Shown piece by piece: positions 1-64,000 of a stretch of DNA of 64,000 nucleotides. Position 1 is the stretch's first letter, and every line of letters begins with the position of its first letter. The notes beneath the pieces were generated by a model, which did no database searches, had not been told where the DNA came from, and was given only the letters and a program-made list of their open reading frames with translations. Origin of the DNA: Acidovorax sp. A1169 (GTDB lineage Bacteria > Pseudomonadota > Gammaproteobacteria > Burkholderiales > Burkholderiaceae_C); NCBI RefSeq assembly GCF_030704685.1, contig NZ_JAUZDX010000007.1:1-64000 (forward strand). The letters are read 5' to 3'. The position numbers and the translations under genes are program-made.

Positions 1-1
1 C

Positions 2-616
2 GACGTCGCCCAGATCAGCGACATCACCAAGGTGATCTCCCCGGACACCTTCGAGCGCCCGATCTACGCCGGCAACGCCATTGCCACCGTGCAGAGCAGC
101 GACGCCACCAAGGTCATCACCGTGCGCACCACGGGGTTTGACCCGGCAGCGGCATCCGGCGGCAGCGCAGCGACGGAAACCGCAGCAGCGACCACCGACA
201 CCGGCAAGAGCGTGTTTGTGGGCAGCGAGATCGCCAAGAGCGACCGCCCCGAGCTGACCGCCGCCAAGATCATCGTCTCCGGTGGCCGGGCGCTCGGGAG
301 CAAGGAAAAGTTCGACGAAGTGATGACCCCGCTGGCCGACAAGCTCGGTGCCGCCCTGGGCGCCAGCCGCGCAGCGGTGGATGCGGGCTATGCCCCCAAC
401 GACTGGCAAGTGGGCCAGACCGGCAAGATCGTGGCGCCGCAGCTGTACATCGCAGCCGGGATCTCCGGGGCCATCCAGCATTTGGCGGGCATGAAGGACT
501 CCAAGGTGATCGTGGCGATCAACAAGGATGCGGAGGCGCCGATCTTCAGTGTGGCGGACTATGGGCTGGAGGCGGACTTGTTTACCGCTGTGCCGGAGCT
601 GGTCAAGGCGCTGTGA
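2..616 (+). CDS. etfA: Electron transfer flavoprotein alpha subunit, 5'-truncated
   Basis: The reading frame is open from the window edge, so only the C-terminal 204 residues are present. ETF alpha/beta carries electrons from acyl-CoA and other flavin dehydrogenases to ETF:ubiquinone oxidoreductase. The FAD-binding domain is recognisable: the segment [20 protein letters not shown] near residue 137, followed by a stretch ending [14 protein letters not shown], is the signature loop that wraps the FAD. The end [18 protein letters not shown] is typical of the family. etfB would be expected just upstream, outside the window. Identity is secure from the family motifs; the true start is not visible. 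Confidence 0.96.
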
Positions 617-632
617 TCAGGCCTGCCACAGC

Positions 633-1391
633 TCAATAGCCGTTGGCAACGCGCACCGCGCCTGCGGGGGCGTTGGTGTAGGCGCCGCCATTCGGGCGGC
701 TGTCGCGCTCGTGGTCGATTCGGTAGCCCTTGCCCTGCAGCGCGACAGGGGTGCCCACGGCCGGGGGCTGCGCGCGCGTGAAGCGGCGCAGCGAACCATC
801 GTCCATGCGGATCGCCACCTGGTACACCGTGCGGGTGCGCGACCGCTGCTCCACCTGGTGGCCCACGTAGCCGCCGCCCACGGCGCCCAGCACCGTGGCG
901 GCGGTGCGGCCATTGCCCTTGCCGATCTGGTTGCCCACCACCGCGCCGAGCACGCCACCCGCGACCGCACCCACACCGGTGGCGGGCTCGGCCTGCTGGA
1001 TGGCCTGCACCGATTCAACCCGGCCGCAGGTGTTGCACGCCGGCGCGCGCTGCACCATCGGTGTCGTGCCGCCGGCCAGGTTCGCACGCTGGGGCTGGAA
1101 TGGCTCGGGCATGGGCGCAGGCCCACGCTGGGCCGGGGCACCGGCCTGGGGTTGCACCAGACCCAGCGGCTGGGCGGGAGCGCCCTGCAGCGATTCGGCC
1201 ACCACGGCAGGGCTGGCCGCTGTTGCGGTGGCGGCGACTTCAGCGGGACGGTGCTGCACCACCAGCGTGGTACCCAGGGCCACCACACACGCCCCCAGGG
1301 AGGCGATGGCGACCCACATCCACTTCATGGGCGAGGGGGTGGAAGGCACAGTGCGCACATCGGACGGCTGCAGGGTGATAGGGTTGTTCAT
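633..1391 (-). CDS. Glycine-zipper 2TM domain protein
   Basis: A 252-residue protein with one N-terminal membrane segment (about residues 23-45, MWVAIASLGACVVALGTTLV). A low-complexity Pro/Gln/Ala linker follows, then a glycine-zipper hairpin (about 145-180, AGGVLGAVVGNQIGKGNGRT and VLGAVGGGYVGHQV) and a C-terminal beta-rich domain. Glycine-zipper 2TM proteins sit in the cell envelope; some are SlyB-like lipoproteins, but no lipobox is seen here. The ATG at 1391 is chosen because AAGGAAACACC precedes it; an in-frame ATG ten codons upstream has no such site. It converges on etfA and looks monocistronic. Function is unknown beyond envelope association. Confidence 0.8.
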   Translation of the reverse strand: MNNPITLQPSDVRTVPSTPSPMKWMWVAIASLGACVVALGTTLVVQHRPAEVAATATAASPAVVAESLQGAPAQPLGLVQPQAGAPAQRGPAPMPEPFQPQRANLAGGTTPMVQRAPACNTCGRVESVQAIQQAEPATGVGAVAGGVLGAVVGNQIGKGNGRTAATVLGAVGGGYVGHQVEQRSRTRTVYQVAIRMDDGSLRRFTRAQPPAVGTPVALQGKGYRIDHERDSRPNGGAYTNAPAGAVRVANGY

Positions 1392-1624
1392 GGTGTTTCC
1401 TTCCGCGCGCATGCGCGCCATTCAATGGTTCGTTCTTGTGTCGGGGCTTCGCTCAGTCCACAACGCAGCCCATGGATGCACGGTATACAGGCAATGGTGC
1501 GGGGGCTTGTCTGCTTTGTAAGGGTCGGTAAGAAGTGCTGCGGCCACCCCTCAAAGTTCAAAGCCCGGCGGCAGACAGTTGCTGTTGCTTACAGCGCAAA
1601 GTGACGCCAGCCCCGCTCGCCCAT

Positions 1625-2584
1625 TCAAGGCACGGGCGCCACGCCCGCATCGGTCTGCGGCACGGGAACCGCTGTGGTGCGGCGCCTGCGCACCTGCAGG
1701 CCCGCCTCGTCCAGAGCCCGGGCACAGCTGGCCGCGAACAGCAGCACGGCCGACGAGAAATAGATCCACATTAGCAGCACCACCAGCGAGCCGGCAGCGC
1801 CGTACGCAGAGACCACGGCGGCCGTCGACAGGTACCACGCCAGCAACTGCTTGCCGATGGTGAACAGCGTGGCCCCCACCACCGCACCAGCCACCAGGCA
1901 GCGCAGGGGCGGCTTGCGCCCGCTGCCAATGCGCATCAGCCCCACGAACAGTGCCACGGCAAAGCTGAAGGCCACGGCCTCGTTGACCACCAACAGGATG
2001 GGCCCGAGCGGCGCCATCGAGAGCCTTGCGCCGGCCCAGCCGGCAAACAGATTGATGAGGGTGGACATGGTGAGCGAGACCATCAGCAGGAAGCCGATGG
2101 CCAGCACATAGGCCAGCCCGCGCAGGCGCAGAGAGGCCATGTGCCACCACGCGGCCCGCGTGGGTTCGGGCTCGGCGCCCTGCCACAGCCGCGCCAGGGT
2201 CGATTGCAGTTCCACGAACACCCCGGTGGCGCCCGAGAGCAGCACCACGAAGCCGATCAGGGAAGCCAGGCGCCCTTCGGAAGGCTCCTGCGCGCTGGCG
2301 AGGGCCTGGCGCATCACGTCAGCCACGCGCTCGCCCATCACCGACTGCACCTGGTGCAACAGGCTGGTCTCCAGGTAACTGCGGTCCATCCACCAGCCAA
2401 GCACACCTACCAGCAGCAGCAGCAGTGGCGCCAGGCTGAGCATGCCGTAGAAGGACATGGCCGCGCTCATGCGCAGGCCGTCCGCGTCGAGCCACAGCTG
2501 CACCGCGCGCCACAGCGGCAGCACGGGTTGCACAAGGGGCTTGAGGCGTTCGCATACGCGCTGGAGTCGGTCGGAAACGGTCAT
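1625..2584 (-). CDS. YihY/BrkB family inner-membrane protein
   Basis: A 319-residue polytopic membrane protein of the YihY/virulence factor BrkB family, once mis-annotated as ribonuclease BN. The family hallmark near the N-terminus is visible: an amphipathic start, then LRMSAAMSFYGMLSLAPLLL. About six hydrophobic helices follow (including LASLIGFVVLLSGATGVFVE, a segment near GLAYVLAIGFLLMVSLTM, and a last one near SLVVLLMWIYFSSAVLLFAA). The C-terminus is a short basic cytoplasmic tail. Transport substrate and physiological role are not established for the family. Flanking genes are unrelated. Confidence 0.88.
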   Translation of the reverse strand: MTVSDRLQRVCERLKPLVQPVLPLWRAVQLWLDADGLRMSAAMSFYGMLSLAPLLLLLVGVLGWWMDRSYLETSLLHQVQSVMGERVADVMRQALASAQEPSEGRLASLIGFVVLLSGATGVFVELQSTLARLWQGAEPEPTRAAWWHMASLRLRGLAYVLAIGFLLMVSLTMSTLINLFAGWAGARLSMAPLGPILLVVNEAVAFSFAVALFVGLMRIGSGRKPPLRCLVAGAVVGATLFTIGKQLLAWYLSTAAVVSAYGAAGSLVVLLMWIYFSSAVLLFAASCARALDEAGLQVRRRRTTAVPVPQTDAGVAPVP

Positions 2585-2720
2585 GCACCGAGCTTAGTGC
2601 GCCGCCAGGCCACCTGCCACCGGCCGGGCACGGAAGCCACTGTAGGCGCTGTCCCACAGGCGGCTGGGATCAAGTGCCACTTGTGGCAGGCTCTTGCCAT
2701 CTTTTCCAGGAGCCCCGCCC

Positions 2721-3854
2721 ATGCATGCCCCCAGCCTGATCCGATTGCGCAACGTCCTGCAGGACCATATCGACCGGGGCATCCTGCCCGGCGCGGTGGC
2801 GCTGGTGCACCACCGCGGCCAGACGCTGCTGCACGAGGCCCTGGGCGCCCAGGCGCCGGGCGCCGGCGCGCCGGCCATGGCAGCGGATTCGATCTTCCGC
2901 ATCTACTCCATGACCAAGCCCGTGGTGTCGCTGGTCACGCTGATGCTCATGGAGGAAGGCCGCCTGCCCCTGTCCCACCCGGTGGCGCGCTACCTGCCCT
3001 CGTTTGCCGGTCAGGGCGTGTTCGACCCAGCCACCGGAGGCACCGTCGCCGTTCGGCGCGAGGCCACCGTGCACGACCTGCTGCGCCACACGGCGGGTTT
3101 GAGCTATGCCTGGGACACCGGCCCGGTGGCCCAGGCCTACATCGGTGCGCGCATCGGCTCGCGCCGCGACGGCAATGCGGCACTGGCCAAGGCCATCGGG
3201 GCCCTGCCCCTGCTGCACCAGCCCGGCAGCTGCTGGGAATACAGCCGCGCCACAGACGTGCTGGGCGCCCTGCTGGAGGTGGTGGAGGGTGAGCCCCTGG
3301 GCGCCATCTTGCAGCGCCGGGTGTTCGGCCCGCTGCAGATGCGCGACACCGGCTTTCACGTGCCGGCGGAGCAGATGCACCGTCTGGCCGAGCCTTTCGC
3401 GCGCGACCCGCAGACCGGCGCCGAGGTGGCGCTCAACGACGTATCGCGCCCGGCCACGTTCGAATCCGGCGGCGGCGGTCTGGTGTCCACGGCGGGCGAC
3501 TACGCGCGCTTTGCGCGCCTGCTGCTGGCCGGCGGCGCGCTCGACGGCGTGCGCCTGGCCAGCCGCGCCACCGTGGCCTTCATGGCCGCCGACCACCTGG
3601 GCGCGGGCATTCCGGCTGCCGGGGACATCCTGCCCGAGGGCTATGGCTTCGGCCTGGGCGTGGCCGTGCGCCGCGCCGCCGGCCTGGCGCCCCATGCCGC
3701 TTCGGTAGGCCAGTACGGCTGGAGCGGCATGGGCGGCACCTTCTTCCTGGTCGACCCGGCCGAGGACCTGGTGGCCATTTTGCTCACCCAGGCCCCCGGC
3801 CAGTTACGCTACCTGTGCGAGCTGTACCCGGCGCTGGTCTACGCGGCGCTGTGA
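2721..3854 (+). CDS. Serine hydrolase, class C beta-lactamase/esterase family
   Basis: A 377-residue member of the class C beta-lactamase / esterase EstB-like family. The nucleophile motif SxxK is present as SMTK near residue 65, within FRIYSMTKPVVS. A Tyr motif candidate (YSRATD, near 175) and a late GGTFF segment that replaces the usual KTG are also seen. No signal peptide is evident, so a cytoplasmic esterase/lipase or peptidase role is more likely than periplasmic beta-lactam hydrolysis. The ATG at 2721 is chosen for the CAGGAG 9 bases upstream. A TTG at 2694 would add nine residues but has no ribosome site. Confidence 0.85.
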   Translation: MHAPSLIRLRNVLQDHIDRGILPGAVALVHHRGQTLLHEALGAQAPGAGAPAMAADSIFRIYSMTKPVVSLVTLMLMEEGRLPLSHPVARYLPSFAGQGVFDPATGGTVAVRREATVHDLLRHTAGLSYAWDTGPVAQAYIGARIGSRRDGNAALAKAIGALPLLHQPGSCWEYSRATDVLGALLEVVEGEPLGAILQRRVFGPLQMRDTGFHVPAEQMHRLAEPFARDPQTGAEVALNDVSRPATFESGGGGLVSTAGDYARFARLLLAGGALDGVRLASRATVAFMAADHLGAGIPAAGDILPEGYGFGLGVAVRRAAGLAPHAASVGQYGWSGMGGTFFLVDPAEDLVAILLTQAPGQLRYLCELYPALVYAAL

Positions 3855-3909
3855 CGGCAGCCGGTAAACTCCCGTCCCAGGGGCAAGGCCGGAAAGACAC
3901 AAGAAACAT

Positions 3910-4461
3910 ATGCAGATTCGCTGCGCACTGGTCGGCATGCCCGGCTCGGGCAAATCCACCGTCGGCAGGCAACTGGCGCACCGCACGGGCGTGCCGTTCA
4001 TCGACCTGGACCACCGGCTCGAGGAAACGCTGGGCACCAGCATCCGCCAGTTCTTCGAGGAACATGGCGAGGCGCGCTTTCGCGACCTGGAAGCGCAGGA
4101 ACTGGCCAAGGCTGTGGCCCAGCCCGGCGGCATGGTGCTTTCCACCGGCGGCGGCGCGGTGCTGCGCCGTGAGAACCGCGAGGTGCTGCGCGCCATGGGC
4201 CCGGTGCTCTACCTGCGCGCCTCGCCCGAAGAGATCTACAAGCGCGTCAAGCACGACCGCACCCGCCCCTTGCTGCAGGGCGGCAACCCCATGGACAAGC
4301 TGCGCGCCCTGTACGAACAGCGCGATGGCCTGTACCGTGAGACGGCGCACTACGTGATCGAGACCGGCCGCCCCACGGTGCACATGCTGGTCAACATGAT
4401 CATGATGCAGCTCGAAATGGCGGCCAGCGCCGATACAGGTACCGATCAGGCATCGCAGTAA
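3910..4461 (+). CDS. aroK: Shikimate kinase
   Basis: A 183-residue shikimate kinase, phosphorylating shikimate at the 3-hydroxyl with ATP in the chorismate pathway. Visible motifs are the Walker A GMPGSGKST (about 9-17), the shikimate-binding Asp in DLDHRLEE (about 33), Arg in RFRDLE (about 58), the GGGAV loop (about 80), and the lid Arg in RTRPLL with a second Arg in YEQRDGLY. Length fits the family. Unlike most betaproteobacterial aroK genes, it is not followed by aroB; the next gene is a convergent IclR regulator three bases away. It may be a second copy. Confidence 0.93.
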   Translation: MQIRCALVGMPGSGKSTVGRQLAHRTGVPFIDLDHRLEETLGTSIRQFFEEHGEARFRDLEAQELAKAVAQPGGMVLSTGGGAVLRRENREVLRAMGPVLYLRASPEEIYKRVKHDRTRPLLQGGNPMDKLRALYEQRDGLYRETAHYVIETGRPTVHMLVNMIMMQLEMAASADTGTDQASQ

Positions 4462-4464
4462 ACC

Positions 4465-5244
4465 TCAGCGCAGGGGCGCCGAGTCGCTCCAGTGGAAGTG
4501 CACCCTCGGCTGGATATCGGCGATCTCGGTGCGCAGCAAGGCCGCCAGCCGCGCCGCCTCGCGCTGCGTGAGCCGCGCCACGGTGGTCGACAGGCTGATG
4601 GCTGCGAACGCGCGCCCGCCCACATCCACCACGGCATGGCCCACGGCGGCGGTGTTGGTGTTCAGGCAGCCGCCGCTGCGCGCATAGCCCAGGGTCTGGG
4701 TCTGCGCGAGCAACTGGCGCAGTGCCGGCTCGTCCAGCCCGCCGTAGCGGCCCAAGGTGGGGGCATTGGCCTGCATGGCCGCGTCGATGAATTCTGCGTC
4801 CTGCGCCGCCATCAGCGCCAGCCCCGCCGCGCCCACGCCCAGCGGGCGGCGCCCGCCCACGGTCACGCTCAGGGGTGGGTCGAGCCGCTGCACGTTGGTG
4901 TGGGCATAGCAGACGGCCTCGTGCCCGCTGAGCACGAACAGGTAGGCCGCGTAGCCCGTGGCATCGGCCAGGCGCTGCAGATTGGCCGTGAACAGGGGCG
5001 CCACGTCGTGCCGCCCGCGCGCAGCCAGGCCATGCTCGAACGGGCGGCGGCCCAGCACGTAGCCCTTGCCCTCGGGCAGCGCAGCCACCAGACGGGCGGC
5101 CATCATGTCCTGCAACAGCCGGTGCACGGTGGGGTGCGGTATGCCGGACTGGCGCGCGATGTCGGACAGCGAGAGCCCGCGCGCGTCATAACGCGAGAGC
5201 TGGTCGAGGATGCGCAGCACGCGGTCGAGCACCAGGGTGGTCAT
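4465..5244 (-). CDS. IclR family transcriptional regulator
   Basis: A 259-residue IclR-type regulator. The N-terminal winged helix-turn-helix (residues 1-65) contains LSLSDIARQSGIPHPTVHRL. The C-terminal effector domain includes the family-typical SGGCLNTNTAAVGHAVVDVG region. ATG 5244 is used because it places the HTH at the usual distance from the N-terminus. It is transcribed away from the Bug receptor gene at 5338 with a 93-base gap, so it probably controls that gene and possibly fahA behind it. The effector cannot be read from the sequence. Confidence 0.93.
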   Translation of the reverse strand: MTTLVLDRVLRILDQLSRYDARGLSLSDIARQSGIPHPTVHRLLQDMMAARLVAALPEGKGYVLGRRPFEHGLAARGRHDVAPLFTANLQRLADATGYAAYLFVLSGHEAVCYAHTNVQRLDPPLSVTVGGRRPLGVGAAGLALMAAQDAEFIDAAMQANAPTLGRYGGLDEPALRQLLAQTQTLGYARSGGCLNTNTAAVGHAVVDVGGRAFAAISLSTTVARLTQREAARLAALLRTEIADIQPRVHFHWSDSAPLR

Positions 5245-5273
5245 GCTTGTCCATGCAGTGGAAAGAACGATTG

Positions 5274-5313
5274 TAGGAAACCGCAGACCGGCCAAGAATG
5301 GCGGCATTCCTAT
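5274..5313. promoter_or_regulatory. Candidate operator between IclR gene and Bug receptor gene
   Basis: The divergent intergenic region carries TAGGAA at 5274-5279 and its inverted copy TTCCTA at 5308-5313, about 28 bases apart. IclR proteins commonly bind as tetramers to paired half-sites in such regions. The assignment rests only on position and symmetry. Confidence 0.3.
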
Positions 5314-5337
5314 AACCGTCACCGGAGACACCTCTAC

Positions 5338-6342
5338 ATGGCCGCTTTCGACCGTACCCACACCACCCGCCGCACCCTGCTGTGCACCGCCGCAGCCGCC
5401 ACCGTGCTCGGTCTGGCCGCCGGCCCCCTGGCCGCTCAGGAGGCCGCCTTCCCGGCCAAGCCCATCCGCTTCGTCGTTCCCTATGCCCCCGGCGGCACCA
5501 CCGACCTGGTGGCGCGCACCGTGGGTGCCCACATGGCGCAGACGCTGGGCCAGCCAGTCATCATCGACAACCGCGCGGGTGCGGGCGGCAACATCGGCAT
5601 GGACGCCGTGGCCAAGGCCGCGCCCGACGGCTACACCGTGGGCATGGGCGCCATCTCCACGAATGCGCTGAACCCGCACATCTACAAGAAGATGCCCTTC
5701 GACCCGCGCAAGGACTTCACGGCCGTGGGCCTGCTGGGCAACTCCACCATCGTGCTCGAGGCCGGCCCCGCACTGCCCGTGAAAAACGTGGCCGAGCTGC
5801 TGGCCCACCTGCGCAAGAACCCCGGCCTGCCCTATGCGACGGCCGGTGCCGGCACCTCCATGCACCTGGCCGGCGTGCTGTTCGCCCAGACCAGCAAGAC
5901 CGACCTGGTGCACGTGCCCTACAAGGGCAGCGCGCCGCTGATCACCGACCTGATCGGCGGCCAGGTACCCATCGCCTTCGACAACCTGCCCGCCTCGCTG
6001 CCCCACATCCAGGCCGGCAAGCTGCGCGCACTGGCCGTGGCGGGCGCTCAGCGCTCCCCGGCCCTGCCCGACGTGCCCACGCTGGCCGAAGCCGGCCTGC
6101 CCGACTATGCGGTGGAGCCCTGGTTCGGCGTCTACGGCCCCGCCGGCCTGCCGGCTGCCGTGGCCCAGCGCCTGAACAAGGCCCTGGCCGATGCGCTGGC
6201 CGACCCTGCTGTCAAGGACAAGCTTCTGGCCGCCGGCTTCACGCCGCGCAGCGCCAGCGTGGCCGACTTCGACGCCCTGACCAAGCGCGAATACGAGCGT
6301 CTGGGCAAGGTCGCCCACAGTGCGCAGATGAGTGCCGACTGA
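5338..6342 (+). CDS. Bug-family tripartite tricarboxylate transporter receptor
   Basis: A 334-residue periplasmic solute receptor of the Bug/TctC family. The N-terminal export signal contains a twin-arginine pair (RRTLL, then a hydrophobic stretch ending AAGPLAAQ). The mature start FPAKPIRFVVPYAPGGTTDL and the later VPYKGSAPLITDLIGGQV are diagnostic for the family. These receptors bind carboxylates and normally feed a TctAB permease, but none is nearby, as is common for the expanded Bug repertoire of Comamonadaceae and Bordetella. The ATG at 5338 has GGAGA ten bases upstream. Divergent IclR gene upstream, fahA 33 bases downstream. Confidence 0.93.
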   Translation: MAAFDRTHTTRRTLLCTAAAATVLGLAAGPLAAQEAAFPAKPIRFVVPYAPGGTTDLVARTVGAHMAQTLGQPVIIDNRAGAGGNIGMDAVAKAAPDGYTVGMGAISTNALNPHIYKKMPFDPRKDFTAVGLLGNSTIVLEAGPALPVKNVAELLAHLRKNPGLPYATAGAGTSMHLAGVLFAQTSKTDLVHVPYKGSAPLITDLIGGQVPIAFDNLPASLPHIQAGKLRALAVAGAQRSPALPDVPTLAEAGLPDYAVEPWFGVYGPAGLPAAVAQRLNKALADALADPAVKDKLLAAGFTPRSASVADFDALTKREYERLGKVAHSAQMSAD

Positions 6343-6374
6343 CCGTTTTCCTCTCTTTCACCCCCCTCGTGACC

Positions 6375-7646
6375 ATGACCACCACCCTCGACGCCACCCA
6401 CGACACCCGGCTGCGCAGCTGGGTCGCCTCCGCCAACACGGCGGGCTGCGATTTCCCCATCCAGAACCTGCCTTTCGGCCGCTACCGCAAGGCGGGCAGC
6501 GGCGACGCGCTGCGCATCGGCGTGGCCATCGGCGACCAGATCCTGGACCTGCAGGCCTTGGGCCTCGCCGCCTCGAACGACATGAACGCGCTGATGGCCG
6601 CAAGCCCGGCCGAGCGCATGACCCTGCGCCAGAAGCTGTCCGAAGGCCTGCGCGAAGGCAGCCCCCAACAGGCTGCCTGGTCCCAGGCGCTGTCGCCCCA
6701 GGCCGATGCCGAAATGGCCGTACCCTGCCAGATCGGCGACTACACCGACTTCTACACCAGCGTGCACCACGCCACAACGGTGGGCAAGCAGTTCCGCCCG
6801 GACAACCCGCTGCTGCCCAACTACAAGTGGGTGCCCATCGGCTACCACGGCCGCGCCTCGTCCATCGGCATCAGCGGCCAGCGCGTCAAGCGCCCGCAAG
6901 GCCAGACCAAGGCGCCCGAGGCCGCCGCGCCCACGCTCGGCCCCTGCAAGCGCCTGGACTACGAGCTGGAGCTGGGCTGGTTCATTGGCCAGGGCAATGC
7001 GCAGGGCGAGCCCATCGCCATCGGCCAAGCGGAGCAGCACCTGTTCGGCGTGGCCCTGTTCAACGACTGGAGCGCGCGCGACATCCAGGGCTGGGAATAC
7101 CAGCCGCTGGGCCCCTTCCTGTCAAAGAACTTCGCCAGCACGCTCTCGCCCTGGGTGGTGACCATGGAAGCGCTGGCGCCGTTCCGCGCGCCGTTCGAGC
7201 GCGACGCGGCCGACCCGCAGCCCCTGCCCTACCTCGACTCGCCCGGTAACCGCGCCCAAGGCGCCTTCACCATCGCGCTGGAGGTGCTGCTGCAGACCGC
7301 CCGCATGCGCGAAGCCGGCGAGCCCGCCGTGCGCCTGGCACTGACCAACACCCAGCGCGCCGCCTACTGGACGCCCGCGCAACTGGTGGCGCACCACACG
7401 GTGAACGGCTGCAACCTGCAGCCCGGCGATTTGATGGGATCGGGCACGCTCTCGGGCCCCGAAGCGAGCGAAGCCGGCTCGCTGCTGGAGCTGACTGGTG
7501 GCGGCAAGCAGCCCGTGACCCTGCCCAATGGCGAGAAGCGCAGCTTCCTCGAAGACGGGGACACGCTGATCCTCAAGGGCTGGTGCGAGCGCGAAGGCGC
7601 GGTGCGCATCGGGCTGGGTGAGGTCAGCGGGACGATCATCGCCTGA
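6375..7646 (+). CDS. fahA: Fumarylacetoacetase
   Basis: A 423-residue fumarylacetoacetase, the last step of tyrosine/homogentisate breakdown, yielding fumarate and acetoacetate. The N-terminal SH3-like domain is followed by the catalytic domain. Visible catalytic and metal-site residues lie in SVHHATTVG (general-base His), LDYELELGWF (metal-binding Glu), FNDWSARDIQGWEYQPLGPF (metal Asp) and SKNFAST (Lys). Length agrees with the family (about 420). ATG 6375 is used; a GTG two codons upstream is an alternative. hmgA is not adjacent, so the gene is grouped with a Bug receptor instead of a full homogentisate operon. Confidence 0.95.
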   Translation: MTTTLDATHDTRLRSWVASANTAGCDFPIQNLPFGRYRKAGSGDALRIGVAIGDQILDLQALGLAASNDMNALMAASPAERMTLRQKLSEGLREGSPQQAAWSQALSPQADAEMAVPCQIGDYTDFYTSVHHATTVGKQFRPDNPLLPNYKWVPIGYHGRASSIGISGQRVKRPQGQTKAPEAAAPTLGPCKRLDYELELGWFIGQGNAQGEPIAIGQAEQHLFGVALFNDWSARDIQGWEYQPLGPFLSKNFASTLSPWVVTMEALAPFRAPFERDAADPQPLPYLDSPGNRAQGAFTIALEVLLQTARMREAGEPAVRLALTNTQRAAYWTPAQLVAHHTVNGCNLQPGDLMGSGTLSGPEASEAGSLLELTGGGKQPVTLPNGEKRSFLEDGDTLILKGWCEREGAVRIGLGEVSGTIIA

Positions 7647-7656
7647 CGCCCCGCAG

Positions 7657-7682
7657 GCAGCCCCTCCAAGGAGAGGCTGCTT

Positions 7683-7684
<2 letters not shown>
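7657..7684 (+). terminator. Rho-independent terminator of fahA
   Basis: GCAGCC-C-CTCC pairs with GGAG-A-GGCTGC across a two-base loop, followed by TTTT. It starts 11 bases after the fahA stop and runs into the stop codon of the convergent metH gene. Confidence 0.75.
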
Positions 7685-10421
<2,737 letters not shown>

Positions 10422-10454
10422 CAGACTCACCTGCGCAATCGGTTCAGTAACGTA

Positions 10455-10544
10455 GGTGAGCGTCGTTGCGGGATGGTCGGCCCCGAGCCTGACGGACAGC
10501 AGGCATCTGTGTGCCTGGGCGGTCCGCTGCAACGCTCCTCGGGG
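10455..10544 (-). ncRNA. S-adenosylhomocysteine (SAH) riboswitch
   Basis: On the minus strand the leader of metH reads CCCCGAGGAGCGTTGC, a variable stem region, CAGGCTCGGGG, then GCAACGACGCTCACC. This matches the SAH riboswitch pattern. P1 pairs GAGCG/GTTGC with GCAAC/CGCTC. The CCCCGAG start pairs with CTCGGGG as the pseudoknot. CGGAC/GTCCG forms P2, and CAGGCA-cacaga-TGCCTG is an extra hairpin. SAH riboswitches are known in proteobacteria ahead of ahcY, metH and metF and turn expression on when SAH accumulates. The 3' end lies about 34 bases before the metH start codon. Confidence 0.92.
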
Positions 10545-10552
10545 AAGATGCG

Positions 10553-10581
10553 ATTTTACCTGCTCAGCGTACGGGGAGGAA
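10553..10581 (-). promoter_or_regulatory. Candidate sigma70 promoter for riboswitch-metH
   Basis: On the minus strand TAAAAT (10553-10558) is a good -10 box. A weak -35 (TTCCTC) lies 17 bases further upstream. Transcription would start near 10546, right at the first base of the SAH riboswitch fold, which supports the assignment. The -35 lies within the end of the upstream lipoprotein gene. Confidence 0.5.
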
Positions 10582-11319
10582 TTGCAGGAAAGTGCCCCCG
10601 ACAATCCCCTGCACATAGCTGATGGCCGCGCGCCGGTATTTTTCGGTCACCACCACGGCCACCAGGTCCAGGCGGGCGATGACCTTGCCGAATTCGCGCT
10701 CGAAGCTCAGGTTGCGCCCCTGGGGGCCGATCTCGTCGGCCCACAGCAGCGGCTGGCCTGCGGCATTGCGCCGCTGGGACAGCAGCCACACGGCCGACTC
10801 GACGTTGCGCGCGGCGTTGTACAGGTGCTGGGCGTCGAGCGAGTCGAGCAGAAAGAACTCGGTCTTGCCGCCATGCGCGGTGACCAGCATGTCGGCCGTG
10901 GCGACAATGAAGGCGGCCACCCGGTCGCCCGTGAACTCGGGCGCCAGCGCAAAGGCCAGGGCCGCGATGTCGCGCCGGCCCTGCAGCGGCGCCCAGGGCT
11001 GGCGCTGCTCGACGGCGGCGCGCACCTGCTCCATGGCCTGTTCGCGGCTGGCGGCGCCGGCCTTGCGCCACTCGGCCGGGTTGCGGCGGTACAGCTTGTC
11101 CATCAGCAGGGTCAGGCTGGCCAGGTTATCGCGCATGGCCAGGGTGGCCATGCGGTTCACGTCGGACTGGGCCAGCTCGCCCGTGGTGGCCGATGCGCCC
11201 TTCACCTCGCCGCGCGGGGTGAGCGCCGGGGCGGCACAGCCAGCCAGCAGGGCCAGGGCGGTCAGGGCCACACAGGCCAGGGGGAGGAAGGAAGGGAGAA
11301 GGGATGCAGGCGCCACCAT
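10564..11319 (-). CDS. Putative lipoprotein, unknown function
   Basis: A 251-residue protein with a lipoprotein signal: a hydrophobic stretch (about residues 8-26) ending in the lipobox LLAGC at about 24-28. The mature part is mainly helical and contains the segments [19 protein letters not shown] and [18 protein letters not shown]. It ends with [21 protein letters not shown] do not recognise a named family. ATG 11319 places the signal peptide at the very N-terminus. The gene ends just upstream of the metH leader, whose promoter overlaps its last codons, so the two are probably independently expressed. Confidence 0.75.
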
Positions 11320-11351
11320 GTGGGCCGCATTATGGCCATGGCTGTCCCGGC

Positions 11352-12683
11352 CTACGCAAGCACCAGCGAACGCGCGGCGACATCGCGCACGATGTCCCAC
11401 GTGGTGTGCAGGAACCGGTCGACATCCGCAGGCGAGTGGCAGTGCAGCGGCGAGACCCGCACGGCGCCCTGCAGCCCGAACGATTCGAGCATGCGCCGCG
11501 AGTAGATGCTGGCCGCGCTGCGCTCGTACACCGTGACGCCGCGCAGGCCGTACTCGTGCACCGCCTGGGTGCAGTCGATTCCCGAAAGGCCGATGGCGAT
11601 GATCAAATCGCGCCGCGCCAGGTCGCCATGGTCCAGGTAGACCTGCACGCCCTCCATGGCGCGCAGCCCGGGCACCTCGGCACTGCCGTCGAGCAGGCGC
11701 GCCAGCAGTGCGCGCTCGTGCAGCAGGATGCGCTCCATGCCTGCGGCAAATCGCTCGCGGCGGCCTGCAGCAGCAGGCACGGCAACACCCGACGCCTCGC
11801 CCAGCCAGCACACGTAGTCCATGATTTCGGTAAGCACCGCGAACTGCCAGGGCGCTGCGCTGCCCAGGTCCCAGAAGTCCGGCGCCTTGCCGGCCAGCTT
11901 GTGGTGGGGCAATGCGGCCGCGCGGTCCGACAGCCAGGCCAGCCCCGAGCCCCGGCAGCCAAAGAACTTGTAGGGCGCGATGTTGATGCCGTCCACCGGC
12001 GTGGCCTGCAGGTCGATGAGGCCGTGGGGCGCATGCTGCACGGCGTCCACGATGATGTACAGGTCGGGCTTCACGGCGCGGGCGCGCTCCACGATCTGCA
12101 CCATGTCGAGCTTGGCGCCCGAGATGTTGGACGCATAGATCACGTTGAGCAGGCAAGTGCCCTCATCCACCAGGCGCACGATGGCATCCACGTCGACCCC
12201 GCCGGTGGCCGGGTTGCTCGGGGCCACGCGCAGCTCCCGGCCCGTCTGGCGCGCGTAGCGCTCCATGGCGTCGAAGGACGAGGGGTGCTCGAGCACCGTG
12301 GTGACCATGTTGGTGCCCGGCACGTTCTCGGCCACGGCGCGCACCATGTCGAACATGGCGCCTGATGCGGTCAGGGCCGCATAGACGCTGCCCCCCTGTG
12401 CGTTGAGCAATGTGCGCAGGTCGCCCGCACCGGTGGCCTGCACGCCCTGCAGCTCGCGCGCCACCTCGTGGATGCGCTCGGTATTGTCCGGCACGGCATC
12501 GACCTGGCCCATGCGCTCCACGGCGGCCTTCAGACGCAGCGAGCCGCCCGCATTGTCGAAATACAGGCGCTCGCGCCCATGGTGGTCATGCTCCACCTGC
12601 AGGAAACGCTCGCGCACCGCCCGCATCAGGTCCTCGGGGAACAAGAGGCCGTCGGGATGCCCGGTCAGAGATGATGCAGCCAT
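11352..12683 (-). CDS. Class V aminotransferase (PLP-dependent, NifS/Csd-like)
   Basis: A 443-residue fold-type I PLP enzyme of aminotransferase class V. The cofactor Lys lies in NIAPYKFFGCRGSGLAWL (about residue 233) and the PLP-ring Asp in IIVDAVQHAPHG (about 213). The N-terminal YFDNAGGSLRL replaces the usual cysteine-desulfurase start, and no clear catalytic-Cys loop is seen. A desulfurase name is therefore unsafe; an amino-acid aminotransferase or lyase is as likely. Its ATG overlaps the stop of the upstream binding-protein gene (ATGA at 12682-12685 read on the minus strand), indicating coupled translation and a shared substrate. Confidence 0.85.
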   Translation of the reverse strand: MAASSLTGHPDGLLFPEDLMRAVRERFLQVEHDHHGRERLYFDNAGGSLRLKAAVERMGQVDAVPDNTERIHEVARELQGVQATGAGDLRTLLNAQGGSVYAALTASGAMFDMVRAVAENVPGTNMVTTVLEHPSSFDAMERYARQTGRELRVAPSNPATGGVDVDAIVRLVDEGTCLLNVIYASNISGAKLDMVQIVERARAVKPDLYIIVDAVQHAPHGLIDLQATPVDGINIAPYKFFGCRGSGLAWLSDRAAALPHHKLAGKAPDFWDLGSAAPWQFAVLTEIMDYVCWLGEASGVAVPAAAGRRERFAAGMERILLHERALLARLLDGSAEVPGLRAMEGVQVYLDHGDLARRDLIIAIGLSGIDCTQAVHEYGLRGVTVYERSAASIYSRRMLESFGLQGAVRVSPLHCHSPADVDRFLHTTWDIVRDVAARSLVLA

Positions 12684-13582
12684 CACACCCCCTTGTTGTT
12701 GGGGTTGCGGTAGGCCTCGCGCACCGCATCGGTCATCGGAAAGTTGATGTTGATGTTGCTCGGCGGGATGGGCTGGGTGAACCAGCGCGCATACAGCCGC
12801 TCCATCTCGCCGGACTTCATGAGCTGGGTGACGGTCTGGTCCACCAGCGCCTGAAAGGGCGCATCGTTCTTGCGCAGCATGATGCCGTAGGGCTCCTGGC
12901 GCAGCACCACGTCCTTGAGGATCACGTAGTCACCAGGGTTGGGTGACACGGCGATCAGCCCTGCGAGCTGCACGTCGTCGAGCACGTAGGCCACGGCCCG
13001 GTCGCTGGCCAGCAGCAGGAAGGCGTCGGCGGTGTCCTTGCCCGAAATCTCCTGCACCTCCAGGTTTTCTGTGCGGCGGAAGCTGCGCAGCAACTGGATC
13101 GAGGTGCTGCCGGCCACGGTCGCCACGCTCTTGCCCGCCAGGTCCGCCAGCGAGGTGATGCCCGACTTCTTCTTGACCGCCACGGTGATGTTGGTAACGA
13201 AGTGGCTGGGCGCGAATGCGACCTGCTGCTGGCGCACCACCGAGTTGGTGGTGGTGGCGCAGTCCAGGTCCACGGTGCCGTTCTGTATCAGCGGAATGCG
13301 GTTCAGCGAATTGAGCAAGGTGTATTGCACGCGCAGCGCGGGCAGGCCGAGTTTGGCTTTGACGGCGTCGACGATCTTCAGGCAGATGTCGTTGGAAAAG
13401 CCTACGGGGTCGCCGCTGCCCGTGGGCTTGTACGAGAAGGGGACGGAGCTGTCGCGGTTGCCAATGTGGATGGTGCCGCTCTCCTTGATCTTGCGCAGGG
13501 TGTCGACCTCCTGCGCCATGGCAGCCGATACCAGCATGGTGGCGCCCAGTACAGCGAGAGCGGACATTTTGAAGGGGTGCAT
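12683..13582 (-). CDS. ABC-type amino-acid binding protein (family 3), orphan
   Basis: A 299-residue periplasmic binding protein. A signal peptide (residues 1-23, cleaved after AAMAQ) precedes the family 3 start TLRKIKESGTIHIGNRDSSV. The ligand-pocket pattern continues through FSNDICLKIVDAV and TVDLDCATTTNSVVRQQQVA, the latter typical of glutamate/aspartate-type receptors. GGAAAG lies 7 bases before the ATG. No permease or ATPase gene is nearby. It heads a two-gene operon with the class V aminotransferase and faces a divergent LysR gene. An amino-acid-like ligand is inferred, not shown. Confidence 0.9.
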   Translation of the reverse strand: MHPFKMSALAVLGATMLVSAAMAQEVDTLRKIKESGTIHIGNRDSSVPFSYKPTGSGDPVGFSNDICLKIVDAVKAKLGLPALRVQYTLLNSLNRIPLIQNGTVDLDCATTTNSVVRQQQVAFAPSHFVTNITVAVKKKSGITSLADLAGKSVATVAGSTSIQLLRSFRRTENLEVQEISGKDTADAFLLLASDRAVAYVLDDVQLAGLIAVSPNPGDYVILKDVVLRQEPYGIMLRKNDAPFQALVDQTVTQLMKSGEMERLYARWFTQPIPPSNININFPMTDAVREAYRNPNNKGV

Positions 13583-13692
13583 GGCGGTCTTTCCAGAAAA
13601 GCAGGGGACGGTCAGCGGGACCAGGATTCGCCACCGGCGCTCAGCAGTTCAGTGCGTTCGATGGCGGGCTGGAATGGATTTTGGAATTGCCC

Positions 13693-13743
13693 TCACTTTA
13701 AAAAAAGCGATTTTTTGTGCTCGAATTGCATGAATAAAAGTGA
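13693..13743. promoter_or_regulatory. Candidate LysR operator region
   Basis: The 181-base divergent spacer is AT-rich compared with its surroundings. It contains TCACTTTA (13693-13700) and the near-inverted TAAAAGTGA (13735-13743), flanking AAAAAAGCGATTTTTT. This is a plausible regulator and promoter region for both the LysR gene and the binding-protein operon. Confidence 0.4.
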
Positions 13744-13763
13744 TTTGAAAGCCGCGCATTTCC

Positions 13764-14690
13764 ATGATGACCTTCAAGCAGCTCGAGGCCCTGTACTGGA
13801 TCGCCCAACTGGGCGGCTTTGCCCAGGCGGCACACAAGCTGCACACTTCGCAGTCGGCCGTATCCAAACGGGTGCATGAGCTGGAGCAGCTGTTCGACAC
13901 CCCGCTGTTCGACCGCAGCCAGCGCACCGCGCGCCTCACTGAAAAGGGCGAAGAGATGTTCGTGCTGGCTCGCCAGTTGCTGCGCCAGCGCGACGCCGCG
14001 GTGGAGCAGTTCAGCAAGCCGGGGGTGATCGAGCGGCGCCTGCGCATCGGCGTGACCGAACTCACGGCCATGACCTGGCTGCCCCGGCTGGTGGCCCTGG
14101 TGCAGCAGCACTACCCCAAGGTGACGCTGGAGCCCGACGTGGACGGCAGCCTGCCGCTGCGCGACAAGCTGCTGGCCGATGACCTGGACCTGATCATCGT
14201 GCCCGATGCGTTTGCCGATGCGCGCCTGCCCGCCAAGGCCGTGGGCCAGGTGGAGAGCGCCTGGATGTGCCAGCCCGGCCTGCTGCCCGCCGGCCCGGTG
14301 CGCCTGCACCAACTGGCGCACCAGCGGCTGCTGGTGCAGGGGCAGTCGTCAGGCACCGGCCGGCGCTACGACGCATGGATGAAGGAACTGGGCGCCGAGC
14401 CCTCGGACGCCATCGTGGTGAGCAACCTGATCGCGCTGATCGGCCTGACCATCTCGGGGCTGGGCGTGAGCTACCTGCCGCGCCACTGCCTGGACCCGCT
14501 CATCGGCGCAGGCCTGCTGGCCGTGCTGGAAGTGGACCCACCCCTGCCGCCCGTGCCCTATGTGGCGCTGTACAAGGGCGAGCACCGCAGTGCGCTGGTG
14601 TCGTCCATCACCATGCTGGCCCAGTCCTGTTGCGACTTCACGCGCGCTTTCCAGGCGTTCCCGATGGTGGATGGCACAGAGCGACGCTGA
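13764..14690 (+). CDS. LysR family transcriptional regulator
   Basis: A 308-residue LysR-type regulator. The N-terminal HTH (residues 1-62) reads FKQLEALYWIAQLGGFAQAA then SQSAVSKRVHELEQLF. The C-terminal periplasmic-binding-like effector domain follows from about residue 90. It is divergent from the binding-protein/aminotransferase operon, the usual arrangement for a LysR target, and its stop lies 7 bases from the convergent amiE stop. Start taken at 13764; the second Met codon is directly adjacent. Effector unknown, perhaps the substrate of the neighbouring operon. Confidence 0.93.
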   Translation: MMTFKQLEALYWIAQLGGFAQAAHKLHTSQSAVSKRVHELEQLFDTPLFDRSQRTARLTEKGEEMFVLARQLLRQRDAAVEQFSKPGVIERRLRIGVTELTAMTWLPRLVALVQQHYPKVTLEPDVDGSLPLRDKLLADDLDLIIVPDAFADARLPAKAVGQVESAWMCQPGLLPAGPVRLHQLAHQRLLVQGQSSGTGRRYDAWMKELGAEPSDAIVVSNLIALIGLTISGLGVSYLPRHCLDPLIGAGLLAVLEVDPPLPPVPYVALYKGEHRSALVSSITMLAQSCCDFTRAFQAFPMVDGTERR

Positions 14691-14697
14691 CCCGTGC

Positions 14698-15720
14698 CTA
14701 TGCGTGCGGAATCCCGTCGATGGGGCATTCGGCCGTGCCCACCGTGCTGCGCGTGAGCGCCTCTACGGCCTGGCGCGTGCCCTCGGGGTCGGTTACCCAG
14801 CGCTGGTAGAAGCCGTAGGGGCAGGCGGCCACGCCTTTGTCTCCTTCGCCGGAGTTGAGAACGCCGGTATAGCCGCGGTGCAGCAGCTTGAACAGGTGAT
14901 TCTCGGACTGGCCGTTCCTGCGGAAATCGCGGATCAGGCTGGTGGAGAGCGCCGCATACTGCACGCCGTACTCCTCTTCACCGCACTCACCCAGCGTGCG
15001 GCCGTCAAAGCCAATCAGCGCCGAGTGGCCGAAGTAGCTGTACACGCCATCGAACCCTGCCGCATTGGCCACCGCCACGTAGGTATTGTTGGCAAAGGCC
15101 ATGGCCTTGCTGATGAGGATCTGCTGCTCTTTGGCCGGGTACATGTAGCCCTGGCAGCGCACGATGAGCTCGGCCCCCTTCATCGCGCAGTCGCGCCAGA
15201 TCTCGGGGTAGTTGCCATCGTCGCAGATGATGAGGCTGATCTTCAGGCCCTTGGGCCCGTCGCTCACATAGGTCTGGTCGCCCGGGTACCAGCCCTCAAT
15301 GGGCGTCCAGGGCATGATCTTGCGGTACTTCTGCACGATCTCGCCCTGGTCGTTCATCAGGATCAGCGTGTTGTAGGGCATCTTGTGCGGGTGCTCCTCG
15401 TGCCGCTCGCCGGTCAGCGAGAACACGCCCCAGACCTTGGCCTTGCGGCACGCCGCCGCGAAGATTTCCGTCTCGGGGCCAGGAATGGTGGTGGCGGTGT
15501 CCATCATCTCCTGGCGGTCGTACATGATGCCGTGGGTGCTGTACTCGGGGAAGATGGCGAGGTCCATGCCCGGCAGGCCGGTCTTCATGCCGACCAGCAT
15601 GTCGGCGATCTTGCGCGCGTTGTCCAGCACGTCGGCCTGGGTGTGCAGGCGCGGCATCTTGTAGTTGACGACCGCGACGCCGACGGTGTCCTTGCTGCTT
15701 GAAATGTCGCCGTGGATCAT
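14698..15720 (-). CDS. amiE: Aliphatic amidase
   Basis: A 340-residue nitrilase-superfamily aliphatic amidase that hydrolyses short amides such as acetamide and propionamide to acid and ammonia. It aligns without gaps at the start to the Pseudomonas AmiE pattern ([20 protein letters not shown]). The catalytic triad is in place: Glu59 in FPEYS, Lys134 in KYRKIMPW, Cys166 in [11 protein letters not shown]. The C-terminal tail is a few residues shorter than the Pseudomonas enzyme. It is the last gene of the amide operon, 31 bases behind fmdB, with AAGGAG before its ATG. The AmiE sequence pattern separates it from AmiF formamidases. Confidence 0.95.
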
Positions 15721-15751
15721 GGCGTGGTCTCCTTGGGAATCGTTGGACTCG

Positions 15752-16117
15752 TCAGTGGCTGATCATCCAGGGCCTTTTGGTGGGAAAGGTCTTGGCGCCG
15801 TTGGGAGCGGTGACGGTGCTGCCGCGTTTGCTGCTGCCGCCGCTGCAGCAACCACACCCCGAGGGATGGCGCAGCCGGCCATAGCTGCCGGCATCGCCAT
15901 CGCGTGAGGACGAGCGCGGGGCGTGCTGGGCACGCTCGTTGGTGTCGTGCGCGCGGCGCTGCTCTGGGCTCACGCAGGCCAGGTGCGGTGCGTGGGCGAA
16001 TACGCGTGCCGAAGCCGCCCCGCAGGCGGGGCAGGCACAGGGCTCGTTGCGCAGGGCCACGCTGCGCAGCGCATCGAAATTGCCGCAGTCGGCGCAGGCG
16101 TAGTCGTAGGTGGGCAT
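15752..16117 (-). CDS. fmdB: FmdB-family zinc ribbon protein
   Basis: A 121-residue protein starting [20 protein letters not shown], the hallmark of the FmdB zinc-ribbon family, with a second cysteine pair in CACPACG (about residues 28-34). The C-terminal half is low-complexity, with a further Cys pair in GCGCCSGG. FmdB was first named as a regulatory protein of formamidase expression in Methylophilus methylotrophus, but the biochemical role of the family is unsettled. It lies 15 bases downstream of fmdA in the same operon. Confidence 0.9.
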
Positions 16118-16132
16118 GGGGGGCCTGCCTTG

Positions 16133-17362
16133 CTACTTGTCTTGCGAGATCGGCATGTCGATGCTGCCGTCGAGCATCTTCACCGGGCCGGCGGCCGTGG
16201 GGTTGATGTCGAAGTCGAAGATCTCCGTGGGCAGCCACAGCGTGGCGCAGGCATTGGGCACGTCCACCACACCGCTGATATGGCCCTGCACCGGGGCGGT
16301 GCCCAGGATGGAATAGGCCTGCGCGCCGCTGTAGCCGAACTTCTTGAGGTATTCGATGGCGTTCAGGCAGGCTTGGCGGTAGGCCACCGTGACATCCAGG
16401 TAGTGCTGCTTGCCCGATTCGTCGACCGAGATGCCCTCGAAGATCAGGTAGTCCTTGTAGTTGGGCGTAACCGGGCTGGGCTTGAAGATGGGGTTCTTGA
16501 TGCCGTACTTGGCCATGCCGCCCTTGATCAGGCTGACCTTCATGTGTACCCAGCCGGCCATCTCGATGGCGCCGCAGAAGGTGATTTCGCCATCGCCCTG
16601 GCTGAAGTGCAGGTCGCCCACCGAGAGGCCCGCGCCTTCCACGTAGACCGGGAAGTACACCTTGGAGCCGCGCGAGAGGTCCTTGATGTCGCAATTGCCG
16701 CCGTGCTCGCGCGGCGGCACGGTGCGCGCGCCCTCGGCGGCGGCCTTGGCCTTGGCCTCGCCCTGCAGCTTGCCCATGTGGGCGGTGGTGCCGTTGGGCG
16801 GGTTGGCCAGGCCGGGCACGCGGTCCGGGTCGGTGGCGATCAGCTCGGCCTCGCGGGCGTTCCAGGCGTCGAGCATCTTCTGGTCGGGCAGGCAGCCGAT
16901 CAGGCCGGGGTGGATCAGCCCTGCGAAGTTCACGCCCGGGATGTGGCGGCTGTTGGTGAACATGCCGTGGAAGTCCCAGATGGACTTTTGCGCCAGCGGG
17001 TAGTGCTCGGTCAGGAAGCCGCCGCCGTTCTTCTTGGAGAAGAAGCCGTTGAAGCCCCACAGGCTGTCGTCGCGCGCGCCGATGTCGAGCAGGTCCACCA
17101 CCAGCAGGTCGCCCGGCTCTGCGCCTTTGACGCCCACGGGGCCCGACAGGAAGTGCACAGTGGACAGGTCCACGTCGCGCACGTCGTCGGCGCTGTCGTC
17201 GTTCTTGATCGCGCCACCCGTCCAGTCATAGGTTTCGAGCTTGAACTCCGCCCCGGGCTCCACCCACACGGCCATGGGGATGTCCGGGTGCCAGCGGTTG
17301 TGCATCAACGGGTTGTCGTACGGGGACTGCTTGAGGTCCACCTTGATCAGGGTATCGGCCAT
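16133..17362 (-). CDS. fmdA: Formamidase (acetamidase/formamidase family)
   Basis: A 409-residue FmdA-type amidase, hydrolysing formamide to formate and ammonia. This family is unrelated to AmiE. Diagnostic stretches are RWHPDIPMAVWVEPGAEFKL near the N-terminus, LSGPVGVKGAEPGDLLVVDL, the PGVNFAGLIHPGLIGCLPD region near residue 145, and SVGDLHFSQGDGEITFCGAI. It sits between the transporter genes and fmdB, so the operon imports amides and cleaves them in the cytoplasm. AAGGAG precedes the ATG. Confidence 0.95.
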   Translation of the reverse strand: MADTLIKVDLKQSPYDNPLMHNRWHPDIPMAVWVEPGAEFKLETYDWTGGAIKNDDSADDVRDVDLSTVHFLSGPVGVKGAEPGDLLVVDLLDIGARDDSLWGFNGFFSKKNGGGFLTEHYPLAQKSIWDFHGMFTNSRHIPGVNFAGLIHPGLIGCLPDQKMLDAWNAREAELIATDPDRVPGLANPPNGTTAHMGKLQGEAKAKAAAEGARTVPPREHGGNCDIKDLSRGSKVYFPVYVEGAGLSVGDLHFSQGDGEITFCGAIEMAGWVHMKVSLIKGGMAKYGIKNPIFKPSPVTPNYKDYLIFEGISVDESGKQHYLDVTVAYRQACLNAIEYLKKFGYSGAQAYSILGTAPVQGHISGVVDVPNACATLWLPTEIFDFDINPTAAGPVKMLDGSIDMPISQDK

Positions 17363-17418
17363 GGCGTGTTGCTCCTTGGATGGTTGTGGAGGGGAACGAA
17401 AAGAGACGGGAGAAAGGC

Positions 17419-18108
17419 TCAGACGGAAAGGTAGGCCTTGATGTGCTGCTGGTCGGTGTCCGCGCGCGCCGTCTCGTGCACCAGGCGGCCGCCTTCGATG
17501 ACGAACAGGCGGTCGGCCACGTCCATGGCAAACGAGAGCACCTGCTCGCTGACCACGATGGTGATTTGGCGCAGCTTGCGGATCTCGTTGAGTGCCTTGG
17601 CGATGTCCTTGATGATGGAAGGCTGGATGCCCTCGGTGGGCTCGTCGAGCAGCAGCACCTTGGGGTCGGTGACCAGCGCGCGCGCAATCGCCAGCTGCTG
17701 CTGCTGCCCGCCCGAGAGGTTGCCGCCCTTGCGCCGGCGCATGTCCCAGAGCACGGGGAACAGCGCGTAGATCTCGTCGGGTATCTCGCGCGTCTTCGAG
17801 TTTTCGAGGCCCGTCTGGATGTTCTCTTCCACCGTCAGTGTCGGAAAGATCATGCGGCCCTGGGGCACGTAGGCGATGCCCTTGGCCACGCGGCGAAAGC
17901 TCTCGTCCTTCGTCACCTCCTGGCCGGCCACGCTGATGCTGCCGCTCTTGACCGGCATCACGCCCATGAGGCTCTTGAACAGCGTGGTCTTGCCCATGCC
18001 GTTGCGGCCCATGATGGCCACGGTTTCGTTGGCGCGGCCCGAGAACGAGATGCCGTGCAGTGCTTCACTCTGGCCATAGGCCACGAACAGGTCCTTGACT
18101 TCCAACAT
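17419..18108 (-). CDS. urtE: Urea/short-chain amide ABC transporter ATPase UrtE
   Basis: A 229-residue ABC ATPase of the branched-chain-amino-acid/urea (HAAT) class. Walker A GRNGMGKTT is at about 34-42, the signature NLSGGQQQQLAIARAL at about 132, Walker B VLLLDEPTEGI at about 155, and the H-loop position is occupied differently, in VVSEQ, as is usual for UrtE/LivF. It is the last transporter gene, 56 bases before fmdA. UrtD is the partner ATPase. Confidence 0.95.
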   Translation of the reverse strand: MLEVKDLFVAYGQSEALHGISFSGRANETVAIMGRNGMGKTTLFKSLMGVMPVKSGSISVAGQEVTKDESFRRVAKGIAYVPQGRMIFPTLTVEENIQTGLENSKTREIPDEIYALFPVLWDMRRRKGGNLSGGQQQQLAIARALVTDPKVLLLDEPTEGIQPSIIKDIAKALNEIRKLRQITIVVSEQVLSFAMDVADRLFVIEGGRLVHETARADTDQQHIKAYLSV

Positions 18109-18139
18109 ATGGGTGCTCTCCTGTGCGGGGGATGGTCGG

Positions 18140-18883
18140 TCAGTGGCCGAGGTAGACGTCGATCACCTTCGGGTCGTTCTGGACCTTGTCCATCGAGCCC
18201 TCGGCCAGGATCTTTCCCTGGTGCATGACGGTGACCTTGTGCGCGATGCGCTTGACGAACTCCATGTCGTGCTCGATCACGATCACCGCGCGGTTCTTGC
18301 AGATGCGCTGCAGCAGCTCGGCGGTGAGCTCGCGCTCGCGCGCGCTCATGCCGGCGATGGGTTCGTCGAGCATCAGCAGCTCGGGCTCCTGCATCAGCAA
18401 CATGCCGATCTCCAGCCACTGCTTTTGCCCGTGCGAGAGCAGGCCCGCCTCGGTTTCGAGCTTGTCGCCCAGGCCGATGTCATCGGCCACGGCCTGCACA
18501 CGCTCCTTCACCGCCGGTGTGCAACGGAACGCCAGCGCGCCGAAGACCGAGCGGCCCGAGGGGTAGGAGACCTCCAGGTTCTGGAACACCGAGAGGTTCT
18601 CGTAGATCGAGGGCGTCTGGAACTTGCGGCCGATGCCCAGGCGCACGCGCTTGTGTTCGGCCATGCGCGTGAGCTCCTCGTTCTTGAACTTGATGCTGCC
18701 ACCGGTGGCGCGCGTCTTGCCGCAGATCAGGTCCAAGAGCGTGGTCTTGCCCGCACCGTTGGGGCCGATGATCACGCGCAGCTCGTTCTTGTCGACATAC
18801 AGCGTGAGGGCGTCGATGGCCTTGAAGCCGTCGAACGAGACCGTGAGGTCTTCCACGGCCAGGGCGAAGTCGGTGTTGCTCAT
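18140..18883 (-). CDS. urtD: Urea/short-chain amide ABC transporter ATPase UrtD
   Basis: A 247-residue ABC ATPase. Walker A is GPNGAGKTT (about 40-48), the signature region LLSHGQKQWLEIGMLL (about 147), Walker B LLMLDEPIAGM, and the H-loop VIVIEHDMEFVK. The LSHGQKQ variant of the LSGGQ signature is characteristic of UrtD. It forms the ATPase pair with UrtE and lies 31 bases upstream of it in the operon. Confidence 0.95.
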   Translation of the reverse strand: MSNTDFALAVEDLTVSFDGFKAIDALTLYVDKNELRVIIGPNGAGKTTLLDLICGKTRATGGSIKFKNEELTRMAEHKRVRLGIGRKFQTPSIYENLSVFQNLEVSYPSGRSVFGALAFRCTPAVKERVQAVADDIGLGDKLETEAGLLSHGQKQWLEIGMLLMQEPELLMLDEPIAGMSARERELTAELLQRICKNRAVIVIEHDMEFVKRIAHKVTVMHQGKILAEGSMDKVQNDPKVIDVYLGH

Positions 18884-18910
18884 GAAGGGTGCTCCGGGTG
18901 CGGGGTGCGC

Positions 18911-20104
18911 TCAGGCGCTCTGGCTGCTGGTGCCTTCGGGCAGGGTGGGAGCCTTGGCGGCTTCGGCCTCGGTGGCAGTACGCGGGGTGGTCGTGGGTGG
19001 TGGCACAGAGGCCTGGCGCAGCGCCTCGCGCCGGCCCTTCCACCAAGGCACGATGTGGCTCTCCCACAGGCCCGCCAGGCCCATGGGGAAGGCCATGGTC
19101 ACGCCGATGAACAGGGCCGCCATGAGGAACAGCCACAGGTCGGGGAAGCTCTCGGAGAAGTAGGTCTTGCCCGCATTCACCAGCAAGGTGCCGTAGACCG
19201 CACCCACCAGGCTCATGCGCCCGCCCACGGCGGCATAGATCACCATCTCGATGGAGGGAACGATGCCCACGAAGCTCGGCGACATGAAGCCCACCTGCAG
19301 CGAGAACAGCGCACCGCCGATACCCGACAGCGCAGCGGCCAGGCAGAAGGTGAAGACCTTGAAGTTGGCCACGTCGTAGCCCGAAAAGCGCACGCGGTCT
19401 TCCTTGTCGCGCATGGCCAGCAGCAGGGTGCCGAGCTTGCTGGTCTGGATGAAGCGGCACAGCACGATGGACAACACCAGCAGTGCCACGCACACGTAGT
19501 ACAGGATGTACTTGGCGCTGTCGGTGCGCGTGTCCCAGCCCCACAGGGTCTTGAGGTCGGTCATGCCGTTGACGCCGCCGGTGTAGCCCTGCTGGCCGAT
19601 GATGAGCACGGTGCAGATCAGCGCCACGGCCTGGGTGATGATGGCGAAGTACACCCCGCCCACGCGGCGCTTGAACATGGCGAAGCTCACGATCCAGGCC
19701 AGCAGCGTGGGCACCACGATCACGGCAGCCAACGAGAACGGCAGGCTCTTGAACGGCACCCAGAGTGCGGGCAGTTCGGTGATCTGGTTCCAGTCCATGA
19801 AGTCGGGAATGCCCGGTGTGGACTGGATCTTGGTGCTGATGGGATCGGAGGCTTCGAGCTTGAGGAACATCGCCATGGCGTAGCCGCCCAGGCCGAAGAA
19901 CACGCCCTGCCCCAGGCTGAGCACGCCGCCGTAGCCCCAGACCATGACCAGACCGATGGCCACGAAGGCGTAGGTGAGGTATTTGCCCACGAGGTTCAGG
20001 CGAAAGATGTCGAGCGCCAGTGGCAGCACCACGGCCAGCAGCACGGTGAGCAGCACCAGGCTGGCGAGCTGGTAGCGCTGGATCCAGGCTTTGAGGGCAT
20101 TCAT
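18911..20104 (-). CDS. urtC: Urea/short-chain amide ABC transporter permease UrtC
   Basis: A 397-residue LivM/UrtC-type permease with about ten membrane helices. The N-terminal helix LASLVLLTVLLAVVLPLALD precedes the family segment LVMVWGYGGVLSLGQGVFFG (about 58-77). The EAA-like loop contains AMRDKEDRVRFSGYDVANFK. A charged, Pro/Thr-rich C-terminal tail is cytoplasmic. It is longer than LivM, as UrtC proteins are. It pairs with UrtB. Confidence 0.94.
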   Translation of the reverse strand: MNALKAWIQRYQLASLVLLTVLLAVVLPLALDIFRLNLVGKYLTYAFVAIGLVMVWGYGGVLSLGQGVFFGLGGYAMAMFLKLEASDPISTKIQSTPGIPDFMDWNQITELPALWVPFKSLPFSLAAVIVVPTLLAWIVSFAMFKRRVGGVYFAIITQAVALICTVLIIGQQGYTGGVNGMTDLKTLWGWDTRTDSAKYILYYVCVALLVLSIVLCRFIQTSKLGTLLLAMRDKEDRVRFSGYDVANFKVFTFCLAAALSGIGGALFSLQVGFMSPSFVGIVPSIEMVIYAAVGGRMSLVGAVYGTLLVNAGKTYFSESFPDLWLFLMAALFIGVTMAFPMGLAGLWESHIVPWWKGRREALRQASVPPPTTTPRTATEAEAAKAPTLPEGTSSQSA

Positions 20105-20145
20105 GAAAGGACTCCGGTGAACTCAGGTGGGGGGTCGACAAACGC

Positions 20146-21060
20146 TCAGCGGCGCACCTTGGAGGCGAACAGGCCCTGCGGCCGCACCATGAGGATCAGC
20201 ACGATCAGCGACAGCGTGATCACCTTGGCCATGGAGCCGGCCAGGAAGAACTCGGTGATCGACTGCGTCTGCGCGATGCCGAAGGCCGAGACCACGGTGC
20301 CCAACAGGCTGGCCGCGCCGCCGAAGGTGACGACCAGGAAGGCATCCACGATGTAGAGCGAGCCCGAGGTCGGCCCCGTGGAGCCGATGGTGGTGAAGGC
20401 AGCCCCCGCCACGCCGGCGATGCCGCAGCCGATGGCGAAAGTCAGGCGGTCGGTCTTTTGCGTATCGATGCCCGTGGCGTTGGCCATCACGCGGTTGGCC
20501 ACCGTGGCACGGACCCTGAGGCCCCAGCGGCTTCGGTGCAGAGCCAGCAGCACGCCACAGGTGACCACCGCCGTGAGACCCAGCACGAACATGCCGTTGA
20601 TGGGGATGTCCAGGCCCTCGACGGGCGCCCAGGAGCCCAGCAGCCAGTCGGGCAGCGTGGGGCTGACTTCCTTGGGGCCGATGAAGGTGCGAAAGCACTG
20701 CTGCAGTGCCAGGCTGATGCCCCAGGTAGCCAGCAGCGTATCGAGCGGGCGCTTGTACAGGTGGCGGATGAGCCCCCACTCCACCAGCCAGCCCGCGGCA
20801 AAGGCAAAGCCGAAGGCGGCCACGATGGCCACCGGAAAATAGTAAGCCACCAGCTGCGGCGCATGCGTGGAGGCCAGCGTGGAGCCCAGGTAGATGGTGT
20901 AGGCGCCGATGGTCATGAACTCGCCATGCGCCATGTTGATCACGCCCATCTGCCCGAAGATGATGGCCAGCCCCAGGCCCATGAGCAGCAGCACGGCAAA
21001 CAGGCTCAGGCCCGCAAAGCCCTGCATGAGGCCGATGTTGAGCATTTCCGAAAAGTTCAT
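20146..21060 (-). CDS. urtB: Urea/short-chain amide ABC transporter permease UrtB
   Basis: A 304-residue LivH/UrtB-type permease. The N-terminal part carries GLGLAIIFGQMGVINMAHGE (about 30-49), diagnostic for the family, followed by membrane helices and the loop RATVANRVMANATGIDTQKT. It has no large periplasmic N-terminal extension of the kind found in some UrtB proteins. An 83-base gap with a hairpin separates it from urtA upstream; urtC follows 41 bases later. Confidence 0.94.
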   Translation of the reverse strand: MNFSEMLNIGLMQGFAGLSLFAVLLLMGLGLAIIFGQMGVINMAHGEFMTIGAYTIYLGSTLASTHAPQLVAYYFPVAIVAAFGFAFAAGWLVEWGLIRHLYKRPLDTLLATWGISLALQQCFRTFIGPKEVSPTLPDWLLGSWAPVEGLDIPINGMFVLGLTAVVTCGVLLALHRSRWGLRVRATVANRVMANATGIDTQKTDRLTFAIGCGIAGVAGAAFTTIGSTGPTSGSLYIVDAFLVVTFGGAASLLGTVVSAFGIAQTQSITEFFLAGSMAKVITLSLIVLILMVRPQGLFASKVRR

Positions 21061-21100
21061 GGGTGCCAGACTCCATTCACGGCAAACAAGGGGTGGCCAT

Positions 21101-21132
21101 GCAGCGGCCCGGCCTGGTGGGCCGGACGCTGC
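21101..21132 (-). promoter_or_regulatory. Intergenic hairpin between urtA and urtB
   Basis: GCAGCG and CCGGC pair with GCCGG and CGCTGC across a seven-base loop, interrupted by a small internal bulge. There is no U-tract, so it is not a classic terminator. Such hairpins behind binding-protein genes commonly shield the upstream mRNA and give the receptor a higher expression level than the permeases. That role is inferred. Confidence 0.45.
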
Positions 21133-21143
21133 GGCGGTGGGAA

Positions 21144-22412
21144 TTACTGGTAGCCCTTAGGGAATGGATCGGGCTTGATGAGCTCGGGCGACTCTGCGAC
21201 GACCTTGAAGCTCGCATCCGGCATGCCCATGGCGATGCGCGACTTGCTCCACAGGTGGTGGTTGGCGTCGAGCTTGACGTAGCCCTCGGGTGCGGTCTTG
21301 AGCTCAATGCCCGGCGAGGCGGCCACCACCTTGTCCACGTCGAAGCTCTTGGCCTTCTCGACCGCGGCCTTCCACAGCCACGGGCCCAGGTAGCCGGCCT
21401 GGGTCACGTCGCCGATCACGGCATCCTTGCCGTACTTGCCCTTGAAGGCAGCGACGAACTTCTTGTTGTTCTCGTTGTCCAGCGACTGGAAGTACTTCAT
21501 CGACGAGAAGAAGCCCGCGAAGTTCTCGCCGCCCACGCCCGTCATCTCGTCCTCGGTGACCGAGAGGGTGACCAAAAGCTGCTTGTCGCCCGTGATGCCG
21601 GCGGCCTTGAGCGCCTTGTAGAACGCCACGTTGGAGCCGCCCACCACGGCGACGAACAGGCAGTCGGGCTTCTGCACCTTGATCTTGTTCATCAGCGAGC
21701 CGAAGTTGGTGCTGCCCAGCGGGTAGTACTCCTCGCCCACGATCTTGCCCTTCTGAAAGTTCTCCACGTGCTTGCGCGCGATCTTCATCGAGGTGCGCGG
21801 CCAGATGTAGTCCGAGCCGATCAGGAAGAAGGTCTTGGCCTTCTTCTCGGTCTTGGCCCACTCCAGGCTGTACAGGATCTGCTGCGTGGCCTCCTGGCCG
21901 GTGTAGATCACGTTCTTGGACTGCTCCAGGCCTTCGTAGAAGGTGGGGTAGTACAAGAGGCCGTTCTCCTTTTCGAACACCGGCAGCACGGCCTTGCGCG
22001 AGGCGCTGGTCCAGCAGCCGAACACGGCGGCGCAGTGGTCGTTGATGAGCAGCTTCTTGGATTTTTCGGCGAAGGTAGGCCAGTCGGAGGCGCCGTCTTC
22101 CTTGATGACCTTGATCTTGCGGCCCAGCACGCCACCCATGGCATTGATCTGGTCAATGGCGAGCTGCTCGGCCTGGATGGAGCCGGTCTCGGAGATGGCC
22201 ATGGTGCCGGTGGCCGAATGCAGCTGGCCCACGGTGACTTCGGTGTCCGTCACGGCCAGCTTGGTGGTGTTGACCTGGGCGGTGGGCTGGGCGAAGGACC
22301 AGGCCGGCAGGCCCGCCATCGAGGCGGCGCCCATGGCCTGCAGCAGGCGGCGGCGGCCGCCGTCCGTGGAGGGAGGAAGGCCCAGGGCATTCGGATCGGT
22401 GAGGTGCTTCAT
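21144..22412 (-). CDS. urtA: Urea/short-chain amide ABC transporter receptor UrtA
   Basis: A 422-residue periplasmic binding protein of the UrtA/AmiC-like family. The export signal (about 20-45) has twin arginines (GGRRRLLQAMGAASMAG). The mature protein shows VTVGQLHSATGTMAISETGS, the start of UrtA/FmdD receptors, and VFGCWTSASRKAVLPVFE. The ATG at 22412 has AAGGAG nine bases upstream. It heads the operon and faces the transporter-kinase gene at 22604. Given fmdA and amiE in the operon, the ligand may be a short-chain amide as well as, or instead of, urea. Confidence 0.94.
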   Translation of the reverse strand: MKHLTDPNALGLPPSTDGGRRRLLQAMGAASMAGLPAWSFAQPTAQVNTTKLAVTDTEVTVGQLHSATGTMAISETGSIQAEQLAIDQINAMGGVLGRKIKVIKEDGASDWPTFAEKSKKLLINDHCAAVFGCWTSASRKAVLPVFEKENGLLYYPTFYEGLEQSKNVIYTGQEATQQILYSLEWAKTEKKAKTFFLIGSDYIWPRTSMKIARKHVENFQKGKIVGEEYYPLGSTNFGSLMNKIKVQKPDCLFVAVVGGSNVAFYKALKAAGITGDKQLLVTLSVTEDEMTGVGGENFAGFFSSMKYFQSLDNENNKKFVAAFKGKYGKDAVIGDVTQAGYLGPWLWKAAVEKAKSFDVDKVVAASPGIELKTAPEGYVKLDANHHLWSKSRIAMGMPDASFKVVAESPELIKPDPFPKGYQ

Positions 22413-22603
22413 GGTGAAAACGCTCCTTGCAACAGACGGGTTGGGGTGGTGTGCGGCGCTGGCCGGCTGGGTTGCCGTGGGTGCCGCGCTGGTGCCAAGA
22501 TTAGGGACAACCCTGGTACGCGCCCATACGTCAATTAACGTAGCCCGTGCGTACGCACCTCGCGGCAAGCGTTGCTAGAACGTTTCTTGCATGGGCCCCG
22601 TGC

Positions 22604-25600
22604 ATGCCCTCCACCCCTCCGTCCGGCGCGCCCCAGCCTGCCCAGCAGACGATCTTTCGCTTCCGGCGCGAGTACAACGCCTGGGTGGCCGACGAGACCA
22701 TGGAGGACTACGCGCTGCGCTACACCCCCAAGAGCTTTCGGCGCTGGAGCGAGTTCCGCGTGGCGAACACGGCGTTCGGCTCGCTGTCCTTTCTGGCGCT
22801 GGAGGCCATCGGCGGGGCGATTGCGCTCAACTACGGCTTCAGCAATGCCATGTGGGCCATCCTCGCGGTGGGGGTGCTGATCTTCCTCACCGGGCTGCCG
22901 ATTGCCTACTACGCGGCGCGCTACGGGCTGGACATGGACCTGCTCACGCGCGGCGCGGGCTTCGGCTACCTGGGCTCGACCATCACCTCGCTGATCTACG
23001 CGGTGTTCACCTTCATCTTCTTCGCGCTGGAGGCGGCCATCATGGCGCTGGCGCTGCAGATGGTGGTGGACTGGCCGCTGCAGTGGTGCTACGTGGTCTC
23101 GTCCCTGGTCATCCTGCCCCTGGCCATGCGCGGCATCACGCTGATCTCGCGCCTTCAGGCCTGGACGCAGCCGCTGTGGCTGTTTTTGCTGCTGCTGCCC
23201 TTCGTCTGGATCGCGCTGGCGCAGCCGCAGCTGTACCGCGACTTCGCGGGGCTGTCGGGCCTCAAGAGCGGCAGCAGCCAGTTCAACCTGCTGATGTTCG
23301 GCGTGGCGGGCACGGTGATCTTCTCGCTGGTGGTGCAGATCGGCGAGCAGGTGGACTTTCTGCGCTTTTTGCCCGAGCGCACGGCCGCCAACCGCTGGCG
23401 CTGGTGGGGCGCGGTGCTGGTGGCGGGCCCGGGCTGGATCGTGATGGGCATGCTGAAGATGGCGGGCGGCGCCTTCCTGGCCTTTGCGGCACTGCAGTTC
23501 GAGGTGGGCACCACGCGCGCGGCCGAGCCCACGCAGATGTTCCTGGCGGGCTTCCACCAGGTCATGGCGGCGCTCGGACTGCCGGGCCTGGCGGTGGCGG
23601 TCACGGTGCTCTTCGTCGTCGTCTCGCAGATCAAGATCAACCTGACGAATGCCTACGCGGGCTCGCTCGCCTGGTCCAACTTCTTCGCGCGCATCACGCG
23701 CAGCCACCCGGGGCGCGTGGTCTGGCTGGTGTTCAACGTGGGCATCGCCACGCTGCTCATGACGCTCGGGGTCTTCGGCGCGCTCGAGAAGGTGCTGGCG
23801 GTTTACAGCAACGTGGCGATTGCCTGGGTGGGGGCGCTGGTGGCTGACCTGGTGATCAACAAACCGCTCGGGCTGTCGCCGCCGGGCATCGAGTTCCGCC
23901 GTGCGCACCTGTACGACTTCAACCCCGTGGGCCTGGGCTCCATGGTGCTGGCGGCCACGGTGGCCTGCTGCGCCTACGCGGGCATGCTCGGCGAGATGGC
24001 GGCCGCGTTCTCTCCCTTCATTGCGCTGGTGCTGTCGATGGCGCTGGCGCCGCTGCTGGCCTGGGCCACGGGCGGGCGCTACTACCTGGCGCGCCAGCCC
24101 GACACCACCTGGCAGCCCGGCGAGGCGGTGCGCTGCACGGTGTGCGAGAACCAGTTCGAATCCGAAGACATGGCGCGCTGCCCGGCCTATGGCGCGGCCA
24201 TCTGCTCGCTGTGCTGCTCGCTCGAATCGCGCTGCCATGACCGCTGCAAGACCGGCTCGCGCGCCACCGACCAGCTGCGCGCCGTGGCCGCGCTGCTGTT
24301 GCCGCGCCACTGGGCGGCCAAGGTCAACTTCCGCATGGGCCAGTACCTGATGGTGATGGTCTCGCTGTGCGCGGTGATGGTCTTCCTGCTCGGCGTGGTC
24401 TATGTGCAGGAGAGCATCGAGACGCCAGCGCAGTTCCTGCGCATGCCCTTCTTCAAGGTGTTCGCGCTGCTGGCCCTGCTGGCCGCCGTGTGCGCCTGGT
24501 GGGTGGTGCTGAGCACCGACAGCCGGCGCATGGCGCAGGATGAATCGGAGCGGCAGACGCAGCTCTTGCTGCAGGAGATCGAGGCGCACAAGCGCACCGA
24601 TGCCGAGCTGCAAGCCGCCAAGGACCAGGCCGAATCGGCCAGCCTGGCCAAGACGCGCTATGTGGCCGGCATGACGCACGAGCTGCGTTCGCCGCTCAAC
24701 AGCATCCTCGGCTACACCCAGATCCTGCTCAAGAACCCGCAGACCGATGGCTGGCTGCGCGAGAGCCTGTCCACCATCCAGCACAGCGGCCAGCACATGC
24801 ATGCGCTGATCGACGGCTCGCTGGAGCTGGCGCGCATCGAGGCCGGCCGCCTGCGCCTGGACCTGCTGCCCCTGCCCCTGCCCGAGCTGATCCAGAACGT
24901 GGAGGGCATGCTGCGCCCGCAAGCGGAGGCCAGGGGCCTGCGCTTCGTGGTGCAGACCGAAGGCACCATGCCCGGCTGGATACGGGCCGATGCCAAGCGG
25001 CTGCGCCAGATTTTGATCAACCTGCTGTCCAACGCGGTGCGCTTCACCGAGCGCGGCGAGGTGCGGCTGCGCCTGGACTTTCGCCCGCATGTCTCGCGCA
25101 TCGAGGTGATCGACACCGGCATCGGCATCGAGCCGCAAGACCTTGAACGCATCTTCCTGCCGTTCGAGCGTGGCAGCGCCGGCCGCCGCGCGAGCGAGGC
25201 CGGAACCGGCCTGGGCCTGACCATCACGCACCTGCTCACGCAGCTCATGGGGGGCGAGCTCACGGTGGCCAGCACGCCCGGCCAGGGCAGCACCTTCACC
25301 GTGCGCCTGTACCTGCCCGGCATCTCGCCCGACCCGGCATGGCGCCCGGCCCACATGGCGGCACTGCGCCCGGTGATCGGCCACATCGGCCCGCGCCGCA
25401 CGCTGCTGGTGGTGGACGACCAGCCGCTGCAGCGCCAATTGCTGGCTGGCCTGCTAGTGCCGCTGGGCTTCATCGTGCGCGAGGCGGCCAGTGGCCTCGA
25501 ATGCGTGGAGATCGTGCGCCAGAGCCCGCCCGACCTGGTGCTGCTGGACATTTCCATGGACGACCTCGATGGCTGGCAGACGGCCGCGCTGCTGCGCACG

Positions 25601-26041
25601 CTGCGCCCGGCGTCGGAGCTGCCCATCGTCTTCGTCTCGGCCAACCAGTTCGACCACGAGCCCGGGCGCCTGGCGGCCATGCAGGTGCAGAGCTTCGTGG
25701 GCAAGCCGGTGATCGAGTCCGAGCTGCTGCGCGCGCTGCAGGCGGCGCTGCAGCTCGAATGGGTGCACGACAACACGCCGCCACCCTTGCCGACCGCAAT
25801 GGGCGAGGCCGTGGGCCAGGTACCTGCGTCCACCAGCCTGCCCCAGGGCCTGCGCGACGACCTGACCCGACTGGCACGCCAGGGCCAGGCCGGCGCCGTG
25901 CGCGAGCTGCTGCGCCAGGCGCGTGCCGAACTGCCTGCCCATGCCGCCGCACTGGCCGTGCTGCAGGCCTGCGCCGACCGTTTCGATTTCGAGGCCCTGG
26001 CCCACCACCTTCGCGAACCCGACCATGAACAGCTCCTTTGA
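22604..26041 (+). CDS. Hybrid sensor histidine kinase with NCS1-permease module
   Basis: An 1145-residue fusion. Residues about 1-500 form a complete NCS1 (nucleobase:cation symporter-1)-like permease with about 12 helices, including LEAIGGAIALNYGFSNAMWA. Residues 511-548 hold a cysteine cluster starting CTVC. Two further helices (about 580 and 620) and a coiled coil lead to HisKA (His692 in MTHELRSPLNSILGY) and HATPase (DTGIGI, GTGLGL). A receiver domain has Asp982 in LLDISMDDLDGW. A helical tail without an obvious phosphotransfer His ends the protein. The start at 22604 is the ATG nearest the conserved part; one at 22547 would add 19 residues. It probably senses an amide/urea-related compound and faces the amide operon. 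Confidence 0.9.
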   Translation: MPSTPPSGAPQPAQQTIFRFRREYNAWVADETMEDYALRYTPKSFRRWSEFRVANTAFGSLSFLALEAIGGAIALNYGFSNAMWAILAVGVLIFLTGLPIAYYAARYGLDMDLLTRGAGFGYLGSTITSLIYAVFTFIFFALEAAIMALALQMVVDWPLQWCYVVSSLVILPLAMRGITLISRLQAWTQPLWLFLLLLPFVWIALAQPQLYRDFAGLSGLKSGSSQFNLLMFGVAGTVIFSLVVQIGEQVDFLRFLPERTAANRWRWWGAVLVAGPGWIVMGMLKMAGGAFLAFAALQFEVGTTRAAEPTQMFLAGFHQVMAALGLPGLAVAVTVLFVVVSQIKINLTNAYAGSLAWSNFFARITRSHPGRVVWLVFNVGIATLLMTLGVFGALEKVLAVYSNVAIAWVGALVADLVINKPLGLSPPGIEFRRAHLYDFNPVGLGSMVLAATVACCAYAGMLGEMAAAFSPFIALVLSMALAPLLAWATGGRYYLARQPDTTWQPGEAVRCTVCENQFESEDMARCPAYGAAICSLCCSLESRCHDRCKTGSRATDQLRAVAALLLPRHWAAKVNFRMGQYLMVMVSLCAVMVFLLGVVYVQESIETPAQFLRMPFFKVFALLALLAAVCAWWVVLSTDSRRMAQDESERQTQLLLQEIEAHKRTDAELQAAKDQAESASLAKTRYVAGMTHELRSPLNSILGYTQILLKNPQTDGWLRESLSTIQHSGQHMHALIDGSLELARIEAGRLRLDLLPLPLPELIQNVEGMLRPQAEARGLRFVVQTEGTMPGWIRADAKRLRQILINLLSNAVRFTERGEVRLRLDFRPHVSRIEVIDTGIGIEPQDLERIFLPFERGSAGRRASEAGTGLGLTITHLLTQLMGGELTVASTPGQGSTFTVRLYLPGISPDPAWRPAHMAALRPVIGHIGPRRTLLVVDDQPLQRQLLAGLLVPLGFIVREAASGLECVEIVRQSPPDLVLLDISMDDLDGWQTAALLRTLRPASELPIVFVSANQFDHEPGRLAAMQVQSFVGKPVIESELLRALQAALQLEWVHDNTPPPLPTAMGEAVGQVPASTSLPQGLRDDLTRLARQGQAGAVRELLRQARAELPAHAAALAVLQACADRFDFEALAHHLREPDHEQLL

Positions 26042-26951
26042 CCCATCGGCCCCAGCCAGCCCCGCAGGGCCCGGCCAGCGCGTCATCCTGGTGGTGGACG
26101 ATGCCCTGGACACCCTGCGCATGCTCTGCGACGCGCTCGCCGCAGAGGGCTATGCTGTGCTGGCCGCGCGCGATGCGCAGGAGGCCCTGCAACGCTTCGA
26201 CATGGTGGTGCCCGACGGGGTGCTGCTGGACGCGGTGATGCCCGGCATCGACGGCTTTGCGCTGTGCCGCCAGCTCAAGGCCACGCCGCCCTGGTCGCAC
26301 GTGCCCATCGTGTTCATGACCGGGCTGTCGGACACGGCGCAGATCCTGCAGGGCTTTGACAGTGGCGGGGTGGACTATGTGGTCAAGCCGCTGCGCATCC
26401 CCGAGGTGCTGGCGCGCCTGGCGACCCACGTGCGCAATGCCCAGGCCACGCGCATGGCGCGCGAGGCCGTGGACGTGGCCGGCCTGGGCGTGGTGGTACT
26501 CGATGGCCAGGGCCGCATGGCCTGGCGCTCACCCCAGGCCACACGCTGGCTGGAAGATGCCTTTGCCCATGCCGAGGCGCCCGCAGAACTGGCCGCTGCC
26601 TGGCTGGTGCAGGCCCAGCGCGATGGCGAACAGACCCTGGCATTGGCCGACGGCCGGCAGCTGCTGGCCCGGCACATGGGGGCCAGCGGCCTGGCCGAAT
26701 CGATGCTGCTGCTCAGCCACGCACGGCCGGAGGCCGCCGCGCCGCGCCGCCTGCAGCAGGTGGCGTTGACGCCGCGCGAGACCGAGGTGCTCTCGTGGCT
26801 GACCAAGGGCAAGACCAACCGCGACATCGCCGACATCCTGGGCATGAGCCCGCGCACGGTGAACAAGCACCTGGAGCACATCTTCGAGAAGCTGGGGGTG
26901 GAGACACGCACCGCCGCTGCAGCCATCGCGGGGCAGCTGCTGCAGGGCTGA
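26025..26951 (+). CDS. LuxR-type response regulator, partner of the transporter-kinase
   Basis: A 308-residue response regulator. The receiver domain spans about 20-140, with the acidic pair in VILVVDDALD, phospho-acceptor Asp69 in LLDAVMPGIDGF and the Lys of VDYVVKPLRIPEV. A degenerate PAS-like segment (about 150-235, GLGVVVLDGQGRMAWR) follows. A LuxR/NarL HTH ends the protein (about 250-305, LTPRETEVLSWLTKGKTNRD). Its ATG lies inside the last codons of the kinase gene (17-base overlap), so the two are translationally coupled. The likely target is the divergent urt-fmd-ami operon. Confidence 0.92.
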   Translation: MNSSFDPSAPASPAGPGQRVILVVDDALDTLRMLCDALAAEGYAVLAARDAQEALQRFDMVVPDGVLLDAVMPGIDGFALCRQLKATPPWSHVPIVFMTGLSDTAQILQGFDSGGVDYVVKPLRIPEVLARLATHVRNAQATRMAREAVDVAGLGVVVLDGQGRMAWRSPQATRWLEDAFAHAEAPAELAAAWLVQAQRDGEQTLALADGRQLLARHMGASGLAESMLLLSHARPEAAAPRRLQQVALTPRETEVLSWLTKGKTNRDIADILGMSPRTVNKHLEHIFEKLGVETRTAAAAIAGQLLQG

Positions 26952-26993
26952 TGCGGTTGTGCGAGCGGGGCGGTCCTGAGAAAGGCGCCGGTC

Positions 26994-27146
26994 CTATTTC
27001 ATGCCGAACACGATGATGGCGGTGACCGCCACCACCCCGATGACGACCAGGCCCACCACCTGCACGACCATCTCGGCACGAATGAGGTTGACCCAGAAGC
27101 CACCGCCTGCAGGCGGCGAAGGATTCTTGTCCTGGTTTTGATCCAT
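26994..27146 (-). CDS. Small single-span membrane protein
   Basis: A 50-residue protein with a hydrophilic N-terminus (MDQNQDKNPSPPAGGG) and one membrane helix (about 27-47, VVQVVGLVVIGVVAVTAIIV). AAGGAG lies seven bases before the ATG at 27146, which supports real translation. No family is recognised. It converges on the response-regulator gene and lies behind the PACE gene on the same strand, 79 bases away. Confidence 0.65.
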   Translation of the reverse strand: MDQNQDKNPSPPAGGGFWVNLIRAEMVVQVVGLVVIGVVAVTAIIVFGMK

Positions 27147-27225
27147 GCTGGCTCCTTGATTGACTGTTTTCAGTCTAAGCAGCCTGTGCATCCCCCGGGT
27201 AACAAAGCGCACATTGCGTGCGGCG

Positions 27226-27717
27226 TCAGACCTGTGCAGCCCCCTGCGCACTGGCGGGCAGGCCGAACACCTGGTCGAACACCCAATTGAAGACGAAGGT
27301 GTAGCACAGGAAGAAGACGATCATGCCGATGTCCATCACCAGCGCCTGCCACAGGCTGATCTGGAACCACCAGGCAAAGATCGGTACCAGGGTGATCACC
27401 AAGCCCATCTCGAAGCTCACAGCATGCACCACGCGGCGGGCTGCGCTGCGCCCGCGCACCTCCTGCCGCGCCTCCCAGCGCTCGAAGGCCCAGTTGAACA
27501 GCAGGTTCCAGGCCACGGCGATGAGGGCGGCAACGGCCGCGATCACGCCCGCATGTGCTGCGCCCTGGCCCGACAGAAAAGCCAGTCCGGCGGTGGCGGC
27601 AGCAATGGCAATGAGTTCGTACAGCGTGACGTAGACGACGCGGCGCTTTACGCCCTGCAGGCCGGCGGCAGCCTGCGGCGCCGCCAGAGAGGTGGTGGTG
27701 GTGTTCTGCGATTCCAT
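27226..27717 (-). CDS. PACE family multidrug efflux protein
   Basis: A 163-residue, four-helix membrane protein of the PACE (proteobacterial antimicrobial compound efflux, AceI-like) family. It is a tandem of two bacterial-transmembrane-pair repeats. The first ends ALIAVAWNLLFNWAFERWE and the second IVFFLCYTFVFNWVFDQVFG, each with the WN/YT-x3-FNW-x-F/D core. Characterised members export chlorhexidine and other biocides by proton exchange. The adjacent divergent LysR gene is the classic arrangement for PACE regulation. ATG 27717 is preferred over an earlier in-frame Met three codons upstream. Confidence 0.93.
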   Translation of the reverse strand: MESQNTTTTSLAAPQAAAGLQGVKRRVVYVTLYELIAIAAATAGLAFLSGQGAAHAGVIAAVAALIAVAWNLLFNWAFERWEARQEVRGRSAARRVVHAVSFEMGLVITLVPIFAWWFQISLWQALVMDIGMIVFFLCYTFVFNWVFDQVFGLPASAQGAAQV

Positions 27718-27761
27718 GGACCGCACTTTATGTGCGTCGTTCTGATATAAAAAGTTAGCTT

Positions 27762-27780
27762 ATGTCAGTTTTTCTGATAG
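27762..27780. promoter_or_regulatory. Candidate LysR box between PACE and LysR genes
   Basis: ATGTCAG-TTTTT-CTGATAG is an imperfect inverted repeat in the 71-base divergent spacer. It has the length and AT-rich centre expected of a LysR T-N11-A site. It lies close to the LysR start codon, consistent with autoregulation. Confidence 0.4.
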
Positions 27781-27788
27781 ATTGAGCC

Positions 27789-28766
27789 ATGGCTTTTTCC
27801 TCGGACAACATCCAGGTCTTTCTTTCGGTGCTGGACCAGGGGTCCTTTTCGGCTGCAGCCCGCAGCCTCTCGCGCGTGCCGTCTGCCGTGAGCATGGCCA
27901 TTGCCCACCTGGAGGCGGAGCTGGACATGCCGCTCTTTGACCGCAGCGGCCGCGAGCCCCGGCCCACGGCGGCGGCCCGGGCTCTGGAGCCCCAGGCGCG
28001 GCTGCTGGCCGGTCAGCTGCAGCAGCTCAATGCGCAGGCGCTGTCGCTCACCCAGGGGCTGGAGGAACGGCTCACGGTGGCGATTGCGCCCGAGCTGCTG
28101 GCCTCGCGCTGGACGGAGCCCATTGCCGCCCTGGCACGCGAATACCCGCTGCTGCAGGTGGAGGTGCTGGCCGCGCCCCAGGTCGATGCGCTCGAGTTGC
28201 TGCACACCGGGCGCGCGCAGCTGGCGCTGGTGTTCGAGCGGCCCAGCATCGACGGGCGCGAAGGCTTCCAGGAGGTAGGCAGCGAAACCCTGGTGGCCGT
28301 GATGGCACCCGACCACCCGGTGCTGCAGGCCGCGCGCGAAGCTGCCACCGCGCGCGGCGAACCGGCCGGGGAGGCGCAGCTGCGCGAGGAGCACCTCACG
28401 ACCACACGGCAGATCGTGGTGGCCAGCCGCGACCTGGCGCAGATCGACCGGCGCTTCGTCTTCGCGCGCCACCACTGGCGTACCGACAACCACCTGGCCG
28501 CCCTGGGCCTGATCGAGGCCGGCCTGGGCTGGGGCTGGCAGCCACGCGCCCTGGTGCAGCCGCGCATCGACGCCGGCACCCTGGTGGAGATGCCCTTCGA
28601 GAACCTGAGCAATGGCACGGCCCTGTGGGTGGACGTGGTGTGGTCCAAAGAGCGGCCGCTGGGTCTGGGCGCACGGCGCTTCGTGGCGCTGATGTCGCAC
28701 GACGCGTACCGGGCCGGGCATCCCGCCGAGCAGGTCTGCTCCACGTCCGCATCAGAACACGCGTGA
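27789..28766 (+). CDS. LysR family regulator of the PACE gene
   Basis: A 325-residue LysR-type regulator. The HTH (residues 1-60) contains IQVFLSVLDQGSFSAAARSL and VPSAVSMAIAHLEAELDMPL. The effector domain starts near residue 95 (RLTVAIAPELLASRW). It is divergent from the PACE efflux gene, so it most likely activates or represses it in response to a compound that PACE exports. Its last 15 bases overlap the convergent MBL-hydrolase gene. Confidence 0.92.
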   Translation: MAFSSDNIQVFLSVLDQGSFSAAARSLSRVPSAVSMAIAHLEAELDMPLFDRSGREPRPTAAARALEPQARLLAGQLQQLNAQALSLTQGLEERLTVAIAPELLASRWTEPIAALAREYPLLQVEVLAAPQVDALELLHTGRAQLALVFERPSIDGREGFQEVGSETLVAVMAPDHPVLQAAREAATARGEPAGEAQLREEHLTTTRQIVVASRDLAQIDRRFVFARHHWRTDNHLAALGLIEAGLGWGWQPRALVQPRIDAGTLVEMPFENLSNGTALWVDVVWSKERPLGLGARRFVALMSHDAYRAGHPAEQVCSTSASEHA

Positions 28767-29537
28767 CTCGCCGTCCTCAGGGATCCACAGCCGCTCCTGC
28801 ACACCGGCATCTGCGGCCAGGGCCGCCAGGCCGGACCGCGTGGTGGGGCAATGGTCCAGCGCTTCCAGGTGGTTGGCCACCACCATGCCGGGTGCCAGGG
28901 TGCAGGCCTCGATCATGTCTTTCCCATCCATGAGGATCTCGCCCCCCAGGTCGAAGCGCGCTCCGCCAGCCGGCAGCACGGCCACCTCGGGGCGCAGCCG
29001 GGTGAGGCAGTCGCGCACCTCGGGGGTGAGCACCGTGTCCCCGGCGATGTAGACGCTGGGCTCGCCCGGCATCTCGATCAGGTAGCCATGGCCATGTTCC
29101 ATGAGGCGGCCGACCCAGCCGCGCCCGTGCAGGCAGACAATGGGCGTGATGTGCCCACTGCCCAGAAAGGGCTGGCGGCCGGTGCCCACCAGCGGCAGTG
29201 CCACCAGGCCGCGCGTGGCCAGGTAGTCCGCATCGCGGGGCATGCAGAGCACGGGCGTGCCTCTCCCGCGCAGGAACTGCTTGCCCGACCGGTCCAGGTG
29301 GTCGAAGTGGCCGCGCTGGCAATGGGTGATGAGGGCATGCGTCACGCGGCCGAGCACGGCGTCGGCCCCTTCGGGCAGCTCCACGATGGGGTTGCGGCGG
29401 CGCGTGCCGCCCAGGTAGCGCAGCGTGGGCAGGCCACCCCGGCGCGAAAGCATGGGGTCGACCAGCAAGGCCACGGGTGCGCTCTGGACCGTGAATTCCA
29501 GCACGATGGTGGCATTGCGCAATTGGGTGATCTTCAT
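28752..29537 (-). CDS. MBL-fold metallo-hydrolase
   Basis: A 261-residue protein of the metallo-beta-lactamase fold (UlaG/YtnP-like group). Metal-site features are HCQRGHFDHLD (about residue 69-79, a variant of HxHxDH), PSVYIAGDTVL with the bridging Asp (about 160), and a late NHLEALDH. The N-terminal MKITQLRNATIVLEF matches the family's first strand. The first His of the HxHxDH motif is shifted by the QRG insertion, so the metal site may be atypical. No substrate can be assigned; neighbours give no clue. Confidence 0.85.
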   Translation of the reverse strand: MKITQLRNATIVLEFTVQSAPVALLVDPMLSRRGGLPTLRYLGGTRRRNPIVELPEGADAVLGRVTHALITHCQRGHFDHLDRSGKQFLRGRGTPVLCMPRDADYLATRGLVALPLVGTGRQPFLGSGHITPIVCLHGRGWVGRLMEHGHGYLIEMPGEPSVYIAGDTVLTPEVRDCLTRLRPEVAVLPAGGARFDLGGEILMDGKDMIEACTLAPGMVVANHLEALDHCPTTRSGLAALAADAGVQERLWIPEDGESRVF

Positions 29538-29628
29538 GGGGTGGTTGCAGGTGCGTTGGATGAAGCCCTATTGTTCAAAAGCGCCTGCCTGGTGAAAATG
29601 GCTGGAATGGACAATTCATTGCCAATAC

Positions 29629-30627
29629 ATGCCACGCCCGGACACTGATCCTCCTTTCCCCGCGCGCCCCCTGCGCCTGGCCCTTCTGCTGTACGAGGGC
29701 TGCATGCCGGCAGGCCTGTTCTCTACAGCCGACATGGCGCGCGCGGCCAACCTGCGCGCGGGCCGGCCGCTGTTCGACGTGCAGTGGGTGGGCCTGGACC
29801 TCCAGCCGGTCCCCACATGGCAGGGGCCGGCACTGGCGCCCACCTCAACCCTCGCGCAGGCACAGGCCGATGCCGTGCTGGTGCCGGGCCTGTGGCTGTC
29901 GTCACCTGACGAGGTGCAGGCCCAACTGCGCCCCCTGCAACCCCTGGTGCGGGCGCTGCGCGCCCTGCCGCGTCGCACGCAGGCGTGGAGCTACTGCGCC
30001 GGCGTGGTGCTGCTGGCCGCCAGCGGCCGGCTCGATGGCCACACGGCCACGGCCACCTGGTGGCTGCAGGCGGCGTTGCAGCAGGAGTTCACGGCCGTGC
30101 AATGGCGCTTCGATGAACCCCTGGTGGCGCACGCAGCGGCCACCACCGCCGCGGGGGCCAGCGGCTACCTGCCGCTGATGCTGCACGCGCTGGCGGCACG
30201 GCTGCCGCCCCAGGCAGTGCAGGACCTGCAGGAGGTGCTGATGCTGCCCCGCCCGCGCGCGACCCATCCGGTCTTTGCCGGGCTGGACCTGATGGCCCAG
30301 GCAGAGCCCGCGTTGCGCAGCGCCATGCTCTGGGTGCAGCGCAGCCCGGCCCAGGGCCTGTGCCTGGCCGACCTTGCAGCGGCCATGCACCTGTCCACCC
30401 GCACCCTGGCGCGGCGGGTGCGCGCGCACACGGGCCTGTCTGCGGCACACTGGATGCGTCGCATCAAATTGCGGCAGGCCGCAGATGCCCTGTGCCAGAC
30501 CCGCTACCCTCTCAAGCGTATCGCCCAGGACCTGGGTTTTGCCAGCGAGGCCGGCCTGCACCGGGCCTTTGCCCATGCCACCGGCCAGACCCCCATGGCC
30601 TACCGCACGGCCCACGGCAACCATTGA
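29629..30627 (+). CDS. GlxA family transcriptional regulator (DJ-1/PfpI + AraC)
   Basis: A 332-residue fusion. The N-terminal DJ-1/PfpI domain (about 15-190) has the nucleophile-elbow Cys in WSYCAGVVLLAASGRLDGHT. The C-terminal AraC-type double HTH (about 235-328) includes LCLADLAAAMHLSTRTLARR and RYPLKRIAQDLGFASEAGLH. GlxA-type regulators often control catabolic operons. It is followed 32 bases later by the polyphosphate kinase gene, which has its own ribosome site. Ligand unknown. Confidence 0.9.
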   Translation: MPRPDTDPPFPARPLRLALLLYEGCMPAGLFSTADMARAANLRAGRPLFDVQWVGLDLQPVPTWQGPALAPTSTLAQAQADAVLVPGLWLSSPDEVQAQLRPLQPLVRALRALPRRTQAWSYCAGVVLLAASGRLDGHTATATWWLQAALQQEFTAVQWRFDEPLVAHAAATTAAGASGYLPLMLHALAARLPPQAVQDLQEVLMLPRPRATHPVFAGLDLMAQAEPALRSAMLWVQRSPAQGLCLADLAAAMHLSTRTLARRVRAHTGLSAAHWMRRIKLRQAADALCQTRYPLKRIAQDLGFASEAGLHRAFAHATGQTPMAYRTAHGNH

Positions 30628-30659
30628 TATCCCTTTCCACACCACCGGAGACGCACACC

Positions 30660-31520
30660 ATGACCCCTCCCTTCCAGAGCAGCAGCAAGGCCTTCGGCGA
30701 GCGCTGGTCGGCCTGGCAGCCCAAGGCAGGCGGCAAGAAAGGCAAAACCTCTACCCTGGCCGACTGGGAACCGGGCGCCAAGCCGTTCTCGCTGGGCAGC
30801 AAGGCCGAGGACAAGGCTGCCGTCGAAGCCCTGGCGCTGGAGCTCGACGAGTTGCAGAACCTGTTCTATGCCGACAAGCGCTACAAGCTGCTGGTGGTGC
30901 TGCAGGGCACCGACACCTCGGGCAAGGACGGCACCATCCGCGGCGTGTTCGGCCGCATGAGCGCACTGGGCGTACACACCATCGGCTGGAAGGCGCCCAC
31001 CGAGACCGAACGCGCGCACGACTACCTCTGGCGCATCCACCAGCAGGTGCCGCAGGCGGGCGACATCACGGTCTTCAACCGCAGCCACTACGAGGACGTG
31101 CTGGTGCCCGTGGTCAACGGCTGGATCACGCCCGAACAGCAGCAACAGCGCCTGGCGCACATCAACGATTTCGAGCGCATGCTCAGCGAGACGGGCACCA
31201 TCGTGCTCAAGTTTCTGCTGCATATCAGCCCCGAGGAGCAGCGCCTGCGCCTGCAGGAGCGGCTGGACGACCCCGCCAAGCACTGGAAGTTCAGCATGGG
31301 CGACATCGAAGTGCGCAAGCAGTGGAAGGACTACCGCCGGGCCTACGACACCCTGCTCAACGCCACGCACACGGCCTGGGCACCCTGGACCATCGTGCCG
31401 GCCGACTCCAAGACCCACCGCAACCTGATGATCGCCAGCGTGCTGCGCCAGGTGCTGCAGAACCTCAACCTGCGCTATCCGCCGGGCGACCCGCTGCTGG
31501 CAGATTTCAAGGTGGAGTGA
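30660..31520 (+). CDS. ppk2: Polyphosphate kinase 2 family phosphotransferase
   Basis: A 286-residue PPK2-family enzyme that transfers phosphate between polyphosphate and nucleotides. Walker A is LQGTDTSGKDG (about 79-89). The second conserved block is FNRSHYEDVLVP (about 138), and the lid Arg/Lys region is RLDDPAKHWKFSMGDIE. The FNRSHYEDVL block and DYLWRIH resemble class III members that act on AMP and ADP, but subclass assignment needs alignment. ATG 30660 follows GGAGACGCACACC. Confidence 0.92.
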   Translation: MTPPFQSSSKAFGERWSAWQPKAGGKKGKTSTLADWEPGAKPFSLGSKAEDKAAVEALALELDELQNLFYADKRYKLLVVLQGTDTSGKDGTIRGVFGRMSALGVHTIGWKAPTETERAHDYLWRIHQQVPQAGDITVFNRSHYEDVLVPVVNGWITPEQQQQRLAHINDFERMLSETGTIVLKFLLHISPEEQRLRLQERLDDPAKHWKFSMGDIEVRKQWKDYRRAYDTLLNATHTAWAPWTIVPADSKTHRNLMIASVLRQVLQNLNLRYPPGDPLLADFKVE

Positions 31521-31539
31521 GCACTCCCCGGGGCCTCTA

Positions 31540-32460
31540 TCAGGCCTCTCCCACGGCCTGGGCGATGAGCCGCTCACCATGCGACTGCAGCAGCGACACC
31601 AGCCGCCGTGAGGCGGGTGACAGGTAGCCGTCGCGCCGGTAGGTCACGCCCAGCGGGCGTATCAAAGTGGTTTCGGCCAGCGGCACCTCGCGCAAGGCGC
31701 CCTTGCTGGCCGCCACCAGCGTGCGCCGCGAGACGAAGCTCAGCAGCCCCGTGCGCGCGATCAGCGCGGGCAGCAGGGGGATGGAGTTGGCGGTGATCTG
31801 CACGCGGGGGGTGCCCAGGCCGCGCGAGTGGAACACCGCGTCCAGCCACTGGCGGCTGGGAATGGACGCGCTGGGCAGTGCCCAGGCGTGCGCGAGCAGG
31901 CTGTGCAGCGTGATCTCCCGCAGATCGAACACCGGGTGATCGGGGCTGGTGGCGACCACCACGGCATCTTCGAAGATGGAGTGCGTCTGGAACTGTGCAT
32001 CCGGCGCGGGCACCAGGCCGATGAGCAGGTCGATGCCGCCTTCGCTGAGGCGCTGGCGCAGCTCCATGCTCGGGCCCACGGTGATGTCGATGGTGGTGCG
32101 GGGCGCCTCGGACAGCAGCAACTGGCACAGCGCCGGCAGCACATGGTCGGCAGCAATCGGCCCGCTGCCGATGCGCACGTGCCCCGCATGGCCTTGCGCG
32201 AAGTCGGCCACCTCGCGCATGGCCTCGTCCGAAGCGCTGCGCAGCAGCCGTGCGCGGGCCAGCAGCACCTCGCCCACGGCGGTGAGCTGGATGCCGCGCC
32301 CCGCGCGGTGGAACAGCGGTGCACCAAACGATTCCTCCAGCCGCTGGATGGACTTGCTCAGCGCGGGCTGGGTGCGGCCCAGGCGCTCGGCAGCCTGGCC
32401 CAGATGGCCCAGTTCGGCCACCGTTTCGAAGTAGCCCAGATCGCGCAAGTTGACGGCCAT
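31540..32460 (-). CDS. LysR family transcriptional regulator
   Basis: A 306-residue LysR-type regulator. The HTH covers residues 1-60 (LRDLGYFETVAELGHLGQAA, then RTQPALSKSIQRLEESFG). The effector-binding domain starts near 90 (GHVRIGSGPIAADHVLPALC). It is divergent from a three-gene set (Bug receptor, 2-hydroxyacid dehydrogenase, RraA-like protein), its presumed target. ATG 32460 is the only start that fits the HTH position. Confidence 0.92.
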   Translation of the reverse strand: MAVNLRDLGYFETVAELGHLGQAAERLGRTQPALSKSIQRLEESFGAPLFHRAGRGIQLTAVGEVLLARARLLRSASDEAMREVADFAQGHAGHVRIGSGPIAADHVLPALCQLLLSEAPRTTIDITVGPSMELRQRLSEGGIDLLIGLVPAPDAQFQTHSIFEDAVVVATSPDHPVFDLREITLHSLLAHAWALPSASIPSRQWLDAVFHSRGLGTPRVQITANSIPLLPALIARTGLLSFVSRRTLVAASKGALREVPLAETTLIRPLGVTYRRDGYLSPASRRLVSLLQSHGERLIAQAVGEA

Positions 32461-32461
32461 C

Positions 32462-32494
32462 AATTCATGAAAAAAAGAAATGAATGAATGAATT
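32462..32494. promoter_or_regulatory. Candidate LysR operator with ATGA tandem repeats
   Basis: AATTCAT at 32462-32468 is inverted as ATGAATT at 32488-32494, and TGAATGAATGAA forms a short tandem repeat between them. The position, directly upstream of the LysR ATG and 73 bases before the Bug receptor start, suggests autoregulation and control of the divergent operon. Confidence 0.4.
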
Positions 32495-32566
32495 TTATCC
32501 AATAGACGGGAATGGTTTGGGCGCCACAGAATCCGCTCGCCCAGACCCATAAACCGGAGACACACC

Positions 32567-33550
32567 TTGATCCATCGACGCACCTTGCTCACCACTGCGG
32601 CCGCCGCTGCCCTGCTGCCGCTGACCGCCATGGCCCAGGCCACGGATGCCTGGCCACAGCGCCCCATCCGGCTGGTGGTGCCCTTCCCGCCCGGCGGCAG
32701 CGCCGACTTCCTGGGCCGCCTGGTGGCCGAAAAGATCACCCTGGCCACGGGCTGGGTGATGGTGGTGGAAAACCGCGCGGGCGCGGCAGGCAACATCGGC
32801 CTGGACGCCATAGCCAAGGCAGCGCCCGACGGCTACACCATCGGCATCGGGCAGACGGCGAACATGGCCATCAACCCCTCCCTGTATGCCAGGATGCCCT
32901 TCGACCCGCTCAAGGACCTGGCGCCGGTGGCCCTGGTCGCCTCGCAGCCCATGGTGGTCACGGTGAAGGCCGATGCCCCCTACCGCAGCCTGGCCGAACT
33001 GGTGGCGGCCGCCAAAAAGAGCGCCGAGTCGATGCGCGTGGCCTTTGCCGGCAACGGCACGGTGGCCCACCTGGCCATCGAGCTGCTGGAGCGGCGTGCG
33101 GGCATTGCGCTGGTGAACGTGCCCTACAAGGGCGCGGGCCCTGCCGTGAACGACCTGCGCGCCGGCCATGTGGATTTCTTCGTCGGCAACTCGATCTCGG
33201 TGCTTGGCCAGGTCAACGGCGGCAGCCTGCGCGCGCTGGCCGTGACCTCGCCCACGCGTCTGAATGCGCTGCCCGCCGTGCCCACGGTGGCAGAGTCGGG
33301 CTTTGCGGACTTCGACGCGCAGACCTGGTCGGGCGTGGTCACGCCGGCCGGCGTGACCACGCCCATCCTGGCGCGCCTGTACACCGAGGTCACCCGCGTG
33401 ATCGCGCGGCCCGACGTGCTGGCCAAGTTCGCCGCCGAGGGCAGCACACCCGCCACCGGCCGCAGCATGCAGCAGTTTGCCGAACTGGTGCGCTCCGAGC
33501 ACCGCAGCTGGGGCGACCTGGTGCGCCAGGCGAAGATTCAGCTCGACTGA
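32567..33550 (+). CDS. Bug-family tripartite tricarboxylate transporter receptor
   Basis: A 327-residue periplasmic carboxylate receptor. The export signal MIHRRTLLTTAAAAALLPLT ends at AMAQA. The mature start contains RPIRLVVPFPPGGSADFLGR, and VPYKGAGPAVNDLRAGHVDF is the second family motif. Start is a TTG at 32567 with GGAGA ten bases upstream; an ATG further in would remove most of the signal peptide. No TctAB permease is present. It leads a likely operon with the dehydrogenase two bases downstream and the RraA-like gene after that. Confidence 0.92.
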   Translation: MIHRRTLLTTAAAAALLPLTAMAQATDAWPQRPIRLVVPFPPGGSADFLGRLVAEKITLATGWVMVVENRAGAAGNIGLDAIAKAAPDGYTIGIGQTANMAINPSLYARMPFDPLKDLAPVALVASQPMVVTVKADAPYRSLAELVAAAKKSAESMRVAFAGNGTVAHLAIELLERRAGIALVNVPYKGAGPAVNDLRAGHVDFFVGNSISVLGQVNGGSLRALAVTSPTRLNALPAVPTVAESGFADFDAQTWSGVVTPAGVTTPILARLYTEVTRVIARPDVLAKFAAEGSTPATGRSMQQFAELVRSEHRSWGDLVRQAKIQLD

Positions 33551-33552
33551 CC

Positions 33553-34566
33553 ATGGCCCAGCTCTCCGCCCCCCTCACCGTCTTTGTCACGGCGCCCACG
33601 CTGGCACGCACCGGCACTGATCTGCTGGAGCAAGCCGGCTGCCGCGTCCTCTACCTGCCCGACGGCCAGGACCGATCCGCCGTGGGCCGTATCCTCTCCG
33701 CCGAGCCCGTGGATGCCATCATCTCGCGCACGGCCCTGCTGACCGCCGCAGACCTGGCGGCCTGCCCCACGCTGCGCATCATCTGCAAGCACGGTGTGGG
33801 CGTGAGCAACATCGACGTGGATACCGCCACGCAGCGTGGCATCCCCGTGTGCGTGACGCCCGGGGCCAACGCCCAGTCGGTCGCCGAAATGGCCTGGGGC
33901 CTGATCTTTGCGGCGGCGCGCCGCATCGCCTGGATGGACGCCGAGCTGCGCTCGGGCCGCTGGTCGCGCGCGCAGGATGGCCTGCAACTGCAGGGCCACA
34001 CCCTCGGCCTGGTAGGCTTTGGCGAAGTGGGCCAGCGCGTGGCGCGCGTGGCACTGGCACTGGGCATGCCCGTGGTGGCCTTCGACCCAGGCCTTCGCGC
34101 CGTGCCCCGGGGCCTGGAGGCAGTGCGCCTGCTGCCCACCGTAGACGCGGTGGTGCAGGCGGCCGATGTGCTGAGCCTGCATGTACCGCTCAACAGCGCC
34201 ACGCGCGGCCTGATGGACGCCGCGCGCATCGCGCAGATGCGCCCTGGCTCCATCCTGATCAACACCGCACGCGGCGAGGTGGTGGACGAACCCGCACTCA
34301 TCGACGCACTGCGCAGCGGGCAATTGTTTGCAGCCGGACTGGACACCATGGCGGTCGAGCCTCTGCCGCCGGACAGCCCCCTGCTGGCACTGCCCAGCGT
34401 GGTGCTGACTCCCCATGTGGGCGGCTCCACCCCGGCCGCGCTCGCCGCCATGGCCCGTGGTGCTGCGCAGACCGTGCTCGCTGCGCTTTTGCACGGACAA
34501 ATCGATCCCGCCCACTGCGTGAACCCGCAGGTGCTTTCCTCCTTTTCTCAACGAGCACTGCCATGA
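33553..34566 (+). CDS. D-2-hydroxyacid dehydrogenase (PGDH-like)
   Basis: A 337-residue NAD-dependent D-2-hydroxyacid dehydrogenase. The Rossmann motif is GLVGFGEVGQRVAR (about 153-166). The catalytic Arg is in NTARGEVVDEPAL (about 240), Glu in TMAVEPLP (about 270) and His in LTPHVGGST (about 290). Length suits glyoxylate/hydroxypyruvate reductases and short SerA-like enzymes with no ACT domain. It starts two bases after the Bug-receptor stop, and its stop overlaps the next start (ATGA). A role in oxidising or reducing the imported organic acid is likely. Confidence 0.92.
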   Translation: MAQLSAPLTVFVTAPTLARTGTDLLEQAGCRVLYLPDGQDRSAVGRILSAEPVDAIISRTALLTAADLAACPTLRIICKHGVGVSNIDVDTATQRGIPVCVTPGANAQSVAEMAWGLIFAAARRIAWMDAELRSGRWSRAQDGLQLQGHTLGLVGFGEVGQRVARVALALGMPVVAFDPGLRAVPRGLEAVRLLPTVDAVVQAADVLSLHVPLNSATRGLMDAARIAQMRPGSILINTARGEVVDEPALIDALRSGQLFAAGLDTMAVEPLPPDSPLLALPSVVLTPHVGGSTPAALAAMARGAAQTVLAALLHGQIDPAHCVNPQVLSSFSQRALP

Positions 34567-35279
34567 CCCCTGCCACTCCCCCCACCCCTTCCTCCCCGAG
34601 CGCGTGGCCGCCGGGCTACCGCATAGAGCCCCGCCAGGACCGCCTTCCCGCCGCGCTGGTTGACGCTTTCCGCAGCATTCCCGTGGCCGTGGCCGCCGAC
34701 TGCATGGGCCGCAGCGTGGGTGCCATGGGTCTGCACGGCTACCACGAGAATCTGGCCACCGTGCTGTGCGGTCCGGCTGTCACCGTGCGCGTGCGCCCGG
34801 GCGACAACCTCATGATCCACAAGGCGCTGATGATGGTGCAGCCCGGCGACGTGCTGGTGATCGACGGCGGTGGCGATCTCACGCAGGCGCTGATGGGCGG
34901 GCTGATGCGCACCACCTGCCTGGTCCGGCAGCTCGGCGGCCTGGTGATCGACGGCGCCGTGCGCGACCGGCTGGAATGGGCCGAGGGCGGGCTGCCGGTC
35001 TTCGCCCGTGGCCACACGCACCGCGGGCCCAGCAAGGAGGGCCCGGGCGAGATCAATGTGCCCATCGCATGCGCAGGCCTGGCCGTGCTGCCGGGCGACC
35101 TGGTGCTGGGCGATGCCGACGGCGTCATCGCCATCCCCGCCGCCGATGCAGCCACGGTGCTGGAACGCGCGCACCTGCACCTGGAGAAGGAGGCGCGCAT
35201 CCGCGCGAGCAACCTCGCGGGCACGTCCGACCCGGAGCGTTTCAACGCAATGCTGCGCGCCAAGGGCCTTCCTGTGTGA
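34563..35279 (+). CDS. RraA/HMG-CHA aldolase family protein
   Basis: A 238-residue member of the RraA / 4-hydroxy-4-methyl-2-oxoglutarate aldolase family. Diagnostic parts are VAADCMGRSVGAMG near the N-terminus, the central GDVLVIDGGGDLTQALMGG, and LGGLVIDGAVRDRLEW with the Arg-Asp pair that binds substrate and Mg. True RraA (RNase E inhibitor) is about 160 residues; this longer form and its operon with a receptor and dehydrogenase favour an aldolase/oxaloacetate-decarboxylase role. The ATGA overlap couples it to the dehydrogenase gene. Confidence 0.87.
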   Translation: MTPATPPTPSSPSAWPPGYRIEPRQDRLPAALVDAFRSIPVAVAADCMGRSVGAMGLHGYHENLATVLCGPAVTVRVRPGDNLMIHKALMMVQPGDVLVIDGGGDLTQALMGGLMRTTCLVRQLGGLVIDGAVRDRLEWAEGGLPVFARGHTHRGPSKEGPGEINVPIACAGLAVLPGDLVLGDADGVIAIPAADAATVLERAHLHLEKEARIRASNLAGTSDPERFNAMLRAKGLPV

Positions 35280-35398
35280 CTGGCAAGGAAAGGGAGCAGG
35301 CGGGCAGCATCGGCGGCGATGGCCAGCAGCGCTTTCGCAGAGAGGCCCGAGCGCTATTCATTTCGGAGCGCTTGGCCGCCAGGGACGGATTTCCCAGT

Positions 35399-35417
35399 TT
35401 ATGCATCGATTGCATAA
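35399..35417. promoter_or_regulatory. Palindromic operator candidate upstream of gdhA
   Basis: TTATGCA-TCGAT-TGCATAA is a perfect 7-5-7 inverted repeat 84 bases before the glutamate dehydrogenase start. The same ATGCA-N5-TGCAT core occurs upstream of pckG at 59426-59444. A dimeric repressor or activator site is inferred. Confidence 0.5.
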
Positions 35418-35500
35418 CCCTGTAACACTCTTGCCTTGGACAGCCTTGCGGGGCAGGAATAAGCTTCGTGGCTTGAACTTATCCCACAAGGAAATTCACC

Positions 35501-36823
35501 ATGTCGCAATCTTCCGGCGCTCCGGCCACCCCTTCCAAACTGGGCGCCGTGCACACCCTGCCTTCGTACCTGCAGGCCGACAACCTCGGCCCCTGGGGCA
35601 TCTACCTGCAGCAGGTGGACCGCGTCACGCCCTACCTCGGCCACCTGGCCCGCTGGGTGGAAACCCTCAAGCGCCCCAAGCGCGCACTGATCGTGGACGT
35701 GCCGATCGAGCTGGACAACGGCACCATCGCCCACTTCGAGGGCTACCGCGTGCAGCACAACACCTCGCGTGGCCCCGGCAAGGGCGGCGTGCGCTTCCAC
35801 CAGGACGTGACACTGTCGGAAGTGATGGCCCTGTCGGCCTGGATGTCGATCAAGAACGCGGCGGTGAACGTGCCCTACGGCGGTGCCAAGGGCGGCATCC
35901 GCGTGGACCCCAAGAAGCTCTCCATGGGTGAACTGGAACGCCTGACGCGCCGCTACACCAGCGAGATCGGCATCATCATCGGCCCCACCAAGGACATCCC
36001 TGCGCCCGACGTGAACACCAACGGCCAGATCATGGCCTGGATGATGGACACCTACTCCATGAACACCGGCTCCACCGCCACTGGGGTGGTCACCGGCAAG
36101 CCCGTGGACCTGGGCGGCTCGCTGGGCCGTGTGGAAGCCACCGGCCGCGGCGTGTTCACCGTGGGTGTGGAAGCCGCCAAGCTCACCGGCCTGCAACTCG
36201 AAGGCGCACGCCTGGCGGTGCAGGGCTTCGGCAACGTCGGCGGCATCGCAGCCAAGCTGTTTGCCGAAGCCGGTGCCAAGGTGGTGGCCGTGCAGGACCA
36301 CACCGGCACCATCTTCAACGGCAAGGGTCTTGATGTGCCGGCGCTGCTGGCCCATGTGAAGATCCGTGGAGGCGTGGGCGACTTTGCCGGTGCCGAAGCC
36401 ATGAAGCCCGAGGAATTCTGGGGCGTGGATTGCGAGATCCTGATCCCTGCCGCCCTGGAAGGCCAGATCACCGAGCACAACGCCGGCCAGATCAAGGCCA
36501 AGCTGGTGATCGAGGGGGCCAACGGCCCCACCACCCCCGAGGCGGACGACATCCTGCACGACAAGGGCGTGCTGGTGCTGCCCGACGTGATCGCCAACGC
36601 CGGCGGTGTGACGGTGAGCTACTTTGAATGGGTGCAGGATTTCTCCAGCTTCTTCTGGAGCGAGGACGAGATCAACGCCCGCCTGGTGCGCATCATGCAG
36701 GACGCCTTTGCCGGCGTGTGGCAGGTGGCCCAGGAGCACAAGGTGAGCCTGCGCACCGCCACCTTCATCGTGGCCTGCCAGCGCATTCTGCACGCCCGCG
36801 AAATGCGCGGCCTGTATCCTTGA
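35501..36823 (+). CDS. gdhA: Glutamate dehydrogenase (Glu/Leu/Phe/Val family)
   Basis: A 440-residue hexameric-type glutamate dehydrogenase interconverting glutamate and 2-oxoglutarate plus ammonia. The signature [17 protein letters not shown] holds the catalytic Lys (about 130). The dinucleotide fold follows with [17 protein letters not shown] (about 240-256), and [14 protein letters not shown] is typical. Length near 440 fits the small bacterial class. AAGGAAATTCACC precedes the ATG. The 221-base upstream region holds the palindrome at 35399; a terminator follows the gene. Ammonia released by the amide operon would be a natural substrate. Confidence 0.95.
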
Positions 36824-36878
36824 GTCCCTGCTCTATCCAGAACTGAAGCGGCCCACCCGACCGCCCTCATTCGAAGCC

Positions 36879-36914
36879 AACCGCCAGCGCCGCACCCGGC
36901 CCTGGCGGTTTTTT
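36879..36914 (+). terminator. Rho-independent terminator of gdhA
   Basis: AACCGCCAG (36879-36887) pairs perfectly with CTGGCGGTT (36902-36910) across a 14-base loop and is followed by a six-T tract. It lies 55 bases after the gdhA stop. The remaining bases to 37109 show no other clear element. Confidence 0.85.
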
Positions 36915-37109
36915 CATTGCAGGCGCTCCTGCGGAAGAGGCTGTTGCGCGCGGGCGACGCTGCGCAGCCGCGTTGGTGCCTGTTGTCGGCATGAAGCGAC
37001 CGCTTGGCGTTGCCTGAAACAGGCGGATACGAGGGCCAACAAATGGAAATGTTTGCCCCGGAAGGTGCATGGGAGACTGCCTGGCATCACGCCCAACCAG
37101 GAGACAACG

Positions 37110-38729
37110 GTGGCCCTTCCCTCCCTGCGCAGCGCCGTGGCTCGCTTCCTGCTGAGCCGCTTGCGCACCGCCCGTGCGGTGGCCCGCCTGGCCTACCGTC
37201 TGCATGGCAACAAACGCGCCCTCATCGACCGGCGCGGCACCCTGACCTACAAGCAGTTGCATGAGCGCGTGCTGCGACTGCATGGCTGGATGCAGGCGCA
37301 GGGCGTGAAACAGGGCGACATCGTCTTCACCTGGCTGCCCGAGACCGGCGAGCAGTACGAGACGCGCCTGGCCACGTTCGAAAACGGCACCATCTTCGCC
37401 AGCTTCCACAAGCACCTGTCGGCGCAGGCAGCGCTCGACACGCTGCTGCGCGTGCAGCCCACCGTGTTCATCCACGACCCGGCGCTGAGCGCACCCATTC
37501 TGGCCACCGTGCGCGAGCGCCTGCCCGGCCTGCACATCCTGGCCCTGGGCAAGCCCTACGAGGACGCGCTGGCCCGGGCCACGCCCACGCGCGGCACGGC
37601 CAAGGTGCACGAGGACGAGGTGTTCGCGCTGCACATGACCTCGGGCACCACCGGGCTGCCCAAGGCCATCGGCTATACCCACCGCAAGTACCTGGACAGC
37701 GTGCGCTTCATCGCGCAGTCGATCAACTTCACGCCCCCCGCCAGTGGCCAGGACATCAACATGCTGGGCCTGCCGCTCACGGGGCCGGGCTCGGACCTGG
37801 TGCTGCCCACCCTGCTCTCGGGCGCGGTGCTGGTGATGCCCGAGAACTTCCGCTCGGCCACGCTGGCCGGGCTGATCGAGCGCCACAAGGTCTCGCGCGC
37901 CTTCCTCTCGCCCTCGGCCATCATCGACCTGCTGGACGACCCGGAGCTGCCGCGTTACCGCCTGGCCTCGCTCACGCACGTGCCCTACGGCTCGGAGATG
38001 ATGCCCGCGCCCAAGATCGCCGAGGCGATCCGCCACTTCGGCCCCATCTTCCAGCAGGGCTATGGCTGCCTGGAGGCGCTGCCGCCCATCACCTGGCTGC
38101 TGCCGCACGAACATGTGGACGCGAGCGGCGCCCCCGTCAGCCTGGAGATTCTGTCGTCGGTGGGCCGCGTGATGCCCGGCGTGGACGTGGTGATACGCGA
38201 TGACGACTTCAACCCGCTGCCTCTGGGCTCCACGGGCCTCATCACGGTACAGACCCCGGTGCAATTCGAGCGCTACTGGCACGACGCCGAGAAAACGGCC
38301 GAGACACTTCGCAACGGCTGGGTAGTGATGGGCGACACAGGCTATTTCGACAAGGCAGGCTACCTGCACGTGCTGGGCCGCAATGCTGACCGCGTGCACA
38401 AAGGCAGCCAGATGCTCAACCCACGCGAGGTGGAAGAGGTCACGCACCAGCACCCTGCCGTCAAGGAATGCTGCCTGGTGCAGCATGGCGAACAGGCCGT
38501 GCTGGTGGTGAGCCTGCGCCAGAGCTGGCGCACCGAGCACAGCTGGCGCGCGCTGGAGCACGACATCACCGAGTACCTGGGCGAGAACCTGGCCGCGGCC
38601 TTGCAGCCCGACCGTGTGCGCATCGTGCCCGAGATCCCGCGCAGCTTCCTCAACAAGATGCTGCGGCGCGAAGTGCGCGCCATGCTGGATGCCGAAGAGC
38701 CCGTAGCCGAACCGGCACACGCGCTGTGA
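37110..38729 (+). CDS. Acyl-CoA synthetase-like AMP-binding enzyme
   Basis: A 539-residue adenylate-forming enzyme of the ANL superfamily. The AMP-binding loop HMTSGTTGLPKAIGYTH is at about 175-191. The aromatic motif GYGCLEALPP takes the place of the usual YGxTE. The hinge is GDTGYFDKAGYLHVLGRNADRVHKG, and the C-terminal catalytic Lys is probably in SFLNKMLRRE. The start is taken as GTG 37110 because AGGAG lies seven bases upstream. An ATG at 37053 has no ribosome site. Its stop overlaps the GTG of the next gene. The acyl substrate is not evident. Confidence 0.88.
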   Translation: MALPSLRSAVARFLLSRLRTARAVARLAYRLHGNKRALIDRRGTLTYKQLHERVLRLHGWMQAQGVKQGDIVFTWLPETGEQYETRLATFENGTIFASFHKHLSAQAALDTLLRVQPTVFIHDPALSAPILATVRERLPGLHILALGKPYEDALARATPTRGTAKVHEDEVFALHMTSGTTGLPKAIGYTHRKYLDSVRFIAQSINFTPPASGQDINMLGLPLTGPGSDLVLPTLLSGAVLVMPENFRSATLAGLIERHKVSRAFLSPSAIIDLLDDPELPRYRLASLTHVPYGSEMMPAPKIAEAIRHFGPIFQQGYGCLEALPPITWLLPHEHVDASGAPVSLEILSSVGRVMPGVDVVIRDDDFNPLPLGSTGLITVQTPVQFERYWHDAEKTAETLRNGWVVMGDTGYFDKAGYLHVLGRNADRVHKGSQMLNPREVEEVTHQHPAVKECCLVQHGEQAVLVVSLRQSWRTEHSWRALEHDITEYLGENLAAALQPDRVRIVPEIPRSFLNKMLRREVRAMLDAEEPVAEPAHAL

Positions 38730-40126
38730 ACGAGCCAGCCGCCGCGCAGGCCGCCACCACCGCCTCCACCCTGTCGCTGGGCACCAAGCTCAGCTACGCC
38801 GTCGGCAACGTGGGCCTGCAGATGCTGATCGCCGCCATGGGCTTTCTGCTCATGATCTTCTACACCGACGTGGCCCTGGTGCCGCCGGCCGTGGCCGGCG
38901 CCGCCCTGCTGGTGGGCAAGGTGTGGGACACCATCAACGACCCGCTGTTCGGCTGGGTGACGGACCGCACGCGCTCGCGCTGGGGCCGCCACCGGGTGTA
39001 CCTGATCTACGGCGCCATTCCGCTGGCCGTGGTGTCGGCCGCGGTGTGGATGGTGCCCCCGGGCCTGTCGCTCGTCGCGGCCTTCCTGTGGATCGCCATC
39101 ACCTATACGCTGTTCGACACGCTGATGACGCTGGTGCAGCTGCCCTACCAGGCCATGGCCGCCAACCTCACGCGCGACTACGACGAGCGCACCAGCCTCA
39201 CAGCCTTTGCGTCCCTCGGTGCACTGCTCGGCTTCTTCGCGGGCAGCGTGCTGATGCCGGTGCTGGTGCGCGCCGCGCCCGATGCGCGCACGGGCTATGC
39301 GCTGGCCGGTGCCTGCTTTGGCCTGGTGGCCGGCATGGCGGTGGCCGTGGTGGCCTGGCGGGTGCGCGAACCGGTGACCGAGGAAGCACAGGCCGACCCG
39401 GCACCCGCCTGGGACTCGGTGCGCCGCACCCTGGTCGGCACGCTGCGCAACCGGCCCTTCCTGCTATTGGTAAGCGCCGCTGGACTGGTGCGCCTGGGCC
39501 TGACGCTGGTGCAGGGGGCGCTGGCCTACTTCGTCATCTACCAGTTGCAGGGCACGCAGGGCGACCTGCCGCGGCTCATGGCGATCCTGCTGGGCGTCGT
39601 GGGCATCTCGCTGTTCGTCTGGAAGCGCGTGGTCGACCGCTGGGAGAAGAACCGGGCCTACCTGCTGGGCCTGGTGTTCAGCGCCACCGGCCTGTTGGCG
39701 CTGTACTGGATCGGGCCGGGCCAGCAGGGGGCCGTGCCGGTCGTGCTGGCGCTGATCGGCATCGGCATGGGTGCGCACTGGATCGTGCCCTTCGCGATGG
39801 TGCCCGACACCATCGACCATGGCCACATGCTCGCGGGCGAGCGCACCACCGGCATGTACTACGGCCTGTTCGGTCTGGTGGACAAGATCGCGCGCACCCT
39901 GGCCACGGTGGTCGTGGCTGCCGTTCTTGACCTGACGCACTACGTACCCAACGTGGCCCAGTCGGCCCAGGCGCTGGGCGGCATACGGCTCATGACCGGC
40001 CCGCTGCCCGCGCTGTGCCTGGCACTCGCGATACCGCTGCTGCTGGCCTACCCGATCACGCGCGCACGCCACGGCGAGATACGCCGCAGTGTGGGCGATG
40101 TGCGCGACAGCCAGTTCGCTGGCTGA
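38726..40126 (+). CDS. GPH-type (MelB-like) cation symporter, MFS
   Basis: A 466-residue, 12-helix transporter of the glycoside-pentoside-hexuronide:cation family within the MFS. Typical signatures are LSYAVGNVGLQMLIAAMGFL, KVWDTINDPLFGWVTDRTRS (cation-site Asp pair of helix 2) and WGRHRVYLIYGAIPLAV. The GTG start at 38726 overlaps the stop of the synthetase gene (GTGA), so translation is coupled. Pairing with an adenylate-forming enzyme is unusual for a sugar symporter and suggests an organic-acid or other carboxylate substrate, which is inference. Confidence 0.88.
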   Translation: MNEPAAAQAATTASTLSLGTKLSYAVGNVGLQMLIAAMGFLLMIFYTDVALVPPAVAGAALLVGKVWDTINDPLFGWVTDRTRSRWGRHRVYLIYGAIPLAVVSAAVWMVPPGLSLVAAFLWIAITYTLFDTLMTLVQLPYQAMAANLTRDYDERTSLTAFASLGALLGFFAGSVLMPVLVRAAPDARTGYALAGACFGLVAGMAVAVVAWRVREPVTEEAQADPAPAWDSVRRTLVGTLRNRPFLLLVSAAGLVRLGLTLVQGALAYFVIYQLQGTQGDLPRLMAILLGVVGISLFVWKRVVDRWEKNRAYLLGLVFSATGLLALYWIGPGQQGAVPVVLALIGIGMGAHWIVPFAMVPDTIDHGHMLAGERTTGMYYGLFGLVDKIARTLATVVVAAVLDLTHYVPNVAQSAQALGGIRLMTGPLPALCLALAIPLLLAYPITRARHGEIRRSVGDVRDSQFAG

Positions 40127-40130
40127 TACT

Positions 40131-41231
40131 TCAGGCCCCGGGGCCGGCCGGCCGGACGGGGACGACGGGCTCCACCCAGCGCAGGGCCAGGCAGAACGGC
40201 TGCGCGCAGGCGGATCGCCCCGCATAAGGGCAGCCAGACACCTCGCACAGCGGCCGGTCGCGCTCGCGGGCTTCCTCGGTGGGCAGGTGCCCGCTGGCCT
40301 GCAGCACCGCCATCTGCGTCCAGGGGTCCAGGCGCTGGGCTTGCGGCAGCAGCATTTCACGGCCGTAGACCGAGGCGGGCAACTGGGCCTGGAAGTCCAG
40401 CACCAGCAGCGCGCTGGTGCGCGCAGCGGCCGCCTCCGGCCCTTGCAGCACCAACGCAAACACCCCCGATTGCAAGGCCTGCGCGTTGCCGGAGAACGGT
40501 ATCTGCAGCGGTGCCGGCGGGGGCGATGCCACGGCGGAGGGTGCCGACTGCGATGCCATCCAGGGCACGGGCATGCGCAGGGTCAGTGCAAAGCCGCGCG
40601 GCCCTTCGGGAGTCTGCACCGTTCCCTGGCGCACCAGCCAGGTCTGCAGCGGCGGCTGCCCGGGTTCGGCATCGCCTCTTTCGAGTGCATGGGCCAGGCC
40701 CACGGGCCAGGGCTGGGCGGCGACCACGCGCTGCGGCATGCCGCCACCCCCGGTCAGTTGCGCCACCATGGCGCTCACCATGCGCAGCACGGGGGCGTCG
40801 AGGCCCTCGGCGGGCCAGATGGCCGCAGCGAGCAGCGCCGTGCCGGTAGCCGGCACAGCCTGGGACGCCGCCAAGGGCGCCCCCGCAGGCGGCAGTATCG
40901 GCAGCGAGGTCCGCGCCGCCGCGCTGGCACCAGCGCCGCCGGCCGGCAAGGCCTGGCGCGGGTCAAACCCTGCGCCCAGCTGGCCGCGCGCCTGGGCCGA
41001 GATACTGGCCTTGTCGGCCGGGGCCGCTGCTGGTGCCGATGCAGGGACGGGCGTGGCGGAAGGCGCCGGCACAGGGCTCCCTGCGGGGTCAGCCACCGGA
41101 ACCGGCGCGCGCACCGCAGTCGGCTTGTCCAGCCCGAGCAGCGAGGACTGCCGCTGCAGCGCTGCCTCGGCCAGGAACTGGGCCACGGGCGGCAAGGCGC
41201 CAGGGCGGGAGGAGTCGATGGGGGTGGCCAT
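40131..41231 (-). CDS. Ala/Pro-rich protein with C-terminal cysteine motif, unknown function
   Basis: A 366-residue protein. The first 110 residues are Ala/Pro-rich and probably disordered. A globular second half follows (from about 120). The C-terminus has four cysteines in CEVSGCPYAGRSACAQPFC (spacing C-x4-C-x7-C-x4-C, about residues 329-347), which could bind a metal. There is no signal peptide or membrane segment. The overall plan (disordered N-terminus, compact C-terminus) resembles FliK-like proteins, but no flagellar gene is nearby and I cannot confirm it. The gene ends four bases from the convergent symporter gene. Confidence 0.65.
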   Translation of the reverse strand: MATPIDSSRPGALPPVAQFLAEAALQRQSSLLGLDKPTAVRAPVPVADPAGSPVPAPSATPVPASAPAAAPADKASISAQARGQLGAGFDPRQALPAGGAGASAAARTSLPILPPAGAPLAASQAVPATGTALLAAAIWPAEGLDAPVLRMVSAMVAQLTGGGGMPQRVVAAQPWPVGLAHALERGDAEPGQPPLQTWLVRQGTVQTPEGPRGFALTLRMPVPWMASQSAPSAVASPPPAPLQIPFSGNAQALQSGVFALVLQGPEAAAARTSALLVLDFQAQLPASVYGREMLLPQAQRLDPWTQMAVLQASGHLPTEEARERDRPLCEVSGCPYAGRSACAQPFCLALRWVEPVVPVRPAGPGA

Positions 41232-41338
41232 GCGGGACTGTGGGTAGACGCCTGATTCTGGAGTGATTCAGTGCCGATGAACAGGGTGGCCGCCCCCAGG
41301 CCCCCGCCTGCGTCAGAATTCGCCCTGCCCACGCCACC

Positions 41339-41938
41339 ATGACCCTCCCACCCTCGCCTGCAGCACCACCCCATGCCTGGGTCGCTCCGGCCCTGCTTGC
41401 CGCAGTGGCCGGCTTCCTGCTGCTGAGCGCCGCGCTGTTCGCGCCCAGCTGGGAGCGCGCATTCCGCTCCGACGCCTCGCCGGCCGCCTGGCTGTCGAGC
41501 GCCCTGCTGCTCACGCTGGGTGTCACCGCCCTGCGGCTGACCGCCGAGCGCGCCCTGCCCCGGCTGCTGGGGATCTGGCTGGTACTGGCTTTCGGCGCGC
41601 TGGCGCTGGACGAGCAGTTCATGCTGCACGAGCTGTGGAAATTCCGCTGCATCGAATGGACCACCGCCTGCCAATCGGATTGGGTGCGCGAGGCACCCAT
41701 GCTGGTTGTGGGCATGGTCGGTGCGGCCACCCTGGCCTGGCTGCACCGGGCCCTCACCCACCGCAGCACGCAGGCGCTGATGTGGGCGGGGCTGGCGGTC
41801 GGCCTGTGGGCCATCGCCGTCGATCAATGGCCCGGCATGCCGCCAGCGCTGGAAACCTTCGAGGAAGTCTTCGAGGTGCTCGCCGAGGCCCTGGTGCTGG
41901 CGGCGCTGCTGCGCCAGCCGGCACCACCGCGCCAGTAG
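41339..41938 (+). CDS. Hypothetical multi-span membrane protein
   Basis: A 199-residue protein with about five hydrophobic segments (around 17-36, 50-68, 75-90, 118-135 and 145-160). A conserved-looking polar motif LDEQFMLHELW (about 87-97) lies at a membrane edge, followed later by AVDQWPG. Clustered Asp, Glu and His of this type may form a metal or proton site. No family is recognised. It is flanked by two minus-strand genes and appears monocistronic. Confidence 0.65.
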   Translation: MTLPPSPAAPPHAWVAPALLAAVAGFLLLSAALFAPSWERAFRSDASPAAWLSSALLLTLGVTALRLTAERALPRLLGIWLVLAFGALALDEQFMLHELWKFRCIEWTTACQSDWVREAPMLVVGMVGAATLAWLHRALTHRSTQALMWAGLAVGLWAIAVDQWPGMPPALETFEEVFEVLAEALVLAALLRQPAPPRQ

Positions 41939-41948
41939 CCGGGGGTGC

Positions 41949-43298
41949 TCAGGTGCATTCCTGGTCGATCCAGCGGCCGGCCCGGAACCACTGGCCGCCG
42001 ACGTTGAGGTACCAGTGGTGGGCGAAGATGGGGTGGCCCGACATTTCGCCCTTGAAGGGCACCTCGATGCGCAGGATGTCGGGGATACCGTCGCGGTCGA
42101 GGTCGATCTCGTAGGCCACCACGGCGGTCTGGATGCGCACCGGCTTGGGGACTTCCGGAGGCTCGGCCGTAATGGTCCAGCCCATGGGCTGGCGCTGGGC
42201 CTTTACCACGACTGCACTGGCGGGCAGCTCGGTCGTGGTGACCAGGCGGGTAAGCACCTGGGCTGTTTCCGGCAGGCGCGCATAGCGCTTGACGGGGACG
42301 ACCTCGTCACCCGCGTCGGACAACGGATCTGCAAACGCCGGGCCGGTGTAGTTGCCGCCGCAGTAGAAATCCGCGTTGTCGATCTGCCAGCTGCGCTTGC
42401 GCAGGGCCTGTGCACCCACGAGGCCCTGCTGCGTGATGGCATAGACGGTGAGCGGCGGCTCGAAGACCAGATCGGCCGCCCCCACGTCCCAGAAGCCGGT
42501 GACGAATTCGATTTCCGGCCCATTGTGGCGGTTGTAGCGGCCCATGGGCGCCGCTGTGGGCACGACGGCAATGCGGCTGCCGGCCACGGCGGCCAGGCCA
42601 TCGGCCTCGGTGTCGTGCAGCAGGGCCACCTCGCCATGGCGCTTGAAGCGCGAGGGCGCAATGGGCTGGAGTGACAGGCGCAGGCCCGGCCGCTTGAGGT
42701 CGGCGACGGGGTCCGGCACCGGCTTGCCGCGCGCGATCTCGTGGGCGGTATCGAGCAGCACGCCAGCGCGCAGCAGGCGCTTGGCGGCATCGAACTCCGG
42801 CCGGGCGGCATAGCGCACCTCGGCCCCTTCGGCATGGGATTTCTGCAGCGCGGGCATCTGCAGGGTCGCAGGGCGCGGCAAGGCATTGCCATAGGCGCGC
42901 AGGCGGTTGGGCGATGGCGCCACCCAGAAGGCCCGCGCCGGGTCCTTGGCCGCCTGCGGCAGGGTCAGGGGCTGCGCCGCCAGCAGGTTGCAGGCCATGT
43001 GCGACTGAAAGGGGATGAAGCGGATCACCTCGCCCTTGCCATCGGGGTTGAGCCGGTCGTCGCCGGTGTAGAACACTTCGCACCAGCCGTCCTGCTCGGC
43101 CAGCAGGCGCACTACCGTGTTGGCCGGCAGCTGTGCCTCCACCCGGGCATCGGGCCGGGGCCGTTCGCGCAGGTTGACCCAGGAGCCTTGCACATGGCGC
43201 ACCGGGGGCTCGGGCCCGAGCTGCGCGCCGGCGCCAGGCACCCACAGGGCTGCCCCCGCGAGGGCGGCCAGGGAGAGAAGGCCTGCCCGCCGCCGCAT
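41949..43298 (-). CDS. SH3-domain periplasmic protein, unknown function
   Basis: A 449-residue protein. A signal peptide (residues 1-26, MRRRAGLLSLAALAGAALWV to GAGAQ) is followed by a bacterial SH3-type domain (about 33-85, SWVNLRERPRPDARVEAQLP). A long uncharacterised region comes next, then a C-terminal segment with DLDRDGIPDILRIEVP, an EF-hand-like Asp-rich loop. Start 43298 overlaps the stop of trhP (ATGA) and places the signal peptide correctly. Envelope location is inferred. No partner or enzyme activity can be named. Confidence 0.72.
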   Translation of the reverse strand: MRRRAGLLSLAALAGAALWVPGAGAQLGPEPPVRHVQGSWVNLRERPRPDARVEAQLPANTVVRLLAEQDGWCEVFYTGDDRLNPDGKGEVIRFIPFQSHMACNLLAAQPLTLPQAAKDPARAFWVAPSPNRLRAYGNALPRPATLQMPALQKSHAEGAEVRYAARPEFDAAKRLLRAGVLLDTAHEIARGKPVPDPVADLKRPGLRLSLQPIAPSRFKRHGEVALLHDTEADGLAAVAGSRIAVVPTAAPMGRYNRHNGPEIEFVTGFWDVGAADLVFEPPLTVYAITQQGLVGAQALRKRSWQIDNADFYCGGNYTGPAFADPLSDAGDEVVPVKRYARLPETAQVLTRLVTTTELPASAVVVKAQRQPMGWTITAEPPEVPKPVRIQTAVVAYEIDLDRDGIPDILRIEVPFKGEMSGHPIFAHHWYLNVGGQWFRAGRWIDQECT

Positions 43299-44743
43299 CA
43301 CGCCACCAATTCCGGCGCGGCCGCCGCTTGCTCCACCACGCGCGCCAGCAGCGCCCCGGCATAGCGCGCGGGCAGCGGAATCCACACGCGCACCGGGTTG
43401 CCCTGGGCCACGGCCACGGGCTGGCCATGCACGTCGTGCATGCGCTCAAGCCGCAACTGGATGTTGCCGCTGGGGTGCACCACCTCCAGCAGGTCGCCCA
43501 CGGCGAAATGGTTCTTGGTTTCCACCTGCACCCAGTCGCCCACCAGGCCCACAACCTCCTGGCCGTCGGCACCCAGCACCTCGCCCGCGAACTGGCTGCG
43601 CTGGGTGGCCGAGTGGCCGCTGAGGTAGTTCTGGTAATCCTGGCTGGGGCGGCGCTCCAGCAGGCCGCCCGTGTAGCCGCGGTTCGAGAGGCCTTCGAGC
43701 TCGACCAGCAGTTCGGGGTTGAACGGCCGGCCGGCCACGGCGTCGTCGATGGCGCGGCGGTACACCTGGGCGGTGCGGGCCACGTAGTACAGGCTCTTGG
43801 TGCGGCCTTCGATCTTGAGCGAATCCACGCCGATCTGTGTCAGCCGCGCCACATGCTCCACGGCGCGCAGGTCCTTGCTGTTGAGGATGTAGGTGCCGTG
43901 CTCGTCCTCCATGATGGGCATGAGCTGGCCGGGCCGGCCGATGTCTTCAAGCAGGTAGACCTGGTCGGCTGCGGGGTGGCGTGCGCCGTCGCCGCAGGTG
44001 GAAAAGGACTGCTCGGCCTCCTGCTGGGCGGTGGCGAAGTCGAAGCCGGCCTCCATCTTCTGCGCCACGGCCTCACCGGTGGTCGCATCGACCTCCGAGC
44101 CATGCGTGGCATAGCCCCAGCGGCAGGCGTTGGTGCAGGTGCCCTGGTTCGGGTCGCGGCGGTTAAAGTAGCCGCTGAGCAGGCAGCGGCCCGAGTAGGC
44201 GATGCACAGCGCGCCGTGCACGAAGACCTCGATCTCCATGTCGGGGCACTCCTGGCGGATCTGCGCGATCTCGTCCAGGCTCAGCTCGCGCGAGAGGATG
44301 ACGCGCTCCACACCCATCTTCTGCCAGAACTTCACGGCCGCCCAGTTGGTGGTGTTGGCCTGCACCGAGAGGTGCACGGGCACCTCGGGCCACTTCTCCT
44401 TGACCATCATGATCAGGCCGGCGTCGGCCATGATCAGGGCGTCGGGCTTCATGTCGATCACGGGCTCGATGTCGCGCAGGTAGGTGCGGATTTTGTCGTT
44501 GTGCGCAATCAGGTTGCTGGTCACGAAGAACTTCTTGCCGCGCGCATGGGCCTCGGCGATGCCCTGGCGGATTTGCTCCAGGCGGAACTCGTTGTTGCGC
44601 GCGCGCAGCGAGTAGCGCGGCTGGCCGGCGTAGACGGCGTCGGCACCGAAGTCGTAGGCCGCGCGCATCTTGTCGAGCGAGCCGGCGGGCAGCAGCAGTT
44701 CAGGGGCTTTGAGGGCGGTCATCGGGGCCATCCAATCGGGCAT
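43298..44743 (-). CDS. trhP: tRNA 5-hydroxyuridine modification protein TrhP (U32 family)
   Basis: A 481-residue U32-family protein (formerly YegQ) needed for prephenate-dependent 5-hydroxyuridine formation at tRNA position 34. It matches the E. coli protein along its length: LLLPAGSLDKMRAAYDFGAD, GQPRYSLRARNNEF, VHLSVQANTTNWAAVKFWQK, and the cysteine-rich FVHGALCIAYSGRCLLSGYF with GTCTNACRWGY. These cysteines probably bind an Fe-S cluster. The start may be Met1 (44743) or Met8 (44722), the latter closer to E. coli. It lies ten bases behind ttcA, forming a tRNA-modification pair. Confidence 0.94.
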   Translation of the reverse strand: MPDWMAPMTALKAPELLLPAGSLDKMRAAYDFGADAVYAGQPRYSLRARNNEFRLEQIRQGIAEAHARGKKFFVTSNLIAHNDKIRTYLRDIEPVIDMKPDALIMADAGLIMMVKEKWPEVPVHLSVQANTTNWAAVKFWQKMGVERVILSRELSLDEIAQIRQECPDMEIEVFVHGALCIAYSGRCLLSGYFNRRDPNQGTCTNACRWGYATHGSEVDATTGEAVAQKMEAGFDFATAQQEAEQSFSTCGDGARHPAADQVYLLEDIGRPGQLMPIMEDEHGTYILNSKDLRAVEHVARLTQIGVDSLKIEGRTKSLYYVARTAQVYRRAIDDAVAGRPFNPELLVELEGLSNRGYTGGLLERRPSQDYQNYLSGHSATQRSQFAGEVLGADGQEVVGLVGDWVQVETKNHFAVGDLLEVVHPSGNIQLRLERMHDVHGQPVAVAQGNPVRVWIPLPARYAGALLARVVEQAAAAPELVA

Positions 44744-44752
44744 TTGTGGGTA

Positions 44753-45670
44753 TCAGCGGGGGAACGGCATGGCGATGGCCTGCGGGAATTCCTCGCCATC
44801 GAAGGCCTTGTCGCCATCGGCATCGGCCACACCGTTGGCGACCAGGCCCTGGAAGTCGAAATGGCGTGGGTCCATGAAATGCGAGGGCACCAGGTTGCGC
44901 AGCGCCACGGCCATGTTCTCGATGCGGCCCGGGTACAGCTGCTGCCAGTCGCGCAGCATCTGCCCGATCTGCTTGCGCTGCAGGTTCTCCTGGCTGCCGC
45001 ACAGGGTGCAGGGAATGATGGGAAATTCGCGCAGCTCGGCCCAGCGCGTGAGATCGGTTTCGGCCACATAGGCGAGCGGGCGAACAATGACGTGATCGCC
45101 CCGGTCGCTCTGCACCTTGGGCGGCATGCCCTTGAGCTTGCCGCCAAAGAACATGTTCAGAAAGAAGGTCTGCAGCATGTCGTCGCGGTGGTGGCCCAGG
45201 GCGATCTTGGTGCAACCCAGCTCGTCGGCCACGCGGTAGAGGATGCCCCGGCGCAGGCGGCTGCACAGGCTGCACATGGTCTTGCCCTCGGGCACATGCT
45301 GCTTGACCACGCTGTAGGTGTCGCGCGTCTCTATGTGAAAGGGCAAGCCCAGCTCTGCCAGGTACCCGGGCAGCACCTCGGCCGGAAAGCCCGGCTGCTT
45401 CTGGTCGAGGTTGACGGCGATCAACTCGAAGCGGTGGCCGTTGCGCTGCTGCAGCATGCGCAGCACGTCGAGCATGCCGTAGCTGTCCTTGCCGCCCGAC
45501 ACGCAGACCATGACCTTGTCGCCATCGGCGATCAGGCCGAAGTCGGCGATCGCCTGGCTCACCTGGCGCACCAGGCGCTTTTCGAGCTTGAGGGCCTCGC
45601 GGTCCGTGCGGCCCGCCATAGGGGCGGGTGATGCGGCAACGGGGGGCGAGGTGGGGGCGTCGGTCAGCAT
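44753..45670 (-). CDS. ttcA: tRNA 2-thiocytidine(32) synthetase TtcA
   Basis: A 305-residue ATPase that thiolates cytidine 32 of certain tRNAs using an Fe-S cluster. The PP-loop motif is [12 protein letters not shown] (about 55-66). Two CxxC motifs follow: [10 protein letters not shown] (about 131) and [16 protein letters not shown] (about 221), matching TtcA. The Pro/Ala-rich N-terminal 20 residues are outside the conserved part, so a later Met (residue 18) is possible. It is the first gene of a pair with trhP. Confidence 0.95.
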
Positions 45671-45736
45671 GGCGGGCAGGAGGATTCACGGCAGCAGCAG
45701 ATGCTGCGGTCCAAAATTGCGATGGTATGCATGGCA

Positions 45737-45763
45737 CCTGGCGATGACAAAGCCATCGCCAGG
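45737..45763. repeat. Strong intergenic hairpin between metH N-module and ttcA
   Basis: CCTGGCGATG (45737-45746) pairs perfectly with CATCGCCAGG (45754-45763) across a seven-base loop. No T-run follows on either strand, so it is not a standard terminator. It may be an RNA 3'-end stabiliser for the upstream gene or a 5' leader element of ttcA. Confidence 0.45.
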
Positions 45764-45801
45764 ATCGATTTTCGTACAGATGGGCCCACAGGCCCGAAGA
45801 A

Positions 45802-46866
45802 TCAGGCCTCCGCCGGGTAGAACATCTTGCGCGCCGGCACCGTTTCCACCGCGCGCGCAATCGCGCCGATATGGTCCGGCGTGGTGCCGCAGCAGCCGCC
45901 CACGATGTTCACGAGGCCCTCGGCCGCGAATTCGTGCACCAGCCGGCTCGTGACCTCGGGCGTCTCGTCGAAGCCGGTGTCGCTCATGGGATTGGGCAGA
46001 CCGGCGTTCGGGTAGCAGCTGATGAAGGTATCGCCTGCGACACGGTTGAGCTCCTGGATGTAGGGGCGCATCAGCGTGGCGCCCAGGGCGCAGTTCAGGC
46101 CGATGGCCAGGGGGCGCGCATGGCGCACGCTGTTCCAGAAGGCCGTCACCGTCTGGCCCGAAAGGATGCGTCCCGAGGCATCGGTCACCGTGCCGCTGAT
46201 GATCAGCGGCAGGCGCTGGCCGCTGTTCTCGAAATACTCGTCGATGGCAAACAGCGCGGCCTTGGCGTTCAGGGTGTCGAAGATGGTCTCGACCAGCAGC
46301 ACATCGCTGCCGCCCTCGACCAGGGCCTCGGTCTGCTCGTAGTAGGCGGCGCGCAGCTGCTCGAAGTCGATGTTGCGCGCGCCAGGGTCGTTCACGTCGG
46401 GGCTGATGCTGGCCGTCTTGGGCGTGGGGCCCAGGGCGCCGGCCACGAAGCGCGGCTTGTCGGGCGTGCTGTACTTGTCGCAGGCGGCGCGGGCCAGTTG
46501 CGCGGATTTGAGGTTCATCTCGCGCGCCAGGTCGGCCATCTTGTAATCCTCCTGCGCGATGGTGGTCGCGCCGAAGGTATTGGTCTCGATCAGGTCGGCA
46601 CCGGCAGCCAAATAGCGCTCGTGGATGTCGCTGATCACGTCGGGCCGCGTGAGGCTCAAGAGCTCGTTGTTGCCCTTGACGTCGCGCGGGAAGTCCTTGA
46701 ACCGGTCGCCCGCACCGCCGGGGCCGGTGTAGCCCTCGCCCCGGTACTGCGCCTCGCCCAGCTTGAAGCGCTGGATCATGGTGCCCATGGCGCCATCGAG
46801 GATGGCGATGCGTTGGGCGAGGATGTCGGGCAGCTGCTGGGCGCGGGTGTAGTGGAGGGCTTGCAT
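45802..46866 (-). CDS. metH: Homocysteine S-methyltransferase module of split MetH
   Basis: A 354-residue homocysteine-binding domain, equivalent to the N-terminal module of full-length MetH. It begins [20 protein letters not shown], the typical start of MetH. The zinc ligands are the Cys in GLNCALGA (about 257) and the Cys pair in [11 protein letters not shown] (about 330). It ends just before where the pterin domain would start, and that part is encoded separately at 7683-10421. The ATG at 46866 is chosen over earlier in-frame starts that precede the conserved region. No SAH riboswitch is seen in its leader. Confidence 0.95.
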
Positions 46867-47025
46867 GCCCCTATTGTAGAAAGTGCGGCCCCGGCCCGCA
46901 TGCAGCGCACAATATGCGCCTGCCGTGCAACAGGCCAAATGGCACCTGCCAGGCCCCTATTGATACCAACTGCCTGCCATCGCTTGCTGAAAAAGCGCCA
47001 ACGGCCCTTAAACCCGAGTATTCGT

Positions 47026-48909
47026 TTGTCTTCTCGTCCTTTGTCATCCGCCCCCTCCCCCGCCCACACCGTCCTGCACGACGTTTTCGGCTACGAGCAG
47101 TTCCGGGGCCCCCAGCAGGACATCGTCGAGCACGTGATCGGCGGCAGCGACGCATTGGTGCTCATGCCCACGGGCGGGGGCAAATCGCTGTGCTACCAGG
47201 TGCCGGCCATCGTGCGCCAGCAGCAGGGCCGCGGGGTGACCATCGTCATCTCGCCGCTGATCGCGCTGATGCACGACCAGGTCGGTGCCCTGCACGAGGC
47301 GGGGGTGGATGCCGCCTTTTTGAACTCCACGCTGAGCTTCGACGAGGCGCAGGACGTGGAATTTCGCCTGCAGACCGGCGCCATCACGCTGCTCTACGCG
47401 GCGCCCGAGCGGCTGAACACGCCGCGCTTCCTGGGCCTGCTCGACAGCCTGTACAACGAAGGGCATCTGTCGCTCTTTGCCATCGACGAGGCGCATTGCG
47501 TGAGCCAGTGGGGCCACGACTTCCGCCCCGAGTACCGCGCCCTCACGGTGCTGCACGAGCGCTATGCCGGCGTGCCGCGCATCGCGCTGACCGCCACGGC
47601 CGACGACCTCACGCGCGCGGACATCATCGAGCGCCTGCAGCTCGAGGACGCTCGGCTGTTCATCAGCAGCTTTGACCGGCCCAACATCCGCTACCGCATC
47701 GAGGAAAAGAAGGACGCCACCACGCAGCTGCTGCGCTTCATCGAGCGCGAACACGCGGGCGAAGCCGGCGTGGTGTACTGCCAGTCGCGCAAGCGCGTGG
47801 AAGAACTCGCCTCGACCCTGAGCGACGCGGGCCTCACCGCCCTGCCCTACCACGCAGGCCTTGACACCAAGGTGCGCCAGAAGAACCAGGACCGCTTCCT
47901 GCGCGAGGAGGGCATCGTGATGGTGGCCACCATCGCCTTCGGCATGGGGATCGACAAACCGGACGTGCGCTTCGTGGCGCACGTGGACATGCCCAAGAAC
48001 ATCGAGGGCTACTACCAGGAGACCGGCCGCGCCGGCCGCGACGGCCTCAACGCCGACGCCTGGATGGCCTATGGCCTGAACGACGTGGTCAACCAGCGCC
48101 GCATGATCGACGAGAGCCCTGCGGGCGAGGAGTTCAAGCAGGCGCTGCGCGGCAAGCTCGATGCGCTGCTGGCCCTGGCCGAGGCCACCGATTGCCGACG
48201 TGTTCGGCTGCTGGCCTATTTCGGCGAAGCGTCCACGCCCTGCGGCAACTGCGACAACTGCCTGACGCCACCCGCCATATGGGACGCCACAGACGCAGCG
48301 CGCAAGCTGCTGTCCACCATCTACCGGGTGCAGCAGGTCAGCCGCATCGGCTTTGGTGCCGGCCACATCATGGACATCCTGCGCGGCAAGCAGACCGAGA
48401 AGGTGCTGCAGTTCGGGCACGAGAAGATCTCCACCTTCGGCATCGGCGCCGACCTGTCAGAGCCCCAGCTGCGCGGCGTGCTGCGCCAGTTGATCGCCAC
48501 CGGGGCGCTGGGCCTGCAGAAGGTGATGCTGGACAGCGGCCACAGCTTCGACACGCTGTGCCTCACCGAAGGCTCGCGCGCCGTGCTCAAGGGTGAGGTA
48601 CCGGTACAACTGCGCGAGTCGGTGTCGGCCGCGCCAGCCAAGCGCACCCGCAAGGGCAGCGCGCCACCGGCCGCGGCCGCCAACCTGGGGCCCGATGCGC
48701 AGGTGCGCTTCATCAACCTCAAGGCCTGGCGCGCCGAGGTGGCCAAGGAGCACAACCTGCCGGCCTACGTGATCTTCCACGACGCCACGCTGGCGGCCAT
48801 CGCCGAGCGCAACCCCGCCACCCTGGAGGACCTGCAGGGCATCAGCGGCATGGGTGCCAAGAAGCTCGAAGCCTATGGCAGCGAGGTGCTGCGCGTCAGC
48901 GGGCAGTAA
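47026..48909 (+). CDS. recQ: ATP-dependent DNA helicase RecQ
   Basis: A 627-residue RecQ helicase. In order: helicase core with Walker A MPTGGGKS (about 46), DEAH box [20 protein letters not shown] (about 153), motif [12 protein letters not shown], the zinc-binding Cys set ending CGNCDNC (about 405), winged helix, and a C-terminal HRDC domain (about 555-625, [20 protein letters not shown]). There is no in-frame ATG before Walker A. TTG 47026 (with GAG nine bases upstream) or TTG 47041 must serve as start. Function is in recombinational repair. Confidence 0.93.
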
Positions 48910-48910
48910 C

Positions 48911-49978
48911 TTACCTGCCGGGCTTCTTGCCCGGAAAGAAGGTCTGGGTGAGGGCCCGGCCGATCTGCTCGAAGGCCTTGCCCGCCTCGCCATGCTCGTC
49001 CAGGTCCTCGGCGCAGGTGGCCAGCACGATGGCGGCACGGCCGCCGTCCTGCGGGTTGACCACGCCCATGTGGCAGGCGCGGTGCAACTGGGTGCCCGTC
49101 TTGTGGATGAAGCGCTCGCTGCGCGGCAGGCCGGCTTCAAGCCGATAGGCATCGTAGGTTGCGTACTTGAGGTCGGTGAAAAGGCGCTGCTGGTGCGCGG
49201 GCGAGAGCAACTTGCCGGTGACCAGCTTCTCCAGCATGCCGCCATAGGATGTAAGCGGTGCCGAATTGAGTCCGCGCGCGTAATAGCGCTTGTAGGCCTC
49301 GTCCATGGTCTTCACACGCAGATCCGCCTTGTCCACGCCGATGGTGCGCGCGAGCGTCTCCACTCGCTTGTCACCCATGGGTGCCGCGGCCAAGCGCACC
49401 AGGTCCATGTTGGCCATCTTGCGCGCACCGGGGTGCAACTCGGCATACACGTCGTAGCGCACCTGCGTGAAATCGGTGATGCGCTCGAAGCCCTTGGTAC
49501 CGAGCAGGTCGCGCGCGCGGCGGTTGAGCGTGTCGTCGCCGATGGTGCGGATCAGCATGTTGGCGGCGGTGTTGTCACTCTCCATCAGCATGCGCTTGAG
49601 CAATGCGTCCAAGCGGTAGCGGGTGCCGGCCTTGTTCCAGACCACGTTGCCCGAGCCGTCAACCTTGTCGCTGTCCTGCAGCGTCACCTGCTCGGCAAGG
49701 CTGTGTTTTCCCTGCTCGACCTCCTGCAGCAGGGCAATGGCCACCGGCAGCTTGGCCGAGGAGCCCAGGTACCAGGGCCGGTCGGCCTGGTAGGACAGCA
49801 CTTCACCGTTGTCCAGCCGCTTGACATAGACCCCGAGCTGCCCGGGAGTGGCTTGGTCGATCTTCTCGATCTGCTGGCGCAGCGCGTCGCTCCAGGCAGC
49901 GCCTTGCGCGGCCAGGCTAGCGCTCGCCAGGATCAGCGCGGTGCACCACGCGCGCAACGGGAGGGCACTCTGGGTCAT
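48911..49978 (-). CDS. Class A beta-lactamase-like serine hydrolase (copy 2)
   Basis: A 355-residue exported protein (signal peptide about 1-26). The class A order of motifs is present: SxxK as SSAK (about residue 73), SDN in MLMESDNTAANML (about 134), and KTG in FIHKTGTQ (about 293). The omega-loop ExxLN that carries the deacylating Glu is not preserved; the matching place reads YAELHPGAR. True beta-lactamase activity is therefore doubtful, and a DD-peptidase-like role is possible. It is the second of two tandem paralogues, with a 62-base overlap with the upstream copy. Confidence 0.85.
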   Translation of the reverse strand: MTQSALPLRAWCTALILASASLAAQGAAWSDALRQQIEKIDQATPGQLGVYVKRLDNGEVLSYQADRPWYLGSSAKLPVAIALLQEVEQGKHSLAEQVTLQDSDKVDGSGNVVWNKAGTRYRLDALLKRMLMESDNTAANMLIRTIGDDTLNRRARDLLGTKGFERITDFTQVRYDVYAELHPGARKMANMDLVRLAAAPMGDKRVETLARTIGVDKADLRVKTMDEAYKRYYARGLNSAPLTSYGGMLEKLVTGKLLSPAHQQRLFTDLKYATYDAYRLEAGLPRSERFIHKTGTQLHRACHMGVVNPQDGGRAAIVLATCAEDLDEHGEAGKAFEQIGRALTQTFFPGKKPGR

Positions 49979-51092
49979 GGGTTCTTCCGTCGGTCAGCAG
50001 GCCAGAATTGCACAGGGCCGCCCCCACATCGCGGAGGGCACGGTCTGAACGCGCGCTGGACAGCTCTCCGCGCGTGCATGCGACCACGATAACCCGCTGG
50101 TCCCGACCCAGACGTGGGACAGTGACCAATCCGGTGTCGCAGGTGCGCGCACGCTGCGTGCCGGTCTTGTGCGCGAAGCGCGCCGTTTTCGGCAGGCCGG
50201 CCTGTACGCGGTAGACCCCTGTCTGCACCCGCTCCATGACGCCCAGCAGGTAGCGCGTGTGCTCGGCATGGAGCGCCTTGCCGTTGACCAGCAGCTCCAG
50301 CAGGTCGGCATACGCATCAAGGCGGCCCGAGTTCAGGCCGCTGGCGTAGTAGGCCTCGAAGGCATCGCCCACGCTGGGCAACAGGAAGGACGAGGCCGGC
50401 ACGCGCAGCAGGCGCGCGAGCACCTGCACCCGGTCGGCATCGCTGCGCTGCTGCTTGATCACCAGGAAGTCATGGCCCGACAGGTGCGATGCCTGCGGCG
50501 TCAGGTAGCCATAGGCGTGGCGGCGCACGTCGGCCAGGCTGGTGATGCGCTCGAAGCCCCGGGGCACGAGCTGCTCGACCAGGGCATTCACGGCGCGGAT
50601 GCCGACCAGGCCGATCAGCATGTCGCTGGCGGTGTTGTCGCTGTAGATGACCATCTGCTCGATGAGGTAGCGGATGCTCAGCGCCGCGCCCACGGCTTTG
50701 GAGTTGGTATGGCCCGCACCGTCCACGTAGTCGGAAGCGCGCACGCGCAGTTTGGTCTCCAGCGTGAAGTCGCCGCGCTCCACGGCCTGCAGCACTGCCA
50801 GCGCCACCGGGATCTTCACCGTCGAGGCCAGGTACCAGCGCTCTTGGCCGCGATGGGACACGGCGATGCCGCTCTCCAGATCGCGTACGTAGACGCCGAT
50901 GCCGGCGGTGTTCTGCGCCGCCAACTGGGTGAGCTGCTCCTGCAGCAGCTCCGGCCAGGCAGGGCGCGGCGGCGAGGCGCCCTGGGAATGCGCAGGGGCC
51001 GCAGCCACCACTGCGGCGGACAAGGTCAACGAAAGGATGAAAGCCTGCAGACGGGCGATGGCGCGCACCTCCGTAAACCTGCAACGGTACAC
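49917..51092 (-). CDS. Class A beta-lactamase-like serine hydrolase (copy 1)
   Basis: A 391-residue exported paralogue of the next gene. The signal peptide is about 15-37. Motifs are STVK (about 89), SDN in MVIYSDNTASDML (about 150) and KTG in FAHKTGTQ (about 308). The omega-loop region reads YGYLTPQASHL with no Glu, so the class A deacylation residue is missing. Start is a GTG at 51092; a GTG at 51068 is possible. The C-terminal tail of about 25 residues beyond the fold runs into the next gene, giving an unusually long 62-base overlap. Confidence 0.82.
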   Translation of the reverse strand: MYRCRFTEVRAIARLQAFILSLTLSAAVVAAAPAHSQGASPPRPAWPELLQEQLTQLAAQNTAGIGVYVRDLESGIAVSHRGQERWYLASTVKIPVALAVLQAVERGDFTLETKLRVRASDYVDGAGHTNSKAVGAALSIRYLIEQMVIYSDNTASDMLIGLVGIRAVNALVEQLVPRGFERITSLADVRRHAYGYLTPQASHLSGHDFLVIKQQRSDADRVQVLARLLRVPASSFLLPSVGDAFEAYYASGLNSGRLDAYADLLELLVNGKALHAEHTRYLLGVMERVQTGVYRVQAGLPKTARFAHKTGTQRARTCDTGLVTVPRLGRDQRVIVVACTRGELSSARSDRALRDVGAALCNSGLLTDGRTHDPECPPVARVVHRADPGER

Positions 51093-51141
51093 CCCAGCCC
51101 CGACAGGGGCCGTAACACTCTGTGATTCCGAGGGTTACGCC

Positions 51142-51822
51142 TCAGCCTTCCTGCAGCAGCGGCGAGCGCAGGATGATCTGCGCCGTAGCGAACAGATGGG
51201 TGTCGATGGCCGCGAAGGCCCGGGCCTTGTCGCGTGCCAGGGCCGCCTCCATGATCTGGCGGTGCTCGCCGCGCACATCGCGGTGGTCGCTGCTCAGCGG
51301 CACCGAAAGGCGGCGGTAGCGCTCGCTCTGCCGGTAGAGCATGTGCCGCATGCGCAGCAGCCACTGGTTGGGGCAGGCGCTGACCAGCGCCTCGTGGAAC
51401 TCGCCATGCGCGTCGTTCCAGGCGATGGTGGAGCGTGCCTCGGCTTCCGACGGCAGGGACTGCAGGCGTTCCATGCGGTGGGAGGCCGCGACGATGCGCG
51501 TCTCCCACTCCACATCGCCGTGCTCCATGGCCTGGCCCAGGCACAGGGACTCCATCTCCACGCGGGCGCGGGTCAGGTCCAGCAGCTCTTCCTTGCTCAC
51601 CGGGCTCACGCGGTAACCGCGGTGCGACTCGCCCATCACCATGCCTTCGGCCCCCAGGCGCGAGAGCGCCTCGCGCACGGCGCCCAGGCTCAATTCCAGC
51701 CGCTCTTCGATGGCCTTGATGTTCAGCTTGGCGCCCGGCGGCAGGCGCCCGTCGAGGATTTCGGCACGGATCAGGTCGCAGGCGGTCTCCGCCTGGGTGC
51801 GCTTGGGAAGGGTGGTCTGCAT
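51142..51822 (-). CDS. GntR family (FCD) transcriptional regulator
   Basis: A 226-residue FadR-subfamily regulator. The winged HTH is residues 10-75 (IRAEILDGRLPPGAKLNIKA, then LSLGAVREALSRLGAEG). The helical FCD effector domain follows, with likely metal-binding His/Asp residues in WNDAHGEFHEALV and VRGEHRQIMEAAL. It is divergent from the FAH/TRAP/oxidase operon, and the 115-base spacer has a perfect palindrome. It is very probably the repressor of that operon, with a 2-hydroxy- or 2-oxo-acid as effector by inference. Confidence 0.93.
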   Translation of the reverse strand: MQTTLPKRTQAETACDLIRAEILDGRLPPGAKLNIKAIEERLELSLGAVREALSRLGAEGMVMGESHRGYRVSPVSKEELLDLTRARVEMESLCLGQAMEHGDVEWETRIVAASHRMERLQSLPSEAEARSTIAWNDAHGEFHEALVSACPNQWLLRMRHMLYRQSERYRRLSVPLSSDHRDVRGEHRQIMEAALARDKARAFAAIDTHLFATAQIILRSPLLQEG

Positions 51823-51869
51823 GGCCTGCCTATTTTATGCGGGAATCTACCAAGAGAATAATAATAGAT

Positions 51870-51883
51870 TATTTGATCAAATA
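51870..51883. promoter_or_regulatory. Palindromic GntR operator candidate
   Basis: TATTTGATCAAATA is a perfect 14-bp palindrome in an AT-rich stretch midway between the divergent GntR and FAH genes. FCD-type GntR proteins bind short AT-rich palindromes of this size. Its AT-rich surroundings, including TATATAT, also suit promoter elements. Confidence 0.6.
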
Positions 51884-51937
51884 TATATCCATGCAGTCAG
51901 ACCCAGAGGTGCTTGGCTGCCGCCACCAGGAGACCCG

Positions 51938-52837
51938 ATGAAATTGCTTCGCTTCCAATCGGCCGGCCACAACGGCTGGGCCGTGTGCCACCCGGCCACC
52001 GGCGAATGGCATGGCACCACCGAAGGCCATGGCGCCTACCCCGGCGATGTGGATGACCTGCTGCGCCAGGGGCGTGCAGCGCTCGACGCCGCAGCCGCCG
52101 CCATGGCCCGCCAAGGCGCCGTGGACCTGGCCACCGTGCAGCTGCTGGCGCCCGTGGCCCGGCCGGCCAAGATCATCTGCGTGGGCCTGAACTACCGCGA
52201 CCACACGGCCGAAAGCGGCTTCGTGCAGCCCGCCTACCCCACGCTGTTCGCGCGCTTCAACTCCAGCGTGATCGCGCACGGCGCACCGCTGCTGCACTCA
52301 CCGCTGTCGGATTCGCTGGATTTCGAAGGCGAGCTGGTCGCGGTCATCGGCACCGGCGGCAGCCGCATCGCGCGGGAGGATGCCCTCGCCCACGTGCTGG
52401 GCTATTCGGTCTTCAACGACGCCAGCGTGCGCGAGTACCAGTTCAAGACGCCGCAATGGACCATGGGCAAGAACTTCGATGGCACCGGCGCCTTCGGCCC
52501 CTGCCTGGTGACCGCCGACGAGCTGCCCCCCGGCGCGCGCGGCCTGCTGCTGGAGACCCGCCTGAACGGCCAGACCGTGCAGTCGGCCAATACCGATGAC
52601 ATGGTGTTCGACATCGAATCGCTGATCGTCACCATCAGCGAGGCCATCACGCTCGAAGCGGGCGACCTGATCGTGGCGGGCACCCCGGCCGGCATCGGCC
52701 ACGCCCGCGAGCCCCGCCTGTACATGAGGCCGGGCGACGTCTGCGAGGTGCAGATCGAGCGCATCGGCCTGCTGCGCAACCCCGTACACGCCGTGGCCGC
52801 CACGGCGCCCCTCCCCTTCGAGCCCGCCACCGCCTAA
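51938..52837 (+). CDS. Fumarylacetoacetate hydrolase family protein
   Basis: A 299-residue FAH-fold enzyme. A small N-terminal domain (1-70) is followed by the catalytic domain: PAKIICVGLNYRDHTAESGF, then DFEGELVAVIG with the first metal-site Glu pair, FNDASVREYQFKTPQWTMGK, and VAGTPAGIGHAREPRLYMRP. Such enzymes act as acylpyruvases, oxaloacetate decarboxylases or 2,4-dioxo-acid hydrolases. CAGGAGA precedes the ATG. It is first in a likely five-gene operon with a TRAP system and an FAD oxidase, so cleaving a 2-oxo-acid made by that oxidase is plausible. Confidence 0.9.
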   Translation: MKLLRFQSAGHNGWAVCHPATGEWHGTTEGHGAYPGDVDDLLRQGRAALDAAAAAMARQGAVDLATVQLLAPVARPAKIICVGLNYRDHTAESGFVQPAYPTLFARFNSSVIAHGAPLLHSPLSDSLDFEGELVAVIGTGGSRIAREDALAHVLGYSVFNDASVREYQFKTPQWTMGKNFDGTGAFGPCLVTADELPPGARGLLLETRLNGQTVQSANTDDMVFDIESLIVTISEAITLEAGDLIVAGTPAGIGHAREPRLYMRPGDVCEVQIERIGLLRNPVHAVAATAPLPFEPATA

Positions 52838-52860
52838 CGCCCAACCCCCAGGAGACTGCC

Positions 52861-53889
52861 ATGCCATTGAACCGATTGCTGCGCACTGCCCTCATCGGCA
52901 CCCTCACCGCCCTGGCCGCCCTCGGCGTGCAGGCCCAGGACGCCAAGCCCCGCACCGCCCGCTTCGGCCACGGTCTGGCCGACAACCACCCAGCCGGCCT
53001 GGCGGCCAAGCAGTTCGCCGCCGACATGGACAAGGCCACCGGCGGCAAGATGAAGATCACCGTGATCGCCAACCAGGCCCTGGGGCCCGACCCGCAGATG
53101 CTGGGCGCCCTGCAGGGTGGCGTGCAGGAGTTCTACACCGGCAGTGCGCTGGCGCTGCTGGGCCAGGTCAAGGAGCTCGGGTTCCAGGACGTTCCCTTTC
53201 TGTTCAACACCGAGGCCGAGGCCCACGCGGTGTTCGATGGGCCCGTGGGGCAAACCCTCAACACCAAGCTCGCCGGCGTGGGCATCCACGTGCTGGGCTG
53301 GTGGGAGAACGGCTTTCGCCATATCACCAACTCGCGCCGCCCGGTCCACAAGCTCGACGACCTCAAGGGCCTGAAGCTGCGCACCCAGCCCAACCCGCTC
53401 ACGCTCGATGCGTTCAAGGCCATTGGCGCCAACGCCTCGCCGCTGCCCTGGTCCGAGCTGTTCGTGGCGCTGGAGACCAAGGCCTTCGACGGGCAGGAAA
53501 ACCCTGTCGTGCTGATGTACACCCAGCGCTTCTACGAAGTGCAGAAGTACATGACGCTCTCGGGCCACGTCTACTCGCCGCTGATCTTCGCCGTGTCCAA
53601 GAAATACTGGGACAACCTCTCGGCCGACGAGAAACAGATGATGACCAGCGCCGCCAAGAGCGCCACGGCCTACCAGCGCAAGACCACCGCCGCCGAGGCC
53701 GGTGCGGCCCTGCAGGGCATGAAGGACAAGGGCATGCAGGTGACGCAGTTCTCCGAAGCCGACCTGCAGGCCATCCGCGACAAGGTGCCGCCGGCGATTG
53801 CGCCGCACCTGGAGAAGATCGGGCCCGAGTTCATGGCCCTGGTGCGCAGCGAGATCGCCAAGGCGCGCGGCGCGGCCAAGCCGCAGTGA
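52861..53889 (+). CDS. TRAP transporter receptor (DctP family)
   Basis: A 342-residue periplasmic receptor of the DctP type. The signal peptide is about 1-26 (ending GVQAQ). The mature domain has the carboxylate-binding Arg in LKGLKLRTQPNPLTLDAFKA (about 180) and the family segments PWSELFVALETKAFDGQENP and MYTQRFYEVQKYMTLSGHVY. It delivers an organic acid to the DctQM permease encoded at 55313-57104. CAGGAGACTGCC precedes the ATG. Its stop overlaps the oxidase start by one base (TGATG). Confidence 0.94.
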   Translation: MPLNRLLRTALIGTLTALAALGVQAQDAKPRTARFGHGLADNHPAGLAAKQFAADMDKATGGKMKITVIANQALGPDPQMLGALQGGVQEFYTGSALALLGQVKELGFQDVPFLFNTEAEAHAVFDGPVGQTLNTKLAGVGIHVLGWWENGFRHITNSRRPVHKLDDLKGLKLRTQPNPLTLDAFKAIGANASPLPWSELFVALETKAFDGQENPVVLMYTQRFYEVQKYMTLSGHVYSPLIFAVSKKYWDNLSADEKQMMTSAAKSATAYQRKTTAAEAGAALQGMKDKGMQVTQFSEADLQAIRDKVPPAIAPHLEKIGPEFMALVRSEIAKARGAAKPQ

Positions 53890-55283
53890 TGGACATGCCC
53901 GACCGCCCGCCCCTGCCGCCCGCCTTCCTCGAAGCATTGGGCCAGTTGCTCGGCCCGCGCCTGTCCACCAGCCTGGCGGTGCGCGCGCACCATGGGCGCG
54001 ACGAGTCGATCTTTTCCGCCATGCCGCCCGACGCCGTGGCCCATGCGCGCACACGCGAAGAGGTGCTGGCCATCGTGCGCCTGTGCCGCGACCACCGCGT
54101 GCCGCTGGTGCCCTACGGTGCGGGCTCGTCGCTCGAAGGCCACACCCTGGCCACGCGCGGCGGGCTGACGCTGAACCTGCAGCCGATGGACCAGGTGGTC
54201 GCCATCCACCCCGAGGACCAGACTGCCACCGTGCAGCCAGGCGTGACGCGCAAGGCGCTCAACGCGGAACTGCGCGACACGGGCCTGTTCTTTCCCATCG
54301 ACCCCGGGGCCGACGCGACCATCGGGGGCATGTGCGCCACGCGCGCCAGCGGCACCAACGCCGTGCGCTACGGCACCATGCGCGAAAACGTGCTCAACCT
54401 GACCGTGGTCACGGCCGACGGCGAGGTGGTGAAGACCGGCCAGCGCGCGCGCAAATCGGCTGCGGGCTACGACCTCACGCGGCTGTTCGTGGGCTCCGAA
54501 GGCACGCTGGGCGTGGTGGTCGAGGCCACGGTGCGCCTGTACCCGCTGCCCGAGAGCGTGATGGCAGCCGTGTGCGCCTTTCCCGACATCGATACCGCTG
54601 TGCAGGTGGTGGTGCAGACCATCCAGCTCGGTGTGCCGATCGCGCGCTGCGAGTTCGTCGACGCCACCGCCATCCGTGCGCTCAACGGCCACAGCCGCAC
54701 CGACCTGCCCGAGCAGCCCCATCTGTTCTTCGAGTTCCACGGCAGCGCGGCTGGCGTGCAGGAGCAGGTGGCCACCGTACAGGCCCTTGCGCTGGACGGC
54801 GGCGGCGCGCGGTTCCAGTGGGCCAGCAGCCCCGAGGAGCGCACGCGCCTGTGGGAGGCGCGGCACAACGTCTACTTCGCCGCGCTGCAGCTGCGCCCGG
54901 GCTGCCGCTCGGTGGTCACCGATGTCTGCGTGCCGATCTCGCGCCTGGCCGAATGCGTGGGCCAGACCGCGCAGGACCTGCAGCAGTCGGGCATGCTCGC
55001 GCCCATCGTCGGCCATGTGGGCGACGGCAACTTCCATGTGCAGATGCTGGTGGATGCAGACAACCACGCCGAGGTGGAACAGGCCGAAGCGCTCAACGCC
55101 CGCCTGGTGCAGCGCGCCCTGGCCATGGACGGCACCTGCACCGGCGAACACGGCGTGGGCCTGCACAAGCAGGGCTTCCTGCTCGACGAGCTGGGCGCTG
55201 CCCCGGTGGAACTGATGCGCCAGATCAAGCACGCCATGGACCCGCACAACCTCATGAACCCCGGCAAGATCTTCGCGTTCTGA
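53889..55283 (+). CDS. FAD-linked 2-hydroxyacid oxidase/dehydrogenase (GlcD/D-LDH-like)
   Basis: A 464-residue flavoprotein of the FAD-binding type 4 family, like D-lactate dehydrogenase and glycolate oxidase GlcD. FAD-binding motifs include PYGAGSSLEGH (about 77), IDPGADATIGGMCATRASGT (about 137) and FVGSEGTLGVV (about 200). The C-terminal catalytic part has GHVGDGNFHVQ, TGEHGVGLHKQGF and DPHNLMNPGKIF. It would oxidise a D-2-hydroxyacid to the 2-oxo-acid. It lies unusually between the TRAP receptor and permease genes, tying it to the imported substrate. Confidence 0.93.
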   Translation: MDMPDRPPLPPAFLEALGQLLGPRLSTSLAVRAHHGRDESIFSAMPPDAVAHARTREEVLAIVRLCRDHRVPLVPYGAGSSLEGHTLATRGGLTLNLQPMDQVVAIHPEDQTATVQPGVTRKALNAELRDTGLFFPIDPGADATIGGMCATRASGTNAVRYGTMRENVLNLTVVTADGEVVKTGQRARKSAAGYDLTRLFVGSEGTLGVVVEATVRLYPLPESVMAAVCAFPDIDTAVQVVVQTIQLGVPIARCEFVDATAIRALNGHSRTDLPEQPHLFFEFHGSAAGVQEQVATVQALALDGGGARFQWASSPEERTRLWEARHNVYFAALQLRPGCRSVVTDVCVPISRLAECVGQTAQDLQQSGMLAPIVGHVGDGNFHVQMLVDADNHAEVEQAEALNARLVQRALAMDGTCTGEHGVGLHKQGFLLDELGAAPVELMRQIKHAMDPHNLMNPGKIFAF

Positions 55284-55312
55284 CGCGGGCCCCCTCTTTC
55301 CACCCACATTCC

Positions 55313-55819
55313 ATGAAGCAACTCATCCACTGGTATTTCAAGGCGCTGGAGGGGGTCGTCGTGCTGTGCCTGGCCGCCATGTGCATCATGGTGTTCGGCA
55401 ACGTGGTGCTGCGCCACCTGTTCGACTCGGGCATCAACATCTCCGAGGAGCTGTCGCGCTTCATGTTCATCTGGCTGATCTTCCTGGGCGCCATTCTGGC
55501 GATGCGCGAGGGCGGCCACCTGGGCATGGACATGCTGGTGCACCGCCTCTCGGGCAAGGCCTTGTTTGCCGCCGTGCTGCTGGCGCAGTGCACCACGCTG
55601 GCCTGCTGCGCGGTGCTGCTGTGGGGCCTGCTCAGGCAGCATGCGCTGAACATGGCCAACACCGGCCTGGTGACCGGCATTTCGCTGGGCGTGGTGTATT
55701 CGGTGGCCTACCTGTGCGCGGCGTCCATCGGGGTGATGACGGTGGTGAACATCGTTCGACTGCTGAGTGGGCGGGTGAGCCCCGGCGCGCTGGTCGCCGT
55801 GAGCGAAGAAGGGGCCTGA
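55313..55819 (+). CDS. TRAP transporter small permease (DctQ family)
   Basis: A 168-residue, four-helix protein. Typical DctQ features are MCIMVFGNVVLRHLFDSGIN followed by ISEELSRFMFIWLIFLGAIL (about 25-65) and REGGHLGMDML. It forms the membrane complex with the large permease, which starts five bases after its stop. The start is 30 bases after the oxidase gene. Confidence 0.93.
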   Translation: MKQLIHWYFKALEGVVVLCLAAMCIMVFGNVVLRHLFDSGINISEELSRFMFIWLIFLGAILAMREGGHLGMDMLVHRLSGKALFAAVLLAQCTTLACCAVLLWGLLRQHALNMANTGLVTGISLGVVYSVAYLCAASIGVMTVVNIVRLLSGRVSPGALVAVSEEGA

Positions 55820-55823
55820 CGCC

Positions 55824-57104
55824 ATGGTCGTCGCCGTCTTCGTGCTGTCGCTGCTGGCCGCCATGGCCCTGGGCGTGCCCATCGCCTTCTCGCTCATGGC
55901 ATGCGGCATGGCCATGATGTTCTACATGGACATGTTCGACGCGCAGATCATCGCGCAGAACATGCTCTCCGGGGCCGACAGCTTTCCGCTGATGGCCATC
56001 CCCTTCTTCGTGCTCGCCGGCGAGCTCATGAATGCCGGCGGCATCTCGCGGCGCATCGTCGATGTGGCGGGCGCCTGGGTGGGGCACTTCAAGGGCGGCC
56101 TGGGCTATGTGGCCATCTTCGCCTGCGTGCTCATGGCCTCGCTGTCGGGCTCGGCGATTGCCGACACGGCGGCCGTCGCCGCGCTGCTGATCCCGATGAT
56201 GCGCAAGGCCGGCTACGACATTCCGCGCGCCTCGGGGCTGATCGCGTCGGGCGGCATCATCGCGCCCGTGATACCTCCGTCCATCGGCTTCGTGATGCTC
56301 GGCGTGGTGGGCAACATCTCCATCACGCAGCTGTTCATTGCCGGCATCTTGCCCGGCCTGATGATGGCGCTGGCCCTGGTGCTGACCTGGGCCTACCAGT
56401 CGCACCGCGACGACATGCCGCGTGGCGAGCGCATGCCCCTGCGCCAGCGGTTGTCCGCCACCATCGCAGGCTTCTGGGCCTTGCTGCTGCCGCTGCTCAT
56501 CGTGGGCGGGCTCAAGGCGGGCTACTTCACCCCTACCGAGGCCGCCGTGGTGGCCGTTTTCTACGCACTGTTCGTGGGCTTCGTGGTGTACCGCGAGCTA
56601 CGCTGGTCGCAGCTCTACGGGCTGCTGCTGGCCAGCGCCAAGACCTCGGCCGTGGTGATGTTCCTGGTGGCTGCGGCGCAGGTCTCGGCCTGGCTCATCG
56701 CGGCCGCCAACATCCCGATGGTGGTGGCCGACATGCTGCAGCCCCTGGTGGGCAGCCCGGTGCTGCTGATGCTGGTGATCATGGCGCTGGTCTTCACCGT
56801 GGGCACGGCGCTCGACTTCGCGCCCACCATCCTGATCCTGGTGCCCGTGCTGATGCCGGTGGTGCGCATGGCCGGCATCGACCCGGTGTACTTCGGCGTG
56901 CTGTTCATCATGAACAACGCCATCGGCCTGATCACCCCGCCGGTGGGTACGGTGCTCAACGTCGTCTGCGGGGTGGCGCGCGAGCGCATGGAGCCGGTGA
57001 TCCGCGCCGTCATGCCCTACCTGCTGGCGCAGACCGCGGTGCTGCTGCTGCTCACGCTGTTCCCTCCGTTGGTGATGGTGCCGCTGCGCTTCTTCACGCG
57101 CTGA
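55824..57104 (+). CDS. TRAP transporter large permease (DctM family)
   Basis: A 426-residue, roughly 12-helix DctM-type permease. Characteristic stretches are FPLMAIPFFVLAGELMNAGG (about 53), VLMASLSGSAIADTAAVAAL, GIIAPVIPPSIGFVMLG (about 148) and the C-terminal NNAIGLITPPVGTVLNVVCG. It drives sodium-coupled uptake of the acid captured by the DctP receptor at 52861. It is the last gene of the FAH-TRAP-oxidase operon. Confidence 0.95.
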   Translation: MVVAVFVLSLLAAMALGVPIAFSLMACGMAMMFYMDMFDAQIIAQNMLSGADSFPLMAIPFFVLAGELMNAGGISRRIVDVAGAWVGHFKGGLGYVAIFACVLMASLSGSAIADTAAVAALLIPMMRKAGYDIPRASGLIASGGIIAPVIPPSIGFVMLGVVGNISITQLFIAGILPGLMMALALVLTWAYQSHRDDMPRGERMPLRQRLSATIAGFWALLLPLLIVGGLKAGYFTPTEAAVVAVFYALFVGFVVYRELRWSQLYGLLLASAKTSAVVMFLVAAAQVSAWLIAAANIPMVVADMLQPLVGSPVLLMLVIMALVFTVGTALDFAPTILILVPVLMPVVRMAGIDPVYFGVLFIMNNAIGLITPPVGTVLNVVCGVARERMEPVIRAVMPYLLAQTAVLLLLTLFPPLVMVPLRFFTR

Positions 57105-57189
57105 GGGCGCTTGCTGGCGGGTGAGGGCGTGCATGAAAAGGCAGCGCCGCCATCGCACAAAGGGCCCCCGGCGCGCCACAATGGCACCC

Positions 57190-58389
57190 ATGCTGACCCT
57201 CCAAGACATCCAAGCCGCCGCCGCCCGCGTCCAGGGCCACGTGCTCGACACCCCGTGCGTCGAGTCCAAGACGCTCTCGCAGATCGTGGGCGCCCAGGTG
57301 TTCCTCAAGTTCGAGAACCTGCAGTTCACCGCCTCCTTCAAGGAGCGCGGGGCCTGCAACAAGCTGGTGCAGCTGAGCGCTGAAGAACAGGCACGCGGCG
57401 TGATCGCCATGAGCGCCGGCAACCATGCCCAGGGGGTGGCCTACCACGCGCAGCGCCTGGGGCTGCATGCGGTGATCGTGATGCCGCGCTTCACCCCGGG
57501 CGTGAAGGTGCAGCGCACGCGCGGCTTCGGTGCCGAGGTCGTGCTGCACGGCGACACACTCGAAGAAGCGCGGGCCCATGCCTACCAGCTGGCCGAGCAA
57601 CGCAGCCTGACCTTCGTGCACCCCTACGACGACGAGGCCGTGGCCGCCGGCCAGGGCACGCTGGGGCTGGAGATGCTGGCGGCCGTGCCCGACCTCGACA
57701 CGCTGGTGATCGCCGTGGGCGGCGGCGGCCTGATCTCGGGCGTGGCCACGGCGGCCAAGGCAATCCGCCCGGACATCGAGATCATCGGCGTGCAGACCTC
57801 GCGCTTCCCGGCCATGGTCAACGCCATCCAGGGCACGCAGCACCCGCAGGGCACCTCGACCATCGCTGAAGGCATTGCCGTGGGCACGCCCGGCAAGATC
57901 ACGCAGGAGATCATCCGGCGCCTGGTGGACGACCTGGTGCTGGTGGACGAAGGCGACATCGAGCAGGCGGTGCTGATGCTGCTGGAGATCGAAAAGACCC
58001 TGGTCGAGGGCGCAGGCGCCGCCGGCCTGGCGGCACTGGTGCGCTATCCCGAGCGCTTCAAGGGCAAGAAGGTGGGGCTGGTGCTGTGCGGGGGCAATAT
58101 CGACCCACTGCTGTTGGCGGCCATCATCGAGCGCGGCATGGTGCGCTCGGGCCGGCTGGCACGCATCAAGGTCAGCGCGCGCGACATCCCGGGGGTGCTG
58201 GCGCGCATCACGGCCATGGTGGCCGACACGGGCGCCAACATCGAGGAGGTGCACCACCAGCGCGCCTTCACCATGCTGGCTGCACAGAACGTGGAGATTG
58301 AACTGGTGCTGCAGACGCGGGGAAAGGCCCATATCGAAGAGGTGCTGCAACACCTGCACGATGGGGGCATGGAAGCCGTGCTGATCTGA
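57190..58389 (+). CDS. ilvA: Threonine ammonia-lyase with C-terminal ACT domain
   Basis: A 399-residue PLP-dependent threonine deaminase making 2-oxobutanoate and ammonia. The PLP Lys is in TASFKERGACNKL (about 50), the glycine-rich phosphate loop is AVGGGGLISG (about 176), and MSAGNHAQGVAYHA is typical. A single ACT domain closes the protein (about 325-398, VSARDIPGVLARITAMVADT). The length and single ACT domain differ from the 510-residue two-ACT IlvA of E. coli. Start 57190 is preferred; Met at 57181 is nearby. It lies 85 bases after dctM and is probably independent. Confidence 0.93.
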   Translation: MLTLQDIQAAAARVQGHVLDTPCVESKTLSQIVGAQVFLKFENLQFTASFKERGACNKLVQLSAEEQARGVIAMSAGNHAQGVAYHAQRLGLHAVIVMPRFTPGVKVQRTRGFGAEVVLHGDTLEEARAHAYQLAEQRSLTFVHPYDDEAVAAGQGTLGLEMLAAVPDLDTLVIAVGGGGLISGVATAAKAIRPDIEIIGVQTSRFPAMVNAIQGTQHPQGTSTIAEGIAVGTPGKITQEIIRRLVDDLVLVDEGDIEQAVLMLLEIEKTLVEGAGAAGLAALVRYPERFKGKKVGLVLCGGNIDPLLLAAIIERGMVRSGRLARIKVSARDIPGVLARITAMVADTGANIEEVHHQRAFTMLAAQNVEIELVLQTRGKAHIEEVLQHLHDGGMEAVLI

Positions 58390-58455
58390 TGAGGTTGGGC
58401 CCTTTTCCCCACACCGGCTAGAATTGCGCAAGTTTTAAGCATCTGGAGCCCTGCC

Positions 58456-58602
58456 ATGTCCGACCACAACACCCCGCACGCCCCTGAAGAACATCCGGCC
58501 GACGCCGTGGAAAACGTGGTGCCGCTGATGCCCATCGTGCTGCCCGTGGTGGGCGGCATCATGATGTTTTTGCTGGCGTTCATCGCCGTGAACATGGCCT
58601 GA
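58456..58602 (+). CDS. Small single-span membrane protein
   Basis: A 48-residue protein: an acidic, His-rich N-terminus ([20 protein letters not shown]) and one hydrophobic helix (about 21-47, [20 protein letters not shown]). GGAG lies ten bases before the ATG and a strong terminator follows the stop by about 30 bases. This gives it a complete transcription unit of its own or as the tail of the ilvA unit. No family is recognised. Confidence 0.65.
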
Positions 58603-58634
58603 ACGCCACGGAGCGCCCCACACGCCCCATGGCA

Positions 58635-58659
58635 AGCCCCGCGCAGCGGGGCTTTTTTT
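58635..58659 (+). terminator. Rho-independent terminator before queC
   Basis: AGCCCCG (58635-58641) pairs with CGGGGCT (58647-58653) around a five-base loop, followed by a seven-T run. It ends the ilvA/small-protein unit, 35 bases before queC. Confidence 0.9.
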
Positions 58660-58693
58660 CGTCCTTTTTTCTTCAACTCCCAGGAGCCGCCCC

Positions 58694-59401
58694 ATGAGAC
58701 CCGGAAGCGCATTGGTTCTTTTCTCCGGTGGACAGGATTCCACCACCTGCCTGGCCTGGGCGCTCACGCACTTCGTCCATGTCGAGACCGTCGGTTTCGA
58801 CTATGGCCAGCGCCACCACATCGAACTCACGGCCCGCCAGACCGTGCTGGCAGCCATGCGCGAGCGTTTTCCAGATTGGGCTGGCCGGCTCGGCGAAGAC
58901 CACATGCTCGACCTCGCCGTGCTGGGCCGCATCAGCGACACGGCACTGACCAGCGAGACCGAGATCCAGATGACCGCCGCCGGCCTGCCCAACACCTTCG
59001 TGCCCGGGCGCAACCTGCTGTTCTTCAACCTGGCCGCCGCCGTGGGCTACCGGCGCGGGCTGCACACCCTGGTGGGCGGCATGTGCGAGACGGATTTCTC
59101 GGGCTACCCCGACTGCCGCGACGACACGCTGAAGGCACTGCAGGTGGCCGTGTCGCTGGGCATGGGCCAGCGCTTCACCTTCGAGACCCCGCTGATGTGG
59201 CTGGACAAGGCCGAAACCTGGCAAATGGCGAAGGACCTGGGCGGCCAGGCGCTGGTGGACGTGGTGCTTGAGGAGTCGCACACCTGCTACCACGGCGTGC
59301 GCGGCGAGCGCCATGCCTGGGGCTACGGCTGCGGCACCTGCCCGGCCTGCGCCCTGCGCAAGGCCGGCCACGAGCGCTGGGTAGGCTCGACTGGCGCCTG
59401 A
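58694..59401 (+). CDS. queC: 7-cyano-7-deazaguanine synthase QueC
   Basis: A 235-residue enzyme converting 7-carboxy-7-deazaguanine to preQ0 with ATP and ammonia, on the way to queuosine. The PP-loop is [16 protein letters not shown] (about 9-24). The zinc site is the Cys set in HTCYHGV and [20 protein letters not shown] at the C-terminus. Length matches the family. CAGGAG lies nine bases before the ATG. queD/queE are not in the window. Confidence 0.95.
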
Positions 59402-59425
59402 AGCGGCCATTTGGAAGACATAACC

Positions 59426-59444
59426 CCATGCAATTTTTGCATGG
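59426..59444. promoter_or_regulatory. Palindromic operator candidate upstream of pckG
   Basis: CCATGCAA-TTT-TTGCATGG is a perfect inverted repeat 25 bases after the queC stop and about 244 bases before pckG. Written as ATGCA-N5-TGCAT it has the same core as the palindrome upstream of gdhA. No T-run follows, so a queC terminator is less likely than a protein site. Confidence 0.45.
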
Positions 59445-59583
59445 ATTTAGGCCCTGTCTTACAGACAAGCGGGCGGTAGATTCATAAAATCGACATCCCA
59501 GCCGACCCGCGGAATCCGTGGAATCCGTCCTCCACCCCGTGGGGATGACCTGCGCCGCCCGCCGACTGAGCAAGAAAGCCGTT

Positions 59584-59659
59584 TTTTCAAAGGCAGCGCT
59601 CAGCATCCGCACCTGCGCCAGGCCTTTCGCCCCGGGTCCCGGGACGCTTCCTTTGAAAA
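59584..59659 (+). promoter_or_regulatory. Inverted repeat in the pckG leader region
   Basis: TTTTCAAAGGCAGCG (59584-59598) is matched by CGCTTCCTTTGAAAA (59645-59659), 14 of 15 positions complementary, 46 bases apart. The downstream arm ends 28 bases before the pckG ATG. In RNA it could form a long-range stem close to the ribosome site; in DNA it could be a paired operator. The rest of the 286-base gap contains AT-rich promoter-like sequence near 59480 but no certain -35/-10 pair. Confidence 0.45.
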
Positions 59660-59687
59660 GACTGTTTTTCAACTTAGGAAGCTCCCG

Positions 59688-61550
59688 ATGAACGCACCCA
59701 CCATGCAGGGCCTGAATCTCAACGCCCCTTCGCACGTCAAGAATGCCCGGCTGATCGCCTGGGTGGCAGACATGGCCGCCCTGTGCAAGCCCGACAGCAT
59801 TTACTGGTGCGATGGCAGCCAGCAAGAGTACGACCGCCTGTGCCAGCAACTGGTCGATGCCGGCACCTTCAAGAAGCTCAACCCCGCCAAGCGCCCCGGC
59901 AGCTTCCTGGCCTGCTCGGACCCGACCGACGTGGCCCGCGTGGAAGACCGCACCTACATCTGCTCGGCCGCCAAGGAAGACGCCGGCCCTACCAACAACT
60001 GGATGGCTCCGGCCGAGATGCGCGCCACGCTGCAGCCCCTGTTCGACGGCTGCATGAAGGGCCGCACCATGTACGTGGTGCCCTTCAGCATGGGCCCGCT
60101 GGGCTCGCCCATCGCCCACATCGGCATCGAGCTGTCGGACAGCCCCTATGTGGCCGTCAACATGAAGATCATGACCCGCATGGGCAAGGCCGTGTACGAC
60201 GTGCTGGGCGTGGACGGCGACTTCGTGCCCTGCGTGCACACCGTGGGCGCGCCCCTGGCCGCCGGCCAGCAGGACGTGAAGTGGCCCTGCAACAAGACCA
60301 AGTACATCGTGCACTACCCCGAGACGCGCGAGATCTGGAGCTACGGCTCGGGCTACGGCGGCAACGCACTGCTGGGCAAGAAGTGCTTTGCGCTGCGCAT
60401 CGCCTCCACCATGGGCCGTGACCAGGGTTGGCTGGCCGAGCACATGCTGATCCTGGGCGTTACCAACCCCGAAGGCCAAAAGTACCACGTGGCCGCCGCC
60501 TTTCCGAGCGCCTGCGGCAAGACCAACTTCTCGATGCTGGTGCCGCCGGATGCCTTCGACGGCTGGAAGGTCACTACCATCGGCGACGACATCGCCTGGA
60601 TCAAGCCCCAGGCCGATGGCAGCCTGCGCGCCATCAACCCCGAGGCCGGCTACTTCGGCGTGGCCCCCGGCACCAACACGCTGACCAACCCCAACTGCAT
60701 GGCCAGCCTGGACAAGGACGTGATCTTCACCAACGTCGCCCTGACCGATGACGGCGATGTGTGGTGGGAAGGCATGGAAAAGGACACCGGCGGCCTGCCC
60801 GCCCACCTGATCGACTGGCAAGGCAACGACTGGACGCCCGAGATCGCGAAACAGACCGGTGCCAAGGCCGCGCACCCCAACGCCCGCTTCACGGTGGCCG
60901 CCACCAACAACCCCGCGCTCGACGCCGCCTGGGACGACCCCAAGGGCGTGAAGATCGACGCCTTCATCTTCGGCGGCCGCCGCTCGACCACCGTGCCGCT
61001 GGTGACCGAGGCGCGCAACTGGACCGAAGGCGTCTACATGGCAGCCACCATGGGCTCCGAAACGACTGCTGCCGCTGCGGGCCAGCAGGGCGTGGTGCGC
61101 CGCGACCCGTTCGCGATGCTGCCCTTCATGGGCTACAACATGAGCGATTACTTCCAGCACTGGCTGACGCTGGGCGAGAAGCTGGCCGCATCGGGTGCCA
61201 CGCTGCCGCGCATCTACACCACCAACTGGTTCCGCAAGGACGAGGCCGGCAAGTTCGTATGGCCCGGCTACGGCGAGAACATGCGCGTGCTCAAGTGGAT
61301 GATCGACCGCCTGGAAGGCAAGGCCACGGGCGAGCAGACCATGTTCGGCGTGGCCCCGGCCTACGCCGAGATCAACTGGACCGGCCTGGATTTCAGCGCT
61401 GCCCAGTTCAACACCGTGACCAGCATCGACAAGGCCGCCTGGGCCGAAGAGCTCAAGCTGCACACGACGCACTTCGAACAACTGGCCTACCACCTGCCAC
61501 AGGCCCTGCTGGACACCAAGGCTGCCATCGAAAAGCGTCTGGCTGCCTGA
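59688..61550 (+). CDS. pckG: Phosphoenolpyruvate carboxykinase (GTP)
   Basis: A 620-residue GTP-dependent PEPCK converting oxaloacetate to PEP in gluconeogenesis. Visible motifs are the P-loop [14 protein letters not shown] (about 275, with the reactive Cys of this class), metal-binding Asp in [11 protein letters not shown] (about 300), [14 protein letters not shown] (about 425), and the late guanine-site region [20 protein letters not shown]. Length agrees with GTP-type enzymes, not the 530-residue ATP type. AGGAAG precedes the ATG. A terminator lies 50 bases after the stop. Confidence 0.97.
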
Positions 61551-61599
61551 TGGCTTGATGGATGAAGAGAGTGCCCGGCTTGCCGGGAACCACCAGAGA

Positions 61600-61633
61600 A
61601 ACCGCCCCGACTGCAGGTCCGGGCGGTTTTTTT
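61600..61633 (+). terminator. Rho-independent terminator of pckG
   Basis: AACCGCCC (61600-61607) pairs with GGGCGGTT (61621-61628) around a 13-base loop, followed by a T-run to 61633. Confidence 0.88.
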
Positions 61634-61672
61634 CTGGGGTCTCGGCCACAGCCCTGCCAGGTGCCGGGGTAC

Positions 61673-62899
61673 CTATCCGGGCAGGCCGTTCATGCGCAAC
61701 GCCAGAAACGCCGTATCGGCGGCAGAAGGTGAGAGGGCCATGGCCCTCTGGTAGGCCGATCGGGCCTCGGCGGGCAGGCCTTTGCGCGCCAGCAGCTCTG
61801 CCTGGGCGGAAAAAAAGGGCTGGTAGCCCTGCAGACCGGGCCCGATGCACGCCAACTCGGCCAGGGCCGCGTCCAGCGCGCCTGCCTCGGCAAGGGCCAC
61901 GGCCCGGTTCAGGCGCACCACCGGGGTCGGCTCGAAGGCCAGCAAGTGGTCGTAGAGCAGTGCAATCTGCGCCCAGTCCGAGTGCTCGCCCTCGCAGTGG
62001 CAGGCGGCAATGGCGGCCTTGATCTGGTACGGACCCGGGACATGCCGACCCAGTGCCCTCTCCAGGACCGCCACGCCCGCAGCAATTTCGTCCTGCTTCC
62101 ACAGCGCGCGCTGCTGCTGGCCCAGCGGCACCGTCGTCTGGCCGCCGGCATCCGTGCGGGCCTCGCGGCGGGCATGGCTGATCATCAGCAGGGCCAGGCA
62201 GCCTTCGACCTCCGCTTCGCCGGGCCGCAGCCGGTCCAGCAGCGCACACAGGTACAGCGCCTCCTGCGCCAGGTCGCTCCCCGCCTGCGGCCCCGCCGAG
62301 TAGCCCGCGTTGAAAACCAGGTAGATGACTGCAAGCACGGCGGCCAGGCGCCCGGGCCATTCGGCCGGCTCGGGCACCGCATAGCGGATGCGCGCCGCAG
62401 CGATCTTGGCCTTGGCACGCGACAGGCGCTGGCCCATCGTCGCCTCCTGGTCGAGAAAGGCCTGGGCGATCTGGGCCGTGGACAGGCCAGCGACCACGCG
62501 CAGGGTCAGCGCCACCTGCGACTTCTGCTCCAGCGCCGGATGGCAACAGGTAAAGATCAGGCGCAGGCGCTCGTCAGGAATCTCGTTGGTCTCGGCTTCA
62601 TAGGCCTCGCCATCCGCCAGAACCAGCAGGCTATCGCCGATTCGGCCGGCCGTCCTGTGGCTGCGGATGCGGTCCAGCGCCTTGCGGTAGGCCACGCGCA
62701 GCAGCCAGCCCAGGGGCGACGACGGGATGCCGGAACGGCTCCAGTGGGACACCGCCGACTCCATGGCGTCCTGCAGCGCGTCCTCGGCCAGTTGAAAGTC
62801 CCTGAGCCGGGCGATCAGCGCCGACATCAGCCGCCCCCGGTCCTCGCGCGCCAGGCGGTTGAGGGCTTGGGCCACCGCGACGGCGCCGGAGGAGTTCAT
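61673..62899 (-). CDS. ECF42-type RNA polymerase sigma factor
   Basis: A 408-residue sigma factor. The sigma2 region (about 10-80, AEDALQDAMESAVSHW) and sigma4 region (about 110-175, LTLRVVAGLSTAQIAQAFLD) are followed by a long C-terminal extension (about 180-405) with TPR-like helices, including VIYLVFNAGYSAG. That extension, and the neighbouring DGPF-motif gene 19 bases upstream, define the ECF42 group. No anti-sigma gene is present, as usual for ECF42; the extension is thought to control activity. It probably transcribes its own operon. Confidence 0.92.
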   Translation of the reverse strand: MNSSGAVAVAQALNRLAREDRGRLMSALIARLRDFQLAEDALQDAMESAVSHWSRSGIPSSPLGWLLRVAYRKALDRIRSHRTAGRIGDSLLVLADGEAYEAETNEIPDERLRLIFTCCHPALEQKSQVALTLRVVAGLSTAQIAQAFLDQEATMGQRLSRAKAKIAAARIRYAVPEPAEWPGRLAAVLAVIYLVFNAGYSAGPQAGSDLAQEALYLCALLDRLRPGEAEVEGCLALLMISHARREARTDAGGQTTVPLGQQQRALWKQDEIAAGVAVLERALGRHVPGPYQIKAAIAACHCEGEHSDWAQIALLYDHLLAFEPTPVVRLNRAVALAEAGALDAALAELACIGPGLQGYQPFFSAQAELLARKGLPAEARSAYQRAMALSPSAADTAFLALRMNGLPG

Positions 62900-62918
62900 C
62901 GTAGGCTGGCTGGCCTGG

Positions 62919-63278
62919 TCATGCCGCCATGTCGTAATCCATCAGCGGCCGCACTTCGACAGTGCCGTAGCTGGAGGTTGGAACGGCCTGCGCGTACTGC
63001 AGGGCCGCATCCAGATCGGCCACGTCGATCACGTAGTAGCCACCCAGATGTTCCTTGGTTTCGGCAAACGGACCATCCATGGTTTCCACCTTGCCGCCAC
63101 GGACGCGCAGCGAGGTGGCGGTTTCGATCCCTTTGAGCCCATCACCGGAAACCAGGACGCCCTCGTCCCTCATCTTCGCGCTGAGCGCGAAATAGCCAGC
63201 CATCATGGCCTGGAACTCGGGCGTGCCATAGGTGGGTTCGCGCTCTGGAGCGCTGTAGATCAGGAGCATGTATTTCAT
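62919..63278 (-). CDS. DGPF-motif (YciI-like) protein, ECF42 partner
   Basis: A 119-residue protein of the YciI-like/DGPF family. It begins MKYMLLIYSAPERE and holds the name-giving motif in METMDGPFAETKEHLGGYYV-like form (here VETMDGPFAETKEHLGGYYV, about 76-95). DGPF proteins are the usual partners and targets of ECF42 sigma factors; their chemistry is unknown. AAGGAAT precedes the ATG at 63278. It is the first gene of the pair and has the candidate ECF promoter upstream. Confidence 0.92.
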   Translation of the reverse strand: MKYMLLIYSAPEREPTYGTPEFQAMMAGYFALSAKMRDEGVLVSGDGLKGIETATSLRVRGGKVETMDGPFAETKEHLGGYYVIDVADLDAALQYAQAVPTSSYGTVEVRPLMDYDMAA

Positions 63279-63361
63279 GGTGATTCCTTGGGAGAGGCAG
63301 GTGGCAAACAATCCGGAAGCCCGCCGCCATGCGGCAGGCGCAGCAGGTGGCTGCGGTTTTC

Positions 63362-63387
63362 GATGCGGGGACACACAGTGGTCGACA
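63362..63387 (-). promoter_or_regulatory. Candidate ECF42-type promoter
   Basis: On the minus strand TGTCGA (63382-63387) is followed after 16 bases by CATC (63362-63365). Reported ECF42 target promoters have a TGTCGA -35 element and a CG(A/T)C-like -10 element at this spacing. It lies 84 bases upstream of the DGPF gene, suggesting autoregulation. The -10 differs at one base from the reported form as I recall it. Confidence 0.5.
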
Positions 63388-63593
63388 GTCTCCTTGGATG
63401 TTCTGGTGCCACAAGGACGCCGTCGCGCTTGCGATTTCGACATGCGCGGCGTTTATTTTTTCTCTCACCCCCCTCCACCCCAATGGATGGCCGCACGCCT
63501 GCGGGCGCACAGGCGACGACAGGCCCCGGAACCCGCACCCGGTGTTCCGTGATTGTGCGCATTTGCGCAGTGCGGGGGCAGGTTTGCAACGAT

Positions 63594-63758
63594 AGGAGCC
63601 TGTCGGACTTGGAAATCGTCGGCTGCAAATCGGCCGCAGCGGTCCATTTTTCACCGTCTTTTTGCCCCATAGCTTGGCTATGGGGCTGCAAATACGGCAA
63701 AAACTGTCCTCGCTGGGGCCGATTTTCGCTTTCGACGCTCCAAGTCCGACAGGTTCCT
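63594..63758. repeat. 165-bp near-palindromic intergenic element
   Basis: The element begins AGGAGCCTGTCGGACTTGGA and ends with the inverse (TCCAAGTCCGACAGGTTCCT). Its exact centre is the perfect hairpin GCCCCATAGC-ttg-GCTATGGGGC (63664-63686). Intermediate parts also match in inverted order (AATCGGCC near 63635 and GGCCGATT near 63718). It has no coding capacity of note. The form suits a mobile miniature palindrome (REP/BIME- or MITE-like), and it sits alone between the DGPF gene leader and the next terminator. The rest of the 63279-63843 gap shows only the ECF promoter candidate and the terminator. Confidence 0.7.
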
Positions 63759-63767
63759 AGCGCCCAT

Positions 63768-63796
63768 GAAAAAAGCCGTGGCACAGCCACGGCTTT
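63768..63796 (-). terminator. Rho-independent terminator of the right-edge gene
   Basis: AAAGCCGTGGC (63772-63782) pairs perfectly with GCCACGGCTTT (63786-63796) around ACA. Read on the minus strand the hairpin is followed by a U-tract, and it lies about 50 bases after the stop of the minus-strand gene at the right edge. Confidence 0.85.
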
Positions 63797-63843
63797 CTTG
63801 TCGGAGTCTTCCAGCCCGCCAGGCGGCGGGCAGGAGGGGCGGG

Positions 63844-64000
63844 TCAGTTGTACCCGCGGATGTCGTTCAACGTGGGCACACCCATGGCGTGGTTCAGCTC
63901 GGCCATGATGCGCGGGTCGCGGATGGCGACTTGCCAGGTGCGCTGGTCTTCGGCCGCACGGCGATTGCTTTCGACCCAGCCGGCGAAGCCGGCACGCAGC
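63844..64000 (-). CDS. Unrecognised protein, C-terminal fragment
   Basis: A minus-strand frame is open from the window edge to a TGA at 63844-63846, giving the last 51 residues of a protein that starts outside the window. The visible end includes WVESNRRAAEDQRTWQVAIR, then DPRIMAELNHAMGV and PTLNDIRGYN. A terminator lies directly downstream, which supports a real gene. The fragment is too short to name a family. Confidence 0.6.
   Translation of the reverse strand, partial: LRAGFAGWVESNRRAAEDQRTWQVAIRDPRIMAELNHAMGVPTLNDIRGYN

Follow-up and report, generated by a model that had tools for sequence, protein, structure and literature searches.

A permease-sensor hybrid histidine kinase divergent from urea and amide genes in Acidovorax sp. 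A1169, a candidate urea/amide receptor

One gene of Acidovorax sp. A1169 joins a permease-like domain to a histidine kinase and faces an operon for urea and amide use, which raises the question of what its product senses and which genes it controls. The window analysed is a stretch of 64,000 nucleotides (contig NZ_JAUZDX010000007.1, positions 1 to 64,000). The protein is probably a urea/amide sensor of a type not described so far, with urea/amide genes turned on under its control, because its relatives nearly always adjoin genes for the use of urea or simple amides. The kinase and its partner regulator have the following parts.

22604..26041, + strand: permease-sensor hybrid histidine kinase gene, 1145-residue open reading frame (Pfam, AF2 model, structure comparison)
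22733..24076, + strand: predicted NCS1-fold permease domain, about residues 44-491 (AF2 model; CodB Z 30.3, model residues 31-491)
24134..24247, + strand: eight-cysteine module, residues 511-548 (invariant in 42/42; RING/FYVE-like by weak similarity only)
24329..24523, + strand: pair of added membrane helices ahead of HisKA, about residues 576-640 (AF2 helices; membrane nature from sequence hydrophobicity)
24647..24847, + strand: HisKA, residues 682-748, His692 (Pfam)
24989..25315, + strand: HATPase_c, residues 796-904 (Pfam)
25406..25738, + strand: receiver domain of the kinase, residues 935-1045, Asp982 (Pfam)
25844..26011, + strand: C-terminal helical segment of the kinase, residues 1081-1136 (AF2 helices; no Pfam match)
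26025..26951, + strand: LuxR/NarL-type response regulator, 308 residues, Asp69 (Pfam receiver 21-132, GerE/LuxR HTH 247-302)

Architecture and predicted fold

From its N-terminus the kinase comprises the permease-like domain, the eight-cysteine module, two helices, a HisKA/HATPase core and a receiver. It is a hybrid histidine kinase by its HisKA with histidine, HATPase and receiver with aspartate (Pfam and a check of positions), and the next gene, which shares 17 bases with it, encodes a LuxR/NarL-type response regulator with a receiver aspartate and a GerE HTH. An earlier note on this DNA had described these reading frames, their domain order and overlap, and the positions of His692, Asp982 and the regulator's Asp69; ORF calls, Pfam and the AF2 model bear all of them out. 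The cysteine cluster and two further helices that it listed are also present: Cys 511, 514, 526, 534, 537, 538, 544 and 548 are invariant in all 42 aligned sequences, the module recurs in nearly all of the wider homologue set, and the model (an AF2 prediction, pLDDT 77.9) has long helices at 576-603 and 609-661 ahead of HisKA. In the model, module and helical hairpin form the linker between transporter and kinase. Matches of the module to known domains are weak (FYVE, E 0.29; Prok-RING_1 in 6/42 sequences, best E 0.29).

The permease domain appears NCS1-like by predicted structure, and weakly so by sequence. Foldseek ranks 1-5 are all NCS1 proteins, and structure comparison of the AF2 model gives Z scores of 30.3 for CodB and 27.9, 26.5 and 24.0 for Mhp1; the best non-NCS1 family reaches 23.1, equal to the lowest Mhp1 entry, and the SLC5 structures listed score 20.5 and less, below the NCS1 ones. 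Taken by itself, the segment of residues 1-556 has a match to NF008241, a cytosine permease model (E 4.5e-7, 29 bits against a cut-off of 326), and a profile match of probability 96 links the domain to an alignment of Mhp1 with three NCS1 proteins of the same genome. The whole protein has no permease match in Pfam, and permeases are absent from its best 25 of 151 NCBIfam families. PF02133 is found at E <= 1 in 0/42 aligned N-terminal regions, the fused protein stays below the cut-offs of PF02133 and the NCBIfam NCS1 models, and PDB sequence searches with one protein and two profiles left the permease region unclassified. None of the 42 members has an SSF (SLC5) domain at E <= 1. Among eight related proteins scanned, a kinase-free Klebsiella homologue passes PF02133 (38.1 vs 23.5 bits) and a Streptomyces one matches TIGR00800 below cut-off (E 1.5e-6). 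The earlier note had called the permease NCS1-like and held that the lack of any NCS1 profile match would tell against this: the fold prediction, with CodB and Mhp1, agrees with it, and NCBIfam narrowly provides a match, but Pfam provides none.

The protein is a new type among transporter-fused kinases such as CbrA, CrbS and Ks-Amt5. CbrA and CrbS likewise hold a LeuT-fold transporter and a histidine kinase in one protein, and CrbS is also a hybrid kinase with a LuxR-type regulator. They differ in having an SLC5 rather than an NCS1-like domain, apparently in having STAC where the model places the eight-cysteine module and hairpin, and in lacking the amide/urea gene context. STAC is reportedly the subject of a 2015 paper by Korycinski et al. 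We group RpuS (PMC9100948) with the SLC5-STAC sensor kinases CbrA and CrbS. An excerpt of another source describes CrbS as a hybrid kinase whose LuxR-type partner requires an imperfect inverted repeat (PMC5715377). Ks-Amt5 similarly uses the domain of a nitrogen-compound transporter as receptor for a fused kinase, but has the Amt fold and, as described in the accessible portion of its source, consists of just Amt with the DHp and CA subdomains (PMC5764959). CodB and Mhp1, the closest solved structures to the modelled domain, have no fused kinase. Among the literature matches listed there is no NCS1-fused kinase, NCS1 urea permease or urea-sensing histidine kinase.

Gene neighbourhoods

The operon divergent from the kinase gene is urtABCDE-fmdA-fmdB-amiE, as the earlier note had it, with Pfam matches for seven genes and UrtB placed by position and conservation.

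21144..22412, - strand: urtA, substrate-binding protein (PF13433; start taken as Met at 22412)
20146..21060, - strand: urtB (position and tblastn conservation)
18911..20104, - strand: urtC (PF02653)
18140..18883, - strand: urtD (PF00005)
17419..18108, - strand: urtE (PF00005)
16133..17362, - strand: fmdA, formamidase/acetamidase (PF03069, E 1.3e-184)
15752..16117, - strand: fmdB, zinc-ribbon protein (PF09723)
14698..15720, - strand: amiE-like aliphatic amidase (PF00795; 82% identical to an L189 gene annotated aliphatic amidase)

The fmd operon of Methylophilus methylotrophus, for short-chain amides and urea, likewise combines a formamidase with an amide/urea ABC importer.

The fusion is found in 52/398 sampled genomes of the phylum and in all 38 that have a close UrtA homologue (E <= 1e-140). 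A genome survey of the kind the earlier note had proposed finds urtA, fmdA or urease genes near 55/57 fusion loci, the other two being cut by contig ends (stretches of up to 20 kb, window locus not counted); these counts are not independent because the loci are related. The urtA gene is divergent from the kinase gene in 35/35 loci that hold both urtA and fmdA, and in the four loci with urtA only, UrtA is merely 36-37% identical to that of the window. Among near relatives (the best 80 of 217), 77 loci have a divergent urtA upstream, 65 have fmdA and 75 have the regulator; the shortfalls include contig ends, and the counts are not independent because the gene order is common by descent. A Klebsiella plasmid-borne urt/formamidase cluster also has the sensor next to it.

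A paralog in the same genome, with a permease 59% identical, adjoins ureA/C/E/F/G; this paralog and the palindrome at 22527-22542 are additions beyond the earlier note. A single ancestral origin of the urease context was considered and rejected: the label needs four changes on the tree (L181 left out), at least three of them forced by supported branches.

Kinase-free homologues have similar surroundings, with urease (L123, L184, L200), formamidase (L185, L188) or the fusion itself (L189, L190, L199) nearby in 8 of 11 stretches, among which L123/L200 and L190/L199 are near-copies. Urease and formamidase are absent from the other three, by annotation and tblastn in L186 and L187 and by tblastn in L191; L182, a 30% homologue, was set aside. 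The unfused members of the family are probably urea/amide permeases.

The shared promoter region

22527..22542, no strand assigned: palindrome TACGTCAATTAACGTA, candidate site for the regulator in the promoter region common to both genes (pattern conservation across loci)

In 28/35 amide loci the 500 bases upstream of the kinase gene contain the pattern TACG-N8-CGTA, which is missing near the kinase in 7/35; the runner-up among 256 tetramer palindromes reaches 11/35, and TACG/CGTA at other spacings from 4 to 13 occurs in 0 or 1. These are 35 of the 37 fmdA-holding loci, without the two-member clade L163/L177, whose kinase is not a hybrid and which lacks a matching LuxR-type regulator. In near relatives (best 80 of 217) the palindrome is present in 66 loci and the next best tetramer in 30, counts that again are not independent. 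Among urease loci, 1/14 has it. Of the 14 copies found at a distance from the kinase, seven precede the estimated fmdA start by 73-115 bases and the remaining seven have no fmdA start nearby; L190 and L199 have a copy between the kinase and permease genes. A related site proposed at the urease-linked paralog of the window's genome was found post hoc, and there the reversed control pattern matches twice, the pattern once. The conservation suggests that the regulator binds the palindrome.

Sites of the -24/-12 sigma-54 type point toward the kinase gene in 30/60 loci (L181 and L123 left out) and toward the urease operon in 7/14 urease-labelled loci, against a background of 0.016 per stretch and strand; in near relatives they point toward the kinase gene in 28/79 (background 0.028). 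No sigma-54 claim is made for the window locus because it has no such site toward the kinase gene, and its one site toward urtA, with a score of 9, falls short of the threshold of 10. The stretch 22350-22650 gives no match to a sigma-70 promoter or to a terminator, and no Rfam family reaches gathering score at the locus.

Proposed function and alternatives

The reading that we favour, at a probability of roughly 0.68, is that of a permease turned by fusion into a receptor kinase, whose ligand would be urea or a short-chain amide and which, with its regulator and the palindrome, would activate urtABCDE-fmdA-fmdB-amiE. Genome context and the conserved promoter palindrome strongly support the earlier note's proposal that the protein senses a nitrogenous compound and controls amide/urea genes. 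A member of an NCS1-type permease family would have been joined to a kinase by gene fusion; urea or a short-chain amide, the ligand to which the gene neighbours point, would bind in the permease fold, and the signal would pass through the cytoplasmic eight-cysteine module and the added hairpin to the HisKA/HATPase core. Phosphate would then reach the LuxR-type regulator, which would bind TACG-N8-CGTA and activate the operon. The same device may serve urease in the urease-linked paralogs; at the 85% level, no position distinguishes amide-linked from urease-linked sensors. UreR, an AraC-type urea-responsive activator of urease, is similar in exerting urea-dependent gene control, but is a one-component regulator.

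The residues of the permease core bear on whether the protein still transports. E143, Q342, K344, N346 and N349 are identical in 62/62 fused and 7/7 unfused sequences (L125, a Rhodococcus 'allantoin permease' on a very long branch, left out). In Mhp1 the counterparts of E143 and N349 are Q121 and N318; K344 and I345 align with S312 and T313, which we take to be the Na+ ligands of Mhp1 TM8 and which are not kept here. Asp66 is present in 7/7 unfused permeases and 0/62 fused proteins, all 62 of which have Glu67; judged from the alignment, this absence hints at a receptor.

It is unlikely that the protein is a true transceptor, the transport-coupled sensor of the earlier note, importing urea or an amide while the kinase reads flux or the transport cycle, as proposed for CbrA. 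The permease core is full length with its pocket residues kept, and the invariant K344, at the Mhp1 sodium-site segment, recalls CbrA, which an excerpt of its source reports to use the proton motive force for histidine transport and to have K196 in the Na2 site (PMC13022988). However, the Asp66 pattern argues against transport, the neighbouring genes already encode UrtABCDE as a dedicated importer, and Ks-Amt5, in the available part of its source, is an example of how a fused transporter domain can bind without efficient translocation (PMC5764959).

A nucleobase, hydantoin or allantoin ligand, as in characterised NCS1 proteins and as entertained by the earlier note, is improbable. In its favour, the solved structures most like the predicted fold are those of the cytosine transporter CodB and the hydantoin transporter Mhp1, and some relatives are annotated cytosine permease or allantoin permease; against this, the neighbours at 55 of the 57 loci, genes for urea, formamide and acetamide, fit urea or short amides better, and no purine/allantoin genes were seen in the annotated stretches of the fusion loci inspected. 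Mhp1 has Gln where Glu143 stands, and non-heterocyclic substrates such as metformin are possible for NCS1 proteins, according to part of a recent source (PMC13390362). Very doubtful, too, is a cytoplasmic signal (metal, redox or nitrogen status) for which the eight-cysteine module would be the sensor and the permease mainly an anchor: the module's invariance and its recurrence across the wider set would suit it, but kinase-free permeases also have a version (complete in L189, shorter in others), actinobacterial kinase-free L187 and L188 have lost most of its cysteines, and a domain that serves as an anchor alone would not be expected to keep its pocket residues invariant.

We give even odds to a broader proposal, that a receptor kinase of this kind belongs to a widespread undescribed NCS1-fold urea/short-amide family with two forms. 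Kinase-free permeases, which at present go under the names cytosine permease, allantoin permease or hypothetical protein, would feed urease or formamidase; kinase-fused receptors, having lost a coupling Asp, would be the first known urea/amide histidine kinases, with TACG-N8-CGTA as dedicated operator.

For Klebsiella of the urinary tract, a urt/formamidase cluster with the name UTS has been discussed in a source whose main text does not contain the term histidine kinase (PMC13060141). UTS is of the kind that the sensor adjoins on the Klebsiella plasmid.

If the receptor reading is true, it would provide a ligand for a sensor family present in 52/398 sampled genomes and would suggest what the permeases do that lie next to urease genes under the names cytosine permease and allantoin permease. 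Urea ranks among the major sources of nitrogen in soil, rumen, water and urine. The kinase-free and kinase-fused proteins would then form natural pairs in which the conversion of a transporter into a receptor could be studied.

The sensor kinase locus and its products

Two overlapping two-component genes, with a palindrome upstream, face a transport and amidase operon:
22527-22542, palindrome TACGTCAATTAACGTA, between urtA and the kinase gene
22604-26041, permease-sensor kinase gene, 1145 residues
26025-26951, response regulator gene, 308 residues, overlapping the kinase gene by 17 bases

Pfam identifies HisKA, HATPase and receiver domains in the kinase protein, and a receiver and a LuxR-type helix-turn-helix (HTH) in the regulator. 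The arrangement described in the earlier note is real and unusual, and His692, Asp982 and Asp69 of the regulator stand at the positions it gave. The opposite strand carries urtA, urtB (assigned by position and conservation), urtC, urtD, urtE, fmdA, fmdB and amiE; urtA likely starts at 22412, 191 bases from the kinase gene. The nearest named relative among the matches listed is from Acidovorax sp. Root219 (100% over 550 residues).

Just downstream of the two-component genes, a chlorhexidine efflux transporter gene (BTP, PF05232; 27226-27726, minus strand) is divergent from a LysR-type regulator gene (27789-28766, plus strand). The window also contains a SAH riboswitch (RF01057; 10451-10546, minus strand) whose score of 59.4 bits exceeds the gathering score, 37.

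The N-terminal domain and the cysteine module

The N-terminal half had been called an NCS1-like permease. No Pfam permease family matches the whole kinase protein, the NCBIfam families among the matches listed leave this half unplaced, and PF02133 matches 0 of 42 homologous N-terminal regions; a search with just residues 1-556 gives a match to the cytosine permease model NF008241 at E 4.5e-7, scoring far below its cut-off. Among eight proteins scanned, one Klebsiella homologue lacking the kinase passes PF02133. An AlphaFold2 model from 42 sequences (pLDDT 77.9, pTM 0.79) has NCS1 proteins as all of its top five Foldseek matches, and VIA-align gives Z 30.3 for CodB and 27.9, 26.5 and 24.0 for Mhp1, with the next family at 23.1. 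An hhalign comparison with an alignment that combines Mhp1 and three NCS1 proteins of the same genome gives a probability of 96. From model and alignments we conclude that the N-terminal half is a predicted NCS1-fold domain outside the curated profiles.

Eight cysteines at residues 511-548 are present in every one of 42 sequences, and their pattern, weakly resembling RING/FYVE fingers, is seen almost throughout the wider set; one locus (L164) has another sequence in the printed stretch. Two long helices separate this module from HisKA in the AlphaFold2 model; confidence in the full-length model as a whole is low (pTM 0.53), and that model does not fix the packing of the kinase on the permease. 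In a two-member clade (L163 and, by sequence only, L177), permease, cysteine module and hairpin are fused to a receiver-less kinase, followed in L163 by a protein with receiver and HATPase domains. The copy in an Azoarcus MAG (L068:707-2941) gives a protein of only 745 aa with no Pfam match at E <= 0.01, and is truncated or frameshifted.

Conserved neighbourhoods and a putative operator

The fusion is present in 52 of 398 genomes sampled across the phylum. When the same genomes were searched with the window UrtA (E <= 1e-140), all 38 positive genomes fell among these 52 (hypergeometric 9e-42, relatedness ignored). In 36 of these 38 genomes the coordinates put urtA no more than 800 bases away from the kinase gene; the two genes are on different contigs in one genome (G111) and about 10 kb apart in another, with a urt-urease cluster (G360). 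All 57 other places from the survey were fetched: 56 contain the fusion, and the remaining one (L182) has a kinase-free homologue with 30% identity. With the second fusion of the same genome added and the window locus left out, 57 fusion loci were compared. They contain fmdA in 37 cases (35 also with urtA), urease genes in 14 (six with urtA) and urtA only in four; urtA, fmdA and urease genes are all lacking in two, both at contig ends. The UrtA proteins encoded by the urtA-only loci share 36-37% identity with that of the window, and a related Sinorhizobium locus (L122) has genes annotated urtABCDE. A LuxR-type regulator homologue occurs in 55/57 loci, and in all 35 loci with both urtA and fmdA, urtA and the kinase gene are transcribed divergently. 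The second fusion shares 59% identity with the first in the permease; it adjoins urease genes and has a LuxR-type regulator of its own downstream. This comparative evidence argues strongly for a regulatory link of kinase and regulator to the adjacent operon.

In 30 of 60 loci, sigma-54-like -24/-12 sites face the kinase gene, and in seven of 14 urease loci such sites face urease; the window has none directed at the kinase gene. These sites suggest that some members of the family are under nitrogen control.

The TACGTCAATTAACGTA site is the only match to TACGTNANNNNACGTA in the 6.8-Mb genome; a stricter form of the pattern has an expectation of 0.00 in the window, and allowing up to three mismatches adds one genome match versus 12 for the reversed control. 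In 28 of 35 amide (fmdA-containing) loci, TACG-N8-CGTA stands upstream of the kinase at a distance of up to 500 bases; among all 256 tetramer palindromes the runner-up reaches 11/35, and other spacings from 4 to 13 occur in 0 or 1 loci. Away from the kinase, the stretches contain 14 further copies. Seven of these precede the estimated fmdA start by 73-115 bases, in loci where fmdA is apart from urtE. The copy in L122 stands about 98 bases away from where urtA is annotated to start. The palindrome is near the kinase in one of 14 urease loci. For the second fusion, a post hoc pattern for the site TACGTCGATTGGCGCA matches once in the genome and its reversed control twice. Because of its position, the LuxR-type HTH and the precedent of CrbR, a LuxR-type regulator that needs an imperfect inverted repeat (PMC5715377), we infer that the palindrome would be bound by the adjacent regulator.

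Kinase-free relatives, pocket residues and probable ligand

The kinase-free homologues, examined in 11 stretches, consist of the permease and some form of the cysteine segment. Three adjoin urease operons, in a Klebsiella record and in Acinetobacter plasmids, and are candidate urea permeases judging by their neighbours:
L184:8956-10563 (Klebsiella), annotated cytosine permease
L123:11992-13599 (Acinetobacter), annotated hypothetical protein
L200:9001-10608 (Acinetobacter, a near-copy of L123), annotated allantoin permease

Others adjoin formamidase (Moraxella L185, Tsukamurella L188); Methylovirgula L189 has an amidase, formamidase and a kinase-free permease together with the fusion and its regulator. 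In two near-copies from A. baumannii (L190, L199), the kinase-free permease is divergent from a fusion with HisKA, HATPase and receiver, followed by a LuxR-type regulator, and a palindrome copy lies between fusion and permease gene. Neither urease, formamidase nor fusion was seen as a neighbour in L186, L187 and L191. One branch (support 99/98) separates eight kinase-free from 62 fused sequences in a midpoint-rooted tree whose outgroup branch is very long; this split fits a single fusion event.

Residues were compared between 62 fused and seven kinase-free sequences, with L125 left out. E143, Q245, E248, D251, Q342, K344, N346 and N349 are identical in all 69. K344 aligns with S312 in the Na+-binding segment of Mhp1. 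It is reminiscent of K196, described in the Na2 site of CbrA (PMC13022988). E143, F139, N346 and N349 align with Mhp1 Q121, W117, N314 and N318, described as benzyl-hydantoin pocket residues (PMC13390362). Asp66 is found in 7/7 kinase-free and 0/62 fused sequences, and Glu67 in 62/62 fused. Since the pocket residues are shared but Asp66 is absent from the fused proteins, we read these as probably retaining binding with changed coupling, as in Ks-Amt5, described as binding ammonium without efficient translocation (PMC5764959).

At the 85% level, amide-linked and urease-linked sensors are not told apart by any position, which favours one ligand class for both. The compound that urease and the urt importer share is urea; formamide and acetamide are possible, an argument made in Bradyrhizobium for a urt-like cluster linked to an amidase (PMC3098086).

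Among 72,556 plasmid records, 533 contain relatives of the permease region; Klebsiella accounts for 342 of the 533, which surely include many near-copies. One annotated Klebsiella record has urtABCDE and formamidase divergent from the kinase. The Klebsiella kinase gene is found in six of 5,426 E. coli genomes, four with at least 80% of the gene. No paper on the permease-kinase family was among the matches listed in literature searches on this system, on NCS1 fusions and on CbrA/STAC, and the family is provisionally regarded as novel. The earlier note had proposed a transport-coupled sensor for a nitrogen-rich compound that switches on amide/urea use. Comparative evidence is strong for the regulatory link to the adjacent operon; ligand and mechanism are predictions. 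The protein is best regarded as a transporter-fused sensor kinase whose transporter part is of NCS1 type and whose probable ligand is urea or a short amide.
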